DNA of 64,000 bases, from positions 62,001 through 126,000 of the forward strand of contig NZ_FNJJ01000005.1 in NCBI RefSeq assembly GCF_900104265.1. Reading direction: 5' to 3'. Under the pieces are notes generated by a model, which saw nothing but the letters and a program-made list of their open reading frames with translations, was not told the DNA's origin and made no database searches. Below are positions 1 through 64,000 of the stretch, piece by piece. The stretch is from Ectopseudomonas guguanensis (GTDB lineage Bacteria > Pseudomonadota > Gammaproteobacteria > Pseudomonadales > Pseudomonadaceae). Both the position numbers and the translations under genes were made by a program. Each line of letters begins with the position of its first letter. Within the stretch, counting starts at the first letter, position 1.

Positions 1-102
1 GATTGCCAGTTCTGCAACGAGCGCTACGCCTTCGATGCCGCCGATATCGCCCAGCTGTTCGCCGGTGCCGGCAGCGAAGCGCCGTCGCAGACACGCCATT
101 GA
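1..102 (+). CDS. hslO: Hsp33 redox-regulated chaperone, C-terminal fragment
   Basis: Only the last 33 codons are inside the window; the gene enters from the left edge and stops at TGA (100-102). The fragment begins DCQFCNERY and continues [10 protein letters not shown]. This matches the second CxxC of the zinc/redox-switch domain at the end of Hsp33, which normally binds zinc through four cysteines and activates the holdase under oxidative stress in the cytoplasm. The position just upstream of pckA on the same strand is the usual Pseudomonas arrangement. The identification rests on the short CxxC tail plus gene order, so it is likely but not proven. Confidence 0.8.
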
Positions 103-191
103 TGAACTTTTCTTCCTTATAGAAGTTCTCTATCGGATCGGAGGCTGCCAAGCGATTCGCTTTTCTGGCATACTCCCGCGACTTTTTTACC

Positions 192-219
192 GTGTAGTGC
201 AGTTGCCCCTGCACTACAC
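192..219. promoter_or_regulatory. Perfect 11-bp inverted repeat in the pckA upstream region
   Basis: GTGTAGTGCAG (192-202) and CTGCACTACAC (209-219) are perfect reverse complements separated by six bases (TTGCCC). The right arm ends 40 bases before the pckA ATG. There is no following T-run, so it is not a standard terminator for hslO. It could be an operator for a dimeric regulator or a hairpin in the pckA leader RNA. A smaller repeat, ATAGA/TCTAT (119-133), lies upstream. No known consensus was recognised with confidence. Confidence 0.55.
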
Positions 220-259
220 AACGTTCGGAAGACTCGGCCAGCGGCCGACGGGGACCCTC

Positions 260-1801
260 ATGACGCAAGCCAACAACGCCGTGTATACCGACATCAGCGC
301 CGCGCAACTGGTCGAAGAAGCCATTCGCCGTGGTGAAGGGGAACTGGCCGCCAACGGCGCGCTGGTCGTTCGTACCGGTCATCGCACTGGCCGCTCGCCG
401 GCAGACCGCTTCATCGTTCAGGAGCCGAGCACCGAGGCGCAGATCGCCTGGGGCAACATCAACCGTCCGTTCCCGGCCGACAAGTTCGATGCCCTGTGGG
501 ATCGCGTGGAAGCCTTCAACAACGCCCAGGAACACTTCGTTTCCCACGTTCACGTAGGCTCTGCCGAAGCGCACTACCTGCCGGTGAAAATGACCACCGC
601 CACCGCCTGGCAGAACCTGTTCGGCCGTCAGCTGTTCATCAACCCGAGCGCCTACAACCCGGCCGGCAAGGCCGAGTGGCAGATCCTCAACGTGGCCAAC
701 TTCGAGTGCGTGCCGGAGCGTGACGGCACCAACTCCGACGGCTGCGTGATCATCAACTTCGCCGCCCGCAAGGTGCTGATCGCCGGTATGCGTTACGCCG
801 GCGAGATGAAGAAGGCCATGTTCTCCGTGCAGAACTTCCTGCTGCCGGAAAAGGACGTGCTGCCGATGCACTGCGCCGCCAACATCGGCGAAGATGGCGA
901 CGTGACCCTGTTCTTCGGTCTGTCCGGCACCGGCAAGACCACCCTGTCCGCCGACGAATCGCGTTACCTGATCGGTGACGACGAGCACGGCTGGGGCGAG
1001 GACGTGGTGTTCAACATCGAAGGCGGCTGCTACGCCAAGTGCATCGACCTGTCCGAGAAAAACGAGCCGGTGATCTGGAAAGCCATCCAGTTCGGCACCG
1101 TGCTGGAGAACGTGGTGCTCGATGAGCAGCGCACCCCCGACTACAGCGACGACAGCCTGACCCAGAACAGCCGCGCGGCCTACCCGCTGGAGTACGTCGA
1201 GAAGCGCAGCGAGAAGAACCTGGGCGGCGAACCGAATGCCGTGATCTTCCTGACCTGCGACCTGACCGGCGTACTGCCGCCGGTGTCGATCCTCAACAAC
1301 GAGCAGGCGGCCTATCACTTCCTGTCCGGCTACACCGCGCTGGTCGGTTCCACCGAAATGGGTTCGGGCGGCGGCATCAAGTCGACCTTCTCCACCTGCT
1401 TCGGCGCGCCGTTCTTCCCGCGTCCGGCCGGCGTCTACGCCGAGCTGCTGATCAAGCGCATCAACGCCTTCGGCTCCAAGGTCTATCTGGTCAACACCGG
1501 CTGGACCGGCGGTGGCTATGGCGTCGGCAAGCGTTTCAACATCCCCACCACCCGTGGTGTGATCGCGGCGATCCAGAGCGGGGCGCTGATCGGTGCCGAG
1601 ACCGAGCACCTGCCGATCATCAACCTGGACGTGCCCAAGGCCGTGCCGGGCGTCGAGACCAACCTGCTCAACCCGCGCAACACCTGGGCAGACAAGAACG
1701 CCTACGACGAAGCCGCCAAGGGCCTGGCCAAGCTGTTCATCGACAACTTCGCCAAGTTCGATGTCAGCGAAGCGATCAAGAACGCCGGCCCGCAGCTCTA
1801 A
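260..1801 (+). CDS. pckA: Phosphoenolpyruvate carboxykinase (ATP)
   Basis: The 513-residue product is the full usual length of bacterial ATP-dependent PEP carboxykinase, the cytoplasmic enzyme that decarboxylates and phosphorylates oxaloacetate to PEP in gluconeogenesis. The P-loop [14 protein letters not shown] is near residue 220 and the metal-binding [12 protein letters not shown] near 237. The conserved [12 protein letters not shown] segment and the adenine-binding C-terminal part are present. The reading frame is open upstream to position 35, but that stretch does not resemble the family. ATG 260 (MTQANNAVY) is chosen because it gives the family length and is preceded by GGGACC. It is a single gene, with an inverted repeat upstream and a strong intrinsic terminator directly after it. 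Confidence 0.97.
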
Positions 1802-1813
1802 GCTGGGCAGGGC

Positions 1814-1847
1814 AAAAGAAACCGCCTTCGGGCGGTTTCTTTTTTTT
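1814..1847 (+). terminator. Rho-independent terminator of pckA
   Basis: A perfect stem AAAAGAAACCGCC / GGCGGTTTCTTTT closes on a TTCG tetraloop (1827-1830) and runs into eight T residues (1840-1847). It starts 13 bases after the pckA stop. Confidence 0.95.
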
Positions 1848-1848
1848 A

Positions 1849-1872
1849 GGCTGCAGGCTGCAGGCGGCAGGC
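1849..1872. repeat. Short tandem heptamer repeat
   Basis: Three head-to-tail heptamers, GGCTGCA, GGCTGCA and GGCGGCA, plus a partial fourth, lie directly after the pckA terminator. Similar GC-rich heptamer runs are common between Pseudomonas genes; no function is assigned. Confidence 0.6.
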
Positions 1873-1891
1873 AAGAGCAAAAGCAGCAGGC

Positions 1892-1943
1892 GTAGGGCGG
1901 GTGAAACCCGCCATGGCCGCAGCGCGGGTTGCACCCGCCCTAC
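1892..1943. repeat. REP pair, GTAG + GGCGGGT/ACCCGCC class
   Basis: Two inverted REP units face each other. The first has a GTAG head then GGCGGGT-GAA-ACCCGCC (1892-1912). The second is its inverse, GCGGGTTGCACCCGCC then CTAC (1924-1943). GTAG head plus palindrome is the architecture of REP sequences mobilised by RAYT transposases. The same class recurs at 11992-12012 and nearby. Confidence 0.8.
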
Positions 1944-1955
1944 GAGACTCGGGCC

Positions 1956-2009
1956 GTAGGCTGCGCCGTGCGCACCTTGTTTGTTGGCGGCGCACATGGC
2001 GCACCCTAC
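1956..2009. repeat. REP pair, GTAG + GGTGCGC/GCGCACC class (diverged)
   Basis: Two inverted units of the commonest REP class of the window. The left unit (1956-1976) has one change in the first arm (GGCTGCGC). The right unit (1989-2009) is the inverse with a changed outer arm and loop. They end about 50 bases before the recQ start, so they lie in its promoter region. Confidence 0.7.
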
Positions 2010-2060
2010 GCAACCGCGTTATGGTCAGGGGCCAATCCGCAGTCAATGGAGTGACGGCCC

Positions 2061-3985
<1,925 letters not shown>

Positions 3986-3989
<4 letters not shown>

Positions 3990-4049
3990 GGACTCTTGGC
4001 CGTGTGCACCGGATTACGCGCAGGCATTGGTGCGCACGGCGCACCCTAC
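3986..4049. repeat. REP pair whose two heads supply the stop codons of both flanking genes
   Basis: The right unit, 4029-4049, is an exact inverse copy of the common REP (GGTGCGC-ACG-GCGCACC then CTAC). The left unit is degraded: GTAGGG (3986-3991), seven or so unrelated bases, then CCGTGTGCACC. The recQ stop is TAG at 3987-3989, inside the left GTAG. The convergent lipoprotein gene stops with TAG at 4048-4046, inside the right GTAG read on the minus strand. Confidence 0.75.
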
Positions 4050-4645
4050 GGGGTAGCGCGCTGCCCCTGGTTCAGCGTCCAGTCCACCAGTTCGCGGGAC
4101 AATTGATCGGCAGCCTTGCCGAAAGCCGCCACCACCGCGGCAATCGAGGTATCGCCAGCCGCCTGGCTGGCGCTGAAGCGGCGGCTGGCGATGATCTGCT
4201 GGCTGCGCGTATCGACCAGGTTGACCTCGAGACGGATCAGCGCGTGCGGGGTGCCGTCGCGGTATTCGCTGTGGAAGCTGCGCAGATCGCTGACCAGTTC
4301 CAGATCGGCCTGCAGGCGCTGCTCCTCGTTGCTCAGCGCCTTGATCCGCCCGTCATCCTGGAAGGCGTCGAGCAGGCGGCCGCGCAACAGCTGCGGCGTG
4401 CGCTCGCTCCAGCGTACGCCCTGGTAGGTGTTGACCCGCCCTGGCTCGGGCAGCACGACGATGCGCGTGCCGTCGAGCAGCTGGTTGCTGACCGGGCTGT
4501 TCACCCGCAGCGACCAGTCGACCCGTTGCGTCTGCGGCGGCAGCGCAGTGGCCGGCAGCAGATAGATATCCAGCGGTTCGCTCTGCGGCAGGATCGAGCA
4601 GGCGCCGAGCAGGGCGGCGGCCAGCAACAGGGTGAGACGCTTCAT
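4046..4645 (-). CDS. ABC-type transport auxiliary lipoprotein (PqiC-like)
   Basis: This 199-residue protein has a lipoprotein signal peptide (MKRLTLLLAAALLGACS) with lipobox LLGAC, so the mature N-terminus is predicted at Cys16 with outer-membrane attachment. The mature part resembles the ABC_trans_aux (PqiC/DUF330) family: an early LPQSEPLDIYLLP segment, then alternating strands and a late VDTRSQQIIASRRF segment. It is last of four genes of an MCE-type lipid transporter and overlaps the upstream MCE gene by four bases, so translation is probably coupled. The cargo is not shown by the sequence; phospholipid or another lipid is inferred from the family. The final codons abut a REP element, which provides the stop. 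Confidence 0.85.
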   Translation of the reverse strand: MKRLTLLLAAALLGACSILPQSEPLDIYLLPATALPPQTQRVDWSLRVNSPVSNQLLDGTRIVVLPEPGRVNTYQGVRWSERTPQLLRGRLLDAFQDDGRIKALSNEEQRLQADLELVSDLRSFHSEYRDGTPHALIRLEVNLVDTRSQQIIASRRFSASQAAGDTSIAAVVAAFGKAADQLSRELVDWTLNQGQRATP

Positions 4646-5559
4646 GGTTGGAACTCCTTGATGCTGTCGCTGCGCAGCAGGTAACCGCTGGGGTCCTGCT
4701 CCAGGCGGCGGGAAAAGCCGCGCAGGGCGCCGAGGGTTTCGCGCAGCTCGCTGATCGTCGGGCCGAGATCGCCGAGGCCCTGCAGACCGCTGTCCAGTGC
4801 GCCGCGGTTGTTCTGCAGCAGCTCCTCGATATTGCGGCTGCTGCGCTCGAGCGAGGCCATCAGGCGCTCGGCGCTTTCCAGCACCTGGCTGCCCTGGCTG
4901 TCGAGCAGATGATTGGCGTTCTTCATCAGCGCGGCGGCTTCGCGGGTGGCGGCGCTGGTCTGGCGCAGGGCCTCGCTCAGCTCGCCACGCTGGTCGGCGA
5001 GGCCGGCGGTGGCCTGTTCGAGGTTCTCCAGGGTGCGCGCCACCCGCTCGACGTTGTCCCGCGAGAGCAGGTTGTTGGCGCGGTTGAGCAGGCGCGTGAC
5101 GCTGCTCACCAGGTCCTCGCCATTGGCCATCAGCCGCGACAGCGGCGAGCGGTCGGCGACTATGATCCCCGGCTGACCGTCCTTGCCCTTGAGCGGCGGA
5201 CTTTCCGGGCTGCCGCTGTACAGCTGGATCACCGCCAGGCCGGTGATGCCGGTGATCGCCAGGCGAGCGCGGGTATCCTGCTTGATCGGCGTGTTGCCGA
5301 CGATGCGAATGCGTGCGCGCACCGTGCGCGGGTCATCGGGGTCGAGGCCGAGGCTGATCACGTCGCCGACCTTGATCCCGCTGTACTGCACCGCGCTGCC
5401 CTGCGACAGACCGGTGACCGCCTCGTTGAAGATCACCTCGTAATCGGTGAAGGCGCGATCCGCTCCGGCCTTGTTCAGCCACAGGCCGAACAGCAGCGCG
5501 GCGCCAACCGTGAGCACGGTGAACAGGCCGATCAGTACATGATGGGCTCTGGGTTCCAT
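4642..5559 (-). CDS. MCE (MlaD-like) domain protein, periplasmic lipid-transport subunit
   Basis: This 305-residue protein has one N-terminal membrane anchor (HHVLIGLFTVLTVGAALLFGLWL, about residues 6-28). An MCE domain follows (VIFNEAVTGLSQGSAVQYSGIKVGDV through ITGLAVIQLYSG, about 40-120). The long C-terminal half is predicted helical or coiled-coil and rich in Leu, Glu and Gln. MCE proteins form hexameric rings that pass lipids across the periplasm. Its neighbours are the ABC ATPase, the STAS/MlaE permease and the auxiliary lipoprotein, matching a Mla/Pqi-type system. It starts two bases before the ATPase stop codon, as expected in a tight operon. A single MCE domain fits MlaD rather than the multi-domain PqiB/YebT type. 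Confidence 0.92.
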   Translation of the reverse strand: MEPRAHHVLIGLFTVLTVGAALLFGLWLNKAGADRAFTDYEVIFNEAVTGLSQGSAVQYSGIKVGDVISLGLDPDDPRTVRARIRIVGNTPIKQDTRARLAITGITGLAVIQLYSGSPESPPLKGKDGQPGIIVADRSPLSRLMANGEDLVSSVTRLLNRANNLLSRDNVERVARTLENLEQATAGLADQRGELSEALRQTSAATREAAALMKNANHLLDSQGSQVLESAERLMASLERSSRNIEELLQNNRGALDSGLQGLGDLGPTISELRETLGALRGFSRRLEQDPSGYLLRSDSIKEFQP

Positions 5560-6345
5560 TCATCGACTCCCTGCCGCCGCAGCGGCCTGTGCAGCCGCGC
5601 GTCCACGCGGGCCGTGAAAATAATCCTGAATCCAGGCGTCGTCGGTAGCGGCCACCACATCCAGGCGGTCGGCCACCAGCACCCTCTTCTGCGCCAGCAC
5701 CGCGACCCGGTCGCAGATGCTGTAGAGCGTGTCCAGATCGTGGGTGACCAGAAATACACTCAGACCCAGGCTGTCACTGAGGGTGCGGATCAATTGGTCG
5801 AAGGCCGCCGCTCCTATGGGGTCGAGGCCGGCGGTGGGCTCGTCGAGGAACAGGATGTCCGGGTCCAGTGCCAGGGCACGGGCCAGGGCGGCGCGCTTGA
5901 CCATGCCGCCGGACAGCGAGGCGGGATACTTGTCGGCAGCATTGCTCGGCAGTCCGGCCAGGGCGATCTTGACCCGCGCCAGGCGCTCGGCCGCGGCGCG
6001 CGACAGGCCGGCATGCTCGATCAGCGGCAGGGCGATGTTCTCGCTGACGGTCAGCGAGGAGAACAGCGCGCCGCGCTGGTAGAGCACGCCGAAACGCCGT
6101 TCCAGCTGCGAGCGGCGCTCGGCCGGCAGGCTCAGCAGCTCTTCGCCGAACACCCGCACGGTGCCGGCGTTGGGCTGGCGCAGACCGACGATGCTGCGTA
6201 GCAGCACCGACTTGCCGGTGCCCGAGCCGCCGACCACACCGAGTATCTCGCCGCGATAGAGGTCGAAATCCAGATGCTCGTGCACCACCTGGCTGCCGAA
6301 GCGGTTGTTCAGGCCGCGCACCTCGATGACCTTGTCCCGACTCAC
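5560..6345 (-). CDS. MCE-system ABC transporter ATP-binding protein (MlaF-like)
   Basis: The 261-residue cytoplasmic ATPase has Walker A GGSGTGKS (about 39-46), signature LSGGM and Walker B DILFLDEPTAGLDP, with the H-loop in FLVTHDLDTLY. The frame is open far upstream inside the permease gene, but the GTG at 6345 is chosen. It overlaps the permease stop (GTGA) and gives a standard-length MlaF-type subunit beginning MSRDKVIEVRGL. The C-terminus is an Ala-rich tail (AAAQAAAAAGSR). It energises lipid movement with the permease encoded just upstream. Confidence 0.93.
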   Translation of the reverse strand: MSRDKVIEVRGLNNRFGSQVVHEHLDFDLYRGEILGVVGGSGTGKSVLLRSIVGLRQPNAGTVRVFGEELLSLPAERRSQLERRFGVLYQRGALFSSLTVSENIALPLIEHAGLSRAAAERLARVKIALAGLPSNAADKYPASLSGGMVKRAALARALALDPDILFLDEPTAGLDPIGAAAFDQLIRTLSDSLGLSVFLVTHDLDTLYSICDRVAVLAQKRVLVADRLDVVAATDDAWIQDYFHGPRGRAAAQAAAAAGSR

Positions 6346-7481
6346 CAGCCCATCTCCATCAGAAACAGCGCGGCCAGGGCGTCGAGCAGGATGACCACGA
6401 AGATCGACTGCACCACTGCCGAGGTGGTGTGCTCGCCCACCGATTGCGCGCTGCCGCTGACCTTGAAGCCTTCGCGGCAGCCGATCAGGGCGATCAGGAA
6501 GGCGAAGATCGGCGCCTTGAGCAGGCCGACCAGAAAGTGCTGCAGCAGGTCGCTGTCCTGCAGGATCGACAGATACATGGTCACCGGAATGTCCAGCGCC
6601 ACGGCGCACACCACGCCGCCGCCGAGCATGCCGCTGAGCATGGCGATGAAGGTCAGGATCGGCAGGGCGATGAGCATGGCGAACACCCGCGGCAGCACCA
6701 GCAACTCGATCGGGCTCAGGCCCAGGGTGCGGATGGCGTCGATTTCCTCGTTGGCCTTCATCGAGCCGATCTGCGCGGTGAAGGCGCTGGCGGTACGTCC
6801 GGCCATGAGAATGGCGGTGAGCAGCACGCCGAACTCGCGCAGGAAGGAGAAGGCCACCAGGTTCACCGTGTAGATGCTGGCGCCGAAGTCGGCGAGGATG
6901 GTGGCGCCGAGAAAGGCCACCACGGCGCCGACCAGGAAGGTCAGCAGGGCGACGATGGGCACGGCGTTGAGCCCGCACTGTTCAAGGTGCGCGGCCAGCG
7001 AGGTAAGGCGCCAGCGCATCGGGCGCACCAGGATCACCAGCATGCTGACCAGGGTCAGGCCCATGAAACCGAGCAGTTCCCGGGCATGGCACCAGGTGGT
7101 TTCCACTGCCTCGCCGATATGCCCGAGCACCTCGCGCAGTGCCGACGGCGTGGCGTGTTCCTGCGCCTGCTGGCTGCCGGCCATGGCATCGGCCACCGCC
7201 AGCAGCAGGGCGCGACGCTCGGTGCTGAGGTTGTCCTGTTGCGCCAGTTGGCGCAGGCGCTCGCTGCCCAGCAGCTCCACCAGCAGTGCCGCACCGGCGG
7301 TATCCAGCGCGGCCAGGCCGCCGAGATCGACGCTTTCCTGGCCGTGCAGGCGTTCGCGCAGAGCCAGTACCTGAGGTTCGAGTCGGCTGTAATGGGCCAG
7401 CGTCCAGTCGCCACCGATGTGCAGGCCGCTGGCGGCGTCCGTGCTGCTGGTCGGTTGCGAGGTCAGGTAGGGAATGGTCAT
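6342..7481 (-). CDS. MlaE-like ABC permease with N-terminal STAS domain
   Basis: This is the first gene of the four-gene MCE operon, 379 residues. Residues 1-130 look like a STAS/NTP-binding-like domain (SVDLGGLAALDTAGAALLVELL). From about 140 on there is an MlaE-type inner-membrane permease with several hydrophobic segments (GFMGLTLVSMLVILV, VPIVALLTFLVGAVVAFLGA, IFAFLIALIGC). The family motif EFGVLLTAILMAGRTASAFTA and the EEIDAIRTLG segment are present. The STAS part may do in cis what separate MlaB does in the Mla system (inference). The promoter should lie in the 158-base divergent gap (7482-7639) shared with the monooxygenase gene. Confidence 0.92.
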   Translation of the reverse strand: MTIPYLTSQPTSSTDAASGLHIGGDWTLAHYSRLEPQVLALRERLHGQESVDLGGLAALDTAGAALLVELLGSERLRQLAQQDNLSTERRALLLAVADAMAGSQQAQEHATPSALREVLGHIGEAVETTWCHARELLGFMGLTLVSMLVILVRPMRWRLTSLAAHLEQCGLNAVPIVALLTFLVGAVVAFLGATILADFGASIYTVNLVAFSFLREFGVLLTAILMAGRTASAFTAQIGSMKANEEIDAIRTLGLSPIELLVLPRVFAMLIALPILTFIAMLSGMLGGGVVCAVALDIPVTMYLSILQDSDLLQHFLVGLLKAPIFAFLIALIGCREGFKVSGSAQSVGEHTTSAVVQSIFVVILLDALAALFLMEMGW

Positions 7482-7639
7482 CGCTACAGCTTAGCGCCGC
7501 ATAGCGGCCGCAGGCCAGTCGCGACGTCGAGCGGCCGGCCATGGCGCCGCGCATCAACCGCCTGGCCACACCAAAGATCGGATGACAGACGCATGGACTA
7601 AGGTGATCCTCAATGTCCCGAGCCGAGCGAGGCTGAGTC

Positions 7640-9127
7640 ATGTCCACCGAGCATCTGGATGTCCTGATCATCGGCGCCGGCCTGTCCGGAGTCGGCGCCG
7701 CCTGCCACCTCCAGCGCCTTTGCCCGGGCAAGCGGTTCGCCGTTCTCGAAGGACGCGAGGCCTTGGGCGGCACCTGGGACCTGTTTCGTTATCCGGGCAT
7801 CCGCTCCGATTCGGACATGTACACACTCGGCTACAACTTCAAGCCCTGGCGCGAGCCGCAGGCCATCGCCGACGGCCCGTCGATTCGTCGTTACATCGAG
7901 GAAACGGCGGCCGAGCATGGCGTCGACCGCCTGATTCGCTATCGGCACAGGGTGCTCGAGGCCAATTGGTGCAGCGCCAGCGCCACCTGGCAGTTGCGGG
8001 TGCAGCGCGGCGAGGAGAGCGAGCCGCTGCGCATGAGTTGCCAGTTCCTGATGATGTGCACCGGCTACTACCGCTACGAGGCCGGCTACACCCCCGAGTT
8101 CGCCGGGCGCGAGGACTACCGGGGCACCTTCATCCATCCGCAGCGGTGGCCCGAGGGCTTCGACTACAGCAACAAGCGCGTGCTGGTGATCGGCAGCGGC
8201 GCCACCGCCGTGACCCTGGTGCCGGCCCTGGCCGAGCGCGCGGCGCAGGTCACCATGCTGCAGCGTTCACCCAGCTACGTGATCAACCTGCCGCAGCGCG
8301 ATGCGCTGTCCAACGCGCTGCGCCGTGTGTTGCCGGAGAAGTGGGTGTATCGCCTGGCGCGGGGGCGCAACGTGACCCTGCAGCTGGTCTTCTACAAGCT
8401 GGCCAAGCGCTTTCCCAATCTGGTACGACGGATACTGCTGGGGCTGGTGCGGCGCCAGCTGGGCGAGCGGGTCGATATGCGCCATTTCAGCCCGTCCTAC
8501 AAACCCTGGGACCAGCGCGTCTGTGCGGTGCCCGATGGCGACCTGTTCCGCGTGCTGCGCCAGGGCAGGGCGCAGGTGGTCACGGCCGAGATCGAGCGTT
8601 TCACCGCGCAGGGGATTCGCCTGAAGAATGGCGAAGAGCTGGCTGCCGACGTGATCGTCAGTGCCACCGGTCTGCAGCTGCAGCTGTTCGGCGGCATCGA
8701 GGTAAGCGTCGACGGGGTGCCCTTCGAGGCGCCCAAAAGCATGGGCTACCGCGGCATCATGCTGCGCGATCTGCCCAACCTGGCGGTGGTGATGGGTTAC
8801 ACCAACGCCAGCTGGACGCTCAAGGCCGATCTTTCCAGCGAGTACTTCTGCCGCTTGATCAGGCACATGGACGCCATCGGCATGCGCCAGGTGACGCCAC
8901 ACGACAATGGCGGCGGCGTCCGCCCGCAGCCCTTTCTCGATCTGCAGTCGGGCTATATCGAGCGCGCCGCGCACCTGTTGCCGGCGCAGGGCGACCGGGT
9001 GCCGTGGAAGCTGCACCAGAACTACCTGCTCGATCTGGCGCTGCTGCGCTACGGCCAGCTGGAAGACGACTATCTGGTGTTCTCTGCGCCCCAGGCAGAA
9101 CCGCAAACGGCAGTTTTGCAGCCCTGA
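7640..9127 (+). CDS. Flavin-containing (Baeyer-Villiger-like) monooxygenase
   Basis: The 495-residue protein has an FAD-binding GAGLSG motif (about residues 11-17), the GTWDLFRYPGIRSDSDMY segment typical of class B flavoprotein monooxygenases, and a second dinucleotide site GSGATAVTLVPALA (about 185) for NADPH. The fingerprint FxGxxxHxxxW is nearly intact, with Tyr for Phe (Y160-R-G-T-F-I-H-P-Q-R-W170). Such enzymes insert oxygen next to ketones or oxidise soft heteroatoms; the substrate cannot be read from sequence. The ATG at 7640 directly precedes the FAD motif. It is divergent from the MCE operon and followed by a gene for a tiny unknown protein. Confidence 0.9.
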   Translation: MSTEHLDVLIIGAGLSGVGAACHLQRLCPGKRFAVLEGREALGGTWDLFRYPGIRSDSDMYTLGYNFKPWREPQAIADGPSIRRYIEETAAEHGVDRLIRYRHRVLEANWCSASATWQLRVQRGEESEPLRMSCQFLMMCTGYYRYEAGYTPEFAGREDYRGTFIHPQRWPEGFDYSNKRVLVIGSGATAVTLVPALAERAAQVTMLQRSPSYVINLPQRDALSNALRRVLPEKWVYRLARGRNVTLQLVFYKLAKRFPNLVRRILLGLVRRQLGERVDMRHFSPSYKPWDQRVCAVPDGDLFRVLRQGRAQVVTAEIERFTAQGIRLKNGEELAADVIVSATGLQLQLFGGIEVSVDGVPFEAPKSMGYRGIMLRDLPNLAVVMGYTNASWTLKADLSSEYFCRLIRHMDAIGMRQVTPHDNGGGVRPQPFLDLQSGYIERAAHLLPAQGDRVPWKLHQNYLLDLALLRYGQLEDDYLVFSAPQAEPQTAVLQP

Positions 9128-9271
9128 GTGGAAGGTGCCAATGGCGAATGTCCTACAAAAAAATGCACAATCGCGCCGCTTACTTTTCTGGCACAGCGCC
9201 ACTACACTTTTGCGAGCTGTGTCACGGAAGCACAACGAAGCGCCAAGCGCCCATTCAATGAGAGGTCGGCC

Positions 9272-9436
9272 ATGAAGGAACAGCGCCATCTACCCGCACT
9301 GCGTGCTCATATCGAGCAACTGCTGAGCAAAGGCTGGATCATCGCCAGTCGCAGCCCTCTGATGCTGCAGAACGGCCATCGTTGCTACCTCGTTTCCCAC
9401 GGCATGCTGATCAGCGAATCCACACGCGCTGCCTGA
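9272..9436 (+). CDS. Small hypothetical protein (54 aa)
   Basis: This short frame encodes 54 residues beginning MKEQRHLPALR and ending SESTRAA. A good ribosome site, AGAGG (9261-9265), lies six bases before the ATG, and an intrinsic terminator follows the stop by 13 bases, which argues for a real gene. The product is basic and His-rich for its size, with no signal peptide or membrane segment. I recognise no family or function. A weak promoter candidate (TTACTT, 17 bases, TACACT at 9203-9208) lies upstream. Confidence 0.7.
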   Translation: MKEQRHLPALRAHIEQLLSKGWIIASRSPLMLQNGHRCYLVSHGMLISESTRAA

Positions 9437-9449
9437 CCGCTTTCCCGAC

Positions 9450-9488
9450 CGCTGCGCCCTCAACCCCATCTGGCGCAGCGGCGTTTTT
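9450..9488 (+). terminator. Rho-independent terminator after the 54-aa gene
   Basis: CGCTGCGCC (9450-9458) pairs perfectly with GGCGCAGCG (9472-9480) across a 13-base loop and is followed by GCG and five T residues (9484-9488). Confidence 0.8.
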
Positions 9489-9613
9489 GGTTACCGGATA
9501 TTGCTCCGCTGCCCCTCCTCGATTCCCCTCTTCGCCCCGTGACAAGCGGGCTGCAGCCGTTCCAGCGGCCTCTCATCGCCTCTCTCCGCATGCTCCTTTG
9601 CTGGTGTAACGCC

Positions 9614-9642
9614 TTGGTCGGCGCGTGGTCAGTGCCTATAAC
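9614..9642 (+). promoter_or_regulatory. Candidate sigma-70 promoter of the aldo/keto reductase gene
   Basis: TTGGTC (9614-9619), a 17-base spacer and TATAAC (9637-9642) sit 30 bases before the start codon. The -10 matches five of six consensus bases; the -35 matches only TTG. Confidence 0.45.
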
Positions 9643-9671
9643 CAACCGGTCACCGAGAGAGGAGCCACGTC

Positions 9672-10592
9672 ATGCCCAGTCGTCGTCGAGTCCTGCAAGC
9701 GGGCGCCAGCCTGACCGCGCTGGCCGCCCTGCTGCCCTGGTTGCCAGCGTCCGCCTTCACCGCCGGCACCCTGTTGAGTCGGGCGATCCCCAGCAGCGGC
9801 GAGCAACTGCCGGTAATCGGCCTGGGCACTTCGCGCACCCACGACGTGGCGCTGACCGACGAAGCCTTGCAACCTCTGCGCGAGGTACTGCAGGCCCTGG
9901 TCAATGGCGGCGCCAGCCTGGTGGATACCGCGCCCAGCTACGGGCGCGCCGAGGCGGTATGTGGCGCGTTGGCCGCCGAGGACGACATGCGCAAGAAGCT
10001 GTTTCTCGCCAGCAAGGTGTCCTCTACCGGGCGCGCGGCCGGCGAGCGTCAGGTCGAGGCCAGTTTCGCCGCCCTGCGCACCGACACCATCGACCTGATG
10101 CAGGTGCACAACCTGCAGGACACCGGCACCCAGCTCGGCCTGCTGCGCGAGCTCAAGGAGCAGGGCCGGGTGCGCTATGTCGGCGTCACCCATTATCTGG
10201 ATTCCGCTCACGAGCGCCTGCTCGAGGTGCTGCGCCAGGAGCCGGTGGATTTCGTCCAGTTCAACTATTCCATCGGCGAGCGCAACGCCGAGCGCGAGCT
10301 GCTGCCCTACTGCGCCGACAAGGGCATCGCGGTGCTGGTCAACCGGCCCTTCCAGCGCTCGGTGCTGTTCGACCGGGTAAAGGGCAAGAACCTGCCCGAC
10401 TGGGCTGCCGTGGAGCTGGACGTCACCTCTTGGGCGCAGCTGATGCTCAAGTTCATCCTCGCCAACCCGGCGGTGACCGCGGTGATTCCGGCCACCTCCA
10501 ACCCGCGTTACATGGCCGACAACATTCTCGCCGGGCAGGGACGCCTGCCCGACGCGGGGCAGCGCAAGCGCATCATCGAGCTGTTCGCCTGA
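9672..10592 (+). CDS. Tat-exported aldo/keto reductase
   Basis: The 306-residue protein begins MPSRRRVLQAG followed by a hydrophobic stretch ending LPASA, a twin-arginine signal (S-R-R-R-V-L), so export to the periplasm is predicted. The mature part is an aldo/keto reductase (TIM barrel): PVIGLGTSRTH, the DTAPSYG segment with catalytic Asp and Tyr, LASKVSS for the Lys, and IDLMQVHN for the His. A GAGAGGAG ribosome site precedes ATG 9672. The next gene, an MFS-type carrier, begins one base after the stop codon, so the two are probably co-translated. Cytosolic relatives use NADPH, which is not expected in the periplasm, so cofactor and substrate are open questions. Confidence 0.88.
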   Translation: MPSRRRVLQAGASLTALAALLPWLPASAFTAGTLLSRAIPSSGEQLPVIGLGTSRTHDVALTDEALQPLREVLQALVNGGASLVDTAPSYGRAEAVCGALAAEDDMRKKLFLASKVSSTGRAAGERQVEASFAALRTDTIDLMQVHNLQDTGTQLGLLRELKEQGRVRYVGVTHYLDSAHERLLEVLRQEPVDFVQFNYSIGERNAERELLPYCADKGIAVLVNRPFQRSVLFDRVKGKNLPDWAAVELDVTSWAQLMLKFILANPAVTAVIPATSNPRYMADNILAGQGRLPDAGQRKRIIELFA

Positions 10593-10593
10593 G

Positions 10594-11877
10594 ATGCAGG
10601 CGCTCACCCGGCGCCTGGCGCGGGCCATCAATGCCGAGGGGCAGGAGCTGACGGCGGTGCTCGCCGGCTTCGCCCTGTTCTTCTGCCTGTTCGCCGGCTA
10701 CTTCATGCTGCGCCCGATCCGCGAGGCGATGGGCATCACCGGCGGGGTGAACAACCTGCAATGGCTGTTCACCGCCACCTTCGTCGCCATGCTGCTGGCG
10801 GTGCCGCTGCTGGCCTGGCTCAACTCGAAGGTGCCGCGCATCCATTTCATCGACTGGGTGTACGGCTTCTTCTGCCTCAATCTGCTGGTCTTCGTCCTGC
10901 TGTTTCGCCTCGATCACGACAGCGTCTGGCTGGCGCGGGTGTTCTACGTGTGGATCTCGGTCTACAACCTGTTCGTCGTCTCGGTGGCCTGGAGCCTGAT
11001 GGCCGATGTGTTCGACGGCGCCCAGGCCCGCCGACTGTTCGCCTTCATCGCCGCGGGCGCCAGCGTCGGCGGGTTGTGCGGGCCGCTGCTGAGCGCTCTG
11101 TTGATCGGCGCCATCGGCGAATCCGGGCTGATGCTGATGGCCGCCGTGCTGCTCGCTGCGGCCATGGCGCTCAAGCGCTACCTGATGGCCTGGCGTGAAC
11201 GCCAGGGCGCCGGGCGGCCGGGAGCGGCGCCCAGCGAGAGCCCGCGCAGGCCGGTGCCGGGCAATCCGTTCAGCGGGCTGACGCGCATGCTCGGCTCGCG
11301 TTACCTGCTGGGCATCGGCGCATTCATCCTGCTGCTGACCTCGGTCAGCACCTTCCTCTACTTCGAGCAGGCGCGTCTGGTGGCCGAACTGTTCCCGGAT
11401 CGCGCCGCGCAGGTGCGGGTGTTCGGCGTGATCGATTTCGTCGTGCAGGCCGGCGCCCTGGCCTCGCAGCTGTTCATCACCGGCCGCGTGGCGCAGAAGC
11501 TCGGCGTACGCGTGTTGCTGTCCGTCGTGCCGGCACTGGTCTGCCTGGGCTTTATCGGCCTGGCGCTGGCGCCGACCTTCGCCATGCTGGCGGGGTTGAT
11601 GATCGTGCGGCGTATCGGCGAGTACGCCTTCGTCCGGCCGGGGCGGGAGATGCTCTTCGCGCCGCTGGATGCCGAGAGCAAGTACAAGGCGAAGAACTTC
11701 ATCGACACCGTGGTCTACCGCGGCGGCGATGCCCTCAGCGGCTGGGCCAAGGCCGGCCTGGACATGCTCGGCCACGGTGCCTGGCTGGTGGCCATGGTCG
11801 GTGCGCTGTGCGCCGCGCTCTGGGGCATGCTCGGCTGGAATCTGGGCGGCCGCGCAGACAGGCAGGCGCAAGGGTGA
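10594..11877 (+). CDS. MFS-like inner-membrane transporter
   Basis: The 427-residue protein has about twelve hydrophobic segments, starting with ELTAVLAGFALFFCLFAGYFMLRPIREAMG. The early FMLRPIRE motif and the VNNLQWLFTATFV segment resemble bacterial proteins distantly related to ATP/ADP (NTP/NDP) exchange carriers, usually annotated simply as MFS. A cytoplasmic loop lies near the middle (RERQGAGRPGAAPSESPRRP). Start ATG 10594 comes one base after the aldo/keto reductase stop, so the pair probably functions together. Substrate unknown; the nucleotide-carrier relation is a recollection of family resemblance, not a search result. Confidence 0.8.
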   Translation: MQALTRRLARAINAEGQELTAVLAGFALFFCLFAGYFMLRPIREAMGITGGVNNLQWLFTATFVAMLLAVPLLAWLNSKVPRIHFIDWVYGFFCLNLLVFVLLFRLDHDSVWLARVFYVWISVYNLFVVSVAWSLMADVFDGAQARRLFAFIAAGASVGGLCGPLLSALLIGAIGESGLMLMAAVLLAAAMALKRYLMAWRERQGAGRPGAAPSESPRRPVPGNPFSGLTRMLGSRYLLGIGAFILLLTSVSTFLYFEQARLVAELFPDRAAQVRVFGVIDFVVQAGALASQLFITGRVAQKLGVRVLLSVVPALVCLGFIGLALAPTFAMLAGLMIVRRIGEYAFVRPGREMLFAPLDAESKYKAKNFIDTVVYRGGDALSGWAKAGLDMLGHGAWLVAMVGALCAALWGMLGWNLGGRADRQAQG

Positions 11878-11887
11878 TCGTTGGGCT

Positions 11888-12051
11888 GGCGGGTTGCACC
11901 GGCCCTACGCAGCCCGTAGTCCCAATGCGATTTGGGCGGCCAGGCAAGGATTTCCCGGATTGCATCCGGGCTACGCGGACGGTCAGCGCAGGTAGGGCGG
12001 GTGAAACCCGCCATTGCAGGCTGGCGGGTTGGTGAATCACACCTGCCCTAC
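11888..12051. repeat. Cluster of mixed REP units
   Basis: Several palindromic units are packed between the MFS gene and lysR: an inverse GGCGGGT-class unit (11888-11908), GTAG + TCCCAA/TTTGGG (from 11916), an inverse CCCGGATTGCATCCGGG unit ending CTAC (11954-11974), GTAG + GGCGGGT-GAA-ACCCGCC (11992-12012), and a stretched inverse unit (12023-12051). The last one ends in CTAC, whose CTA is the lysR stop codon on the minus strand. Confidence 0.8.
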
Positions 12052-12944
12052 GCCACTGCGACGATCTCCTCGATCAGCCACTGCAGCGCGGCGTCGCGCT
12101 GACGTTGCGCCAGGCTGACGATCTCCAGGTGGAAGGGGCCCAAGGCGAAGGGCAGGTCGAACAGTTCAAGCGGCAGCAGGGTGGCGAAATGCCGGGCCAG
12201 GGCAGTGGGCAGTACCGCCGCCAGCTCGCTGCCGGCGACGATGTGCGCCGCCTGCAGGTAGTTCGGCGTGGTGTAGAAGATCTGCCGCGACAGGCCCTGT
12301 TCGCCCAGCCACTGATCGACCATGCCGCGGGTCTGCCCGCCGTGCACCCAGAGGTGGCGCAGGCGCAGGAAGGTCTCCAGATCCAGGCTGCCCCGACGCA
12401 GCAGCGGATGCTCGCGGCGTACCGCCAGCTTGAGCGTCTCGCTCATCCAGTCACGGCGGGCAAAACGCGCCGGCATCTCGTCGAAGCGGCCCAGCACCAG
12501 GTCCAGCTCGCCCTTGTCCAGCGCCTCCATCGGCAGGCTGGGGCTGAGGTGGCGAATATCGATGCCGATGCCCGGTGCCTTGTGGCTGAGGCGGTCGAGC
12601 AGGCGCGGCATGCACACCAGCTCGACGTAATCGGTGACGGCGATGCGAAAGCGCTGGCGGCTTTCGCCCGGCTCGAAGGCCTCGCCGGCGCTCAGGCTCT
12701 GCTCCAGCTGGCGCAGCGCGCTGCGAATCGGCGCCTCCAGCGCCAGCGCCCGCGGGGTGGGCTGCATGCGCCGGCCCACGCGCACCAGCAGCGGGTCGCC
12801 GAGCAGTTCGCGCAGACGGCCCAGGGCATTGCTGACCGCCGGCTGGCTCAGCGCCAGGTGCTCGGCGGCGCGCGAGACGTTCTGCTCGCGCAGCAGGGCG
12901 TCTAGCACGCGCAGCAGGTTGAGGTCGAAGTTGGTGAAATTCAT
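12048..12944 (-). CDS. LysR-family transcriptional regulator
   Basis: The 298-residue protein has the standard LysR N-terminal helix-turn-helix (NLLRVLDALLREQNVSRAAEHLALSQPAVSNALGRLRELLGDPLLVR, about residues 9-55). A LysR substrate-binding domain follows, with ITDYVELVCMPRLLDRL-like strands. It is transcribed away from the 3-hydroxyacyl-CoA dehydrogenase gene and is the natural candidate to regulate it and itself; the inducer is unknown. A short palindrome lies eight bases before its start. Its C-terminus is set by a REP element: the stop TAG is the TAG of a GTAG head. Confidence 0.92.
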   Translation of the reverse strand: MNFTNFDLNLLRVLDALLREQNVSRAAEHLALSQPAVSNALGRLRELLGDPLLVRVGRRMQPTPRALALEAPIRSALRQLEQSLSAGEAFEPGESRQRFRIAVTDYVELVCMPRLLDRLSHKAPGIGIDIRHLSPSLPMEALDKGELDLVLGRFDEMPARFARRDWMSETLKLAVRREHPLLRRGSLDLETFLRLRHLWVHGGQTRGMVDQWLGEQGLSRQIFYTTPNYLQAAHIVAGSELAAVLPTALARHFATLLPLELFDLPFALGPFHLEIVSLAQRQRDAALQWLIEEIVAVA

Positions 12945-12951
12945 CTACTGA

Positions 12952-12962
12952 ATACGTCGTAT
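12952..12962. promoter_or_regulatory. Candidate LysR operator
   Basis: ATACG-T-CGTAT is a perfect palindrome beginning eight bases upstream of the lysR start, in the divergent gap. LysR proteins typically bind dyads of this kind (T-N11-A) and autoregulate. Assignment is by position and symmetry only. Confidence 0.45.
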
Positions 12963-13017
12963 CACAAGACTAAATTTCAAAAATAGTAGCGGCTTGCTTA
13001 TCGTGACCCAAGCTTCT

Positions 13018-13172
13018 GGGCGCCTTTAAAAACGTAGGCGAGGCAGTCAGCGCAATACCGATGGCGGCCCCGCAAAAACAGGCGAAGAAGCGCAGTTTAC
13101 GTGCTGTAAATGAGCATTCTGAGCCTGTTTTTAACGCAGCGATGACAACGCAGGTAGTTTTTAGAGGTGCCC
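13018..13172. mobile_element. MITE-like palindromic element A
   Basis: The ends are 16-bp inverted repeats with two mismatches: GGGCGCCTTTAAAAAC (13018-13033) and GTTTTTAGAGGTGCCC (13157-13172). Inside are a perfect 10-bp inverted repeat AAAAACAGGC/GCCTGTTTTT (13074-13083 and 13123-13132) and a central hairpin TTTAC-GTGCT-GTAAA (13096-13110). It shares the 14-mer CGTAGGCGAGGCAG and a following ATGAGC with element B at 40187-40326. No reading frame is present and no clear target duplication is seen. It lies between the LysR operator and the start of the dehydrogenase gene, ending 28 bases before that ATG. Confidence 0.65.
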
Positions 13173-13200
13173 TGTCCGTGCGTAATCGAGAGGAAAAACA

Positions 13201-14442
13201 ATGACTAAAGTCGTCTCGCCGCTTCGCTGTGCCGCCGTGATTGGCGCCGGCACCATGGGCCGCGGCATCGTCATCAGCCTGGCCAATGCCGGCCTGCAGG
13301 TGCTGTGGCTGGACAACAATCCGCAGATGGTCGAGCAGGGCCTGGCAATGGCCGAGGAAACCTGGGAGCACAACGTCGCCAAGGGTCGCATCGATGAGGC
13401 CGAAGCCGCGGCGCGACGCGCCAGAATCCATGCGGTGCAAAGCTATGCGGCCCTGGCCGACGCGGATTTGGTGATCGAGGCGGTGTACGAGAATCTCGAG
13501 CTCAAACAAAACATCTTCCGTGAGCTGGACGCGGTGCTGAAGCCCGGCGCCATCCTCGCCAGCAACACATCGGCGCTGGATGTCGACGCTATCGCTGCAG
13601 TCACCACGCGGCCAGAATCGGTGCTGGGCCTGCACTTCTTCAGCCCGGCGCACATCATGAAACTGCTGGAGATCGTCCGCGGCGGCAAGACCGCGCCGGC
13701 CGTGTTGCAGGCCGCACAGGAGCTGGGCGAGCGCATGGGCAAGGTGGCGGTGGTGGCCGGCAACTGCCACGGCTTTATCGGCAACCGCATGCTGCACACC
13801 TACGTGCGCGAGGCACGCATGCTGTTGCTCGAAGGCGCCTGGCCGCACCAGGTGGACGCGGCGCTGCAGGGCTTCGGCTTCGCCATGGGGCCGTTTCGCA
13901 TGTACGACGTGGTCGGCATCGACCTGGAATGGCGCGCCCGCGAGCTGGCCGGCCAGGGGCAGGATGATCCGGCGGTACAGGTGGACAACCGCCTGTGCGA
14001 GCTGGGCCGCTTCGGCCAGAAGAGCGGTAAGGGCTACTACCTCTATGCGCCCGGCAGTCGCCAGGCCGAGCATGACCCGGTCGTCGACGGCTTGGTGCAG
14101 ATGCAGTCGGAGCGCCTCGGCTTCACCCGCCGCGATATCGGCACCGAGGAGATTCTCGAGCGTTGCCTGCTGGCGCTGGTCAACGAGGGGGCGAAGATTC
14201 TCGAGGAAAACATCGCCGCCAACAGCCGCGACATCGATCTGGTCTATCTCAACGGCTACGGCTTTCCCGCCGAGCGCGGCGGCCCAATGGCCTGGGCCGA
14301 TGGCGAGGGCGTCGCGGCGATTCATCGGCGCCTGCTGCAACTGACCGAGCGTTTCGGCGCGCACTGGCAGCCGGCGGCGCTGATCGAGCGCCTGGCTGCC
14401 GAGAACAAACATTTCAGCGACGTACAGGAGGGTCGGGTATGA
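13201..14442 (+). CDS. 3-hydroxyacyl-CoA dehydrogenase
   Basis: The 413-residue enzyme has an N-terminal NAD-binding fold (AAVIGAGTMGRGI, about 11-23), the family segment GLHFFSPAHIMKLLEIV with the catalytic His, and VVAGNCHGFIGNRML. Two C-terminal HADH domains follow, the second ending LVYLNGYGFPAERGGPM. It oxidises 3-hydroxyacyl-CoA to 3-ketoacyl-CoA. It lacks the enoyl-CoA hydratase half of FadB, so it is a stand-alone dehydrogenase. The downstream acyl-CoA dehydrogenase gene overlaps it by four bases, so the pair probably belongs to one catabolic pathway controlled by the divergent LysR protein. Which acyl chain is used is unknown. Confidence 0.92.
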   Translation: MTKVVSPLRCAAVIGAGTMGRGIVISLANAGLQVLWLDNNPQMVEQGLAMAEETWEHNVAKGRIDEAEAAARRARIHAVQSYAALADADLVIEAVYENLELKQNIFRELDAVLKPGAILASNTSALDVDAIAAVTTRPESVLGLHFFSPAHIMKLLEIVRGGKTAPAVLQAAQELGERMGKVAVVAGNCHGFIGNRMLHTYVREARMLLLEGAWPHQVDAALQGFGFAMGPFRMYDVVGIDLEWRARELAGQGQDDPAVQVDNRLCELGRFGQKSGKGYYLYAPGSRQAEHDPVVDGLVQMQSERLGFTRRDIGTEEILERCLLALVNEGAKILEENIAANSRDIDLVYLNGYGFPAERGGPMAWADGEGVAAIHRRLLQLTERFGAHWQPAALIERLAAENKHFSDVQEGRV

Positions 14443-16229
14443 GCTATCAGGCGCCATTGCGCGATATGCGCTTCGTGCTGCATGAGTTGTTCGACGCTGC
14501 CGGCCACTGCGAGCGCCTGGGTAACGGCCTGGACCGTGAGCTCATCGACGGCGTTTTGGAAGAGGCGGCGGCTTTCGCCGCGGGCGAGGTCGCCCCGCTC
14601 AATCGCAACAGCGACGAAGAGGGCTGCCGCCTGGAGAATGGTCAGGTCAGCACGCCCAAGGGCTTTGCCGAGGCCTACCGGCAATACGTGGACAACGGCT
14701 GGGCGAGCATGACCGGGCCGGTGGAGTACGGCGGCCAGGGCTTCCCGCAGCTGGTGGCCTTCGCCTTCCACGAAATGCTGATGGGCGCCTCGCTGTCCTT
14801 CCGCGTCTACTCCGGGCTGACCGAAGGCGCCGTACTGGCGCTCCACAAGCACGGCAGCGAAACGCTCAAGCAGCAGTATCTGAGCAAGCTGGTCAGCGGC
14901 CAGTGGACTGGCACCATGTGCCTGACCGAGCCGCAGGCCGGCACCGACCTGGCCCTGCTGCGCACCCGCGCCGAACCGCAGGCCGATGGCAGCTACAAGG
15001 TCAGCGGCAGCAAGATCTTTATCAGCGGCGGCGAGCAGGATCTGTCGGAAAACATCGTCCATCTGGTGCTGGCGCGCCTGCCGGATGCGCCGGCTGGCGT
15101 GAAGGGCATTTCGCTGCTGCTGGTGCCGAAGTTCATCGCCGCTGCCGATGGCACGCCGGGTGAGCGCAACAGCCTGTCGTGCGGGGCCATCGAGCACAAG
15201 ATGGGCATCAAGGGGGCCTCCACCTGCGTGATGAACTTCGACGGCGCCACCGGTTGGCTGGTGGGCGAGGCCAACCAGGGCCTGGCCTGCATGTTCACCA
15301 TGATGAACGACGCGCGCTTTCAGGTCGGCCTGCAGGGCCTCGGCATTGGCGAGGCGGCCTTCCAGGGTGCGCTGCGTTATGCCCGCGAGCGCCTGCAGTC
15401 GCGTGGCCTGGCGGGTGTGCAGGCGCCTGACAAGGCGGCCGATCCGATCATCGTTCACCCCGATGTGCGGCGCATGCTGCTGACGCAGAAGACCCTGGTC
15501 GAGGGCAGCCGCATGCTCGCCGCCTACACTGCGCGCCAGCTGGATCTGGAGCACGGCGCCGAGTCGGCCGAGGCGCGCAAGGCGGCCGGCAAGCGCGCGG
15601 CGCTGCTGATTCCCATCGTCAAGGCGTTCTTCACCGACATGGGCCAGGAAGTGGCCAGTCATGGCGTGCAGGTCTATGGTGGGCACGGTTTCATCCGCGA
15701 ATGGAGCATGGAGCAACTGATGCGCGACAGCCGCATCACCCAGCTGTACGAGGGCACCAACGGTATCCAGGCGCTGGACTACATTCGTCGCAAGCTGCTG
15801 GGTGACGGCGGCGCCGAATTGAGCGCGCTGCAGGCAGAGTTCAGCGCGCTGTGCGATGCCCAGACCACGCGCCCGGCGCTGAAGGAAATGGCGACCGTCG
15901 TGCAGGCGCGTCTTGGCGAATGGCGTGAGCTGAGCACGCAAGTGATCGCCGCCTGCCAGCGCGACCCGCAGGAGATCGGTGCCACTTCGGTGGACTTCCT
16001 CCAGTACTCGGCCTACGTGCTGCTCGCCGGTTTCTGGCTGCAGGCCGCGGCGCGGGCGCAGGATGCGCTGGAGGCAGGGAGCGGCGAGGCCGCGTTCTAC
16101 CAGGCCAAGCTGCACAGCGCCGAGTTCTATCTGCGCCGCGTGCTGCCGCGCGCCAGCGCGCACCGCGAAGTCCTGCTGGGCGGCGCGGATTGTTTGATGG
16201 CCATGGATGAGGGCAGTTTCGCCTTTTAG
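14439..16229 (+). CDS. Acyl-CoA dehydrogenase
   Basis: The 596-residue flavoenzyme has the long-form acyl-CoA dehydrogenase layout. There is an N-terminal helical domain, a middle beta domain (MCLTEPQAGTDLALL, KVSGSKIFISGGEQD), the C-terminal helical domain (QEVASHGVQVYGGHGFIREWSMEQLMRDSRITQLYEGTNGIQALD), and an extra C-terminal extension of about 120 residues. It introduces the trans-2 double bond into acyl-CoA, passing electrons to ETF. ATG 14439 overlaps the upstream dehydrogenase stop (ATGA) and is the right family start (MSYQAPLRDMRFVL). The acyl specificity cannot be read. Confidence 0.93.
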   Translation: MSYQAPLRDMRFVLHELFDAAGHCERLGNGLDRELIDGVLEEAAAFAAGEVAPLNRNSDEEGCRLENGQVSTPKGFAEAYRQYVDNGWASMTGPVEYGGQGFPQLVAFAFHEMLMGASLSFRVYSGLTEGAVLALHKHGSETLKQQYLSKLVSGQWTGTMCLTEPQAGTDLALLRTRAEPQADGSYKVSGSKIFISGGEQDLSENIVHLVLARLPDAPAGVKGISLLLVPKFIAAADGTPGERNSLSCGAIEHKMGIKGASTCVMNFDGATGWLVGEANQGLACMFTMMNDARFQVGLQGLGIGEAAFQGALRYARERLQSRGLAGVQAPDKAADPIIVHPDVRRMLLTQKTLVEGSRMLAAYTARQLDLEHGAESAEARKAAGKRAALLIPIVKAFFTDMGQEVASHGVQVYGGHGFIREWSMEQLMRDSRITQLYEGTNGIQALDYIRRKLLGDGGAELSALQAEFSALCDAQTTRPALKEMATVVQARLGEWRELSTQVIAACQRDPQEIGATSVDFLQYSAYVLLAGFWLQAAARAQDALEAGSGEAAFYQAKLHSAEFYLRRVLPRASAHREVLLGGADCLMAMDEGSFAF

Positions 16230-16231
16230 AA

Positions 16232-16343
16232 CCCTCTCCCCCAGCCCCTCTCCCGCAAGCGGGATAGGGGAGTAATAACGCCTTATTCAGGCCTACCACG
16301 GACAGCTCCCTCTCCCATTTATGGGAGAGGGCTGGGGAGAGGG
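16232..16343. repeat. Long inverted repeat of CCCTCTCCC type
   Basis: The left arm (16232-16272) begins CCCTCTCCCCCAGCCCCTC and has its own hairpin CTCCCGC/GCGGGAT. The right arm (16306-16343) is CTCCCTCTCCC, a hairpin, then GGGAGAGGGCTGGGGAGAGGG. The two arms are near reverse complements around a 33-base spacer. This is a known style of dispersed intergenic repeat in Pseudomonas. Confidence 0.7.
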
Positions 16344-16346
16344 ATC

Positions 16347-16406
16347 GTAGCCCGGATGTAATCCGGGGAAATTTGCATGACCGGTCCCGGATTGCATCCG
16401 GGCTAC
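16347..16406. repeat. REP pair, GTAG + CCCGGAT/ATCCGGG class
   Basis: GTAG + CCCGGATGTAATCCGGG (16347-16367) faces the inverse CCCGGATTGCATCCGGG + CTAC (16386-16406). The pair ends 17 bases before the alcohol dehydrogenase start, immediately upstream of its AGAGGAG ribosome site, so it is in the 5' leader if transcription starts further up. Confidence 0.8.
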
Positions 16407-16423
16407 AACAAGAGGAGCACCCC

Positions 16424-17587
16424 ATGCATCCCTTCAGCTTCGCCACCACCGCGCAGATGCTCTGCGAATCCGGCGCCAGCCTGCGTCTGGCCGAACTGTG
16501 CCGCGAGCGCGGCGCACAGCGCGTGCTGATCGTCACCGATCCCGGCATCACCCGCCTGGGCCTGCTGGAACCCCTGCTGCCGGGCTTCGCCCGCGCCGGT
16601 ATGGGCGTGCAGGTGTTCGACCAGGTGCTGGCCGATCCGCCCGAGGCCGTGGTGCTGGCCGCCGTGGCTCAGGCCCGCCAGCTGCAGGCGGAGCTGGTGG
16701 TCGGTTTCGGCGGCGGCAGCTCGATGGATGTGGCCAAGCTGGTGGCCTTGCTGGCACATCCCGACTGCGGCCAGGCGCTGAGCGAGATCTACGGCGTGGG
16801 CAATGCCCGCGGCCGGCGCCTGCCGCTGATCCAGGTGCCGACCACCGCCGGCACTGGCTCCGAGGTGACGCCAATTGCCATCGTTACCACCGGCGAGACC
16901 ACCAAGATGGGCGTGGTTTCGCCGCTGCTGCTGCCGGATCTGGCCCTGCTCGATGCTGACCTGACCCTCGGCCTACCGCCTGCGGTCACCGCCGCCACCG
17001 GCATCGACGCCATGGTGCATGCCATCGAGGCCTATACCAGCGCGCTGAAGAAGAACCCGCTTTCCGATCTGCTGGCGCGCGAAGCGCTGCGCCTGCTGGC
17101 GGCCAACCTCGACGAGGTGGTGCGCAACGGCGGCAACCGCGAGGCGCGCCAGGCCATGCTGCTCGGCGCCTGCCTGGCCGGGCAGGCCTTCGCCAACGCG
17201 CCGGTGGCAGCGGTACATGCGCTGGCCTACCCCCTGGGCGGGCATTTCCATATTCCCCACGGGCTGTCCAATGCTCTGGTGCTGCCGCAGGTGCTGGCAT
17301 TCAATGCGCCGGTGGCTGCGCCGTTGTATGCCGAGCTGGCGCCGCTGGTATTGGGCGAGCAGTTGCGGGCCGGCAATGCCGCAGCGCAGACCGAGCAACT
17401 GATCGAGGCGCTGGCAGCGTTCAGTCAGCGCAGCGGCCTGCCGACGCGCCTACGCGATGCCGGAGTGAGCGAGGCCATGTTGCCCACGCTGGCGGCGGAC
17501 GCCATGCTGCAGCAGCGCCTGCTGGTGAACAATCCGCGCGAGATGAACGAGCAGCAGGCGCTGGCCATCTATCAGGCTGCCTATTGA
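16424..17587 (+). CDS. Iron-containing (group III) alcohol dehydrogenase
   Basis: The 387-residue protein has the NAD-binding GGGSSMDVAK motif (about residues 96-105), PTTAGTGSEVTP, and the metal-ligand segments TGIDAMVHAIEAY and HALAYPLGGHFHIPHGLSNALVLP, supplying the Asp and three His ligands. Such enzymes interconvert alcohols or hydroxyacids and carbonyls. The start is ATG 16424, preceded by AGAGGAG; the upstream in-frame extension is only repeat DNA. It follows the acyl-CoA dehydrogenase after a 194-base repeat-filled gap, so co-transcription is possible but not shown. Substrate unknown. Confidence 0.92.
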   Translation: MHPFSFATTAQMLCESGASLRLAELCRERGAQRVLIVTDPGITRLGLLEPLLPGFARAGMGVQVFDQVLADPPEAVVLAAVAQARQLQAELVVGFGGGSSMDVAKLVALLAHPDCGQALSEIYGVGNARGRRLPLIQVPTTAGTGSEVTPIAIVTTGETTKMGVVSPLLLPDLALLDADLTLGLPPAVTAATGIDAMVHAIEAYTSALKKNPLSDLLAREALRLLAANLDEVVRNGGNREARQAMLLGACLAGQAFANAPVAAVHALAYPLGGHFHIPHGLSNALVLPQVLAFNAPVAAPLYAELAPLVLGEQLRAGNAAAQTEQLIEALAAFSQRSGLPTRLRDAGVSEAMLPTLAADAMLQQRLLVNNPREMNEQQALAIYQAAY

Positions 17588-17593
17588 TTCAGG

Positions 17594-17653
17594 TCGCGGC
17601 TAAAGCCCCTCCCACAAGAGCGCCGCAGTCTGTGGGAGGGGCTTTAGCCGCGA
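17594..17653. repeat. REP element with perfect 23-bp arms
   Basis: The arm at 17594-17616 (starting TCGCGGCTAAAGCCCC) and the arm at 17631-17653 (starting TGTGGGAGGGG) are perfect reverse complements around a 14-base spacer. It is the GTGGGAGGGGCTTTAGCC class common in fluorescent pseudomonads. It fills the gap between the alcohol dehydrogenase and thioesterase genes. Confidence 0.9.
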
Positions 17654-17672
17654 TACCAACCCAAGGATCATC

Positions 17673-18107
17673 ATGAGCCAACCCCAACACCTGCGTGGCG
17701 ACTATCGCCACTTCCAGCCGATCACCACGCGCTGGCACGACAACGACATCTACGGTCACGTCAACAACGTGACCTACTACAGCTACTTCGACAGTGCGGT
17801 GAATGCCTACCTGATCGCCGAGGGCGGGCTGGATATTCATGGCGGCGAAGTGGTCGGCTTCGTGGTCAGCTCCAGCTGCGACTACTTCGCCTCCATCGCT
17901 TTCCCTGACGCCATCGAGGTCGGTCTGCGCGTCGGCAAGCTGGGTAACAGTTCGGTGCAGTACGAGCTGGCGATCTTCAGGGCCGGTGAGGAGCAGGCCT
18001 GCGCCGCCGGGCGTTTCGTCCATGTGTTCGTCGATCGGGCGAGTAATCGTCCGGTGAGCATCCCCGAGCCGCTGCGCTCGGCGCTGGAGCGTCTGCTGGC
18101 CGCCTGA
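17673..18107 (+). CDS. Acyl-CoA thioesterase (4HBT hot-dog fold)
   Basis: The 144-residue protein has the YbgC/FadM-type motif [21 protein letters not shown] (about residues 27-47), where the Asp of NDIYGHVNN is the usual catalytic residue. It is followed by the helix and strands of a hot-dog fold. It is likely a cytoplasmic thioesterase hydrolysing acyl-CoA. The beta-oxidation-like genes just upstream (13.2-17.6 kb) make a role in releasing CoA from the same pathway reasonable, but this is inference. Confidence 0.88.
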
Positions 18108-18149
18108 GGCGTGCTAGGCTGTGGCGATTCATGCCGCCAGGGAGTGCCC

Positions 18150-19205
18150 ATGTCCGATCTGCAACGCGAGCAGGCGCAACGCCGTGCCGAGCGCATCGCT
18201 GCGTTCCGCGCCGAGCTGGCCGAGCTGCACCGCGAGCAGGTGTTGCAGCTGAGCACCGAGCAGGAGCAGGGCCTGACTGCCTATCACGAGCAGTTGCTGG
18301 CGCATTACCGACAGACTCTGGATATCGACGCCGATGCCCGCGCGCGCCAGCTGTCGCTGGGCATGCGCCTGGCCTCACTGGTCGGTGCGCTGGCCCTGGC
18401 AGCCGGGTTGTTCTTCCTCTTCTACCAGTTCTGGGGCCTGTTCGATGCCGGCGTGCAGGTCGCTGTGCTGCTCGGCAGCTCACTGGGCAGCCTGCTGCTG
18501 TGCTTCTGGCTGCAGGCGCGCGACGCTTCCGGTTACTACGCCAAGCTGGCGGCGGTGCTGGCATTCGTCTGCTTCGTGCTCAATCTGTCGATGCTCGGGC
18601 AGATCTTCAATATCACGCCCTCGGACAAGGCGCTGTTGCCCTGGGGTGCGCTGGCGCTACTGCTGGCCTATCAATGCCGCCAGCGCCTGCTGCTGGTCAT
18701 CGCGTTGCTGTGCTTCGGCCTGTTCCTCGCTGCGCGGTTGAACGACTGGACGGGCCTGTACTGGTGGTCGCTGGATGACCGCCCGGAGAACTTCCTGCCG
18801 GCCGCGCTGCTGTTCGTGCTGCCACAGTTCATCGATCAGACGCGACGGATCGGGTTCGCCGCCTGCTATCGGGTGGTCGGCTTGCTGTACCTGTTCGGGC
18901 CGGTGCTGATCCTCAGCTACTGGGGCCAGGGCAGCTACCTCGATTGGCCGCCGCGCTGGGTGGAGGCCTTCTACCAGACGCTGGGCTTCGTCCTGGCGGG
19001 GCTGGTGATCTGGCTGGGCGTACGCCGCGGCTGGGCCGAGGTGGTCAATACCGGGTTGGGCTTCGCCCTGGTGCTGCTGTTCAGCAAGCTGTTCGACTGG
19101 TGGTGGGAGCTGCTGCCACGCTACCTGTTCTTCCTCCTGCTCGGGCTGATCGCGCTGTTGTTGCTGGTCATGCTGCAGCGCTGGCGTCGTGGAGGTGCAG
19201 CATGA
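18150..19205 (+). CDS. DUF2157-like polytopic membrane protein
   Basis: The 351-residue protein starts with a charged helical cytoplasmic region of about 75 residues (MSDLQREQAQRRAERIAAFRAELAEL). About eight or nine hydrophobic segments follow, beginning LASLVGALALAAGLFFLFYQF and ending LFFLLLGLIALLLLVML. ATG 18150 is chosen over the in-frame upstream codon because GGGAG sits just before it. The pattern fits DUF2157-type membrane proteins; no biochemical role is known to me. It overlaps the next gene by four bases, a two-gene unit found in that order in other pseudomonads to my recollection. Confidence 0.75.
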   Translation: MSDLQREQAQRRAERIAAFRAELAELHREQVLQLSTEQEQGLTAYHEQLLAHYRQTLDIDADARARQLSLGMRLASLVGALALAAGLFFLFYQFWGLFDAGVQVAVLLGSSLGSLLLCFWLQARDASGYYAKLAAVLAFVCFVLNLSMLGQIFNITPSDKALLPWGALALLLAYQCRQRLLLVIALLCFGLFLAARLNDWTGLYWWSLDDRPENFLPAALLFVLPQFIDQTRRIGFAACYRVVGLLYLFGPVLILSYWGQGSYLDWPPRWVEAFYQTLGFVLAGLVIWLGVRRGWAEVVNTGLGFALVLLFSKLFDWWWELLPRYLFFLLLGLIALLLLVMLQRWRRGGAA

Positions 19206-19957
19206 ACCGCCCACTTTGGCTCGGTGTCGGGCTGATCCTGGCGAGCAATGCCGTGGCCCTGGCGGGCGTCTGGTACAACCGCAGCGGTGAGCCGCAGGCA
19301 CAGCTGCAATTGAGCGAGCGGGAGATCCAGCTGCCCTACGACAGCTGGCTGCGCGGCGAAGAGAACAGCGGCCTGCGTCTGCAACTGGCCTGGCGACAGG
19401 CGGATGCCGACTGGTCCTGGCTGGACGAGGCCAAGCTACGGGAACTGGGTTTTGCGCCGAACGACCTGGGCCGCAGCGCGGAGCGGCCGCTGTGGCTGGT
19501 GCTGGAACTGGATGGGCCGAGCTATCGAAAGCAGGTCGAGCGGGCCAAGGCCGCACTGGCCAGTGCGCAGGCGGTGCTGGCCTTACGACCGCAAGACGAG
19601 AGCTTGCGCCAACAGCGCGATCAGCGCCGGCTCGAGCTGCGGCACGAGCAGCAGCAAGCCACGCGTCTGTTGCTGGTGGATGCCGGCCTCGATGCCGAGG
19701 CTCTGCGCCAGGCCTGGCCGGATCGTCAGCGCCAGGTCATCCTGGCGGGTCGCCTGACCCCCTATCGCTATGGCGACATGCCCAACTACAGTGCCAGCGT
19801 AGTGCTAGAGAGTGATCGCATCAGCGTGCCCAGGCGCTACCGCGAGGCCTTCGCTCAATGGCGGCTGCGCGCCTATGACGAAAAAAGGCCCAAGGTGCAG
19901 GTCGAAGTTGCCTTCGGCCGGCGCCATGAGCCCTGGTTGATCGGCGTCGGTCAGTGA
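19202..19957 (+). CDS. GDYXXLXY/DUF4824-like exported protein
   Basis: The 251-residue protein has one N-terminal hydrophobic segment (PLWLGVGLILASNAVALAGVWYN), a signal anchor or uncleaved signal. The rest is soluble and probably periplasmic, with a charged helical stretch (about 100-150, RKQVERAKAALASAQ) and strands near the C-terminus. It resembles DUF4824, which often accompanies DUF2157 genes, and starts inside the stop of that gene (ATGA). Function unknown. Its 3' end overlaps the convergent glycine-zipper gene by seven bases. Confidence 0.7.
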   Translation: MNRPLWLGVGLILASNAVALAGVWYNRSGEPQAQLQLSEREIQLPYDSWLRGEENSGLRLQLAWRQADADWSWLDEAKLRELGFAPNDLGRSAERPLWLVLELDGPSYRKQVERAKAALASAQAVLALRPQDESLRQQRDQRRLELRHEQQQATRLLLVDAGLDAEALRQAWPDRQRQVILAGRLTPYRYGDMPNYSASVVLESDRISVPRRYREAFAQWRLRAYDEKRPKVQVEVAFGRRHEPWLIGVGQ

Positions 19958-20385
19958 CGGCGCCAGTGTTTCTTGTGCTTCTTGCCGTGGTAGTGACGAT
20001 GCTTGTCGCGGCGGGCATCGTCGTAGCTGGCATTGCCCATGTGGTTGCCCAGCGCGCCACCGGCGCCGCCACCGACTGCGGCGCCAACCACGCCACCGGT
20101 ATTGCCGCCCACCTGCTGACCGATCACGTTGCCGCCTGCCGCGCCCAGCGCGCCGCCGATGGCCGCCTCGGTACGGCTGCGACGATCCGCGCCGACCATA
20201 CTGCCGGCCGCGCCGCCGAGGCCGGCACCCACTGCCGCGCCGGTATTGCCGCCGACCTGTTGGCCGACCATGGCGCCCACTGCGCCGCCCAGAGCACCGC
20301 CAAGGCCGGCTTCGGTATTGCCCGCCAGGGCGACGCCGCCACTGGTCAGACCCAGAGAGAGGAGGAGCAACTGCAGAGATTTCAT
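19951..20385 (-). CDS. Glycine-zipper outer-membrane-associated protein
   Basis: The 144-residue protein starts MKSLQLLLLSLGLTSGGVALAG, a cleavable signal peptide. Two rounds of glycine-zipper sequence follow (GGALGGAVGAMVGQQVGGNTG, then GGALGAAGGNVIGQQVGGNTG), and a basic His/Lys-rich tail ends KKHKKHWRRH. ATG 20385 is preceded by GAGGTG; the frame continues upstream but without a signal-peptide start. Such proteins insert in or bind the envelope; several are called glycine zipper 2TM or SlyB-like. No specific role is known. It converges on the DUF4824-like gene with a seven-base overlap. Confidence 0.8.
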   Translation of the reverse strand: MKSLQLLLLSLGLTSGGVALAGNTEAGLGGALGGAVGAMVGQQVGGNTGAAVGAGLGGAAGSMVGADRRSRTEAAIGGALGAAGGNVIGQQVGGNTGGVVGAAVGGGAGGALGNHMGNASYDDARRDKHRHYHGKKHKKHWRRH

Positions 20386-20516
20386 GGACACCTCGATCAC
20401 GGGAGCCGCTTTGCGGCGGATTTGCTCCATTGACCCAAACGGCTCGCCCGTGGTTCCCGACCTCCCGTCGGCAGCCTGCCGACAAGCGGAACGGGTTCAC
20501 AGTGTCGCTCAACTGC

Positions 20517-21605
20517 TTACAGCGGGCTCTCGCGGCCCCACTGTTCCAGCGCCTGGGTCAGCGGCAGCACCTCGCCGGGGCGGCTCAGGGCGTAGCCGGG
20601 CAACTGGCCGATACGCGCCTGGAACTCCGGGTTCTGCAGTACCCGCAGCAGCGCGGCCATGGCCGGCAGCTCGAGGCTGTCCTCGCGGCACAGCAGGCAA
20701 TAGTGCTCGCGCGCCATGGGAATGAAGTCTAGGCCGAACTGGCGCGCCGCCGCTTCGACACCGAAGCCGACATCGGCCATGCCGCTGGCCACAAAGGCCG
20801 CCACTGCCGCATGGGTGAATTCCTCGTTGTGGAAACCCTTGATGGTCGCGCTGTCCAGGCCACCTTGCTGCAGCAGGTCCTGCAGCAGCAGGCGCGTGCC
20901 CGAACCCGGCTCGCGATTGACGAAGCGCAGCTCGCCGCGTGCCAGGTCTGCCAGGCCGCGCACGCCATGCGGGTTGCCGGGAGCGAGCATCAGCCCCTGG
21001 GTGCGCACGACGAAGGTGATCACCCGCTGGTCGGGGCGCAGCCAGGGCTGGATGCGGCTCATGCTCAGCGTACCGAGCGGCCCGGCCGGCACGTGCAGGC
21101 CGGCCACCTCGCAGTCGTGGCGGTGCAGGGCGATGATCGCCTCGCTGCCGCTGCGAAACTGCACCTCCCACTGCCAGCTGGCGTCGCGTTCCAGCCATTC
21201 GCGCAGTGCCGCCACGGCGAAACCGTGGCTGGCGTGGATGCGCAAGCCGGGATTGCTAGCCTGCAGCACGCGGTTGAGCTCCAGCTCCAGCTCGCCGGCC
21301 AGGTTGTCCAGCTGCGGCGACAGCCTGGCGCGAATGCGCTGGTCGGCCCACAGCAGCCTTTCCCCCAGTGGCGCCAGGCGTGCGCCCTTGCCGCGCTCCA
21401 GCTCGATCAGTGGGCTGCCGAAGAACGCCTGCCACTTGCCCAGGAGGTTCCAGGCATGGCGGTAGGAGTAGCCGACGCGGGCGGCGGCCTCGGTCAGCTT
21501 GCCGGTGTCATGCACGGCCTGCAGCAGCTCCAGACCCTGCGGATCGAGGCTGTTGCCATCGCGCTGGTGAAAGCGCAAACGCGGTTGAATATCGATACGG
21601 ATCAT
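20517..21605 (-). CDS. ModE-like HTH regulator with periplasmic-binding-protein-like effector domain
   Basis: The 362-residue protein has an N-terminal winged helix of the ModE/LysR type (LELLQAVHDTGKLTEAAARVGYSYRHAWNLLGKWQAFFGSPLIELERGKGARL, about residues 26-80). A C-terminal PBP-like domain follows (LRIHASHGFAVAALREWL, FVNREPGSGTRLLLQDLL), related to molybdate- or tungstate-binding proteins. There is no MOP domain as in classic ModE. It is divergent from fdsGBAD-fdhD across 198 bases, so it most likely controls the formate dehydrogenase in response to an oxyanion or formate; the effector is inference. It acts in the cytoplasm, as no signal peptide is present. Confidence 0.85.
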   Translation of the reverse strand: MIRIDIQPRLRFHQRDGNSLDPQGLELLQAVHDTGKLTEAAARVGYSYRHAWNLLGKWQAFFGSPLIELERGKGARLAPLGERLLWADQRIRARLSPQLDNLAGELELELNRVLQASNPGLRIHASHGFAVAALREWLERDASWQWEVQFRSGSEAIIALHRHDCEVAGLHVPAGPLGTLSMSRIQPWLRPDQRVITFVVRTQGLMLAPGNPHGVRGLADLARGELRFVNREPGSGTRLLLQDLLQQGGLDSATIKGFHNEEFTHAAVAAFVASGMADVGFGVEAAARQFGLDFIPMAREHYCLLCREDSLELPAMAALLRVLQNPEFQARIGQLPGYALSRPGEVLPLTQALEQWGRESPL

Positions 21606-21803
21606 ATGCTCAAGGATTCATATTTGTTCGGCCGATTACCCATGATAATTTGCGTCGCATGGGCGCTTTATGACCCAGTATAAGAACTTTACTTCATATG
21701 TGGCGAGCCCAATGGCTGCGCCTGGGATAAGCCGACCAGCAGCCGTGACTGGCCGGATTATCTCCTGACAGTACCGGTATAGCCGCCGGCTGGAGCATCG
21801 AAC
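21606..21803. promoter_or_regulatory. Divergent control region of the fds operon
   Basis: This gap separates the ModE-like gene from fdsG. It has an AT-rich half with three CATAT motifs (about 21603, 21619 and 21692), two forming ATATG-CTCAAGGATT-CATAT (21604-21623), a plausible operator. The GC-rich fdsG-proximal half can fold: CCGACCAG pairs with CTGGCCGG, and CCGG with CCGG in ACCGGTATAGCCGCCGG. Whether this is a structured leader, for example a molybdenum-cofactor riboswitch, cannot be decided here. Confidence 0.45.
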
Positions 21804-22298
21804 ATGGCCCTTCTTCCCCAGCGCTTCGCCCCCGAGCAGTGCGAGGCCGTCGCCCGTGAGGTGCTGGCCGCCCACCGCGGTCAGCCCGGCGCCCTGCTGC
21901 CCATCCTCCACGACATCCAGGACCGCCTCGGCGCTGTACCGCCCGAGCTGTTGCCGCTGATCGCCGAGGACCTCTGCCTGTCGCGCGCCGAGGTGCACGG
22001 GGTGGTCAGCTTCTACCACGACTTCCGCGCCACGCCGCCCGGCCGCCAGGTGCTCAAGCTGTGTCAGGCCGAGGCCTGCCAGTCGATGGGGGTCAAGGCG
22101 CTGACCGCCGAACTCGAGGAGAAGCTCGGTCTGCCCCTGGGCGAGACCCGCGAGGACGGCAGCCTGAGCTTCGAGCCGGTGTACTGCCTGGGCAACTGTG
22201 CCTGTGCGCCGAGCGTGATGCTCAATGGCGAACTGCACGGTCGTGTCGACGCCGAGGAAGTGCTGGCGCTGCTGGCCGAACAGGAGGCCCAGGCATGA
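21804..22298 (+). CDS. fdsG: Formate dehydrogenase gamma subunit (NuoE-like)
   Basis: The 164-residue protein is the thioredoxin-like [2Fe-2S] subunit of soluble NAD-dependent formate dehydrogenases, homologous to NuoE of complex I. Cluster ligands are in CQAEACQSMG and later CLGNCACAPS. N-terminal helices (LLPILHDIQDRLGAVPPEL) and VHGVVSFYHDF match the family. It relays electrons toward FMN/NAD in the FdsB partner. It is first in the operon and overlaps fdsB by four bases (ATGA). Confidence 0.95.
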   Translation: MALLPQRFAPEQCEAVAREVLAAHRGQPGALLPILHDIQDRLGAVPPELLPLIAEDLCLSRAEVHGVVSFYHDFRATPPGRQVLKLCQAEACQSMGVKALTAELEEKLGLPLGETREDGSLSFEPVYCLGNCACAPSVMLNGELHGRVDAEEVLALLAEQEAQA

Positions 22299-23866
22299 GC
22301 GAACCGATCAAGATCTTCGTCCCGCGCGATGCCACCGCGCTCAGCCTGGGCGCCGACAAGGTAGCCCAGGCCATCGCCGCCGAGGCCGCGGCACGCAATA
22401 TCGAGGTGCAACTGGTGCGCAACGGCTCGCGCGGGCTGTTCTGGCTCGAACCGCTGGTCGAGGTCGCCACCGAAGCCGGTCGCGTCGCCTATGGCCCGGT
22501 CAAGGCACGCGACGTTGCCGGCCTGTTCGACGCCGGTTTCCTCGAGGGCAAGCAGCACGCGCTGGGTCATGGCCTGACCGATGAAATCGACTACCTCAAG
22601 CGCCAGGAGCGCCTGACCTTCGCCCGCGTCGGCATCACCGACCCGCTGTCGCTGGAGGACTACATCGCCCACGACGGCTACCGCGGCCTCAAGCGCGCCC
22701 TCGGCATGACGCCCGAAGCGATAGTCGCCGAGGTCACCGAGTCCGGCCTGCGCGGCCGTGGTGGTGCGGCATTCCCCACCGGCATCAAGTGGCGCACCGT
22801 GCTCGGCTGCCAGGCCGAACAGAAGTACATCGTCTGCAACGCCGACGAAGGCGACTCGGGCACCTTCTCCGACCGCATGGTGATGGAAGACGACCCCTAT
22901 GTGCTGATCGAGGGCATGACCATCGCCGGCCTCGCGGTGGGAGCTACGCGCGGCTACATCTACCTGCGTTCTGAATACCCGCACGCCGAGGCGGTGCTGC
23001 TCGAAACCATCGCCCGCGCCACGGCCGCCGGCTACCTGGGCGATGATGTGCTCGGCAGCGGCAAGGCCTTCCATCTGGAGCTGCGCCGCGGCGCTGGCGC
23101 CTATATCTGCGGCGAGGAAACCGCGCTGCTGGAAAGCATCGAGGGCAAGCGCGGCACCGTGCGGCCGAAGCCGCCGCTGCCGGCCATCGAGGGCCTGTTC
23201 GGCAAACCGACGGTGATCAACAACGTGATCTCGCTGGCTTCGGTGCCGATCATCCTCGACAAGGGCGGCGCCTACTACAAGGACTACGGCATGGGCCGCT
23301 CGCTCGGCACCCTGCCGATCCAGCTGACCGGCAACATCGCCTGCGGCGGCCTGATCGAGAAAGCGTTCGGCATCACCCTGCGCGAGCTGCTGTATGAATA
23401 CGGCGGCGGTTCGGCCAGTGGCCGGCCGATCCGCGCGGTGCAGGTCGGCGGCCCGCTCGGCGCCTACCTGCCCGAGTCGCAGTTCGACACCCCGCTGGAC
23501 TACGAGGCCTTCGCCGCTCTCGGCGCGGTGCTCGGCCACGGCGGCATCGTGGTGTTCGACGACACCGTCGACATGGCCGACATGGCGCGCTACGCCATGG
23601 AGTTCTGCGCGGTGGAATCCTGCGGCAAGTGCACGCCCTGCCGGATCGGCTCGACCCGCGGCGAGGAGCTGCTGTCGCAGATCATCGTGGCCCGTTCCGA
23701 AGGTCCGCAGCCGGGTCGCATCGAGCTGCTCAAGAGCCTCTGCGACACCATGCTCGGCGCCTCGCTCTGCGCCCTCGGCGGCATGACACCCTATCCGGTG
23801 CTGAGCGCCATCAACCACTTTCCCGAGGACTTCGGCGTGTCGCAAGACAGCGCCGAAGCCCGCTGA
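22295..23866 (+). CDS. fdsB: Formate dehydrogenase beta subunit (NuoF-like, FMN/NAD)
   Basis: The 523-residue flavoprotein subunit has a thioredoxin-like N-terminal domain (about 1-120). The NuoF body follows: RGRGGAAFPTGIKW (NADH-binding), CNADEGDSGTFSDR (FMN), GAGAYICGEETALLESIEG, and the [4Fe-4S] ligands ESCGKCTPCRIG with a distal Cys in LCALGG. It reduces NAD with electrons from formate. ATG 22295 is chosen because it overlaps the fdsG stop; the frame upstream lies inside fdsG. Confidence 0.95.
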   Translation: MSEPIKIFVPRDATALSLGADKVAQAIAAEAAARNIEVQLVRNGSRGLFWLEPLVEVATEAGRVAYGPVKARDVAGLFDAGFLEGKQHALGHGLTDEIDYLKRQERLTFARVGITDPLSLEDYIAHDGYRGLKRALGMTPEAIVAEVTESGLRGRGGAAFPTGIKWRTVLGCQAEQKYIVCNADEGDSGTFSDRMVMEDDPYVLIEGMTIAGLAVGATRGYIYLRSEYPHAEAVLLETIARATAAGYLGDDVLGSGKAFHLELRRGAGAYICGEETALLESIEGKRGTVRPKPPLPAIEGLFGKPTVINNVISLASVPIILDKGGAYYKDYGMGRSLGTLPIQLTGNIACGGLIEKAFGITLRELLYEYGGGSASGRPIRAVQVGGPLGAYLPESQFDTPLDYEAFAALGAVLGHGGIVVFDDTVDMADMARYAMEFCAVESCGKCTPCRIGSTRGEELLSQIIVARSEGPQPGRIELLKSLCDTMLGASLCALGGMTPYPVLSAINHFPEDFGVSQDSAEAR

Positions 23867-23881
23867 TCCGGAGGCGTCCCC

Positions 23882-26716
23882 ATGGCCCTGTATCGTGAAC
23901 TCGACTATGGCACCCCTGCTCGCAGCGGTGCCCCGGTAACCCTGGAAATCGACGGCAACGCCATCACCGTGCCGGCCGGCACCTCGCTGATGCGCGCCGC
24001 CCAGGAGGCCGGCATCGCCGTGCCCAAGCTGTGCGCCAGCGACAGCCTGGAGCCGTTCGGCTCGTGCCGCCTGTGCATGGTGGAAATCGAAGGCCGCCGC
24101 GGCTTCCCCGCCTCCTGCACCACCCCGGTGGAGCCGGGCATGGTGGTGCGCACGCAGAGCCCGAAACTGGCCGAACTGCGTCGCGGCACCATGGAGCTGT
24201 ACATCTCCGACCACCCGCTGGACTGCCTGACCTGCTCGGCCAACGGCAACTGCGAGCTGCAGGACATGGCCGGTGTGGTCGGCCTGCGCGAAGTGCGCTA
24301 CGACCCGGTGAAGACCCACCTGGCCGAGGCCAAGGACGAGTCCAACCCCTATTTCAGCTACGACCCGTCCAAGTGCATCGTCTGCAACCGCTGCGTGCGC
24401 GCCTGCGAGGAAGTGCAGGGCACCTTCGCCCTGACCATCGACGGCCGCGGCTTCGATTCGCGCGTGGCCGCCGGCCAGGCCGAGGATTTCCTCGACTCCG
24501 AGTGCGTGTCCTGCGGTGCCTGCGTCAACGCCTGCCCGACTGCCACACTGATGGAAAAGTCGGTGATCGAGCTGGGCCAGGCCGAGCGCAGCGTCACCAC
24601 CACCTGCGCCTACTGCGGCGTCGGCTGCTCGTTCAACGCCGAGGTCAAGGGCAACACCGTGGTGCGCATGGTGCCGAACAAGAACGGCCACGCCAACCAC
24701 GGCCACGCCTGCGTCAAGGGCCGCTTCGCCTGGGGCTACGCGACCCACCCGGACCGCATCAAGACCCCGATGATCCGCGACAGCATCCACGAGCCGTGGC
24801 GCTCGGTGAGCTGGGACGAGGCCATCGGCTACGCCGCCCGGCGCTTCAAGGAAATCCAGGCGCAATACGGTCGCAATGCGGTAGGCGGGCTGACCTCCTC
24901 GCGCTGCACCAACGAGGAAACCTACCTGGTGCAGAAGCTGGTGCGCGCCGCCTTCGGCAACAACAACGTCGATACCTGCGCCCGCGTCTGCCACTCGCCG
25001 ACCGGCTACGGCCTGAAGGTGACCCTCGGCGAGTCCGCCGGTACCCAGGATTTCGACTCGGTGCTGTCCGCCGACGTGGTACTGGTGATCGGTGCCAACC
25101 CCACCGACGGCCACCCGGTGTTCGGCTCGCAGCTCAAGCGCCGCCTGCGCGAGGGCGCCAAGCTGATCGTCGCCGACCCGCGCGGCATCGACCTGGTGCG
25201 CAGCCCGCACATCCGCGCCGAGCATCACCTGCAGCTGCGTCCGGGCAGTAACGTCGCCCTGCTCAACAGCCTGGGCCATGTGATCGCCACCGAGGGCCTG
25301 ATCAACGAGGCCTTCGTTGCCGAGCGCTGCGAGGCCGAAGCCTTCGAGCAATGGCGCACCTTCGTCAGCGAACAGCGTAACAGCCCCGAAGCCATGGAGG
25401 CCTTGACCGGCGTGCCGGCCGCTTCGGTGCGCGCTGCCGCGCGCCTGTACGCTACCGGAGGCAACGCGGCGATCTACTACGGTCTGGGCGTCACCGAGCA
25501 CAGCCAGGGCTCGTCCACCGTGATGGCGATCGCCAACCTGGCCATGGCCACCGGCAATATCGGCCGTCCGGGTGTCGGCGTGAACCCGCTGCGCGGACAG
25601 AACAACGTGCAGGGCTCCTGCGACATGGGCTCCTTCCCCCACGAGCTGCCGGGCTACCGCCACGTTTCCGATCCGGTGGCACGGCCGCAGTTCGAGGCCG
25701 CCTGGGGCGTGAAGCTGCTCGACGAGCCGGGCCTGCGCATCCCCAACATGCTGGCCGCGGCGCATGCCGGCACCTTCAAGGGCATGTACATCCAGGGCGA
25801 GGACCCGGCGCAGTCCGACCCCGACACCCGGCACGTCACCGATGCGCTCAAGGCCATGGAGTGCGTGGTGATCCAGGACCTGTTCCTCAACGAAACCGCC
25901 AAGTACGCCCACGTGTTCCTGCCCGGCGCCTCCTTCCTGGAGAAGAACGGCACCTTCACCAATGCCGAGCGGCGCATCTCGCCGGTGCGCAAGGTGATGC
26001 CGGCGCTGGCCGGCAAGGAAGACTGGGAAGTGACCGTGGCGTTGTCCAACGCCCTCGGCTACCCGATGAACTACAAGCATCCGTCCGAGATCATGGACGA
26101 GATCGCCGCGCTGACGCCGACCTTCAGCGGTGTCAGCTACGCCAAGCTCGACCGCCTGGGCAGCATCCAGTGGCCGTGCAACGACGAGGCGCCGGAAGGC
26201 ACGCCGATCATGCACGAGGACGCCTTCGTGCGTGGCAAGGGGCGCTTCGTGGTCACCGAGTTCATCCCGACCGAGGAGCGCACCTCGCGCAAGCGGCCGC
26301 TGGTGCTGACCACCGGGCGTATCCTTTCGCAGTACAATGTCGGCGCGCAGACCCGGCGTACCGCCAACAAGGCCTGGCACGCCGAGGACATCCTCGAGCT
26401 GCACCCGGTGGACGCTGAGGATCGCGGTATCAAGGATGGCGACTGGGTCGGCATCAACAGCCGTGCCGGCGAGACGGTGATGCGCGCCAAGGTCACCGAG
26501 CGCATGCAGCCGGGTGTGGTGTACACCACCTTCCACCACCCGGAATCCGGCGCCAACGTGATCACCACCGACAACTCCGACTGGGCCACCAACTGCCCGG
26601 AGTACAAGGTCACCGCGGTGCAGGTGCGCAAGGTCGAAGTCCCGTCGCAGTGGCAGCAGGAGTTCGACACCTTCACCCGCGAGCAGGTCAGTCTGCTGCC
26701 GGTGGTGCAGCTATGA
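23882..26716 (+). CDS. fdsA: Formate dehydrogenase alpha subunit (molybdopterin, Cys type)
   Basis: The 944-residue catalytic subunit has a NuoG-like N-terminus. It carries [2Fe-2S] ligands from CASDSLEPFGSCRLC, a His/Cys cluster site HPLDCLTCSANGNC, and two [4Fe-4S] sites (CIVCNRCVRAC, CVSCGACVNAC). Then comes a molybdopterin oxidoreductase domain starting CAYCGVGC. The active-site residue is Cys370 in ARVCHSPTG, where some homologues carry selenocysteine; no in-frame TGA is present. It oxidises formate to CO2 in the cytoplasm. A 15-base gap follows fdsB. Its length fits FdsA. Confidence 0.96.
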   Translation: MALYRELDYGTPARSGAPVTLEIDGNAITVPAGTSLMRAAQEAGIAVPKLCASDSLEPFGSCRLCMVEIEGRRGFPASCTTPVEPGMVVRTQSPKLAELRRGTMELYISDHPLDCLTCSANGNCELQDMAGVVGLREVRYDPVKTHLAEAKDESNPYFSYDPSKCIVCNRCVRACEEVQGTFALTIDGRGFDSRVAAGQAEDFLDSECVSCGACVNACPTATLMEKSVIELGQAERSVTTTCAYCGVGCSFNAEVKGNTVVRMVPNKNGHANHGHACVKGRFAWGYATHPDRIKTPMIRDSIHEPWRSVSWDEAIGYAARRFKEIQAQYGRNAVGGLTSSRCTNEETYLVQKLVRAAFGNNNVDTCARVCHSPTGYGLKVTLGESAGTQDFDSVLSADVVLVIGANPTDGHPVFGSQLKRRLREGAKLIVADPRGIDLVRSPHIRAEHHLQLRPGSNVALLNSLGHVIATEGLINEAFVAERCEAEAFEQWRTFVSEQRNSPEAMEALTGVPAASVRAAARLYATGGNAAIYYGLGVTEHSQGSSTVMAIANLAMATGNIGRPGVGVNPLRGQNNVQGSCDMGSFPHELPGYRHVSDPVARPQFEAAWGVKLLDEPGLRIPNMLAAAHAGTFKGMYIQGEDPAQSDPDTRHVTDALKAMECVVIQDLFLNETAKYAHVFLPGASFLEKNGTFTNAERRISPVRKVMPALAGKEDWEVTVALSNALGYPMNYKHPSEIMDEIAALTPTFSGVSYAKLDRLGSIQWPCNDEAPEGTPIMHEDAFVRGKGRFVVTEFIPTEERTSRKRPLVLTTGRILSQYNVGAQTRRTANKAWHAEDILELHPVDAEDRGIKDGDWVGINSRAGETVMRAKVTERMQPGVVYTTFHHPESGANVITTDNSDWATNCPEYKVTAVQVRKVEVPSQWQQEFDTFTREQVSLLPVVQL

Positions 26717-26746
26717 TGCCGCTGGCACCGGTAACGGCAGCGGCCC

Positions 26747-26767
26747 GTAGGGTGCGCCGTGCGCACC
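26747..26767 (+). repeat. Single REP unit (exact), forward
   Basis: Exact copy of the common unit: GTAG then GGTGCGC-CGT-GCGCACC. It lies between fdsA and fdsD, about 55 bases before the fdsD start, and is in the opposite orientation to the unit at 27125-27145 on the other side of fdsD. Confidence 0.85.
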
Positions 26768-26822
26768 ACTGCCACGCCGGCCTATTCTTTGCGGCTTCCC
26801 GGTTATTCAGCGGAGCACGTCC

Positions 26823-27071
26823 ATGGGTATGAACGCCACCCAACTGATCAAGATGGCCAACCAGATCGGCGCCTTCTTCGCTTCCCAGCCTGACCCCGCC
26901 CAGGCGCGCACTGAATACGCCCAGCATCTCAAGCGCCAATGGGACCCGCAGATGCGCACGGCGCTTTACGCCCACCTGGACGCCAGCGACGGCGAGGGTC
27001 TGAGCGAGTTCGCGCTGCAGGTGCTGCGCGATTTGCGCGGGCAGATCGAGCCACGGGCTGCTAGTGTCTGA
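26823..27071 (+). CDS. fdsD: Formate dehydrogenase delta subunit
   Basis: The 82-residue protein matches the small FdsD family by its opening LIKMANQIGAFFASQPDP, the segment HLKRQWDPQMR and the end LSEFALQVLRDLRG. FdsD is required for full activity or maturation of FdsGBA in related bacteria. ATG 26823 or ATG 26829 (MNATQL) could be the start. It sits after fdsA with a 106-base gap holding a REP unit and is followed by another REP unit before fdhD. Confidence 0.9.
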   Translation: MGMNATQLIKMANQIGAFFASQPDPAQARTEYAQHLKRQWDPQMRTALYAHLDASDGEGLSEFALQVLRDLRGQIEPRAASV

Positions 27072-27124
27072 ACGCTCCATGAACTGCACGTGGCCTTTGG
27101 GTGTCTCGTGAGGTGCTAGGGGCT

Positions 27125-27145
27125 GGTGCGCACGGCGCACCCTAC
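27125..27145 (-). repeat. Single REP unit (exact), inverse
   Basis: Exact inverse copy (GGTGCGC-ACG-GCGCACC then CTAC), ending 21 bases before the fdhD start and just upstream of its GAGGAA ribosome site. Confidence 0.85.
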
Positions 27146-27166
27146 GACCGCGAGGAATCCGCATCC

Positions 27167-28000
27167 ATGTCACGCCGTACCGCCGACCCGCTTACCGATG
27201 ATCGCGCCGCCGCTCCGGCGCCGGACGGTTACGCCTATGTCGAGCTGGACGAGACGGCGCTCCATGGTCACGCCGTGCTGGCCGAGGAATGCGCCCTGGC
27301 CATCGCCTACAACGGCATCAGCCATGCGGTGATGATGGTTTCGCCCAGCGCGCTGGAGGATTTCGTCGTCGGCTTCAGCCTGACGTCTGTAGTCGTGGCG
27401 GCGGCCGAGGACATCTACGACATCCAGCTCAAGCGCGCCGGCGAGGCGTTCAGCGCCGAGGTGCAGATCGCCAGCCGCGCTTTCTGGGCGCTCAAGCAGC
27501 AGCGGCGCAATCTGGCCGGCACCAGTGGCTGCGGCCTGTGCGGCGTCGAGGCGCTGGAGCAGGCGCTGCCGCAACTCGATACCCTGAGCCTCAACCCGCT
27601 GCCGCCGGCCGCGCACCTGGCCGACCTGCGTACGCGCATCAGCCAGGTGCAGAAGCTGGCGCGTCAGAGCGGCGCGCTGCATGCGGCATTGTTCGTCGAT
27701 GAGTCTGGCGAGATCGTCCTGTGCCGCGAAGACATTGGCCGGCACAACGCGCTGGACAAGCTGATCGGCGCGCTAAACCGTGAAAGCCGCGACGCCCGCC
27801 GCGGCTTTGCCGTGGTCACCAGTCGCTGCAGCCTGGAGCTGATCCACAAGGCGGTACGCGCCGGCTTCGCCAGCCTGGTCAGCCTGTCGGCGCCGACCGA
27901 TCTGTGCGTGCGCTGGGCACGCCGGCACCGTCTCAACCTCATCCACCTGCCGCACCACAGTCCACCGCGGGTCTATAGCCCGGCCCCGGATTACGCCTAG
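27167..28000 (+). CDS. fdhD: FdhD sulfurtransferase for formate dehydrogenase
   Basis: The 277-residue protein has the FdhD features. An N-terminal strand region contains AIAYNGISHAVMMVSP, the CGxC-type motif is SGCGLCGVEAL, and EDIGRHNALDKLIG and a late STAPTDLCVRWAR-like segment follow. FdhD passes sulfur from a cysteine desulfurase to the Mo cofactor before insertion into formate dehydrogenase. The start is ATG 27167, with GAGGAA nine bases upstream; the in-frame extension to 27101 runs through a REP unit and is unlikely. The order G-B-A-D-FdhD differs from the G-B-A-C-D order of Cupriavidus. Confidence 0.93.
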   Translation: MSRRTADPLTDDRAAAPAPDGYAYVELDETALHGHAVLAEECALAIAYNGISHAVMMVSPSALEDFVVGFSLTSVVVAAAEDIYDIQLKRAGEAFSAEVQIASRAFWALKQQRRNLAGTSGCGLCGVEALEQALPQLDTLSLNPLPPAAHLADLRTRISQVQKLARQSGALHAALFVDESGEIVLCREDIGRHNALDKLIGALNRESRDARRGFAVVTSRCSLELIHKAVRAGFASLVSLSAPTDLCVRWARRHRLNLIHLPHHSPPRVYSPAPDYA

Positions 28001-28083
28001 GCTAATCCAGGCTACGAGTTTCTCCACCCCGGCAGGTAAAGCAGACGAACGGCCATGGCCGCGCAACGTTGTCTGCCAAGCTC

Positions 28084-28145
28084 GTAGGGTGCGCCGCGCG
28101 CACCAGGCACCTAGAGCCGCCAGTGGTGCGCACGGCGCACCCTAC
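28084..28145. repeat. REP pair, common class
   Basis: The left unit 28084-28104 has GCGC in the loop side of the second arm (one change). The right unit 28125-28145 is an exact inverse. They lie between the convergent fdhD and yrfG genes. Confidence 0.85.
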
Positions 28146-28175
28146 AGGGTTGTCGCATCACAGTGCGCCACGGAT

Positions 28176-28838
28176 CTACAACCCCTCGATCAGCGCCCGG
28201 TAATCCTCCACCGCGTCGAATTCCTCGGTGTCCTTGGGCTCGGCCTGGCTGTCCGGCTGGTGCACGGCGAGCAGATGGGCGATGCCGAAGCGACCGGCGC
28301 TACGAAGAATCGGCAGGCTGTCGTCAATGAACAGACTGCGCGCCGGATCGAAGTCCACGTCCTGACGCAGGGCAAACCAGAACTGCTGGTTCTCCTTGGG
28401 AAAGCCGTAGTCGTGGGAGCTGATCAGGCGTTCGAACCAGGGCGCCAGCTCGACGCGCTCCAGCTTCAGCGACAGCGAATCGCGGTGCGCATTGGTGATC
28501 AGCACCACGCGTTTGCCGGCCTCGCGCAGGGCGCGCAGGAACAGCTCGGCATCCGCACGCAGGGCGATCAGATGGGCCACCTCGCGCTTGAGATCGCGGA
28601 TCGAGAGCTTGAGCTCGCGGCTCCAGAAGTCCGTGCAGTACCAGTTCAGCGTACCGGCATGTTGGCGAAACAGCGGCAACAGCTCGGCCTCGGCCAGCGC
28701 CAGGCTGGTGCCATGGTGCTCGGCATAGCGCTGCGGCAGGTGCTTGAGCCAGAAGTGGTTGTCGAAATGCAGGTCGAGCAGGGTGCCGTCCATGTCCAGC
28801 AGGACGGTGTCGATCTGGTGCCAGGGGAGTGAAGGCAT
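28176..28838 (-). CDS. yrfG: HAD-family GMP/IMP nucleotidase
   Basis: The 220-residue HAD hydrolase has motif I VLLDMDGTLLDL (about residues 12-23), motif II VVLITNAHRDSL, and a motif III/IV region ending SLFIDDSLPILRSAGRFG. The WFALRQDVDFDP and FWSRELKLSIRDLKREV segments match the YrfG subfamily, which dephosphorylates purine mononucleotides. It is divergent from nudE, another nucleotide-cleaning enzyme, the usual Pseudomonas arrangement. Confidence 0.88.
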   Translation of the reverse strand: MPSLPWHQIDTVLLDMDGTLLDLHFDNHFWLKHLPQRYAEHHGTSLALAEAELLPLFRQHAGTLNWYCTDFWSRELKLSIRDLKREVAHLIALRADAELFLRALREAGKRVVLITNAHRDSLSLKLERVELAPWFERLISSHDYGFPKENQQFWFALRQDVDFDPARSLFIDDSLPILRSAGRFGIAHLLAVHQPDSQAEPKDTEEFDAVEDYRALIEGL

Positions 28839-28962
28839 GGGCGCGCCCAGTGATGAGAGTCGTGAATCTGCCGGCCCGCGTCGCGATCATGCAATCTGCG
28901 CCGGGGATAATCGCAAAAGCCGGGGTATGATAACCCGCCAGGTCACGCCAAGGAGTTGTCCC

Positions 28963-29529
28963 ATGCGTCAGAAGCCCACGGTGCTCGCCCGTGAAATAGT
29001 CGCCAGCAGTCGCCTGTTCCGCGTCGAGGAACTGCAGCTGCGCTTCTCCAATGGGGTCGAGCGTACCTACGAACGCCTGGTGGGCAAGGGCGCCGGCTAC
29101 GGCGCGGTGATGGTGGTGGCCATGCTCGATGCCGAGCACGCGGTGCTGGTGGAGGAATACTGCGGCGGCACCGACGACTACCAGCTGTCGCTGCCCAAGG
29201 GGCTGATCGAACCGGGCGAGGACGTGCTGGTGGCGGCCAATCGCGAGCTCAAGGAGGAGGCGGGGTTCGGCGCACATGAGCTGGAGTACATCACCGAGCT
29301 GAGCCTTTCGCCCGGTTACATGAGCCAGAAGATCCAGGTGGTGCTGGCGCGCGATCTGTACGAGGAGCGCCTGCCCGGCGACGAGCCGGAGCCGATGCGG
29401 GTCGACCGCATCAACCTGCGCGAGTTGTCCAGCCTGGCCCAGCACGCCCAGTTCAGCGAGGGCCGCGCCCTGGCCGCGCTGTACCTGGTGCGTGACCTGC
29501 TGAGTCAGCGCGGGGAGTTCGTGCAGTGA
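28963..29529 (+). CDS. nudE: ADP compounds hydrolase NudE
   Basis: The 188-residue Nudix hydrolase has the complete Nudix box GLIEPGEDVLVAANRELKEE followed by AGF (about residues 80-102). A C-terminal SLSPGYMSQKIQVVLARDLYEE segment is typical of NudE. It cleaves ADP-ribose, NADH and similar compounds. ATG 28963 follows AAGGAG directly. The cysQ start overlaps its stop (GTGA), so the two are coupled. Confidence 0.92.
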   Translation: MRQKPTVLAREIVASSRLFRVEELQLRFSNGVERTYERLVGKGAGYGAVMVVAMLDAEHAVLVEEYCGGTDDYQLSLPKGLIEPGEDVLVAANRELKEEAGFGAHELEYITELSLSPGYMSQKIQVVLARDLYEERLPGDEPEPMRVDRINLRELSSLAQHAQFSEGRALAALYLVRDLLSQRGEFVQ

Positions 29530-30344
29530 GTCATCCCCATATTCCCCGGGTGATCGAGCTGGTACGTGCCGCAGGTGCGGCGACCCTGCCGTACTGGCGC
29601 AGCGACCTGGCCGTGACGGAGAAGGCCGATGCCTCGCCGGTCACCGCTGCCGACCTGGCCGCCCACCATATCCTGCTCGATGGCCTGCGCGCGCTGGCGC
29701 CGGATGTGCCGGTGCTGTCGGAAGAGGCCGCCGACATTCCGCTGGCCGAACGCGCGGCCTGGACGCGCTGGTGGCTGGTCGATCCGCTCGATGGCACCAA
29801 GGAATTTATCGCCGGTTCCGAGGAGTTCACCGTCAATGTCGCGCTGATCGAGCGTGGCCGCGTGGTCTTCGGCGTGGTCGGCATTCCGGCCAATGGCCGT
29901 TGCTATTACGGCGGTGCCGGCCTGGGCGCCTGGCGCAGCGAAGCGCCGGGCGATGAGCGGCCGATCAACGTGCGTCTGGCGCCGGCGCAGGGCTTTACCC
30001 TGGTGGCCAGCAAGCGCCATTCGAGTCCGGCGCAGGAGCGCTTGCTCGGTGAGCTGGTCGCGCGCTTCGGCGAGCCGGCGCTGGCCAATATCGGCAGTTC
30101 GCTGAAGTTCTGTCTGCTGGCCGAGGGCAATGCCGACTGCTACCCGCGCCTTGCGCCCACCTCGCAGTGGGACACCGCCGCGGCGCAGGGCGTGCTGGAA
30201 GGGGCGGGCGGCGCAGTGCTGAATCTGGCTGGCGAAGTGCTGACCTACGAGGCGCGCGAATCCTTTCTAAACCCTTCGTTCCTGGCCTTGCCGGCGGCCG
30301 CCGAGTGGCGTGGCGAGCTGATCGAATTGGCGAGGACGTTGTAG
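29526..30344 (+). CDS. cysQ: 3'(2'),5'-bisphosphate nucleotidase CysQ
   Basis: The 272-residue inositol-monophosphatase-fold enzyme has the metal motifs VLSEEAAD, DPLDGTKEFI and, near the C-terminus, SQWDTAAAQGVLEGAGG. It dephosphorylates PAP from sulfate assimilation and needs magnesium. GTG 29526 overlaps the nudE stop. Its TAG stop (30342-30344) is the TAG of a REP head GTAG, so the last residues RTL end at the repeat boundary. Confidence 0.93.
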   Translation: MSHPHIPRVIELVRAAGAATLPYWRSDLAVTEKADASPVTAADLAAHHILLDGLRALAPDVPVLSEEAADIPLAERAAWTRWWLVDPLDGTKEFIAGSEEFTVNVALIERGRVVFGVVGIPANGRCYYGGAGLGAWRSEAPGDERPINVRLAPAQGFTLVASKRHSSPAQERLLGELVARFGEPALANIGSSLKFCLLAEGNADCYPRLAPTSQWDTAAAQGVLEGAGGAVLNLAGEVLTYEARESFLNPSFLALPAAAEWRGELIELARTL

Positions 30345-30402
30345 GGTGCGCTGTGCGCACCGATGACGAGGCGGATTTGCTGGTGCGCACGGCGCACCCT
30401 AC
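30341..30402. repeat. REP pair overlapping the cysQ stop
   Basis: The left unit 30341-30361 (GTAG + GGTGCGC-TGT-GCGCACC, one loop change) supplies the cysQ stop. The right unit 30382-30402 is an exact inverse. A degraded GTAGGGCGG fragment follows at 30410. Confidence 0.88.
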
Positions 30403-30433
30403 GGATTGTGTAGGGCGGTTGCCGTGCTGAGCC

Positions 30434-32341
30434 TCAATCGAGCATATCGCTGTAGCGCTCGTCCTTCCTGAACACCAGCGGTTGGTCGAAACCCGGCACC
30501 TTGATCTCTTCAGTGGTGATGGAGATCGCCTGGTCGTCGATCATGTCGTTGCCGAAGTTGTAGATGATGTCCAGCTTGCCCTGCAGCGCCTGCTGGTCGT
30601 AGGCAGCTGCGGCGGCGCGGGTGGCTTCGCGGCGGGCCAGGTAGGCGTCGAAGGCGGCCTGGCCGTGGCGCTTGCGCAGCATGCGCTCGACCACGTGCGG
30701 GGCCAGCACCAGGGCGCTGGCGTTGTTGCCGCCAAAACCCTTGGAGTTGATGAAGGCCACGTCCAGTGCCTGCTCACCCACCTTGCGATCGACGGTGGAC
30801 AGGCTCAGGTGCTCCTGATGCACGTCGCCGGCGACCGCGTCGATGGTCTTCAGGCCCGGCACGATGCCGTACTTGAAGGCGCCGAGGGCGGCGATCACCT
30901 GGTCGCCGCTGGCGGTGGCCAGGGAGTGGCCGACGAAGGCCTTCACCGCCGTGACCGGCCACTGCTCGATGCCGAAGGCCGCCGCGACGCGGTCGAGAAT
31001 CTCCGACTCGGTGACGCGGTTGGCCGGGGTGCTGGAGCCATGGGCATGGACGAAGCTGCGGCTGCGTACGGCATCCAGGCCGAGCAGTTGCACGGCGCTG
31101 GCCACGGCCTTGGCCACGGTCAGGTAGTTGCCCGGGCCGGGAGCGGAGATGGACTTCTTGAAACCGTCGGCATTGATGAACACGTCCGGCACCGCGCCGT
31201 GAATGTCGGCACCCAACTCCAGCGCAAGCTCGTCGTCCATCAGCACCACGAACTGGCAGGCTTCGGCCAGGGTGAAGCCGCAGTTGTCGCCGAACGGGCG
31301 GCTGGCGCGGCGGAAGTCCACCTCGTCCTTGCCCTCGATCTGGCGCAGGCCTTCCTCGGTGGCCAGCGCGCCCATGGCGCCGTAACCCTCGATGCACTCC
31401 TGGTTGATCGGCGCCTCGCTGCTGCCGACGATGACCACGCGCGCCTTGCCCGAGGCGATCTGCTCGATGCCCTTCTGCAGGTTGTAGAGGAAGGTGGCGC
31501 AGGCACCGGTGATGCTGCCGGTGGTGCCGACGCTGCCGAGCACGTAGGCGTTGATGAAGTCGGCCGGCATGGTGTTCAGGCCCAGGGCCAGTTGCTTGGC
31601 GGTTACGCGGCCGCCCTTGAGGCGCGACTGCATCATGCCGCCGAAGCCGTTCTCGTCGAGCTGGCTCATGATGCAGCTGGCGAACACGGCGATCTCGTCC
31701 GGGGCGACATGTTGAACGATGCGCTGCCAGTCGATGCCCACCGAACGCAGCGCGTCGGTGACGCCGACCACGGTCATGGCCAGGCCGCGCGGATGGAAAC
31801 GCGAGTTGTACAGCTCGCTCGGCTCGAAACCGGTGGGCAACTGGCCGGCGGACTTCACCGCCAGCGGGCGGTAGCTGTCGACCTTGAATTCGCAGCTGTC
31901 GTGCAAGGTGACGCGCACTTCATTGCTGTCGAGCTCTTCTACCGACCAGTTGGCCGGCAGTGGCTCGGGCAGTTGTTTGCGCTGGGTGATGAAGCTCAGG
32001 TTGGCGCCATTGGCGGGGGCGACGCCGATGCTCTTCTGCCAGTGGGCGGCGTCCGGGTCCAGATGCTGCTTCTCGATGCGGCGCACCAGGGTGCCTGCGA
32101 GAATGTCCTTGGCGTAGCGGCTTTCGATGTCGGCCAGGCTCAGCGGCTGGCCATCCTGATCGCGGTACTGGCCATCGACCACGCGTACCAGCTTCATCAT
32201 CTGCGCCAGCCCGGCCAGGGTTTCCTGGCGTGCCTGAGGCTCCAGCGACTCCTGCACGGTACGACGGAAACCGTGGTGGAAGGAGCTGCGCCCGGCTGCG
32301 TTGTAACCCCCAAAACCCACGATCACAGGTAAGCGCGACAT
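30434..32341 (-). CDS. fabY: Beta-ketoacyl synthase FabY (fatty acid initiation)
   Basis: The 635-residue condensing enzyme has a thiolase fold with Cys in TGSITGACATFLYNL and two His in SFVHAHGSSTPANRVTE and KAFVGHSLATASGDQ, the Cys-His-His triad of KAS I/II-type enzymes. It is much longer than FabB/FabF because of an N-terminal domain of about 200 residues (VGFGGYNAAGRSSFHHGFRR) and a C-terminal tail. In P. aeruginosa FabY condenses acetyl-CoA with malonyl-ACP to start fatty acid synthesis, replacing FabH. It faces cysQ convergently, with a REP pair between. Confidence 0.93.
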   Translation of the reverse strand: MSRLPVIVGFGGYNAAGRSSFHHGFRRTVQESLEPQARQETLAGLAQMMKLVRVVDGQYRDQDGQPLSLADIESRYAKDILAGTLVRRIEKQHLDPDAAHWQKSIGVAPANGANLSFITQRKQLPEPLPANWSVEELDSNEVRVTLHDSCEFKVDSYRPLAVKSAGQLPTGFEPSELYNSRFHPRGLAMTVVGVTDALRSVGIDWQRIVQHVAPDEIAVFASCIMSQLDENGFGGMMQSRLKGGRVTAKQLALGLNTMPADFINAYVLGSVGTTGSITGACATFLYNLQKGIEQIASGKARVVIVGSSEAPINQECIEGYGAMGALATEEGLRQIEGKDEVDFRRASRPFGDNCGFTLAEACQFVVLMDDELALELGADIHGAVPDVFINADGFKKSISAPGPGNYLTVAKAVASAVQLLGLDAVRSRSFVHAHGSSTPANRVTESEILDRVAAAFGIEQWPVTAVKAFVGHSLATASGDQVIAALGAFKYGIVPGLKTIDAVAGDVHQEHLSLSTVDRKVGEQALDVAFINSKGFGGNNASALVLAPHVVERMLRKRHGQAAFDAYLARREATRAAAAAYDQQALQGKLDIIYNFGNDMIDDQAISITTEEIKVPGFDQPLVFRKDERYSDMLD

Positions 32342-32641
32342 AACTCAAAAGCTCCTGAACAAGGCCAGCGCGACGCCAGGCCGGCGCCATTGGGCGCGAG
32401 CGGAGTCATAGGGCGGTGGCGTTTGGAAATATTCGGCTGCCTAACCTGACGTGGATCATGACTGTCGAGTCACTCATTCGTCCAATGTCGTGGCGAGTGC
32501 AAGGCGTGTCGCGGGTGGGAAGGTCGTTAGCGGGTAGGGTGCGCCGTGCGCACCGCTGCCCTCAGAGGTTGGTGCGCACGGCGCACCCTACGGGACAGCG
32601 TATTTCGCTGGCGAGCCCGCCGGCTGGCGGGCTCGAAGGGC
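32342..32641. other. 300-base gap between fabY and pyrC'
   Basis: No gene was found here. It contains the upstream region of fabY (minus strand), with an AGGAGC ribosome site next to the start. A REP pair sits at 32534-32591 (exact forward unit 32534-32554, exact inverse unit 32571-32591). The rest (about 32400-32530) shows no clear promoter or hairpin. Relative to remembered PAO1 gene order this is where two distant chromosomal segments join. Confidence 0.6.
32534..32591. repeat. REP pair, both units exact
   Basis: The forward unit 32534-32554 and inverse unit 32571-32591 are both exact copies of the common REP, separated by 16 bases. It is the only pair of this class in the window with two perfect units. 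Confidence 0.9.
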
Positions 32642-33913
32642 TCAGCCCTGGTAGCTGATATGCCCGTCGACCAGGGTGTAGCGCACCGCGCCGGGCAGGC
32701 AATGGCCGATGAACGGGCAGTTGCTGCCCTTGGAGTACCACTGCTCGCCGGCGACGGTGGAAGCCTCTGCATCGAACAGCACGATATCGGCGGCGCTGCC
32801 GACGCCCAGGCCGCCGGCCGGCAGGCGCAGGGCCGCGGCCGGGCCGCTGGACAGGCGCGCGAGCAGTGTCGACAGATTGAGCAGGCCGTCCTGTACCAGG
32901 CTCATGGCCAGCGGCAGCAGCAACTGCACGCTGCTGATGCCTGGCTCGGTGGCGGCGAAGGGCGCCAGCTTGGCGTCGCGCTCGTGCGGCTGGTGGTGGC
33001 TGGCGATGGCCGTGATCACCCCGGCCTTCACCGCCTCGCGCAGGCCGTCGCGATCAAAGCGCGAACGCAGCGGCGGCTGCACGTGGTAGAGGCTGGAGAA
33101 ATCGATCAGCGCCTCATCGGTGAGGATCAGCTGGTACAGCGCCACATCGGCGGTTACCGGCAGGCCGCGGGCCTGAGCATTGGCGATCAGTTCGGCGCCG
33201 CGGGCGCTGGTGATCTGGCTGAAGTGCGCGCGCACGCCGCTCTGTTCCACCAGCAGCAGGTCGCGGGCCAGGGCCACGGTCTCGGCGGTTTCCGGAATGC
33301 CGGCCAGGCCGAGGAAGCTGGCGGTCGGGCCTTCATGCGCCAGGCCGCCTTCGGCCAGGTCGGCATCCTGCGAGTGGAAGATCACCTGCAGGTCGAAGGT
33401 GGCCGCGTATTCCAGCGCGCGGCGCAGGGTGCGGGCGCTGCGGAAGTTGTCCAGGCCGTTGCCGAAGGCGACGCAGCCGGCATCGCGCAGGGCGACCAGC
33501 TCGGCCAGCTGCTCGCCGGCGAGATTCTTGCTCAGTGCTCCGATGGGGAAGACCTTGGTGTGCCCGGCTTCGCGGGCGCGATCGAGGATCAGCTCGGCCA
33601 CCGCCGGAGTGTCCAGCACCGGCTTGGTCAGCGGCGGGCAGCACAGGCTGGTGACGCCGCCGGCCGCGGCGGCCAGGGTTTCCGTGGCGATGCTGCCCTT
33701 GCGGCTGTAGCCGGGCTCGCGCAGGGCCACGGACAGGTCGACCAGGCCGGGGGCGGCGATCAGGCCCTGGGCGTCGAGCGTCTTGTCGGCAGTGAAACCG
33801 GCCGGGGCCTGGCCGATGGCGGTCAGCTTGCCGCCGTCGATATAGAGGTCGGCGACCCGGTCCAGGCCGCTGGCCGGGTCGATCACGCGGGCGCCGAGGA
33901 TTGCGGTACGCAT
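32642..33913 (-). CDS. pyrC': Non-catalytic dihydroorotase-like subunit of aspartate transcarbamoylase
   Basis: The 423-residue protein aligns with dihydroorotase through its length, but the metal-binding HxH motif normally in DMHVHLREPG reads DLSVALREPG here. Both zinc His are therefore lost, and the later catalytic region is also changed (ITAIASHHQPHERDAK). In Pseudomonas this inactive protein is known to assemble with PyrB into the dodecameric class A ATCase. It starts at the pyrB stop with a one-base overlap (TGATG), so translation is coupled. A true PyrC is expected elsewhere in the genome. Confidence 0.95.
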   Translation of the reverse strand: MRTAILGARVIDPASGLDRVADLYIDGGKLTAIGQAPAGFTADKTLDAQGLIAAPGLVDLSVALREPGYSRKGSIATETLAAAAGGVTSLCCPPLTKPVLDTPAVAELILDRAREAGHTKVFPIGALSKNLAGEQLAELVALRDAGCVAFGNGLDNFRSARTLRRALEYAATFDLQVIFHSQDADLAEGGLAHEGPTASFLGLAGIPETAETVALARDLLLVEQSGVRAHFSQITSARGAELIANAQARGLPVTADVALYQLILTDEALIDFSSLYHVQPPLRSRFDRDGLREAVKAGVITAIASHHQPHERDAKLAPFAATEPGISSVQLLLPLAMSLVQDGLLNLSTLLARLSSGPAAALRLPAGGLGVGSAADIVLFDAEASTVAGEQWYSKGSNCPFIGHCLPGAVRYTLVDGHISYQG

Positions 33914-34920
33914 CAGTTGGCCTCCTCGGCGTTGAGTTGACGTTGGGCGTTCTGCCCGCTCATGGCCATGGACAGCACGGCCATGCGGATGGCGATGCCG
34001 TAGGTGACCTGGTTGAGGATCACCGACTGCGGGCCGTCAGCCACCGCCGATTCGATCTCCACGCCGCGGTTGATCGGGCCCGGATGCATCACCAGGGCAT
34101 CGGGCTTGGCCAGTTTCAGGCGCTGCTCGGTGAGGCCGAACAGGCGGTAGAACTCGCCCTCGCTGGGCAGCAGGCCGCCCTGCATGCGCTCACGCTGCAG
34201 GCGCAGCATGATCACCACGTCGACATCCTTGAGGCCTTCGTTGGCATCGGTGAACACGCGCACGCCGTAGCTTTCCTCCAGGCCGATGGGCAGCAGGGTC
34301 TTCGGCGCGATCACGCGGATATCCGGGCAACCCAGGGTCTTCAAGGCCAGCATGTTCGAGCGCGCCACCCGCGAGTGCAGGATGTCGCCGACGATGGCCA
34401 CCGAGAGCTTGTCGAAGTCGCCCTTGTGGCGGCGGATGGTGAGCATGTCGAGCATGCCCTGGGTCGGGTGCGCGTGACGGCCGTCGCCGCCGTTGATGAT
34501 CGCCAGGTTCGGGCACACGTGCTCGGCGATGAAGTGCGCGGCGCCGGAGTCGGCATGGCGCACGACGAAGATGTCGGCGGCCATGGCCTCGAGGTTGCGC
34601 AGGGTGTCGAACAGCGTCTCGCCCTTGCTGGTCGAGCTGGTCGACACGTTGAGGCTGATGACGTCGGCCGACAGGCGCTGGGCGGCCAGTTCGAAGGTGG
34701 TACGGGTGCGCGTGGAGTTCTCGAAGAACACGTTGCACACGGTCTTGCCGCGCAGCAGCGGGACTTTCTTTACCGCGCGCGCGCCGACTTCGAGGAAGGA
34801 GTCGGCGGTGTCGAGGATTTCGGTCAACAGCTCGCGGGGCAGGCCGTCGAGTGAGAGGAAGTGACGCAGCTGACCTTGGTCGTTCAGCTGCAGCGGGCGC
34901 TTGGCGGCGAGTGGCGTCAT
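33913..34920 (-). CDS. pyrB: Aspartate carbamoyltransferase catalytic subunit
   Basis: The 335-residue enzyme has the carbamoyl-phosphate motif [19 protein letters not shown] (about residues 66-84), the loop [25 protein letters not shown] and MLRLQRERM, ending [14 protein letters not shown]. It makes carbamoyl-aspartate in pyrimidine synthesis. The N-terminal extension relative to E. coli PyrB ([24 protein letters not shown]) is typical of the Pseudomonas class A enzyme. It lies between pyrR, 11 bases upstream, and pyrC'. Confidence 0.97.
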
Positions 34921-34931
34921 CGCGGGGAGTC

Positions 34932-35435
34932 TCAGTTGGCGAGCGTCTGGAGTTCGAGGGTCAGCGGCGTGGGGCCGGACAATTTTACCCGCTCGTTGGC
35001 CGCCAGCGACAGGGTAGCGCCGACCACGTCGGGGCGGATCGGCAACTCGCGGGCATTCAGGTCGAGCAGGCTGACCAGGGTCACGCTGGCCGGGCGGCCG
35101 TAGTCGAACAGCTCGTTCAGCGCAGCGCGGATGGTGCGCCCGCTCATCAGTACATCGTCGATCAGCACCAGGTGCTGGCCTTCGATCTCGAACGGCAGTT
35201 CGGACGGTTGTACCTGCGGGTGCAGGCCGTTCTGGGTGAAATCGTCGCGGTAGAAGGAGACATCGAGGATGCCCAGGGCGTCATCGCGTCCCAGCACCTG
35301 CAGCAGGGCCTGGGCGACCCAGACGCCGCCGGTGCGGATGCCGATGAAGCGCGGCTCGCTGATCTGGCGTTGGTTCAGATGCTGGGTCAGGGCGCTGGCC
35401 ATGGCCGGCAGCAGGTCGTTGGGGTTCGGTAGCAT
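34932..35435 (-). CDS. pyrR: PyrR pyrimidine operon regulator / uracil phosphoribosyltransferase
   Basis: The 167-residue protein has the PRPP-binding loop [19 protein letters not shown] (about residues 88-106) and [12 protein letters not shown] near the N-terminus, as in PyrR. In pseudomonads PyrR affects pyrB expression, and it may have UPRTase activity. AAGGAG precedes its ATG. Order pyrR-pyrB-pyrC' with small gaps indicates one operon, with ruvX 30 bases upstream. Confidence 0.94.
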
Positions 35436-35465
35436 GGCGAAACTCCTTGGTGCGGGCCGACTCGC

Positions 35466-35900
35466 TCAGCCCGGACAGTTTTCCTCTAGCCAGCCTTGTA
35501 GCAAAAGGGCGGCAGCAATGGCATCGACGGGGCGCTCGCGGTAGCCGCCGCTCTGGCCTTCGCGCAGGCGCTGGCCCTTGGCCTCGAAGGTGGTCAGGCG
35601 TTCGTCGTGGGTATAGGCCGGCAGGTTGAAGCGGCCATTGAGGCGGCGGGCGAACTTCTCGGCGCGGGCGCTCATCTCGCTGGGCGTGCCGTCCATGTTC
35701 AGCGGCAGACCGACCACCACGGCGTCCGGCTGCCATTCCTTGATCAGTGCCTCGACGCGGCTCCAGTCCGGCACGCCGTTCTGCGCCTTGAGCACGCACA
35801 GCTCGCGGGCCTGGCCGGTGATTACCTGGCCGACGGCGACGCCGATCTGCTTGGTGCCATAGTCGAAGCCCAGTAGCAGGCGCAGTGGCTTGTCGCTCAT
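35466..35900 (-). CDS. ruvX: Holliday junction resolvase-like nuclease RuvX (YqgF)
   Basis: The 144-residue RNase H-fold protein has LLGFDYGTKQIGVAVG at the N-terminus with the first catalytic Asp, AVVVGLPLNMDGTPSEM, TYTHDERLTT-like strands and a C-terminal PVDAIAAALLLQGWL with the last Asp. The family acts on 16S rRNA 5' maturation and/or recombination intermediates. It overlaps the algH stop by one base (TGATG), a conserved pair. Confidence 0.94.
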   Translation of the reverse strand: MSDKPLRLLLGFDYGTKQIGVAVGQVITGQARELCVLKAQNGVPDWSRVEALIKEWQPDAVVVGLPLNMDGTPSEMSARAEKFARRLNGRFNLPAYTHDERLTTFEAKGQRLREGQSGGYRERPVDAIAAALLLQGWLEENCPG

Positions 35901-36469
35901 CAGGCGTGCCCGACCTGCGAGGTGAGCAGGCTGAGGTTGACCCCCAGGCGTGCTGCCGCGGCATTAAGGCGCTGATCGAAGGGCAAGTCGAAGAGAATGG
36001 CGCTGTCGGCCGGGCAGGTCAGCCAGGCGTTGTCGGCCAGCTCCGCCTCCAGCTGCCCGGCCTCCCAGCCGGCGTAGCCAAGGGCGATCAGGTACTTGTC
36101 CGGGCCAATGCTGTCGGCGATGGCGAACAGCACGTCCTGCGAGGTGGACAGGCCCAGCTCGCCCAGCTCCAGGGTCGCCTGGAACTGCATGCCAGCCGGA
36201 TGCAGGACAAAGCCGCGGTCGGTCTGTACCGGGCCGCCGGCGAAGATCGGCAGGCTGTGGCACAGCGCTGCCGGCTCTTCCTCGGGGCGCAGCTGCTCCA
36301 TCACGTCGGCCAGGCTGAGGCCATTGGGCTTGTTGATCACCAGGCCCATCGCACCCTGCTCATTGTGTTCGACCAGGTAGGTGACGGTCTGCGCGAAGTT
36401 CGGATCGGCCATGTGCGGCATGGCGATCAGGAAGTGATGCTTGAGCGAGATGGGGGCTGAATTCTTCAT
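35900..36469 (-). CDS. algH: YqgE/AlgH family protein
   Basis: The 189-residue protein has the family signature: HHFLIAMPHMADPNFAQTVTYLVEHNEQGAMGLVINKP at the N-terminus, GGPVQTDRGFVLH in the middle, LIALGYAGWEAGQLEAEL and NAWLTCPAD near the end. It was named in P. aeruginosa as affecting alginate regulation; the molecular role is unclear. It is translationally coupled to ruvX. Confidence 0.94.
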   Translation of the reverse strand: MKNSAPISLKHHFLIAMPHMADPNFAQTVTYLVEHNEQGAMGLVINKPNGLSLADVMEQLRPEEEPAALCHSLPIFAGGPVQTDRGFVLHPAGMQFQATLELGELGLSTSQDVLFAIADSIGPDKYLIALGYAGWEAGQLEAELADNAWLTCPADSAILFDLPFDQRLNAAAARLGVNLSLLTSQVGHA

Positions 36470-36513
36470 GGCGCCTAGTTTGGAGCGACAAGCCTCGGGC
36501 TACAAGCCATCCC

Positions 36514-36579
36514 GTAGGATGCGCCGTGCGCACCGGCCAATGCTGTCGCTTGAAAAATGGTGCGCACGGCGCACCCTAC
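36514..36579. repeat. REP pair, common class
   Basis: The left unit 36514-36534 has one change (GGATGCGC). The right unit 36559-36579 is exact and inverse. They lie between tonB3 and algH, which are both on the minus strand. Confidence 0.85.
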
Positions 36580-36600
36580 GTCGGGCCAGTGCCGTTGTCG

Positions 36601-37497
36601 CTAGTTGCTCGAAAGCCGATCGCCGCGTTCGAAGCGCCAGGTGCGGATGATTTCCAGGCGGTCGATATCGGCCAGGTCGCCGGTGAAGGGGGCGTAGGGC
36701 GCGGCCAGGCGCACGATGCGTTGCGCGGCCTGGTCGAGCACCGGCTGGCCGGAGGACTCGAGCACCTGGACTTCATAAAGGCTGCCATCACGGTTGATCG
36801 ACACCAGCAGGCGCAGGCTGCCGTAGATGCGCTGGCGGCGGGCATCGTCGGGGTAGTTGAGGTTGCCGATGCGCTCGACCTTCTTGCGCCACTCGTCCTT
36901 GTACCAGGCACCCTTGTCGCGCATGGTCGAGGCGGCGTTGAGGCGGTGGATCTTCGGGCGCTTGGCGTAGGCCTGGACCTCCTGCGCCAGTTCGGCCTCC
37001 AGGCTGGCGATCTCCGCCGACAGCTGAGTGGCGTCGAACACCGGGGCCGGGCGCGTTTCCGCAACCGGTTTGCTTTCCTCGCGTTTGACCGGTGTTTTCT
37101 GCTGCTGCGGCGCGCGGGTGGCGACCGCGGCCTTGGGCGCTTCCTGCCGGGTGGCAGGCTGCTGCGGAGTGGCGGGCGGCGTGACCTTGCGCACCTCGCT
37201 GTCCTGGAAGGGCGCCTGTTCGGTGGTCTTCGGCGCGGCGGCATGTTCCAGCGTACCGCTGCCCTGCTGGTTGTCCTGCGCCAGGAAGTCCGCCTCCTTG
37301 GGCTTTTCCTCGCTCTTGAAGGTAGACAGGGTGATTTCCAGCGTCTTGCTGATTTCCGGCGGCGACTCCAGGGTGAAGCCGACGCCGAGGATCAGCGCCA
37401 CGTGCAATGCGGCAGCGAGAAACAGGGTGAACCCCAGGCGATCCGCCGGTCGGACGGTGGCGGAGGACATGGTCGGTGGGGTGGCTGCTGCGTTCAT
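36601..37497 (-). CDS. tonB3: TonB-family energy transducer TonB3
   Basis: The 298-residue protein has an N-terminal membrane anchor (LGFTLFLAAALHVALILGVGF, about residues 22-42). A long Pro/Lys/Glu-rich periplasmic spacer follows (about 60-170), then a TonB C-terminal domain (YPDDARRQRIYGSLRLLVSINRDGSLYEVQVLESSGQPVLDQAA as separate short segments). In PAO1 the gene in this position, just before gshB and pilG, is tonB3, needed for twitching motility and pilus assembly. The same order here supports that call. Confidence 0.9.
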   Translation of the reverse strand: MNAAATPPTMSSATVRPADRLGFTLFLAAALHVALILGVGFTLESPPEISKTLEITLSTFKSEEKPKEADFLAQDNQQGSGTLEHAAAPKTTEQAPFQDSEVRKVTPPATPQQPATRQEAPKAAVATRAPQQQKTPVKREESKPVAETRPAPVFDATQLSAEIASLEAELAQEVQAYAKRPKIHRLNAASTMRDKGAWYKDEWRKKVERIGNLNYPDDARRQRIYGSLRLLVSINRDGSLYEVQVLESSGQPVLDQAAQRIVRLAAPYAPFTGDLADIDRLEIIRTWRFERGDRLSSN

Positions 37498-37547
37498 CGT
37501 GTTTCGGGTCTGCGTTCGAATGGGGCGCAGTCTGCCGGGTAGCGGTG

Positions 37548-37570
37548 GGCGCCTGCAAGTTGCAGGCGCC
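37548..37570 (-). terminator. Strong hairpin after gshB, no T-run
   Basis: GGCGCCTGCAA and TTGCAGGCGCC are perfect inverted repeats around one base, giving a nine-base GC stem with loop AAGTT. It begins 16 bases after the gshB stop on the minus strand. No U-rich tail follows, so termination is possible but weak; it could stabilise the gshB mRNA end. Confidence 0.45.
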
Positions 37571-37585
37571 AGGCTGCCACCTGCG

Positions 37586-38542
37586 TCAAGCTTTTGCTCC
37601 GCGCTTGCTGGCGATGCAGTCCATCAGGCGTTCGCCGATGCGGGTATCGAAGGCCGCATCGATCTCGCGGATGCAGGTTGGGCTGGTGACGTTGATTTCG
37701 GTCAGGTGATCACCGATCACGTCCAGTCCGACGAAGATCAATCCCTTTTCGCGTAGGGTCGGGCCGACGGCCGCGGCAATCTCGCGATCGCGCTCGGTCA
37801 GCGGCCTGGCCTCGCCGCGCCCGCCGGCCGCCAGGTTGCCGCGGGTTTCTCCGGCGGCGGGAATGCGTGCCAGGCAGTAGGGTATCGGCTCTCCGTCTAT
37901 CATCAGGATGCGCTTGTCGCCGTCCTTGATGGCGGGCAGGTAGGCCTGCACCATGATCTGCTGCTGGCCGTGCAGGGTCAGGGTTTCCAGAATCACCGAG
38001 AGATTGGGGTCGCCTGCGCGGTGGCGAAAGATCTGCGAGCCGCCCATGCCATCAAGGGGTTTGAGAATGATGTCACGGTGCTCATCGGCAAACTGGCGCA
38101 CAATGTCGGGGCGCCGACTGACCAGGGTCGGTGGTGTGTATTGGGGAAACTGGGTGGCGAAGAACTTTTCATTGCAGTCGCGCAGGCTCTGCGGCCGATT
38201 GACCACCAGTACGCCATCGCGCTCCGCCTGCTCGAGCAGGTAGGTGGAGTAGACGAACTCGTTATCGAAGGGCGGATCCTTGCGCATCAGGATCACGTCC
38301 AGTTCGGCGAGCGGCGTGTCCTGTTCCATGCCAAGGGTGAACCAGCGCTGCGGATCGTTGAACACTTCCAGCGGGCGCATGCGGGCGCGAGCCTGGCCGC
38401 GAACCTGATACAGATCCTGCTGCTCCATGTAGAGCAGCGACCAGCCGCGTGCTTGAGCGGCCAGCAACATGGCCAGCGAGCTGTCCTTCTTGAAGGAAAT
38501 GCTGGCAATCGGATCCATGACGATCCCGAGACGAAGGCTCAT
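37586..38542 (-). CDS. gshB: Glutathione synthetase
   Basis: The 318-residue ATP-grasp enzyme has an N-terminal domain (LGIVMDPIASISFKKDSSLAML) and the ATP-grasp segments DIILKPLDGMGGSQIFR, GDKRILMIDGEPIPYCLARIPA, GETRGNLAAGGRGEARPLT and the C-terminal metal-binding LIFVGLDVIGDHLTEINVTSPT. It joins gamma-glutamylcysteine and glycine. It is divergent from pilG across 242 bases, as in P. aeruginosa. Confidence 0.97.
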   Translation of the reverse strand: MSLRLGIVMDPIASISFKKDSSLAMLLAAQARGWSLLYMEQQDLYQVRGQARARMRPLEVFNDPQRWFTLGMEQDTPLAELDVILMRKDPPFDNEFVYSTYLLEQAERDGVLVVNRPQSLRDCNEKFFATQFPQYTPPTLVSRRPDIVRQFADEHRDIILKPLDGMGGSQIFRHRAGDPNLSVILETLTLHGQQQIMVQAYLPAIKDGDKRILMIDGEPIPYCLARIPAAGETRGNLAAGGRGEARPLTERDREIAAAVGPTLREKGLIFVGLDVIGDHLTEINVTSPTCIREIDAAFDTRIGERLMDCIASKRGAKA

Positions 38543-38784
38543 GGGGGTAACTCTCCGCGAGATAAGAGGGTAGAGGCCGGGTTGGCCATGCCGTAAGAAG
38601 CTGTCAGGGTGGCGTTGGCCGGGGCCTTGGTCAAGGGTTGGCGCTGCCCCGGCGGGCTTATAGATTGCATCTGGAGAGTGTGCTAAAAAGGCCCGACGAT
38701 TGGGTCAAGCCCCATCGGCGACTGGGCCTCAGGCATACTGATAACGCGAATATAACGACTCACCGAGGCGATGGTAGGGCGAAC

Positions 38785-39192
38785 ATGGAACAGCATTCCG
38801 AGGGTTTGAAAGTGATGGTGATCGACGACTCGAAAACGATTCGTCGCACCGCCGAAACTCTGCTGAAAAAAGTGGGTTGTGACGTCATCACCGCGGTCGA
38901 TGGCTTCGATGCCCTGGCCAAGATTGCCGACACTCACCCCAGCATCATCTTTGTCGACATCATGATGCCGCGTCTCGACGGGTATCAGACCTGTGCCCTG
39001 ATCAAGAACAACAGTGCCTTCAAATCCACCCCGGTGATCATGCTGTCCTCCAAGGACGGCCTGTTCGACAAGGCCAAGGGTCGTATCGTCGGCTCCGATC
39101 AATACCTGACCAAGCCCTTCAGCAAGGAAGAGCTGCTCGGTGCGATCAAAGCCCACGTGCCGGACTTCACCCCGGTGGAACAAGCCTCCTGA
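38785..39192 (+). CDS. pilG: Type IV pilus response regulator PilG
   Basis: The 135-residue single-domain receiver has the acidic pair D14/D15, phospho-acceptor D58 (FVDIMMPRLDG) and Lys in YLTKPF. It is phosphorylated by ChpA and promotes pilus extension and cAMP signalling in P. aeruginosa. ATG 38785 gives exactly the PilG length. A possible promoter (TTGGCG 38638-38643, 17 bases, TAGATT 38661-38666) lies in the gap to gshB. Another -10-like TATAAC is at 38751, but neither is strong. Confidence 0.97.
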   Translation: MEQHSEGLKVMVIDDSKTIRRTAETLLKKVGCDVITAVDGFDALAKIADTHPSIIFVDIMMPRLDGYQTCALIKNNSAFKSTPVIMLSSKDGLFDKAKGRIVGSDQYLTKPFSKEELLGAIKAHVPDFTPVEQAS

Positions 39193-39239
39193 CGTAGCGG
39201 CCTTGCGGCCCCCGCGTCTCTTCTGCATTGGGAAACACC

Positions 39240-39605
39240 ATGGCTCGAATTCTGATTGTTGATGACTCCCCGACCGAGATGTACAAGCTGACCGCCATGC
39301 TGGAAAAGCACGGTCACCAGGTACTGAAAGCGGAAAACGGCGCCGACGGCGTGGCCCTGGCCCGTCAGGAGAAGCCGGACGCGGTCCTGATGGATATCGT
39401 CATGCCCGGCCTCAATGGCTTCCAGGCGACTCGTCAACTGACCAAGGACGCCGAAACCAGCCACATCCCGGTGATCATCGTCACCACCAAGGATCAGGAA
39501 ACCGACAAGGTCTGGGGCAAGCGCCAGGGCGCCAAGGATTACCTGACCAAGCCGGTCGACGAAGAAACCTTGCTGAAAACCCTCAATGCGGTGCTGGCCG
39601 GCTGA
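39240..39605 (+). CDS. pilH: Type IV pilus response regulator PilH
   Basis: The 121-residue receiver domain has D8/D9, phospho-acceptor D52 (VLMDIVMPGLNG), Thr in IIVTTKDQE and Lys in YLTKPVDE. PilH counteracts PilG, favouring retraction or acting as a phosphate sink. ATG 39240 (MARILIVDDS) is used; an upstream in-frame ATG would add four residues that homologues lack. It starts 47 bases after pilG. Confidence 0.97.
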   Translation: MARILIVDDSPTEMYKLTAMLEKHGHQVLKAENGADGVALARQEKPDAVLMDIVMPGLNGFQATRQLTKDAETSHIPVIIVTTKDQETDKVWGKRQGAKDYLTKPVDEETLLKTLNAVLAG

Positions 39606-39650
39606 TGCCGTGCCGTCCGCGTATTAGATAAGAAGAAGGCCACGGCTGGT

Positions 39651-40187
39651 ATGTCGGACGCGCAGACTCCCTTCCAGATTCTCCTCGAGATCGACCAGCG
39701 TTGCCGAGCCCTGGCGGCCGGCCTGCCGTCGCAGCAGGCGGCGGTGCAGACCTGGAGCGGTATCGGCTTTCGCATGGGCGAGCGCTTCTTCGTCGCGCCG
39801 ATGGGGGAGGTGGGGGAGGTGCTGCACGAGCCGCGCTATACCCTGCTGCCGGGTGTGAAGGGCTGGGTCAAGGGGGTGGCCAACGTGCGTGGCCGCCTGT
39901 TGCCGATCATGGACCTGTGCGGGTTCTTCGGTAATGAACTTTCGCCGTTGCGCAAGCTGCGGCGTGTCCTGGTGGTCGACCATCAGGAAATCTTCGCCGG
40001 CCTGACGGTCGACGAAGTCTTCGGTATGCAGCATTTCCCCGTGGATGCCTTCTCAGAACAATTGCCGCCCCTCGAGGCGAGCATTGCGCCGTTCATCCAC
40101 GGTGTCTTTCAACGGGAACAGCCCTGGTTGGTGTTCAGCCCGCATGCGCTGGCGGCCGATCCGGGCTTTCTCGATGTTGCCTATTAG
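39651..40187 (+). CDS. pilI: CheW-like coupling protein PilI
   Basis: The 178-residue CheW-domain protein (GIGFRMGERFFVAPMGEVGEVLHEP, WVKGVANVRGRLLPIMDLCGFFG) links the PilJ receptor to the ChpA kinase at the pole. It starts 45 bases after pilH. Its TAG stop is directly followed by MITE-like element B, whose first base is the G of the stop codon, so the 223-base gap before pilJ is largely element B. Confidence 0.96.
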   Translation: MSDAQTPFQILLEIDQRCRALAAGLPSQQAAVQTWSGIGFRMGERFFVAPMGEVGEVLHEPRYTLLPGVKGWVKGVANVRGRLLPIMDLCGFFGNELSPLRKLRRVLVVDHQEIFAGLTVDEVFGMQHFPVDAFSEQLPPLEASIAPFIHGVFQREQPWLVFSPHALAADPGFLDVAY

Positions 40188-40326
40188 CAGGCTGTTTGAA
40201 GGCGTAGGCGAGGCAGGCAAGACAAGGCGAAAGTCGGCGGACAGTGCAGCTCATGGCAGTAGATGAGCGAACTCAAGGCACTTTCGAGGCAGGATTGCCA
40301 GAGCAGGCGGTCGTTGCAGAGCCTGC
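40187..40326. mobile_element. MITE-like palindromic element B inside the pil-chp operon
   Basis: Outer repeats are GCAGGCT (40187-40193) and AGCCTGC (40320-40326). It shares CGTAGGCGAGGCAG (40203-40216) with element A. The inner arms CGAAAGT/ACTTTCG (40228-40234, 40280-40286) and central hairpin GCTCAT/ATGAGC (40249-40254, 40263-40268) occupy the same places as the different stems of element A. No reading frame is present. It sits between pilI and pilJ. Confidence 0.6.
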
Positions 40327-40410
40327 GGATTTTTCGGTTGGGTCGGTTCTTCCGACCTTTTGGCGTTACATGGGAACCCTAGTGCGGTCGGTCCAGGCGG
40401 GGGCCAGATG

Positions 40411-42447
40411 ATGAAAAAACTCAATGCAGGCAATTTGTTGGCGGGGGCACGCAGCAGTACGCTGATCGCAGCGCTGTTCGTCGTGCTTATCGTTTCCATC
40501 GTGCTGTTGTTCGCGAACTTCGCCTACATCAACACCCAGTCCAGCTACGATACCGAGTACATCGGCCACTCCGGTGAGCTGCGCGTACTGTCCCAGCGTA
40601 TCGCCAAGGATGCCACCGAAGCGGCAGCGGGTACCGCCGCGGCCTTCGGCCTGTTGCGCGAAGCCCGCAACGACTTCCAGCAGCGCTGGGGTTATCTGAC
40701 CGATGGCGATGCCAGCACCGGCCTGCCGCCGGCGCCGGCAGCCGTGCAGGCGCAGATGGCCGCGGTGCAGCAGGACTGGGATGCGCTGCGGCAGAACACC
40801 GACGCCATTCTCGCCAGCGAGCAGACCGTACTGTCGCTGCACCAGGTAGCCGCCACCCTGGCGGAAACCATTCCGCAGCTGCAGGTCGAGTACGAAGAGG
40901 TGGTCGACATCCTGCTGGAGAGCGGTGCGCCGGCAGCCCAGGTTTCCGTGGCCCAGCGTCAGTCGCTGCTGGCCGAACGTATCCTCGGCTCGGTGAACAA
41001 GGTACTGGCCGGTGACGAGGATTCGGTGCAGGCCGCCGACATGTTCGGCCGCGACGCCAGCCTGTTCGGCCGTGTACTGGCCGCCATGCTCGAAGGCAAC
41101 GCGGCGATGGAGATCAGCCAGGTGACCGACGAGGAAGCCCTCGAGCGTCTGGCGGAGATTTCCGAGCTGTTCGAATTCGTATCCGGTTCGGTGGACGAGA
41201 TTCTCGAAACCTCGCCGGAACTGTTCCAGGTGCGTGAATCGGCGAACGCCATCTTCACCGTGTCGCAGACCCTGCTGGACAAGGCCTCGCAACTGGCTAA
41301 CGGCTTCGACGATCTGGCCTCGGGGCGTGCGCTGAACACCCTGTTCGGTTACGTGCTGGGCGCCCTGGCGCTGGGCTCGATCATCCTCATCGGCCTGGTG
41401 ATGGTGCGTGAGACCAACCGCCGACTGGCCGAAACCGCCGAGAAGAACGAACGTAACCAGGCGGCGATTCTGCGTCTGCTCGATGAAATCGCCGACCTCG
41501 CCGACGGTGACCTGACCGTGGCCGCGACGGTAACCGAAGATTTCACCGGTGCCATCGCCGACTCCATCAACTACTCCATCGACCAGCTGCGCGACCTGGT
41601 AGCCACCATCAACCTGACCGCCGTTCAGGTAGCCGGTGCGGCCCAGGAAACCCAGGCCACGGCGATGCACCTGGCGGAAGCGTCCGAGCACCAGGCGCAG
41701 GAAATTGCCGGCGCCTCCGCGGCGATCAACGAAATGGCCGTGTCGATTGACCAGGTATCGGCGAACGCCTCGGAATCCTCTGCGGTAGCGGAACGCTCCG
41801 TAGCCATCGCCAACAAGGGCAACGAAGTCGTACACAACACCATCACCGGCATGGATAACATCCGTGAGCAGATCCAGGACACCTCGAAGCGGATCAAGCG
41901 CCTCGGTGAATCGTCCCAGGAGATCGGTGACATCGTTAGCCTGATCAACGACATTGCCGACCAGACCAACATCCTCGCACTGAACGCCGCGATCCAGGCG
42001 TCCATGGCCGGTGATGCGGGCCGCGGCTTCGCCGTGGTAGCGGACGAGGTACAACGCCTCGCAGAACGTTCCTCGGCGGCGACCAAGCAGATCGAGGCGC
42101 TGGTGAAGACCATTCAGACCGACACCAACGAAGCCGTTATCTCCATGGAGCAGACGACCTCCGAAGTGGTGCGCGGTGCCCGCCTGGCGCAGGACGCGGG
42201 TGTGGCACTGGAAGAGATCGAGAAGGTATCGAAGACCCTCGCGGCCCTCATCCAGAACATTTCCAACGCGGCCCGTCAGCAGGCCTCTTCGGCCGGCCAC
42301 ATTTCCAACACCATGAACGTGATCCAGGAGATCACCTCGCAGACGTCCTCGGGTACCACCGCCACCGCCAAGAGCATTGGTAACCTGGCCAAGATGGCCA
42401 GCGAGATGCGCAAGTCGGTGTCCGGCTTCACCCTGCCAGACGCCTGA
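40411..42447 (+). CDS. pilJ: Type IV pilus chemoreceptor PilJ
   Basis: The 678-residue methyl-accepting protein has a first membrane helix ([23 protein letters not shown], about residues 13-35). A periplasmic region with PilJ-type modules follows ([22 protein letters not shown] and later [16 protein letters not shown]), then a second helix ([18 protein letters not shown]), HAMP, and a signalling tip [36 protein letters not shown]. It senses the pilus/pilin signal for ChpA. ATG 40411 (MKKLNAGN) is favoured; the ATG directly before it (40408) would add one Met. GGCGGGGG is the ribosome site. Confidence 0.96.
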
Positions 42448-42459
42448 TAAAGGAGCGCG

Positions 42460-43368
42460 GTGGCTGGCTGCAGCCACTGCAACACAGCCATGACCCAGGG
42501 CGAAGGTATGCAGTCAGCGGGCGTGTGGGCATTGCGCCCGGTGACCGATATGTCGCAAGCCGATTTCCACGACTGGCAGACGCTGCTCGAGGCGCGTACC
42601 GGCGTGGTGATCAGCGAGCAGCGGCGCGCCTTTCTGCAAACCAACCTGAGCGCGCGCATGCGCGAACTGGGCGTGGCGGATTACGCCAGCTACTACCGCC
42701 AGGTTACCGATGGCCCGCGTGGCGCGGTGGAGTGGTCGACCCTGCTGGATCGACTGACCGTGCAGGAAACCCGTTTCTTCCGTCATCCGCCTTCCTTCGA
42801 GGTGCTCTCGCAGTACCTGCAGGAGCGGCTGGCAGCGGGTCTGGGCAAACCCTGGGAACTGTGGAGCGTGGGTTGCTCCAGTGGTGAAGAACCCTACTCG
42901 CTGGCGATTCTGGCCGCCGAGACCCTGCAGGGCAGCGAATTGCCCGAGCACTTCGCGGTGACCGGTACGGACATCAGCCAGGGTGCGCTGAGCAAGGCAC
43001 GCGAGGCCTGCTACTCGGCGCGGCGCCTGGAGCAGGTGAGCGATGAGCTGCGCGAGCGCTACTTCATCGCGCAGGCCGATGGACGTTTCAAGGTGGTACC
43101 GAGCCTGGCGGCGCGCGTGTGCTGCGCCAAGCTCAATGTGCTGGAACTGGCCAAGGCGCCGATGTCCGGCATGGATGTGATTTTCTGTCAGAACTTGCTG
43201 ATCTATTTCCGCCGCTGGCGTCGCCGCGACATCCTCAACCGCCTGGCCGAGAGCCTGGCGCCGGGTGGCCTGCTGGTCGTGGGCGTGGGCGAAGTAGCCG
43301 GTTGGCAGCACCCGCAACTGGTGCCGGTGGCCGACGAGCGAGTTCTGGCGTTTACCCGCAAGGGATAA
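42460..43368 (+). CDS. pilK: CheR-type methyltransferase PilK
   Basis: The 302-residue SAM-dependent methyltransferase has an N-terminal helical CheR domain (FHDWQTLLEARTGVVISEQRRAFLQTNLSARM), the RLTVQETRFFRHP segment and the SAM motif WELWSVGCSSGEEPYSLAI. The DVIFCQNLLIYF element follows. It methylates glutamates of PilJ. A GTG start at 42460 is chosen: AAGGAG (42450-42455) lies five bases upstream and pilJ ends 12 bases before. Confidence 0.93.
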   Translation: MAGCSHCNTAMTQGEGMQSAGVWALRPVTDMSQADFHDWQTLLEARTGVVISEQRRAFLQTNLSARMRELGVADYASYYRQVTDGPRGAVEWSTLLDRLTVQETRFFRHPPSFEVLSQYLQERLAAGLGKPWELWSVGCSSGEEPYSLAILAAETLQGSELPEHFAVTGTDISQGALSKAREACYSARRLEQVSDELRERYFIAQADGRFKVVPSLAARVCCAKLNVLELAKAPMSGMDVIFCQNLLIYFRRWRRRDILNRLAESLAPGGLLVVGVGEVAGWQHPQLVPVADERVLAFTRKG

Positions 43369-43393
43369 GGCCAAGTTTATGAGTGGAGTGGCT

Positions 43394-50658
<7,265 letters not shown>

Positions 50659-50662
<4 letters not shown>

Positions 50663-51678
50663 CAGACAAATCCTCAGCGCGTATTGCAGTAATTGCCGAC
50701 ACCTCGCTGCAGCGTCATGTGCTGCAGCAGGCCCTGGCCGGCGGCGGCTACCAGGTGGTGCTCAACAGTGACCCGGCGCGCCTCGACGAGGACGCGCTGG
50801 CCGCCTGCGACACCGACCTGTGGCTGGTGGACCTGGCGCAGTCGGAAGATTCGCCACTGGTCGACAGCCTGCTGGAGCGCGCCAGCGCCCCGGTGCTGTT
50901 CGGCGAGGGCCACGCGCCGGAGCGCCATTCGGAGAATTACCCGCGCTGGGAGCGCAGCCTGTTCGGCAAGCTCAAGCGCCTGGTGGGCGATCCGACCCAG
51001 GCGGTCGGGCCGAGCCTGCAGGCGCTGCTCGACGAGGCGCAGCGCCCGACGCGTCTGGAGTTGCCGCAGGCACTGGCCAACACGCCGCTGAAGGCCGGCG
51101 AGCCGGCGCGGCAAGTGTGGTTGCTGGCCGCCTCGCTGGGCGGTCCGGCGGCGGTCAAGGCCTTCCTCGATGCGCTGCCCGGTGGGCTGCCCATCGGCTT
51201 CATCTATGCCCAGCACATCGACGCCAGTTTCGAGGCGGCGTTGCCGCAGGCGGTCGGCCGTCACAGCCAGTGGCATGTCAACTCGGCGCGGCATGGCGAC
51301 CCGGTGCGCTGTGGCGAGGTGGTGGTGGCGCCCATCGCACGGGAGCTGGGCTTTGCCGAGGACGGCGCGATGCAGATCGCCGAACGCGGCTGGCCGGAAC
51401 CCTACAGCCCTTCCATCGACCAGATGATGCTCAACCTGGCGCAACAGTTCGGTGCCCAGTGCGGCGTGATCGCATTCAGCGGCATGGGCAGCGACGGCAG
51501 CGCCGCCGCTGCTTACGTCAAACGCCAGGGCGGGGTGATCTGGACCCAGCGCGCCGACAGCTGCGCCAGCCCGAGCATGCCCGACAGCCTGCGCGAAGGC
51601 GGTTACAGCAGCTTCAGCGCCGATCCGCGCGAGCTGGCCGTGGCGCTGGTCAATCACCTCGCCGAACATTGCAGTTGA
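50659..51678 (+). CDS. chpB: CheB-type methylesterase ChpB
   Basis: The 339-residue protein has a degenerate receiver-like N-terminus (IAVIADTSLQRHVLQQ, no DD pair, but VDL in LWLVDLAQSE). The CheB methylesterase domain follows, with predicted catalytic Ser159 (AASLGGPAA), His186 (AQHIDASF) and Asp279 (SGMGSDGS). It removes methyl groups from PilJ. It overlaps the chpA stop by four bases (ATGA). Confidence 0.95.
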
Positions 51679-51688
51679 GGACCTTTCA

Positions 51689-52159
51689 ATGAGCCAAGCC
51701 GTCGCCACCCAGAACAGCGCCGCCGGTCTTACCGGTCTGCTGGTACCCCTGGCCGACCGCACCCTGCTGCTGCCCAACGTGGCGGTGGCCGAGCTGATTC
51801 CCTATCGCGCGCCGCAGGTCAGCGAAGGTACCCCCGACTGGTTTCTCGGTCAGATCGCCTGGCGTGATCTGCGCTTGCCGCTGCTGTCCTTCGAGGCCGC
51901 CAGCGGTGGCCAGGCGCAGGTCGCCGGTGGTGCGCGCGTCGCGGTGCTCAACGCCCTGGGTGGTCGGCCCAAGGTCAAGTTCATCGCCCTGCTGGTGCAG
52001 GGGATTCCGCGCTCGCTCAAGGTCGGCAGCGACCTGCCGGCGGCGGATGTCGAACTGGCGCCGCTGGAGCTGGGCGCCGCACGTGTCGGCGACGAGGTGG
52101 TGCGTATCCCGGATCTGGCGGCGCTGGAGCAACAGCTCGCCGATGCCGGCCTGATCTGA
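51689..52159 (+). CDS. chpC: CheW-like coupling protein ChpC
   Basis: The 156-residue CheW-type protein (LLVPLADRTLLLPNVAVAELIPYR, WFLGQIAWRDLRLPLLSFEA) is the second coupler of the Pil-Chp system. It starts ten bases after chpB and is followed by a strong terminator, so it ends the operon here. In P. aeruginosa chpD and chpE follow chpC; they are absent in this window. Confidence 0.94.
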   Translation: MSQAVATQNSAAGLTGLLVPLADRTLLLPNVAVAELIPYRAPQVSEGTPDWFLGQIAWRDLRLPLLSFEAASGGQAQVAGGARVAVLNALGGRPKVKFIALLVQGIPRSLKVGSDLPAADVELAPLELGAARVGDEVVRIPDLAALEQQLADAGLI

Positions 52160-52189
52160 AGTGACCAGACGCTCAGGCGAGCGCCCATG

Positions 52190-52219
52190 AAAAAGCCCCG
52201 GCACTGGCCGGGGCTTTTT
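52190..52219 (+). terminator. Rho-independent terminator of the pil-chp operon
   Basis: AAAAAGCCCCGG (52190-52201) pairs perfectly with CCGGGGCTTTTT (52208-52219) around CACTGG. T residues on one side and A residues on the other allow it to act in both directions, also serving the convergent symporter gene. Confidence 0.95.
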
Positions 52220-52238
52220 CGTTACTACCGTGGAGCTG

Positions 52239-53723
52239 TCAGCGCTGCGGTTGTTGCTGCGCTTCGGCCTTCTCTGCAGTCAGATTGTCTTCCGAGGTGC
52301 TGCCGCCCCAGTAGTCGGCATTGGTGATGCCGAGCTTCTCCGGGTGGAATACCGGGTCCTTGCCCTCGTCCAGCTGCTGCTCGTAGTCCTTCAGGCACTT
52401 GTAGGCGACCTTGTGCATGAGCAGGATGGCGATGATGTTCAGCCAGGCCATTAGGCCCACGCCGAGGTCACCCAGATCCCAGGCGAAGGTGGCGGTGTGC
52501 ACGGTGCCGTAGACGGTAGCCGCGATGATGCCGAACTTCAGCAGCAGGGTGAGAATGGGGCGCTTCACCTTGCGGTTGATGTAGGCGATGTTGGTTTCGG
52601 CGATGTAGTAGTACGCCAGGATGGTGGTGAAGGCGAAGAAGAACAGGGCGATGGCGACGAAGGCGTTGCCGAAGCCGGGCATCATGTTTTCCATCGCGGT
52701 CTGCACGTAACCCGGGCCTGCAGCGACGCCGGCGATACCGGTGAACATCGCGCTGCCATCAGGCGCCTGGACGTTGTACTGACCGGTGATCAGCAGCATG
52801 AAGGCGGTGGCGGAGCAGACGAACAGGGTATCGACGTACACCGAGAAGCCCTGCACCAGACCCTGCTTGGCCGGGTGGCTGACGGCGGCGGCGGACGACG
52901 CGTGCGGACCAGTGCCCTGGCCGGCTTCGTTGGAGTACACGCCACGCTTGACGCCCCACTGGATGGCCATGCCGACGATGGCGCCGAAGCCGGCCTCGAG
53001 GCCGAAGGCGCTCTTGACGATCAGCATCACCACTTCCGGCAGCTTCTCGATGTTCAGCAGGATGATCACCAGCGCCACCAGGATGTAGCCCAGTGCCATG
53101 AACGGCACGACCACCTGGGTGAAGTGGGCGATGCGCTTGACGCCACCGAAGATGATCAGACCGATCAGCACGGCCAGCACGGCGGCGGTGACGTTCGGGT
53201 CGATACCAAAGGCGGTGTTGACGCTGGAGGCGATGGAGTTGGCCTGTACGCCCGGCAGCAGCAGGCCGCAGGCGAACACGGTGACAATGGCGAACAGCCA
53301 GGCGTACCACTTCAGACCCAGGCCGCGCTCGATGTAGAAGGCCGGGCCGCCGCGGTATTCACCGTTGAGCTTTTCCTTGTACACCTGACCGAGGGTGGAC
53401 TCGACGAACGCCGAGCTGGCGCCGAGGAAGGCCACCATCCACATCCAGAACACGGCACCCGGACCACCGAAGGTGATCGCGGTGGCCACACCGGCGATGT
53501 TGCCGGTACCGACGCGACCGGCGAGGGTCATGGTCAGAGCCTGGAAGGAGGTGATGCCATGTTCATCGGTCTTGCCGGTGAACATCAGGCGAATCATTTC
53601 TTTGAAGTGGCGAACCTGGAGGAAGCGGCCGCGCAGGGAGAAGTAGAGACCAACGCCGAGACAGAGGTAGATCAGCGCCGGGCTCCAGACCAGACCGTTT
53701 AGGGTCGAGACCAGTTCGTTCAT
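52239..53723 (-). CDS. Alanine/glycine:cation symporter (AGCS family)
   Basis: The 494-residue sodium-coupled amino-acid transporter has about eleven membrane segments. AGCS motifs are TLAGRVGTGNIAGVATAITFGGPGAVFWMW as consecutive short segments, GGVKRIAHFTQ and GVKRGVYSNEAGQGTGPHASSAA. It imports alanine or glycine with sodium. ATG 53723 (MNELVSTLNG) is preceded by AGGAG; the open frame further upstream is not family sequence. It occupies the place where chpD/chpE lie in PAO1. The 206-base gap to rsmE holds its promoter; a TTGACG near the rsmE end is the best -35 candidate but lacks a good -10. Confidence 0.95.
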   Translation of the reverse strand: MNELVSTLNGLVWSPALIYLCLGVGLYFSLRGRFLQVRHFKEMIRLMFTGKTDEHGITSFQALTMTLAGRVGTGNIAGVATAITFGGPGAVFWMWMVAFLGASSAFVESTLGQVYKEKLNGEYRGGPAFYIERGLGLKWYAWLFAIVTVFACGLLLPGVQANSIASSVNTAFGIDPNVTAAVLAVLIGLIIFGGVKRIAHFTQVVVPFMALGYILVALVIILLNIEKLPEVVMLIVKSAFGLEAGFGAIVGMAIQWGVKRGVYSNEAGQGTGPHASSAAAVSHPAKQGLVQGFSVYVDTLFVCSATAFMLLITGQYNVQAPDGSAMFTGIAGVAAGPGYVQTAMENMMPGFGNAFVAIALFFFAFTTILAYYYIAETNIAYINRKVKRPILTLLLKFGIIAATVYGTVHTATFAWDLGDLGVGLMAWLNIIAILLMHKVAYKCLKDYEQQLDEGKDPVFHPEKLGITNADYWGGSTSEDNLTAEKAEAQQQPQR

Positions 53724-53929
53724 GCAATGCTCCTGGGCATGCGGCCGCCTTTTGGGCGGTGCCGAGGCCCGTTGTTTGTTATTGGAAGAGAAACGACGCT
53801 GCGGGGCGCCGGCCTCGGCCGAGCGCGGGTTGCTGGTGAGCGGGTCGCGCGTGCGGCGCGCAGAGCATGACAAAGACTGCGGGTCTTGCAATCTCTTGAG
53901 GTCACAATTTGTTACGTCAAGGCGACATT

Positions 53930-54655
53930 TTACCCCTGAAGGTCGCCCCACAGCTGCTGAGCCACGCTCAGGGCCACCACGGGAGCCGTTTCCGTGCGTA
54001 AAACGCGCGGCCCCAGGCGGGCGGCGTGGAAGCCGGCGCCCTTGGCCTGGTCGACTTCGGCGTCGCTCAAACCACCTTCCGGGCCGATCAGAAAGGCCAG
54101 GCTATCCGGTTTGGCGTGGCTCTGCAGGGCAGCAGCGATCGGGTGCAGCACCAGCTTCAGGTCGGCTTCGGTCTGCTGCAGCCAGGCGGACAGTTCCAGC
54201 GGCGGATGAATGACAGGCAGCACCGAGCGACCGCATTGCTCGCAGGCGCTGATCGCCACCTGGCGCCAGTGGGCCAGGCGCTTGTCGGCGCGCTCGTCCT
54301 TCAGGCGCACCTCGCAGCGCTCGCTGACGATCGGGGTGATCTCGCTGGCGCCCAGCTCGGTGGCCTTCTGGATCGCCCAGTCCATGCGCTCGCCGCGTGA
54401 CAGGCCCTGGCCCAGGTGAATGCGTAGCGGCGATTCGGCCAGGCCGTCGAGCGCTTCACGCAGCTCCACGCGCACCGTCTTCTTGCCCACTTCGATCAGC
54501 TCGCCGAGGTATTCCCGGCCGCTGCCGTCGAACAGCTGCACCGCGTCGCCCGCGGCGTGTCGCAGCACGCGGCCGATGTAGTGGGCCTGGGCTTCGGGCA
54601 GCTCATGCTGGCCGAGAGAGAGCGGGGCGTCGATGAAGAAACGGGAAAGGCGCAT
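53930..54655 (-). CDS. rsmE: 16S rRNA m3U1498 methyltransferase
   Basis: The 241-residue SPOUT methyltransferase has an N-terminal PUA-like domain (MRLSRFFIDAPL, HYIGRVLRHAAGDAVQLFDG) and a C-terminal knot: KATELGASEITPIVSERCEV, FLIGPEGGLSDAEVD, ARLGPRVLRTETAPVVAL. It methylates U1498 of 16S rRNA. ATG 54655 is selected since upstream in-frame sequence is repeat DNA. In PAO1 rsmE also precedes bioA on the map. Confidence 0.96.
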   Translation of the reverse strand: MRLSRFFIDAPLSLGQHELPEAQAHYIGRVLRHAAGDAVQLFDGSGREYLGELIEVGKKTVRVELREALDGLAESPLRIHLGQGLSRGERMDWAIQKATELGASEITPIVSERCEVRLKDERADKRLAHWRQVAISACEQCGRSVLPVIHPPLELSAWLQQTEADLKLVLHPIAAALQSHAKPDSLAFLIGPEGGLSDAEVDQAKGAGFHAARLGPRVLRTETAPVVALSVAQQLWGDLQG

Positions 54656-54702
54656 AGGGAGGGCTGCACGCGGCAAGTTCGAAGCGGCAAGTGTAAAGGG
54701 GT

Positions 54703-54764
54703 GGTGCGCGCGGCGCACCCTACTGCGATGGCGCCGCTTCTTCGTAGGGTGCGCCGTGCGCACC
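54703..54764. repeat. REP pair, outward orientation
   Basis: Here the inverse unit comes first (54703-54723, one change, GCGCGC) and the exact forward unit second (54744-54764), the opposite order to most pairs in the window. It lies between rsmE and bioA. A direct repeat GCGGCAAG precedes it (near 54671 and 54684). Confidence 0.8.
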
Positions 54765-54784
54765 GGGCTTCGCTTATGGCTCGC

Positions 54785-56188
54785 TCAACCCGGATCGCGA
54801 TGATCGGGATAGCGATTGTCCACGGCCACGCTGACGGTTTCGCGGGTGGCGATATCGATGCCTTCGCTGGCCACCTCGGCGAGAAAATCGATCTCCTCGG
54901 GGGTGATCACGTAGGGCGGCAGGAAGTACACCACGCTGCCCAGCGGGCGCAGCAGCGCACCGCGCTTCAGTGCGTGCTGATACACCGCCAGGCCGCGCCG
55001 CTCCTGCCAGGGGTAGGCGGCTTTGCTGGCCTTGTCCTGCACCATCTCGACCGCCAGGGCCATGCCGGTCTGGCGCACTTCGGCGACGTGCGGATGATCC
55101 TTGAGATGCTCGGTGGCGCTGGCCATGCGTGCCGCCAGGGCCTTGTTGCGTTCGATCACGTCGTCATCGCGGAAGATATCCAGGGTCGCCAGGGCGGCGG
55201 CGCAGGCCAGCGGGTTGCCGGTATAGGTGTGCGAGTGGAGGAAGGCGCGCAGGGTGGCGTAGTCGTCGTAGAAGGCGCCGTATACCTCGTCGGTGGTCAG
55301 CACTGCGGCCATCGGCAGGTAGCCGCCGGTCAGTGCCTTGGACAGCACCAGGAAATCGGGAGTGATGCCGGCCTGCTCGCAGGCGAACAGGGTGCCGGTT
55401 CGGCCGAAGCCCACGGCGATCTCGTCATGGATCAGGTGCACGCCATAACGGTCGCAGGCTTCGCGCAGCAGCTTGAGGTAGATCGGGTGGTACATGCGCA
55501 TGCCGCCCGCGCCCTGGATCAGCGGCTCGACGATCACCGCGGCGACCTCGTGGTGATGCTCGGCCAGGGTGCGCTCCATATGAGCGAACATGACGCGCGA
55601 GTGTTCCTCCCAGCTCACGCCCTCGGGACGCAGGTAGCAGTCCGGGCTGGGTACCTTGAGGGTGTCGAGTAGCAGCGCCTTGTAGGTATCGGTGAACAGC
55701 GACACATCGCCCACCGACATCGCCGCCACGGTTTCGCCGTGATAACTGTTGGTGAGAGTGACGAAGCGCTTCTTGCCGGTCTGGCCGTTGTTGAGCCAGT
55801 AGTGGAAGCTCATCTTCAGCGCCACCTCGATGCCCGAGGAGCCGTTGTCGGCGTAGAACACCTTGGCAAGGCCGGGCGGAGTGATCTGCACCAGGCGCTC
55901 GGACAGTTCGATGACCGGCTGATGGGTGAAGCCGGCGAGCATGACGTGCTCGAGGCTCTCCAGCTGTTCGCGGATGCGCGCGTTGATGCGGGGGTTGGCG
56001 TGGCCGAAGACATTCACCCACCAGGAGCTGACCGCATCCAGATAGCGCTTGCCGTCGAAGTCCTCCAGCCATACGCCGGAGGCCTTGCGAATCGCCACCA
56101 GGGGCAGGCGCTCGTGATCCTTCATCTGGGTGCAGGGGTGCCACAACACGTCGAGATCGCGTTGCATCCAGTGGTCGTTCAAGCTCAT
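54785..56188 (-). CDS. bioA: Adenosylmethionine-8-amino-7-oxononanoate aminotransferase
   Basis: The 467-residue class III PLP aminotransferase has WHPCTQMKDHE and SSWWVNVFGHANPRIN at the N-terminus, ADNGSSGIEVALKM, SYHGETVAAMSVG, HLIHDEIAVGFGRTG and the PLP Lys in VLSKALTGGYLPMAA. It makes 7,8-diaminopelargonate in biotin synthesis using SAM. ATG 56188 (MSLNDHW) is preceded by GGGAGA; the next upstream ATG would add six residues. No other bio gene is adjacent. Confidence 0.95.
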   Translation of the reverse strand: MSLNDHWMQRDLDVLWHPCTQMKDHERLPLVAIRKASGVWLEDFDGKRYLDAVSSWWVNVFGHANPRINARIREQLESLEHVMLAGFTHQPVIELSERLVQITPPGLAKVFYADNGSSGIEVALKMSFHYWLNNGQTGKKRFVTLTNSYHGETVAAMSVGDVSLFTDTYKALLLDTLKVPSPDCYLRPEGVSWEEHSRVMFAHMERTLAEHHHEVAAVIVEPLIQGAGGMRMYHPIYLKLLREACDRYGVHLIHDEIAVGFGRTGTLFACEQAGITPDFLVLSKALTGGYLPMAAVLTTDEVYGAFYDDYATLRAFLHSHTYTGNPLACAAALATLDIFRDDDVIERNKALAARMASATEHLKDHPHVAEVRQTGMALAVEMVQDKASKAAYPWQERRGLAVYQHALKRGALLRPLGSVVYFLPPYVITPEEIDFLAEVASEGIDIATRETVSVAVDNRYPDHRDPG

Positions 56189-56329
56189 GGTGCGTCTCCC
56201 AATCATCAGCGCAACAGCCTACCAGAAGGCGCGCCCGCCGATCCGCCGGATACGGCCGCCCGGCCCCGTATGACGAACTTCCCCGGCGCTGCGCTGGACT
56301 AAGCTGGCGGGTTGGAATCACGCCTTTTT

Positions 56330-56350
56330 AATATCGTATTTCTCGATATT
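56330..56350. promoter_or_regulatory. Inverted repeat in an AT-rich promoter region
   Basis: AATATCG (56330-56336) and CGATATT (56344-56350) are perfect inverted repeats with a seven-base spacer. They lie in an unusually AT-rich stretch (56321-56400) upstream of the cytochrome b561 gene and are a plausible operator. Confidence 0.5.
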
Positions 56351-56427
56351 TCATAGCGAAATTTTCCGCTTTAAATCGATAGATTTGCCGTTAGTCTTGC
56401 TCGGAAACTGGATTGGGGAAGCCTCCC

Positions 56428-56973
56428 ATGCAATGGCGTAACACCTCTGCTCGTTATGGTCTGGTCAGCGTGCTGTTGCACTGGCTGGTGGCGCTGGTCG
56501 TGTTCGGCCTGTTCGCCCTGGGGTATTGGATGGTGGGCCTGAGTTATTACGACCCCTGGCGGCAGAGCGCGCCCGATCTGCACAAGAGCATCGGCATCCT
56601 GCTGTTCGCCGTCATGCTGCTGCGCGTGCTGTGGCGCTTGCTCAATCCGGCGCCTGCTGCGTTGGCCAGCCACGGCCAGCTCACTCGCCTGGCCTCGAAG
56701 CTGGGGCATGGCGTGCTCTATCTCGGCCTGTTCGGCGTGATGATCTCCGGCTATCTGATCTCCACCGCCGATGGCCGTGGCATCGAGGTGTTCGGCCTGT
56801 TCAGCGTGCCGGCGACCCTGACCGGCATCCCGCAGCAGGAGGACATCGCCGGCGCCATTCACGAATACCTGGCCTGGGGCCTGGTGATCTTCGCCGGCCT
56901 GCATGGCCTGGCGGCACTCAAGCACCATTTCATCGACCGCGATAGCACCCTGCTGCGGATGTTCGGGCGCTGA
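56428..56973 (+). CDS. Cytochrome b561 (YceJ-like)
   Basis: The 181-residue four-helix membrane cytochrome has candidate heme His in SVLLHWLVAL (helix 1), DLHKSIGILLF (helix 2), and HEYLAWGLVIFAGLHGLAALKHHF (helix 4). Such proteins carry electrons at the inner membrane. ATG 56428 is preceded by GGGGAAG. It is followed after 58 bases by yceI, the usual yceJ-yceI pair. The region upstream is AT-rich with an inverted repeat. Confidence 0.9.
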   Translation: MQWRNTSARYGLVSVLLHWLVALVVFGLFALGYWMVGLSYYDPWRQSAPDLHKSIGILLFAVMLLRVLWRLLNPAPAALASHGQLTRLASKLGHGVLYLGLFGVMISGYLISTADGRGIEVFGLFSVPATLTGIPQQEDIAGAIHEYLAWGLVIFAGLHGLAALKHHFIDRDSTLLRMFGR

Positions 56974-57031
56974 CGCATTCATAACCGGGCCAAGGCCCAC
57001 CTAGATCGACAACCTCGCAAGGAGAACACCC

Positions 57032-57607
57032 ATGTTGAAGAACGCCCTCGCTGCACTGGTTCTGGGTTCCGCGCTGATCGGCGGCCAGGCCATGGCGGCC
57101 GACTACGCCATCGACAAGCAAGGCCAGCACGCCTTCGTCAACTTCAAGATCAGCCACCTGGGTTACAGCTGGCTGTACGGCACCTTCAAGGACTTCGACG
57201 GTACGTTCAGCTTCGATGCCGCCAACCCGGAAGCCAGCAAGGTCAACGTGACCCTCAACACTGCCAGCGTCGACACCAACCACGCCGAGCGTGACAAACA
57301 CATCCGCAGTGCCGACTTCCTCAACGTGTCCAAGCACGGCACCGCTACCTTCGAGTCGACTTCGGTCAAGTCCACCGGCGAAGGCACCGCTGACGTCACC
57401 GGCAACCTGACTCTCAATGGCGTGACCAAACCGGTGGTGATCGCCGCCAAGTTCATCGGCGAAGGCAAGGACCCGTGGGGCGGCTACCGTGCCGGCTTCG
57501 AGGGCACCACCACCTTGAAGCTGAAGGACTTCGACATCACCAAGGACCTCGGCCCGGCTTCGGAAACCGTCGAGCTGATCATCTCGGTAGAAGGTATTCG
57601 TCAGTAA
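57032..57607 (+). CDS. yceI: YceI-family periplasmic protein
   Basis: The 191-residue protein has a signal peptide ([22 protein letters not shown]) cleaved before [10 protein letters not shown]. It has a YceI lipocalin-like barrel ([55 protein letters not shown]) that binds isoprenoids such as ubiquinone-8. Length and motifs are complete. It is likely co-transcribed with the cytochrome b561 gene and ends before a bidirectional terminator. The PAO1 equivalent is in the PA0423 position. Confidence 0.95.
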
Positions 57608-57631
57608 GGTCCGGAGAGCTTTAGCGCTATC

Positions 57632-57652
57632 GGTGCGCACGGCGCACCCTAC
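57632..57652 (-). repeat. Single REP unit (exact), inverse
   Basis: An exact inverse copy (GGTGCGC-ACG-GCGCACC then CTAC) lies 24 bases after yceI and 18 bases before the shared terminator. Confidence 0.9.
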
Positions 57653-57670
57653 GCTCAACGCCCTCGCACC

Positions 57671-57705
57671 AACGAAAACGCCGCCCATCGGGCGGCGTTT
57701 TCGTT
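57671..57705. terminator. Bidirectional rho-independent terminator
   Basis: AACGAAAACGCCGCCC (57671-57686) and GGGCGGCGTTTTCGTT (57690-57705) form a perfect 16-bp stem with a three-base loop (ATC). T-rich ends on both strands serve the convergent yceI and rhlE genes. Confidence 0.93.
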
Positions 57706-57716
57706 TGCACGTCAGC

Positions 57717-59618
57717 TTACTCGTCGCGGTTGCGCGTCAGCAGCGCCGGCTTCTCGCCGCGCGGCCGCGAGCTGTTGCTCAGCTCGTCGAGTTGCTCTGC
57801 GGTGGGGAAGCGATCCAGGCGCGAGCCCTTGTGCATGATGATCGGCTGCTTCTCGCGCGGGTTGCGCACGGCCGCCTCGGCGCGCGGCAGTTCGTCACGG
57901 TCAAGCGAGGTGATGCGACCATCATGGGCAGGACGGCCGCGGCCACGGTTGCCACCGTTGCGGCCCTGGCCACCTTGACCGCCCTGACCACCGCCCTGGC
58001 GGCGCTTCTTGCCCGCGCCATTGCCCGCGCCGTTGCTGCCGCCGTTGTTGCTGCGCGGTCCCTTGCCGTTCTGCCGCGGCTGGCCCTGCGCCGCGCCATT
58101 GGCGGGTGCGGCGCCGGAGCGACGGCCACGGCCCTGCTGCTTGTTCTGGTTGGGGCTGACGTAGTCGACACGGTTGCCGAAGTTGTCGATCTCGTCGTCG
58201 AGGAATTCCTCCGGATCACGATCCGGCGGCAGCGCGGGGATCGCCGCGGCGGCCTGGCCCTGGCCATCGTTGCGCGGTCCCTGGCCGCGGCGTTTCTGGC
58301 CCTGCGGCTTGGCCTTCTGTTCCTTGCCGCTGTCCTTGCCCTTGTCCTTGCGACCGCTGCCGTGGCGCTCGCCCTTGGGCTTGTCGCCGCCTTCGGCCTT
58401 CTGTTTCTTCTGCCCGGCATTGCGCGGTTGGCGCGGTTCGCGCACTTCCGGGCGCTCCGCTTCCACGGCGCTGGCATCGAAGCCCATCAGGTCACCGTCG
58501 GGGATCTTCTGCTTGGTCATGCGTTCGATGCTTTTCAGCAGTTTCTCTTCGTCCGGGGCGACCAGCGAGATGGCCTCGCCGCTACGGCCGGCGCGGCCGG
58601 TACGGCCGATACGATGCACGTAGTCTTCCTCGACGTTGGGCAGCTCGAAGTTGACCACGTGCGGCAACTGGTCGATGTCCAGGCCGCGAGCGGCGATATC
58701 GGTGGCGACCAGGATGCGCACCTGGTTCGCCTTGAAGTCGGCCAGGGCCTTGGTGCGCGCGTTCTGGCTCTTGTTGCCGTGGATCGCAGCCGCCGGCAGG
58801 CCGTGCTTGTCGAGGTACTCGGCCAGACGGTTGGCGCCGTGCTTGGTGCGGGTGAACACCAGCACCTGTTCCCAGGCGCCCTGGGTGATCAGGTGGGCCA
58901 GCAGGGCGCGCTTGTGGCTGGCAGCCAGGCGGAACACGCGCTGCTCGATACGCTCGACCGTGGTGTTCGGCGGGGTGACCTCGATGCGCTCCGGGTTGTG
59001 CAGCAGCTTGCCGGCCAGGTCAGTGATGTCCTTGGAGAAGGTCGCCGAGAACAGCAGGTTCTGGCGCTGCGCCGGCAGGCGGGCGAGGACCTTCTTCACG
59101 TCATGGATGAATCCCATGTCGAGCATGCGGTCGGCTTCGTCCAGCACCAGGATTTCCACGTGGGACAGATCTACGCTGCCCTGGCCGGCCAGGTCGAGCA
59201 GACGGCCCGGGCAGGCGACGAGCACGTCGACGCCCTTGGCCAGTGCCTGGACCTGCGGATTCATGCCGACACCGCCGAAGATGCAGGCGCTGACGAATTT
59301 CAGGTCACGCGCATAGATCTTGAAGCTGTCGTGCACCTGGGCGGCCAGTTCGCGGGTGGGGGTCAGTACCAGCACGCGCGGTTGTTTCGGGCCATGGCGC
59401 TGTTCGCGGTCCGGGTGGCCGGCGGGGAACAGACGCTCGAGAATCGGCAGGGCGAAGCCTGCGGTCTTACCCGTGCCCGTCTGGGCCGCCACCATGAGAT
59501 CGCGACCTTGCAACACGGCGGGAATGGCCCGCTGTTGCACCGGAGTGGGCTGGGTGTAGCCGGCGGATTCGATCGCACGGACTAGAGCCTCGGAGAGACC
59601 GAGGGAAGCAAAGGACAT
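57717..59618 (-). CDS. rhlE: DEAD-box RNA helicase RhlE (RhlE2-type)
   Basis: The 633-residue helicase has a Q motif ([13 protein letters not shown]), [24 protein letters not shown] at [15 protein letters not shown], and [13 protein letters not shown]. The catalytic core ends near 390. A long basic, Gly/Gln/Asn/Lys-rich tail of about 240 residues follows ([19 protein letters not shown]), probably disordered and RNA-binding. In PAO1 the gene in this context is RhlE2, a helicase with an extended C-terminus linked to RNA turnover. ATG 59618 gives [12 protein letters not shown], the standard start. The 189-base upstream gap suggests a long leader. Confidence 0.93.
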
Positions 59619-59759
59619 GGGCAATCCTGTACGTAGTGAGGGCGTGGCCCTATGGGGTGATATTGCCTGGCTTGAATCATGCGTGGGGCGCGTGATCCCG
59701 TCCGGTACTGCTGGCTTCTGGGAGCTAGCATCCGGGCGCAAGCCTGGCGGGAAGGCCCG

Positions 59760-59765
59760 AGTATA
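59760..59765 (-). promoter_or_regulatory. Candidate -10 box of rhlE
   Basis: On the minus strand TATACT (five of six consensus) lies 142 bases upstream of the rhlE start, giving a leader of roughly 135 nt. The matching -35 is poor, so the assignment is tentative. Confidence 0.35.
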
Positions 59766-59807
59766 ACAGAGCCGAGAGGTTGCGCAGCTATCAGCCTGTC
59801 GGCTGGT

Positions 59808-60566
59808 TCACGGCCCGGGCTGCTCGGGGTTGGCATAGCGTTGCTGCAGGCGCGCATAGGCGGGCTCGCGCTTGAAGCGGCGCAGCTCGCCAGCGAAGTC
59901 GGCCGCCAGTCGCTGCAGCGCCGGGTCGCGACGCAACGCCAGGTACAGGCGGTCATGGCCGACGGCCTTGCGGTTGTAGTCGACCTGATCGAGCAGGCCC
60001 AGCTGCGCGCTCAGGTAGAGGCCCGCGCGGCGATCGTTGACCACCAGATCGACACGGTGGCGCACCAGCTTGCCCAGGTTGGCTTCGTGAGTCGGCGCCT
60101 CCTCGCGACTGAATAGCGTCGAGGTGCGCAAGGCTTCGTCGTTGTACCAGTAGCCGGGCGAGATGCCGATCACCAGATCGCGCAGGTCTTCCAGGCGCTC
60201 ATAAGGGTAGGGACGGTTGCGCGCGTGGAACAGCACGAGCTCGACTTCGCTCAGCGGCTCATCGACGAAGAGCATGCTCGCCTCGCGCTCGGGCAGATGG
60301 AAGATATCCAGAATGCCGTCGGCATGGCCGTGTTCCAGCGCCAGCAGGCAGCGTTTCCAGGGCAGGAACTGCAGCTCCAGCTGCATGCCCAGGCGGCTCA
60401 GCACCTCGCGGGTTATCTCGTAATCGAGGCCGGCCGCCTGGCCGTTTTCCTCATGCACATAAGGCGGCCAGGCCTCCGTGACCAGGCGCAGCGTTTCGCC
60501 GCGAGCGGCGAACGCGATGCAACCTAGCAGCAGGATGGCGATAATCTGGCGCTGGATTAATGGCAT
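59808..60566 (-). CDS. Periplasmic solute-binding protein (SBP family 3-like)
   Basis: The 252-residue protein has a signal peptide (IIAILLLGCIAFAARG, ending before ETLRLVTEAWPPY) and a bacterial family 3 binding fold: TEAWPPYVHEENGQAAGLDYEITREVL, LEHGHADGILDIFH, IGISPGYWYND. No ABC permease genes are adjacent, so it is an orphan binding protein; it could feed a transporter elsewhere or act in sensing. Ligand unknown. The gene is 189 bases from rhlE and 47 bases downstream of ppnN on the same strand. Confidence 0.85.
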   Translation of the reverse strand: MPLIQRQIIAILLLGCIAFAARGETLRLVTEAWPPYVHEENGQAAGLDYEITREVLSRLGMQLELQFLPWKRCLLALEHGHADGILDIFHLPEREASMLFVDEPLSEVELVLFHARNRPYPYERLEDLRDLVIGISPGYWYNDEALRTSTLFSREEAPTHEANLGKLVRHRVDLVVNDRRAGLYLSAQLGLLDQVDYNRKAVGHDRLYLALRRDPALQRLAADFAGELRRFKREPAYARLQQRYANPEQPGP

Positions 60567-60613
60567 TGCGCCAGGTTAGCCATTTTGCTCGTGCCCCGAA
60601 AGCCCGGCATCGC

Positions 60614-61987
60614 TCAGCCCACCACCCGATAGCAGGGCTCGTAGGCGCTGCCGCCGGGCAGCTTCATGCGGTGCTGCTCGACGAAGGCCTGCAACAGGCG
60701 ATCCAGCGGACGCATGATGCTGGCCTCGCCACGGATTTCGTACGGGCCGTGTTCCTCGATCAGGCGGATGCCGTTCTCCTTGACGTTGCCGGCGACGATG
60801 CCGGAGAAGGCGCGGCGCAGGTTGGCGGCCAGGTGGTGCAGCGGCTGCTCGCGGGTCAGGTTGAGGCTGGCCATGGCTTCATGGGTCGGCTCGAACGGGT
60901 GCTGGAAGCTCTCGTCGATCTTCAGCAGCCAGTTGAAGTGGAAGGCGTCGTTGCGCTCGCGGCGGAACTGACGCACGGCCTTGATGCCGGCGGCCATTTC
61001 GCGGGCTACTTCGGCCGGGTCGTTGAGGATCATGCGGTAGCGCTGCTGCGCCGCCTCGCCCAGGGTGGCGCCGATGAAATCGTGCACCTGTTGCAGGTAA
61101 GGGCCGGCGCTCTTTGGCCCGGTGAGAATGACCGGGAAGGGCAGATCGCGGTTGTCCGGGTGGGTGAGGATGCCCAGCAGGTAGAGGAACTCCTCGGCCG
61201 TGCCGGCACCGCCCGGGAAGATGATGATGCCGTGGCCGACGCGAACGAAAGCCTCAAGGCGCTTCTCGATGTCCGGCAGGATCACCAGTTCGTTGACGAT
61301 CGGGTTGGGCGCCTCGGCGGCGATGATGCCCGGCTCGGTCAGGCCCAGGTAGCGGCCGGTGAGGTTGCGCTGCTTGGCATGGCTGATGGTGGCGCCCTTC
61401 ATCGGGCCTTTCATCACGCCCGGGCCGCAGCCGGTGCAGATGTCCAGGCCGCGCAGGCCCAGCTCATGGCCGACCTTCTTGGTGTACTTGTACTCCTCGG
61501 TGCTGATCGAGTGGCCGCCCCAGCACACCACCATCTTTGGTTCGACGCCGCTGCGCAGGGTCTTGGCATTGCGCAGCAGGTGAAAGACGTAATCGGTGAT
61601 GCCTTCGGAGCTGTCCAGGTCGATGCGCTTGTGCTCCAGTTCGCTCTGGGTGAAGACGATGTCGCGCAGGGCGCTGAACAGCATCTCGCGGGTGCTGGCG
61701 ATCATCTCGCCGTCGACGAAGGCATCGGCTGGTGCGTTCAGCAGCTCCAGGCGGATGCCGCGATCCTGCTGGTGGATCTTCACTTCGAAGTCCGGGTAGG
61801 CCTCGAGGATGGTCTTGGCGTTGTCGCTGTGCGAGCCGGTGTTGAGGATCGCCAGGGCGCACTGGCGGAACAGGCGGTAGACGCTGCCCGAGCCGGTTTC
61901 GCGCAGTTGCTGCACTTCGCGCTGGGAGAGGGTTTCCAGGCTGCCCTTGGGGCTGACGGAGGCGTTGATCGTGGAGCGTTTGAGCAT
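60614..61987 (-). CDS. ppnN: Nucleotide 5'-monophosphate nucleosidase PpnN (YgdH)
   Basis: The 457-residue LOG-family enzyme has the core WGGHSISTEEY, GLDICTGCGPGVMKGPMKGA and FPGGAGTAEEFLYLLGIL (PGGxGTxxE nucleotide-binding site). N- and C-terminal regulatory domains flank it, as in E. coli PpnN, which is activated by (p)ppGpp. It cleaves nucleotide monophosphates to base and ribose-5-phosphate. ATG 61987 (MLKRSTINASVSPKG) is the family start; the frame continues upstream but without a start-like context. Confidence 0.93.
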   Translation of the reverse strand: MLKRSTINASVSPKGSLETLSQREVQQLRETGSGSVYRLFRQCALAILNTGSHSDNAKTILEAYPDFEVKIHQQDRGIRLELLNAPADAFVDGEMIASTREMLFSALRDIVFTQSELEHKRIDLDSSEGITDYVFHLLRNAKTLRSGVEPKMVVCWGGHSISTEEYKYTKKVGHELGLRGLDICTGCGPGVMKGPMKGATISHAKQRNLTGRYLGLTEPGIIAAEAPNPIVNELVILPDIEKRLEAFVRVGHGIIIFPGGAGTAEEFLYLLGILTHPDNRDLPFPVILTGPKSAGPYLQQVHDFIGATLGEAAQQRYRMILNDPAEVAREMAAGIKAVRQFRRERNDAFHFNWLLKIDESFQHPFEPTHEAMASLNLTREQPLHHLAANLRRAFSGIVAGNVKENGIRLIEEHGPYEIRGEASIMRPLDRLLQAFVEQHRMKLPGGSAYEPCYRVVG

Positions 61988-62085
61988 GAAAAGTGGTCCT
62001 GGTGGCAAGCTCGCGCCAAAGAACGGCGCTGAGGAAGTTCGAATTCGTTGTCGCAGCGGATGTTGCGGTGTTCGGTTGATGAGGG

Positions 62086-62889
62086 TCAGCGTCTGGCCGC
62101 TGGTGTGTCGGTTGCGGGTTCGCTCGGGTTCAGCAGAAATACCACATAGCCGCGGAACCAGGGACTGCTTTGCAGGTAATCCGGCGCCTGCCATTCGCCG
62201 TTTTGTATCAGGCCGATGCGAAACGGCAACTGCAGTCGCGCAATGCTCGGCAGGTAGCGCTGGTAGCCGGCGATGCTGTGGCGGCCCTGGTAGGTCTGCA
62301 TCACCACCTCATCGACCACCCCGGCCAGGCGGTTCAGCGCCGCCGGGTCGGCATTGCCGGCCCAGTCCAGCAGGCCGGTGATGCTCAGGCGGTATTGCCG
62401 CGGCAGGCGCTGGCGCAGGTCTTCGAGGAAGGCCGCGTAACGATCCAGGCGCAGCGTTTGCGCATCGAAATCGATCTGCACCCCGCTGACCCGGTTGCCG
62501 GAACGCTGCCAGCGCTGCAATTGGCTCAGCAGCAGGGCGAATACCTCGTCGTTCCAGTCCAGGGTATGCGCGCGATACACCACCCAGAGCTCGACCTCCT
62601 TCGACAGCCTGGGCGTGGCCGGGTTCTGTGCCTGCATGCGTGCCGATGGATTGCCGGCGCGGCGCGGACCATCGATCTGCCCCTGCAGCACGTACAGCGT
62701 ACGGGCCTGGGCCAGCACCGGCTGTGGCGTCACGCCGGCCCACAGCCAGAATGCCTGATGCTCGCTGGCATCGACGCGCGCTGCCTGCGCCGGCAGGCCG
62801 GCTGCCAGCAGGAGCAGGCCTACCAGTAATACTTGAGTCGCTGCGCCCACTGGGTGTCCGCGTAGCTGCGCTTGAGGGTCTGGAACCAC
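62086..62889 (-). CDS. DUF3142-like exported protein
   Basis: The 267-residue protein (from GTG 62889) has a hydrophobic signal segment (VLLVGLLLLAAGLPAQA) and a glycoside-hydrolase-like core: DASEHQAFWLWAGV, VSGVQIDFDAQTLRLDRYAAFLEDLRQRLP as short segments, LSITGLLDWAG. VQIDFD resembles the strand carrying a catalytic Asp in GH18-like barrels. The GTG at 62889 overlaps the upstream gene by 70 bases; GTG 62850 (starting MGAATQVLLV) overlaps by 31 and is an equally good start. Function unknown; enzymatic activity on a glycan is only a structural suggestion. Confidence 0.65.
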   Translation of the reverse strand: MVPDPQAQLRGHPVGAATQVLLVGLLLLAAGLPAQAARVDASEHQAFWLWAGVTPQPVLAQARTLYVLQGQIDGPRRAGNPSARMQAQNPATPRLSKEVELWVVYRAHTLDWNDEVFALLLSQLQRWQRSGNRVSGVQIDFDAQTLRLDRYAAFLEDLRQRLPRQYRLSITGLLDWAGNADPAALNRLAGVVDEVVMQTYQGRHSIAGYQRYLPSIARLQLPFRIGLIQNGEWQAPDYLQSSPWFRGYVVFLLNPSEPATDTPAARR

Positions 62890-64000
62890 TGCTTGCGTTG
62901 GTCCTTGCTGATGTCCTGGCCATCGCAGCTGTTGTAGCCGCTGGGCGCATAGCAGTTGATCGCGCGGAACAGGGCGTAGGCCTTGTCCTCACGGCTGACC
63001 TGCGGCGCAGTCAGCAGCAGCTGGTAGGCGGCCAGGCGGGAAAAGGACGCGCCCTGGAACTGGCTCGGCGCGCTGCCCAGTTCGCCAGTCGCCGGCGGAC
63101 GGTTCAGCCAGTGATCGTCGAGGCCGTGGATGCGGATGAAGTCGCCCAGGCACAGCATGCCCTGGGCGTCCTCGGCATTGGCCGCGAGGCGCTCGGCGAT
63201 CCTGACCAGGCTCGGGCAGACATAGCCGGCATCGCTGCCGCCGCTCCAGGCGAACAGGCCAGGATCGAGGTGCTGCGCTGGCTGTGTCGCCTTGTACGGG
63301 AACTGCGCGAAATCGCGGAGAAAATCGGCGTAGCGACCGTAATCCAGATCGCGATAGAGCAGGGTGTACAGCGCGGTTGCACGCTCATCTGCCGGTGCCT
63401 GCTCGTTGCCGGCCTGCTGGCGCAGCAGCTCGGGGCCGGCGCCATAGGTCAGCAGGCGCTCACGGATCGGCGCGGTGGTGATAGGCGAATCGGCGGCGAA
63501 CACCTTGCCCAGTTCGCCACTGCGCTCATGGTTCAAGGCCAGGGCCAGTTGCAGCTGGGCGCGTTGCAGCGGGTCTTGGCTGCTTGCCAATAGCGTCTGC
63601 CAGTGCTGCAAGGCTGCGGCCTGCTCACCCTTGGCTTCCAGCGCCAGGCCGCGCAGGGTTTCCTGGCTGAAGGCGAGGGCACTCATAGGCCCGGAACCGG
63701 TATCCGGCAGGGCGGCGAGAGCCTTCTGGGCATCGCCGCCGCGGTAGAAATGCCAGGCAGCGACCAGGTAGGCATGCAGGCCGGGCTGGCTGGCGAAGCG
63801 CGGTTGCTGCGCCTGCAACTGCTCGAGGGACAGGCGCGGCTCGCGGTTGCTGCCGGGATCGCGCAGCTGGATCAGGTCGACCATGGCCAGCAGCAGCGGG
63901 TCTTCGATGGCATCCGGGGCGAGGCTGGGCAGCAGCTTGGCGTCCAGCTCCTCGATCAGTGCGGGCATGTCGACCTGCTGCGCGCCACGCTCGAATTGCC
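62820..64000 (-). CDS. TPR-like hypothetical protein, 5' end beyond the window
   Basis: The frame is open from its stop (62820-62822) to the right edge and continues beyond (the edge-side codons read QFERGAQQVD before Met at 63968), so the gene is partial. The visible 392 residues are rich in helical repeats (AYLVAAWHFYRGGDAQKALAALPD, ALEAKGEQAAALQHWQTLLAS) resembling tetratricopeptide modules. The C-terminus contains Cys (INCYAPSGYNSCDGQD) that could form a disulfide if exported. It overlaps the DUF3142-like gene and probably shares its operon. No function recognised. Confidence 0.65.
   Translation of the reverse strand, partial: QFERGAQQVDMPALIEELDAKLLPSLAPDAIEDPLLLAMVDLIQLRDPGSNREPRLSLEQLQAQQPRFASQPGLHAYLVAAWHFYRGGDAQKALAALPDTGSGPMSALAFSQETLRGLALEAKGEQAAALQHWQTLLASSQDPLQRAQLQLALALNHERSGELGKVFAADSPITTAPIRERLLTYGAGPELLRQQAGNEQAPADERATALYTLLYRDLDYGRYADFLRDFAQFPYKATQPAQHLDPGLFAWSGGSDAGYVCPSLVRIAERLAANAEDAQGMLCLGDFIRIHGLDDHWLNRPPATGELGSAPSQFQGASFSRLAAYQLLLTAPQVSREDKAYALFRAINCYAPSGYNSCDGQDISKDQRKQWFQTLKRSYADTQWAQRLKYYW

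Follow-up and report, generated by a model that had tools for sequence, protein, structure and literature searches.

At positions 13018–13172 of the window, the 64,000-nucleotide stretch of DNA analysed here, lies a complete copy (copy A) of what is probably a non-autonomous MITE that is mobilised by IS5-family transposases, carries exchangeable ends and has a selected fold of one strand. Its relatives are short, gene-less and present in many copies, have terminal inverted repeats, show a target duplication together with empty sites, and share their ends with an autonomous element. The window also holds a second, degraded copy (copy B). The features of both copies and the neighbours of copy A are as follows.

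13018–13172, plus strand (the strand with the G-U excess): element copy A, complete, A-type ends; covariance-model match 13065–13146, E = 8e-22
13018–13033, plus strand: left terminal inverted repeat of copy A, GGGCGCCTTTAAAAAC, pairing with 13157–13172
13033–13046, plus strand: conserved outer internal-loop motif of copy A, CGTAGGCGAGGCAG, facing the ACAACGCAGGTAG region that ends at 13156
13046–13053, plus strand: middle stem of copy A, GTCAGCGC, pairing with GCGATGAC at 13139–13146
13054–13073, plus strand: optional module of copy A, AATACCGATGGCGGCCCCGC, replacing the usual AAGGC; some copies have it, others do not
13074–13083, plus strand: 5′ arm of the inner stem of copy A, AAAAACAGGC, covarying with 13123–13132
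13084–13089, plus strand: tandem G.A of copy A (13084–85 with 13121–22) and 4-bp stem AGAA/TTCT (TTCT at 13117–13120)
13095–13111, plus strand: apical hairpin of copy A, GTTTAC-GTGCT-GTAAAT, with the near-invariant G.U pair 13095–13111
13123–13132, plus strand: 3′ arm of the inner stem of copy A, GCCTGTTTTT, covarying with 13074–13083
13157–13172, plus strand: right terminal inverted repeat of copy A, GTTTTTAGAGGTGCCC, partner of the left repeat
40184–40328, plus strand: element copy B, degraded, with B-type end TTAGCAGGCTGTTTGAA; covariance-model core 40215–40299, E = 2e-4
12048–12944, minus strand: left neighbour of copy A, a LysR-family regulator (Pfam PF00126, PF03466)
13201–14442, plus strand: right neighbour of copy A, a 3-hydroxyacyl-CoA dehydrogenase (Pfam PF02737, PF00725)

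Copy A ends 28 bases before the ATG of the dehydrogenase gene, and a consensus scan of this copy for a promoter or terminator found none. Its folding energy is −67.8 kcal/mol (z = −6.0 against shuffles), and the tip of the fold is formed by GTTTAC (13095–13100) and GTAAAT (13106–13111), followed by GAGC. Copy B, in contrast, is unexceptional when folded as RNA (z = −0.8); it is nevertheless a real, degraded member of the family: a covariance model that was built without it matches it when run on the 64-kb window (E = 2e-4). An earlier note on this DNA had proposed that the two elements share a core and keep hairpins with different stem letters. The motifs it listed as common to both, including CGTAGGCGAGGCAG and ATGAGC, all lie where it placed them, with CGTAGGCGAGGCAG exact at 13033–13046 and 40203–40216. 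The different inner arms and central hairpins are likewise borne out by the coordinates of the two copies, those of copy B being CGAAAGT (40228–40234) with ACTTTCG (40280–40286) and GCTCAT (40249–40254) with ATGAGC (40263–40268). Because copy B is degraded, the comparison of A with B is weak by itself. The four similar direct repeats GAGGCAG, AGCGCAG, AACGCAG and AACGCAG, at window positions 13040, 13089, 13133 and 13147, all fall in internal loops and could serve as iterated binding sites; in many other taxa the outer ones read GAGCGCAG/AAGCGCAG.

In the 5.08-Mb, 26-contig genome as a whole, BLAST with the window stretch gave 44 matches and covariance model R1 gave 48 at E ≤ 0.001. The elements are about 145–234 bp long and contain no coding sequence. 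All full copies have a single architecture with one of three end types: A (consensus AGGGCACCTCTAAAAAC, the type of copy A), B (CTAGCAGGCCGTTGAAAAAC) and C (AGAACCTGTTCACGATC). The difference between the A and B types is confined to about the outer 13 nt. Inside every end type lies the common core CAAGGC-AAAAACAGGC-GA-AAAA-GCGCAG-TTTAC-n5-GTAAA-TGAGCA-TTTT-GA-GCCTGTTTTT-AACGCAG, in which the stems vary. Some copies carry extra hairpins at fixed core positions, either AATACCGATGGCGGCCCCGC for AAGGC or GATCGGACTCGCGCACGAG after CATTTTGA, and two (L029 and L032) contain a longer extra block inside the core. We also observed a 29-bp remnant, TAGGGCGTGTTGACATTCAACAGGGCCTA, that consists of both ends with the core absent (L274; G135 C25 11077).

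Covariation was measured in three alignments: A1, 17 copies of the own genome whose alignment used sequence only, with no fitting to the model; A2, 93 copies from many taxa; and A3, copies from the own genome and its relatives, the latter two fitted to the model structure. In A1, 96.9% of cells pair, compared to only 35–48% for slid structures, and both partners have changed in 13 of the 27 pairs, where shuffles give 5.5 ± 1.4. In the middle stem this holds for five of seven pairs. In A2 the corresponding figures are 24 of 27 pairs and 552 cells versus 162 ± 11, and the covariation in A3 agrees with A2. Counted by parsimony on a FastTree of A2, standard pairs replace one another through double changes 196 times, and a further 143 changes lead into or out of non-standard pairs. 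With wrong-partner columns, the same tree gives 17 double changes on average (at most 32 over 20 draws) and 468 changes of other kinds. The picture does not alter on a tree built from unpaired columns only. Compensated variants are found at the apical stem (TGTAC/GTACA in L036, TGTAG/CTACA in L240) and in the 4-bp stem above the tandem G.A (GGAA/TTCC, GGAC/GTCC and AAAA/TTTT). The copies and their covariation are thus not due to chance, the covariation being far above the shuffled and slid controls. The earlier note had read the paired changes as a sign of a selected fold and had named a lack of covariation, or of further copies, as the outcome that would speak against it; both points came out in its favour, also against wrong-partner columns. 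The outermost stems are the terminal inverted repeats, and matching to a transposase explains their paired changes; it is the core inside them that speaks for a selected fold.

While the stems vary, the internal loops and mismatches are kept across taxa, including the tandem G.A and the middle-stem G.A (G13050.A13142 in copy A). The strand of the fold can be read from the wobble pairs. Not counting the near-invariant basal G.U pair of the tip hairpin (13095–13111, retained in 82 of 87 rows), G.U outnumbers A.C by 9:1 in A1, 72:17 in A2 (p = 3e-9) and 22:10 in A3 (p = 0.05), on the strand reading ...GTTTAC...GTAAATGAGC..., and it is thus the pairing of that one strand that selection keeps. G.T is the more stable mismatch also in single-stranded DNA. 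The excess fits RNA, but the same preference would be expected of single-stranded DNA, so it fixes the strand and not the molecule.

Insertion was examined by searching the joined flanks of own copies in six relatives. At L008, the empty site in a relative has CTACGC directly followed by CTAGGTCAG, compared to CTACGC-CTAG-element-CTAG-GTCAG where the element is present. The L021 site is empty in a relative, with GAACCC running directly into TAAGCCC, and the L021 and L020 sites are empty in G012 or G008. In another genome (G124), ten near-identical copies are every one flanked by TA...TA. The target-site duplication is therefore TA or YTAR, with empty sites in relatives. The flanking duplications for which the earlier note had called thus exist in the family, but they are not clean in the A-type copies, the window copy A included. 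At the window site itself, the element is absent from G013, and in G027 the gap orthologous to 12945–13200 (L346) holds a copy in the same orientation with C-like flanks and wholly different stems, GCGAGCGGGC/GCCCGCTTGC, which may stem equally from an independent insertion or from a replacement in place. None of 40 own-genome copies lies inside a gene by heuristic gene calls. In 14 of 29 copies the stop codon of a neighbouring gene falls at the element edge, as would be expected where the genome is GC-rich and the target is YTAR; copy B, for example, provides with its end the TAG (40185–40187) that terminates the upstream ORF.

The insertion pattern bears on a different explanation, in which the core would act in host transcripts as a functional RNA or as a signal for RNA processing, for example by RNase E or RNase III, and mobility would be incidental. 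The strand-specific G.U excess and the near-invariant G.U pair fit such an RNA, a role of the fold in host transcripts has been proposed for ERIC in Yersinia (PMC2229807), and copy B does lie between two co-directional genes, the upstream ORF (end at 40187) and a gene for a PilJ-type chemotaxis transducer (start at 40408). However, the orientation of the copies to genes is unbiased (n = 40): in tandem gene pairs 10 are sense and 15 antisense, and the other 15 lie in divergent (9) or convergent (6) gaps. The sites are also not conserved, many being empty in close relatives, and no Rfam (15) covariance model matched any of the tested copies. As the unbiased orientation and the empty sites argue against a role in host transcripts, we consider this explanation unlikely.

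We searched eleven genomes for DUF772 transposases and then inspected the element ends. A close relative, G012, which also carries about 35 of the gene-less elements, contains six copies of a 1331–1339-bp IS5-family element whose ends, CTAGCAGGCCGTTGAAAAAC, equal those of the B-type elements letter for letter. These copies are flanked by YTAR repeats (CTAG/CTAG or CTAA/CTAA) and encode a transposase of 374 aa of the IS5 family (NF033581, 260.6 bits, cut-off 140). In G243, an IS5-family element (334 aa, NF033581; L328) has a left end, AGGGCACCTCTAAAAAC, identical to the A-type end and a right end with three mismatches, and rhizobial IS5-family elements also have the B-type end. Two of the three end types of the own genome are therefore IS5-family (DUF772) ends in related genomes, with about 17–20 bp in common, and the mobilising transposase that the earlier note had suggested looking for has a good candidate. 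In G124, an IS has a 19-bp end, TAGGGCGTGTTGACATTCA, identical to that of the local elements; only its start is present, with a ribosome-binding-like site followed by an ORF beginning MDRFLLRD, before the contig ends. The two DUF772 genes of the own genome both lack matching ends, and a search of this genome for pairs of A- or B-type ends 1–2 kb apart with up to two mismatches found none, suggesting that mobilisation here lies in the past or relied on elements since lost. No source IS was found for the C-type ends (GAACCTGTTCACGATCT), and plasmid searches with the A-type and G124-type ends gave no match.

The relationship to the IS does not extend past the ends. The first 20 bp of the G012 IS and the B-type element are equal, and nothing is shared beyond them on either side. 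At a single genomic site, furthermore, whole internal hairpins may differ between genomes (L016 versus its G012 counterpart L231; L032 versus L230), which we attribute to recombination or gene conversion between copies. The loss of similarity after about 20 bp, the joining of one core to several unrelated ends and the swapped internal hairpins together rule out that the core is an internally deleted IS.

The same separation of core and ends would be expected if the elements were substrates for recombination or transposition by a so far hidden autonomous element that recognises the folded core, with the IS5-type ends as later additions. The core is conserved across bacterial families while the ends differ, and the own genome alone has three end types on one core; on the other hand, no larger relative with the core plus a gene was present among the loci examined, and both the target duplication and the ends are in keeping with IS5-family transposition, so that we give this explanation little weight. 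Unselected paired changes, arising when template switching or gene conversion homogenises long palindromes and alters both arms per event, are a poorer explanation still: such exchange does occur between orthologous copies, and the outermost stems must match anyway as terminal repeats, but the tandem and middle-stem G.A mismatches are kept and not repaired, G.U is kept over A.C, and the loops are conserved across taxa where stems vary.

Under mobilisation by IS5-family elements, DDE transposases supplied in trans would recognise the terminal inverted repeats and move the element into intergenic TA/YTAR targets, often stop codons. The conserved core inside the exchangeable ends folds as one long interrupted hairpin, and in this reading selection acts on the fold of one defined strand: stems change in compensated pairs, and the internal loops and purine mismatches stay. 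In the version we favour, the fold would serve the spread of the element itself, either as a hairpin that single-stranded DNA forms at the replication fork, drawing both ends close to each other, or as a structure bound by the transposase or a host protein. Within the MITE explanation, we put the chances at about even that the fold aids the element in one of these ways and not host genes.

Several known repeats are similar in design. ERIC (IRU, RU-1) of Enterobacterales and Vibrionaceae is also a gene-less intergenic imperfect palindrome, of about 127 bp, with terminal repeats, TA termini and a target duplication, and the tip of E. coli ERIC, GGAG-CTTAC...GTAAG-TGA, resembles GGAG-TTTAC...GTAAA-TGA of the present element. 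Homology, as suggested by this motif, was not supported: with the covariance models, ERIC reached E values of only 0.5–0.7 in a 50-kb stretch of E. coli K-12 and ranked below other matches (the K-12 background served for this comparison, with an E. coli O157 stretch carrying type III effector genes, L239, left out), and sequence alignment to ERIC was no better than to shuffles. ERIC also matches Rfam RF02818, whereas the present element does not. E. coli ERIC (L204, 259–382) gave E = 2e-8 with this family (Vibrio RNA AS5), below the gathering score, and RF02818 may itself be an ERIC copy.

RUP (IS630-Spn1) and Correia/NEMIS resemble the present family in their terminal repeats, TA target and many intergenic copies, and the ends of RUP resemble those of an IS; the present family differs in having several unrelated ends on one core, a mobiliser of the IS5-family type and a fold that covaries across families and classes. 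The TIMEs of Pseudomonas are likewise gene-less inverted-repeat elements, but their ends are of the Tn3 type and 38 bp long, their total length is about 262 bp and they are usually single copy, compared to 16–20-bp IS5-type ends and tens of copies here (PMC4133298). Ppu-9, a stem-loop repeat family of P. putida with 57 copies of 124 nt, is compatible with the present element in size, intergenic location and copy number, and the two families, which were compared by description only, may overlap; the text consulted on Ppu-9 mentions neither a mobiliser nor covariation (PMC2267715). REP/REPIN sequences are 20–40-nt hairpins with a GTAG-type tag and a RAYT partner, to which the size, terminal repeats and target duplication found here do not fit. 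The MITE class is thus already known; we found no earlier description of the core-with-exchangeable-ends design or its taxonomic breadth in the literature compared. MITEs are usually viewed as gutted insertion sequences in which only the ends are important. The present family seems to show the opposite: across distant bacteria the core is conserved and covaries, and it is the ends that are swapped. With many copies, a candidate mobiliser and a strand-specific fold, the family makes it testable why bacterial MITEs (ERIC, Correia, BOX) fold strongly. In many species of Pseudomonas and in other Pseudomonadota, the covariance model also gives an annotation to intergenic repeats that had lacked an explanation, tens of them in each genome.

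The earlier note had mentioned similar sequences dispersed in Pseudomonas genomes, and the covariance-model collection it proposed extends the family well beyond that genus. Matches to R1 were found in 43 of 57 genomes in the search of relatives, with up to 70 copies per genome, and matches to R2 in 96 of 299 Pseudomonadota genomes drawn evenly, in several classes, where the copy counts per genome are lower bounds. The exact tip pattern is present in at least 119 stretches of the genome collection, most of which score over the full length with R1; the taxa among the matches listed include Pseudomonas, Stutzerimonas, Salinicola, Halomonas, Marinospirillum, Nitrosomonadales, Mariprofundales and Desulfobacterales. 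Also among the matches listed are many Bacteroidota MAGs (Alistipes, Rikenellaceae, Bacteroidaceae and others) with a sequence type of their own and scores up to 59 bits. The core pairing is apparently also kept in Bacteroidota, where all the listed examples are MAGs and contamination is possible; one stretch labelled 'Pedobacter' (L111) looks like a Pseudomonas-type copy. A phage origin was not indicated, with no match in 50,697 phage records, and the literature matches listed for the short motifs are in contexts unrelated to repeats. More tentatively, the core may be an independent mobile module with a strand-specific nucleic-acid structure that Pseudomonas, Zetaproteobacteria and Bacteroidota have all conserved; it would survive by being re-coated with resident IS5-family ends and would be recognised by some conserved factor, whether of the cell or of a transposase, a possible but not a favoured reading. 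In L132, L168, L093 and L116, several copies lie within a few kb, an arrangement that is array-like in Mariprofundales, with four copies in 5 kb in L132 and three in about 350 bases, all in one orientation, in L093.
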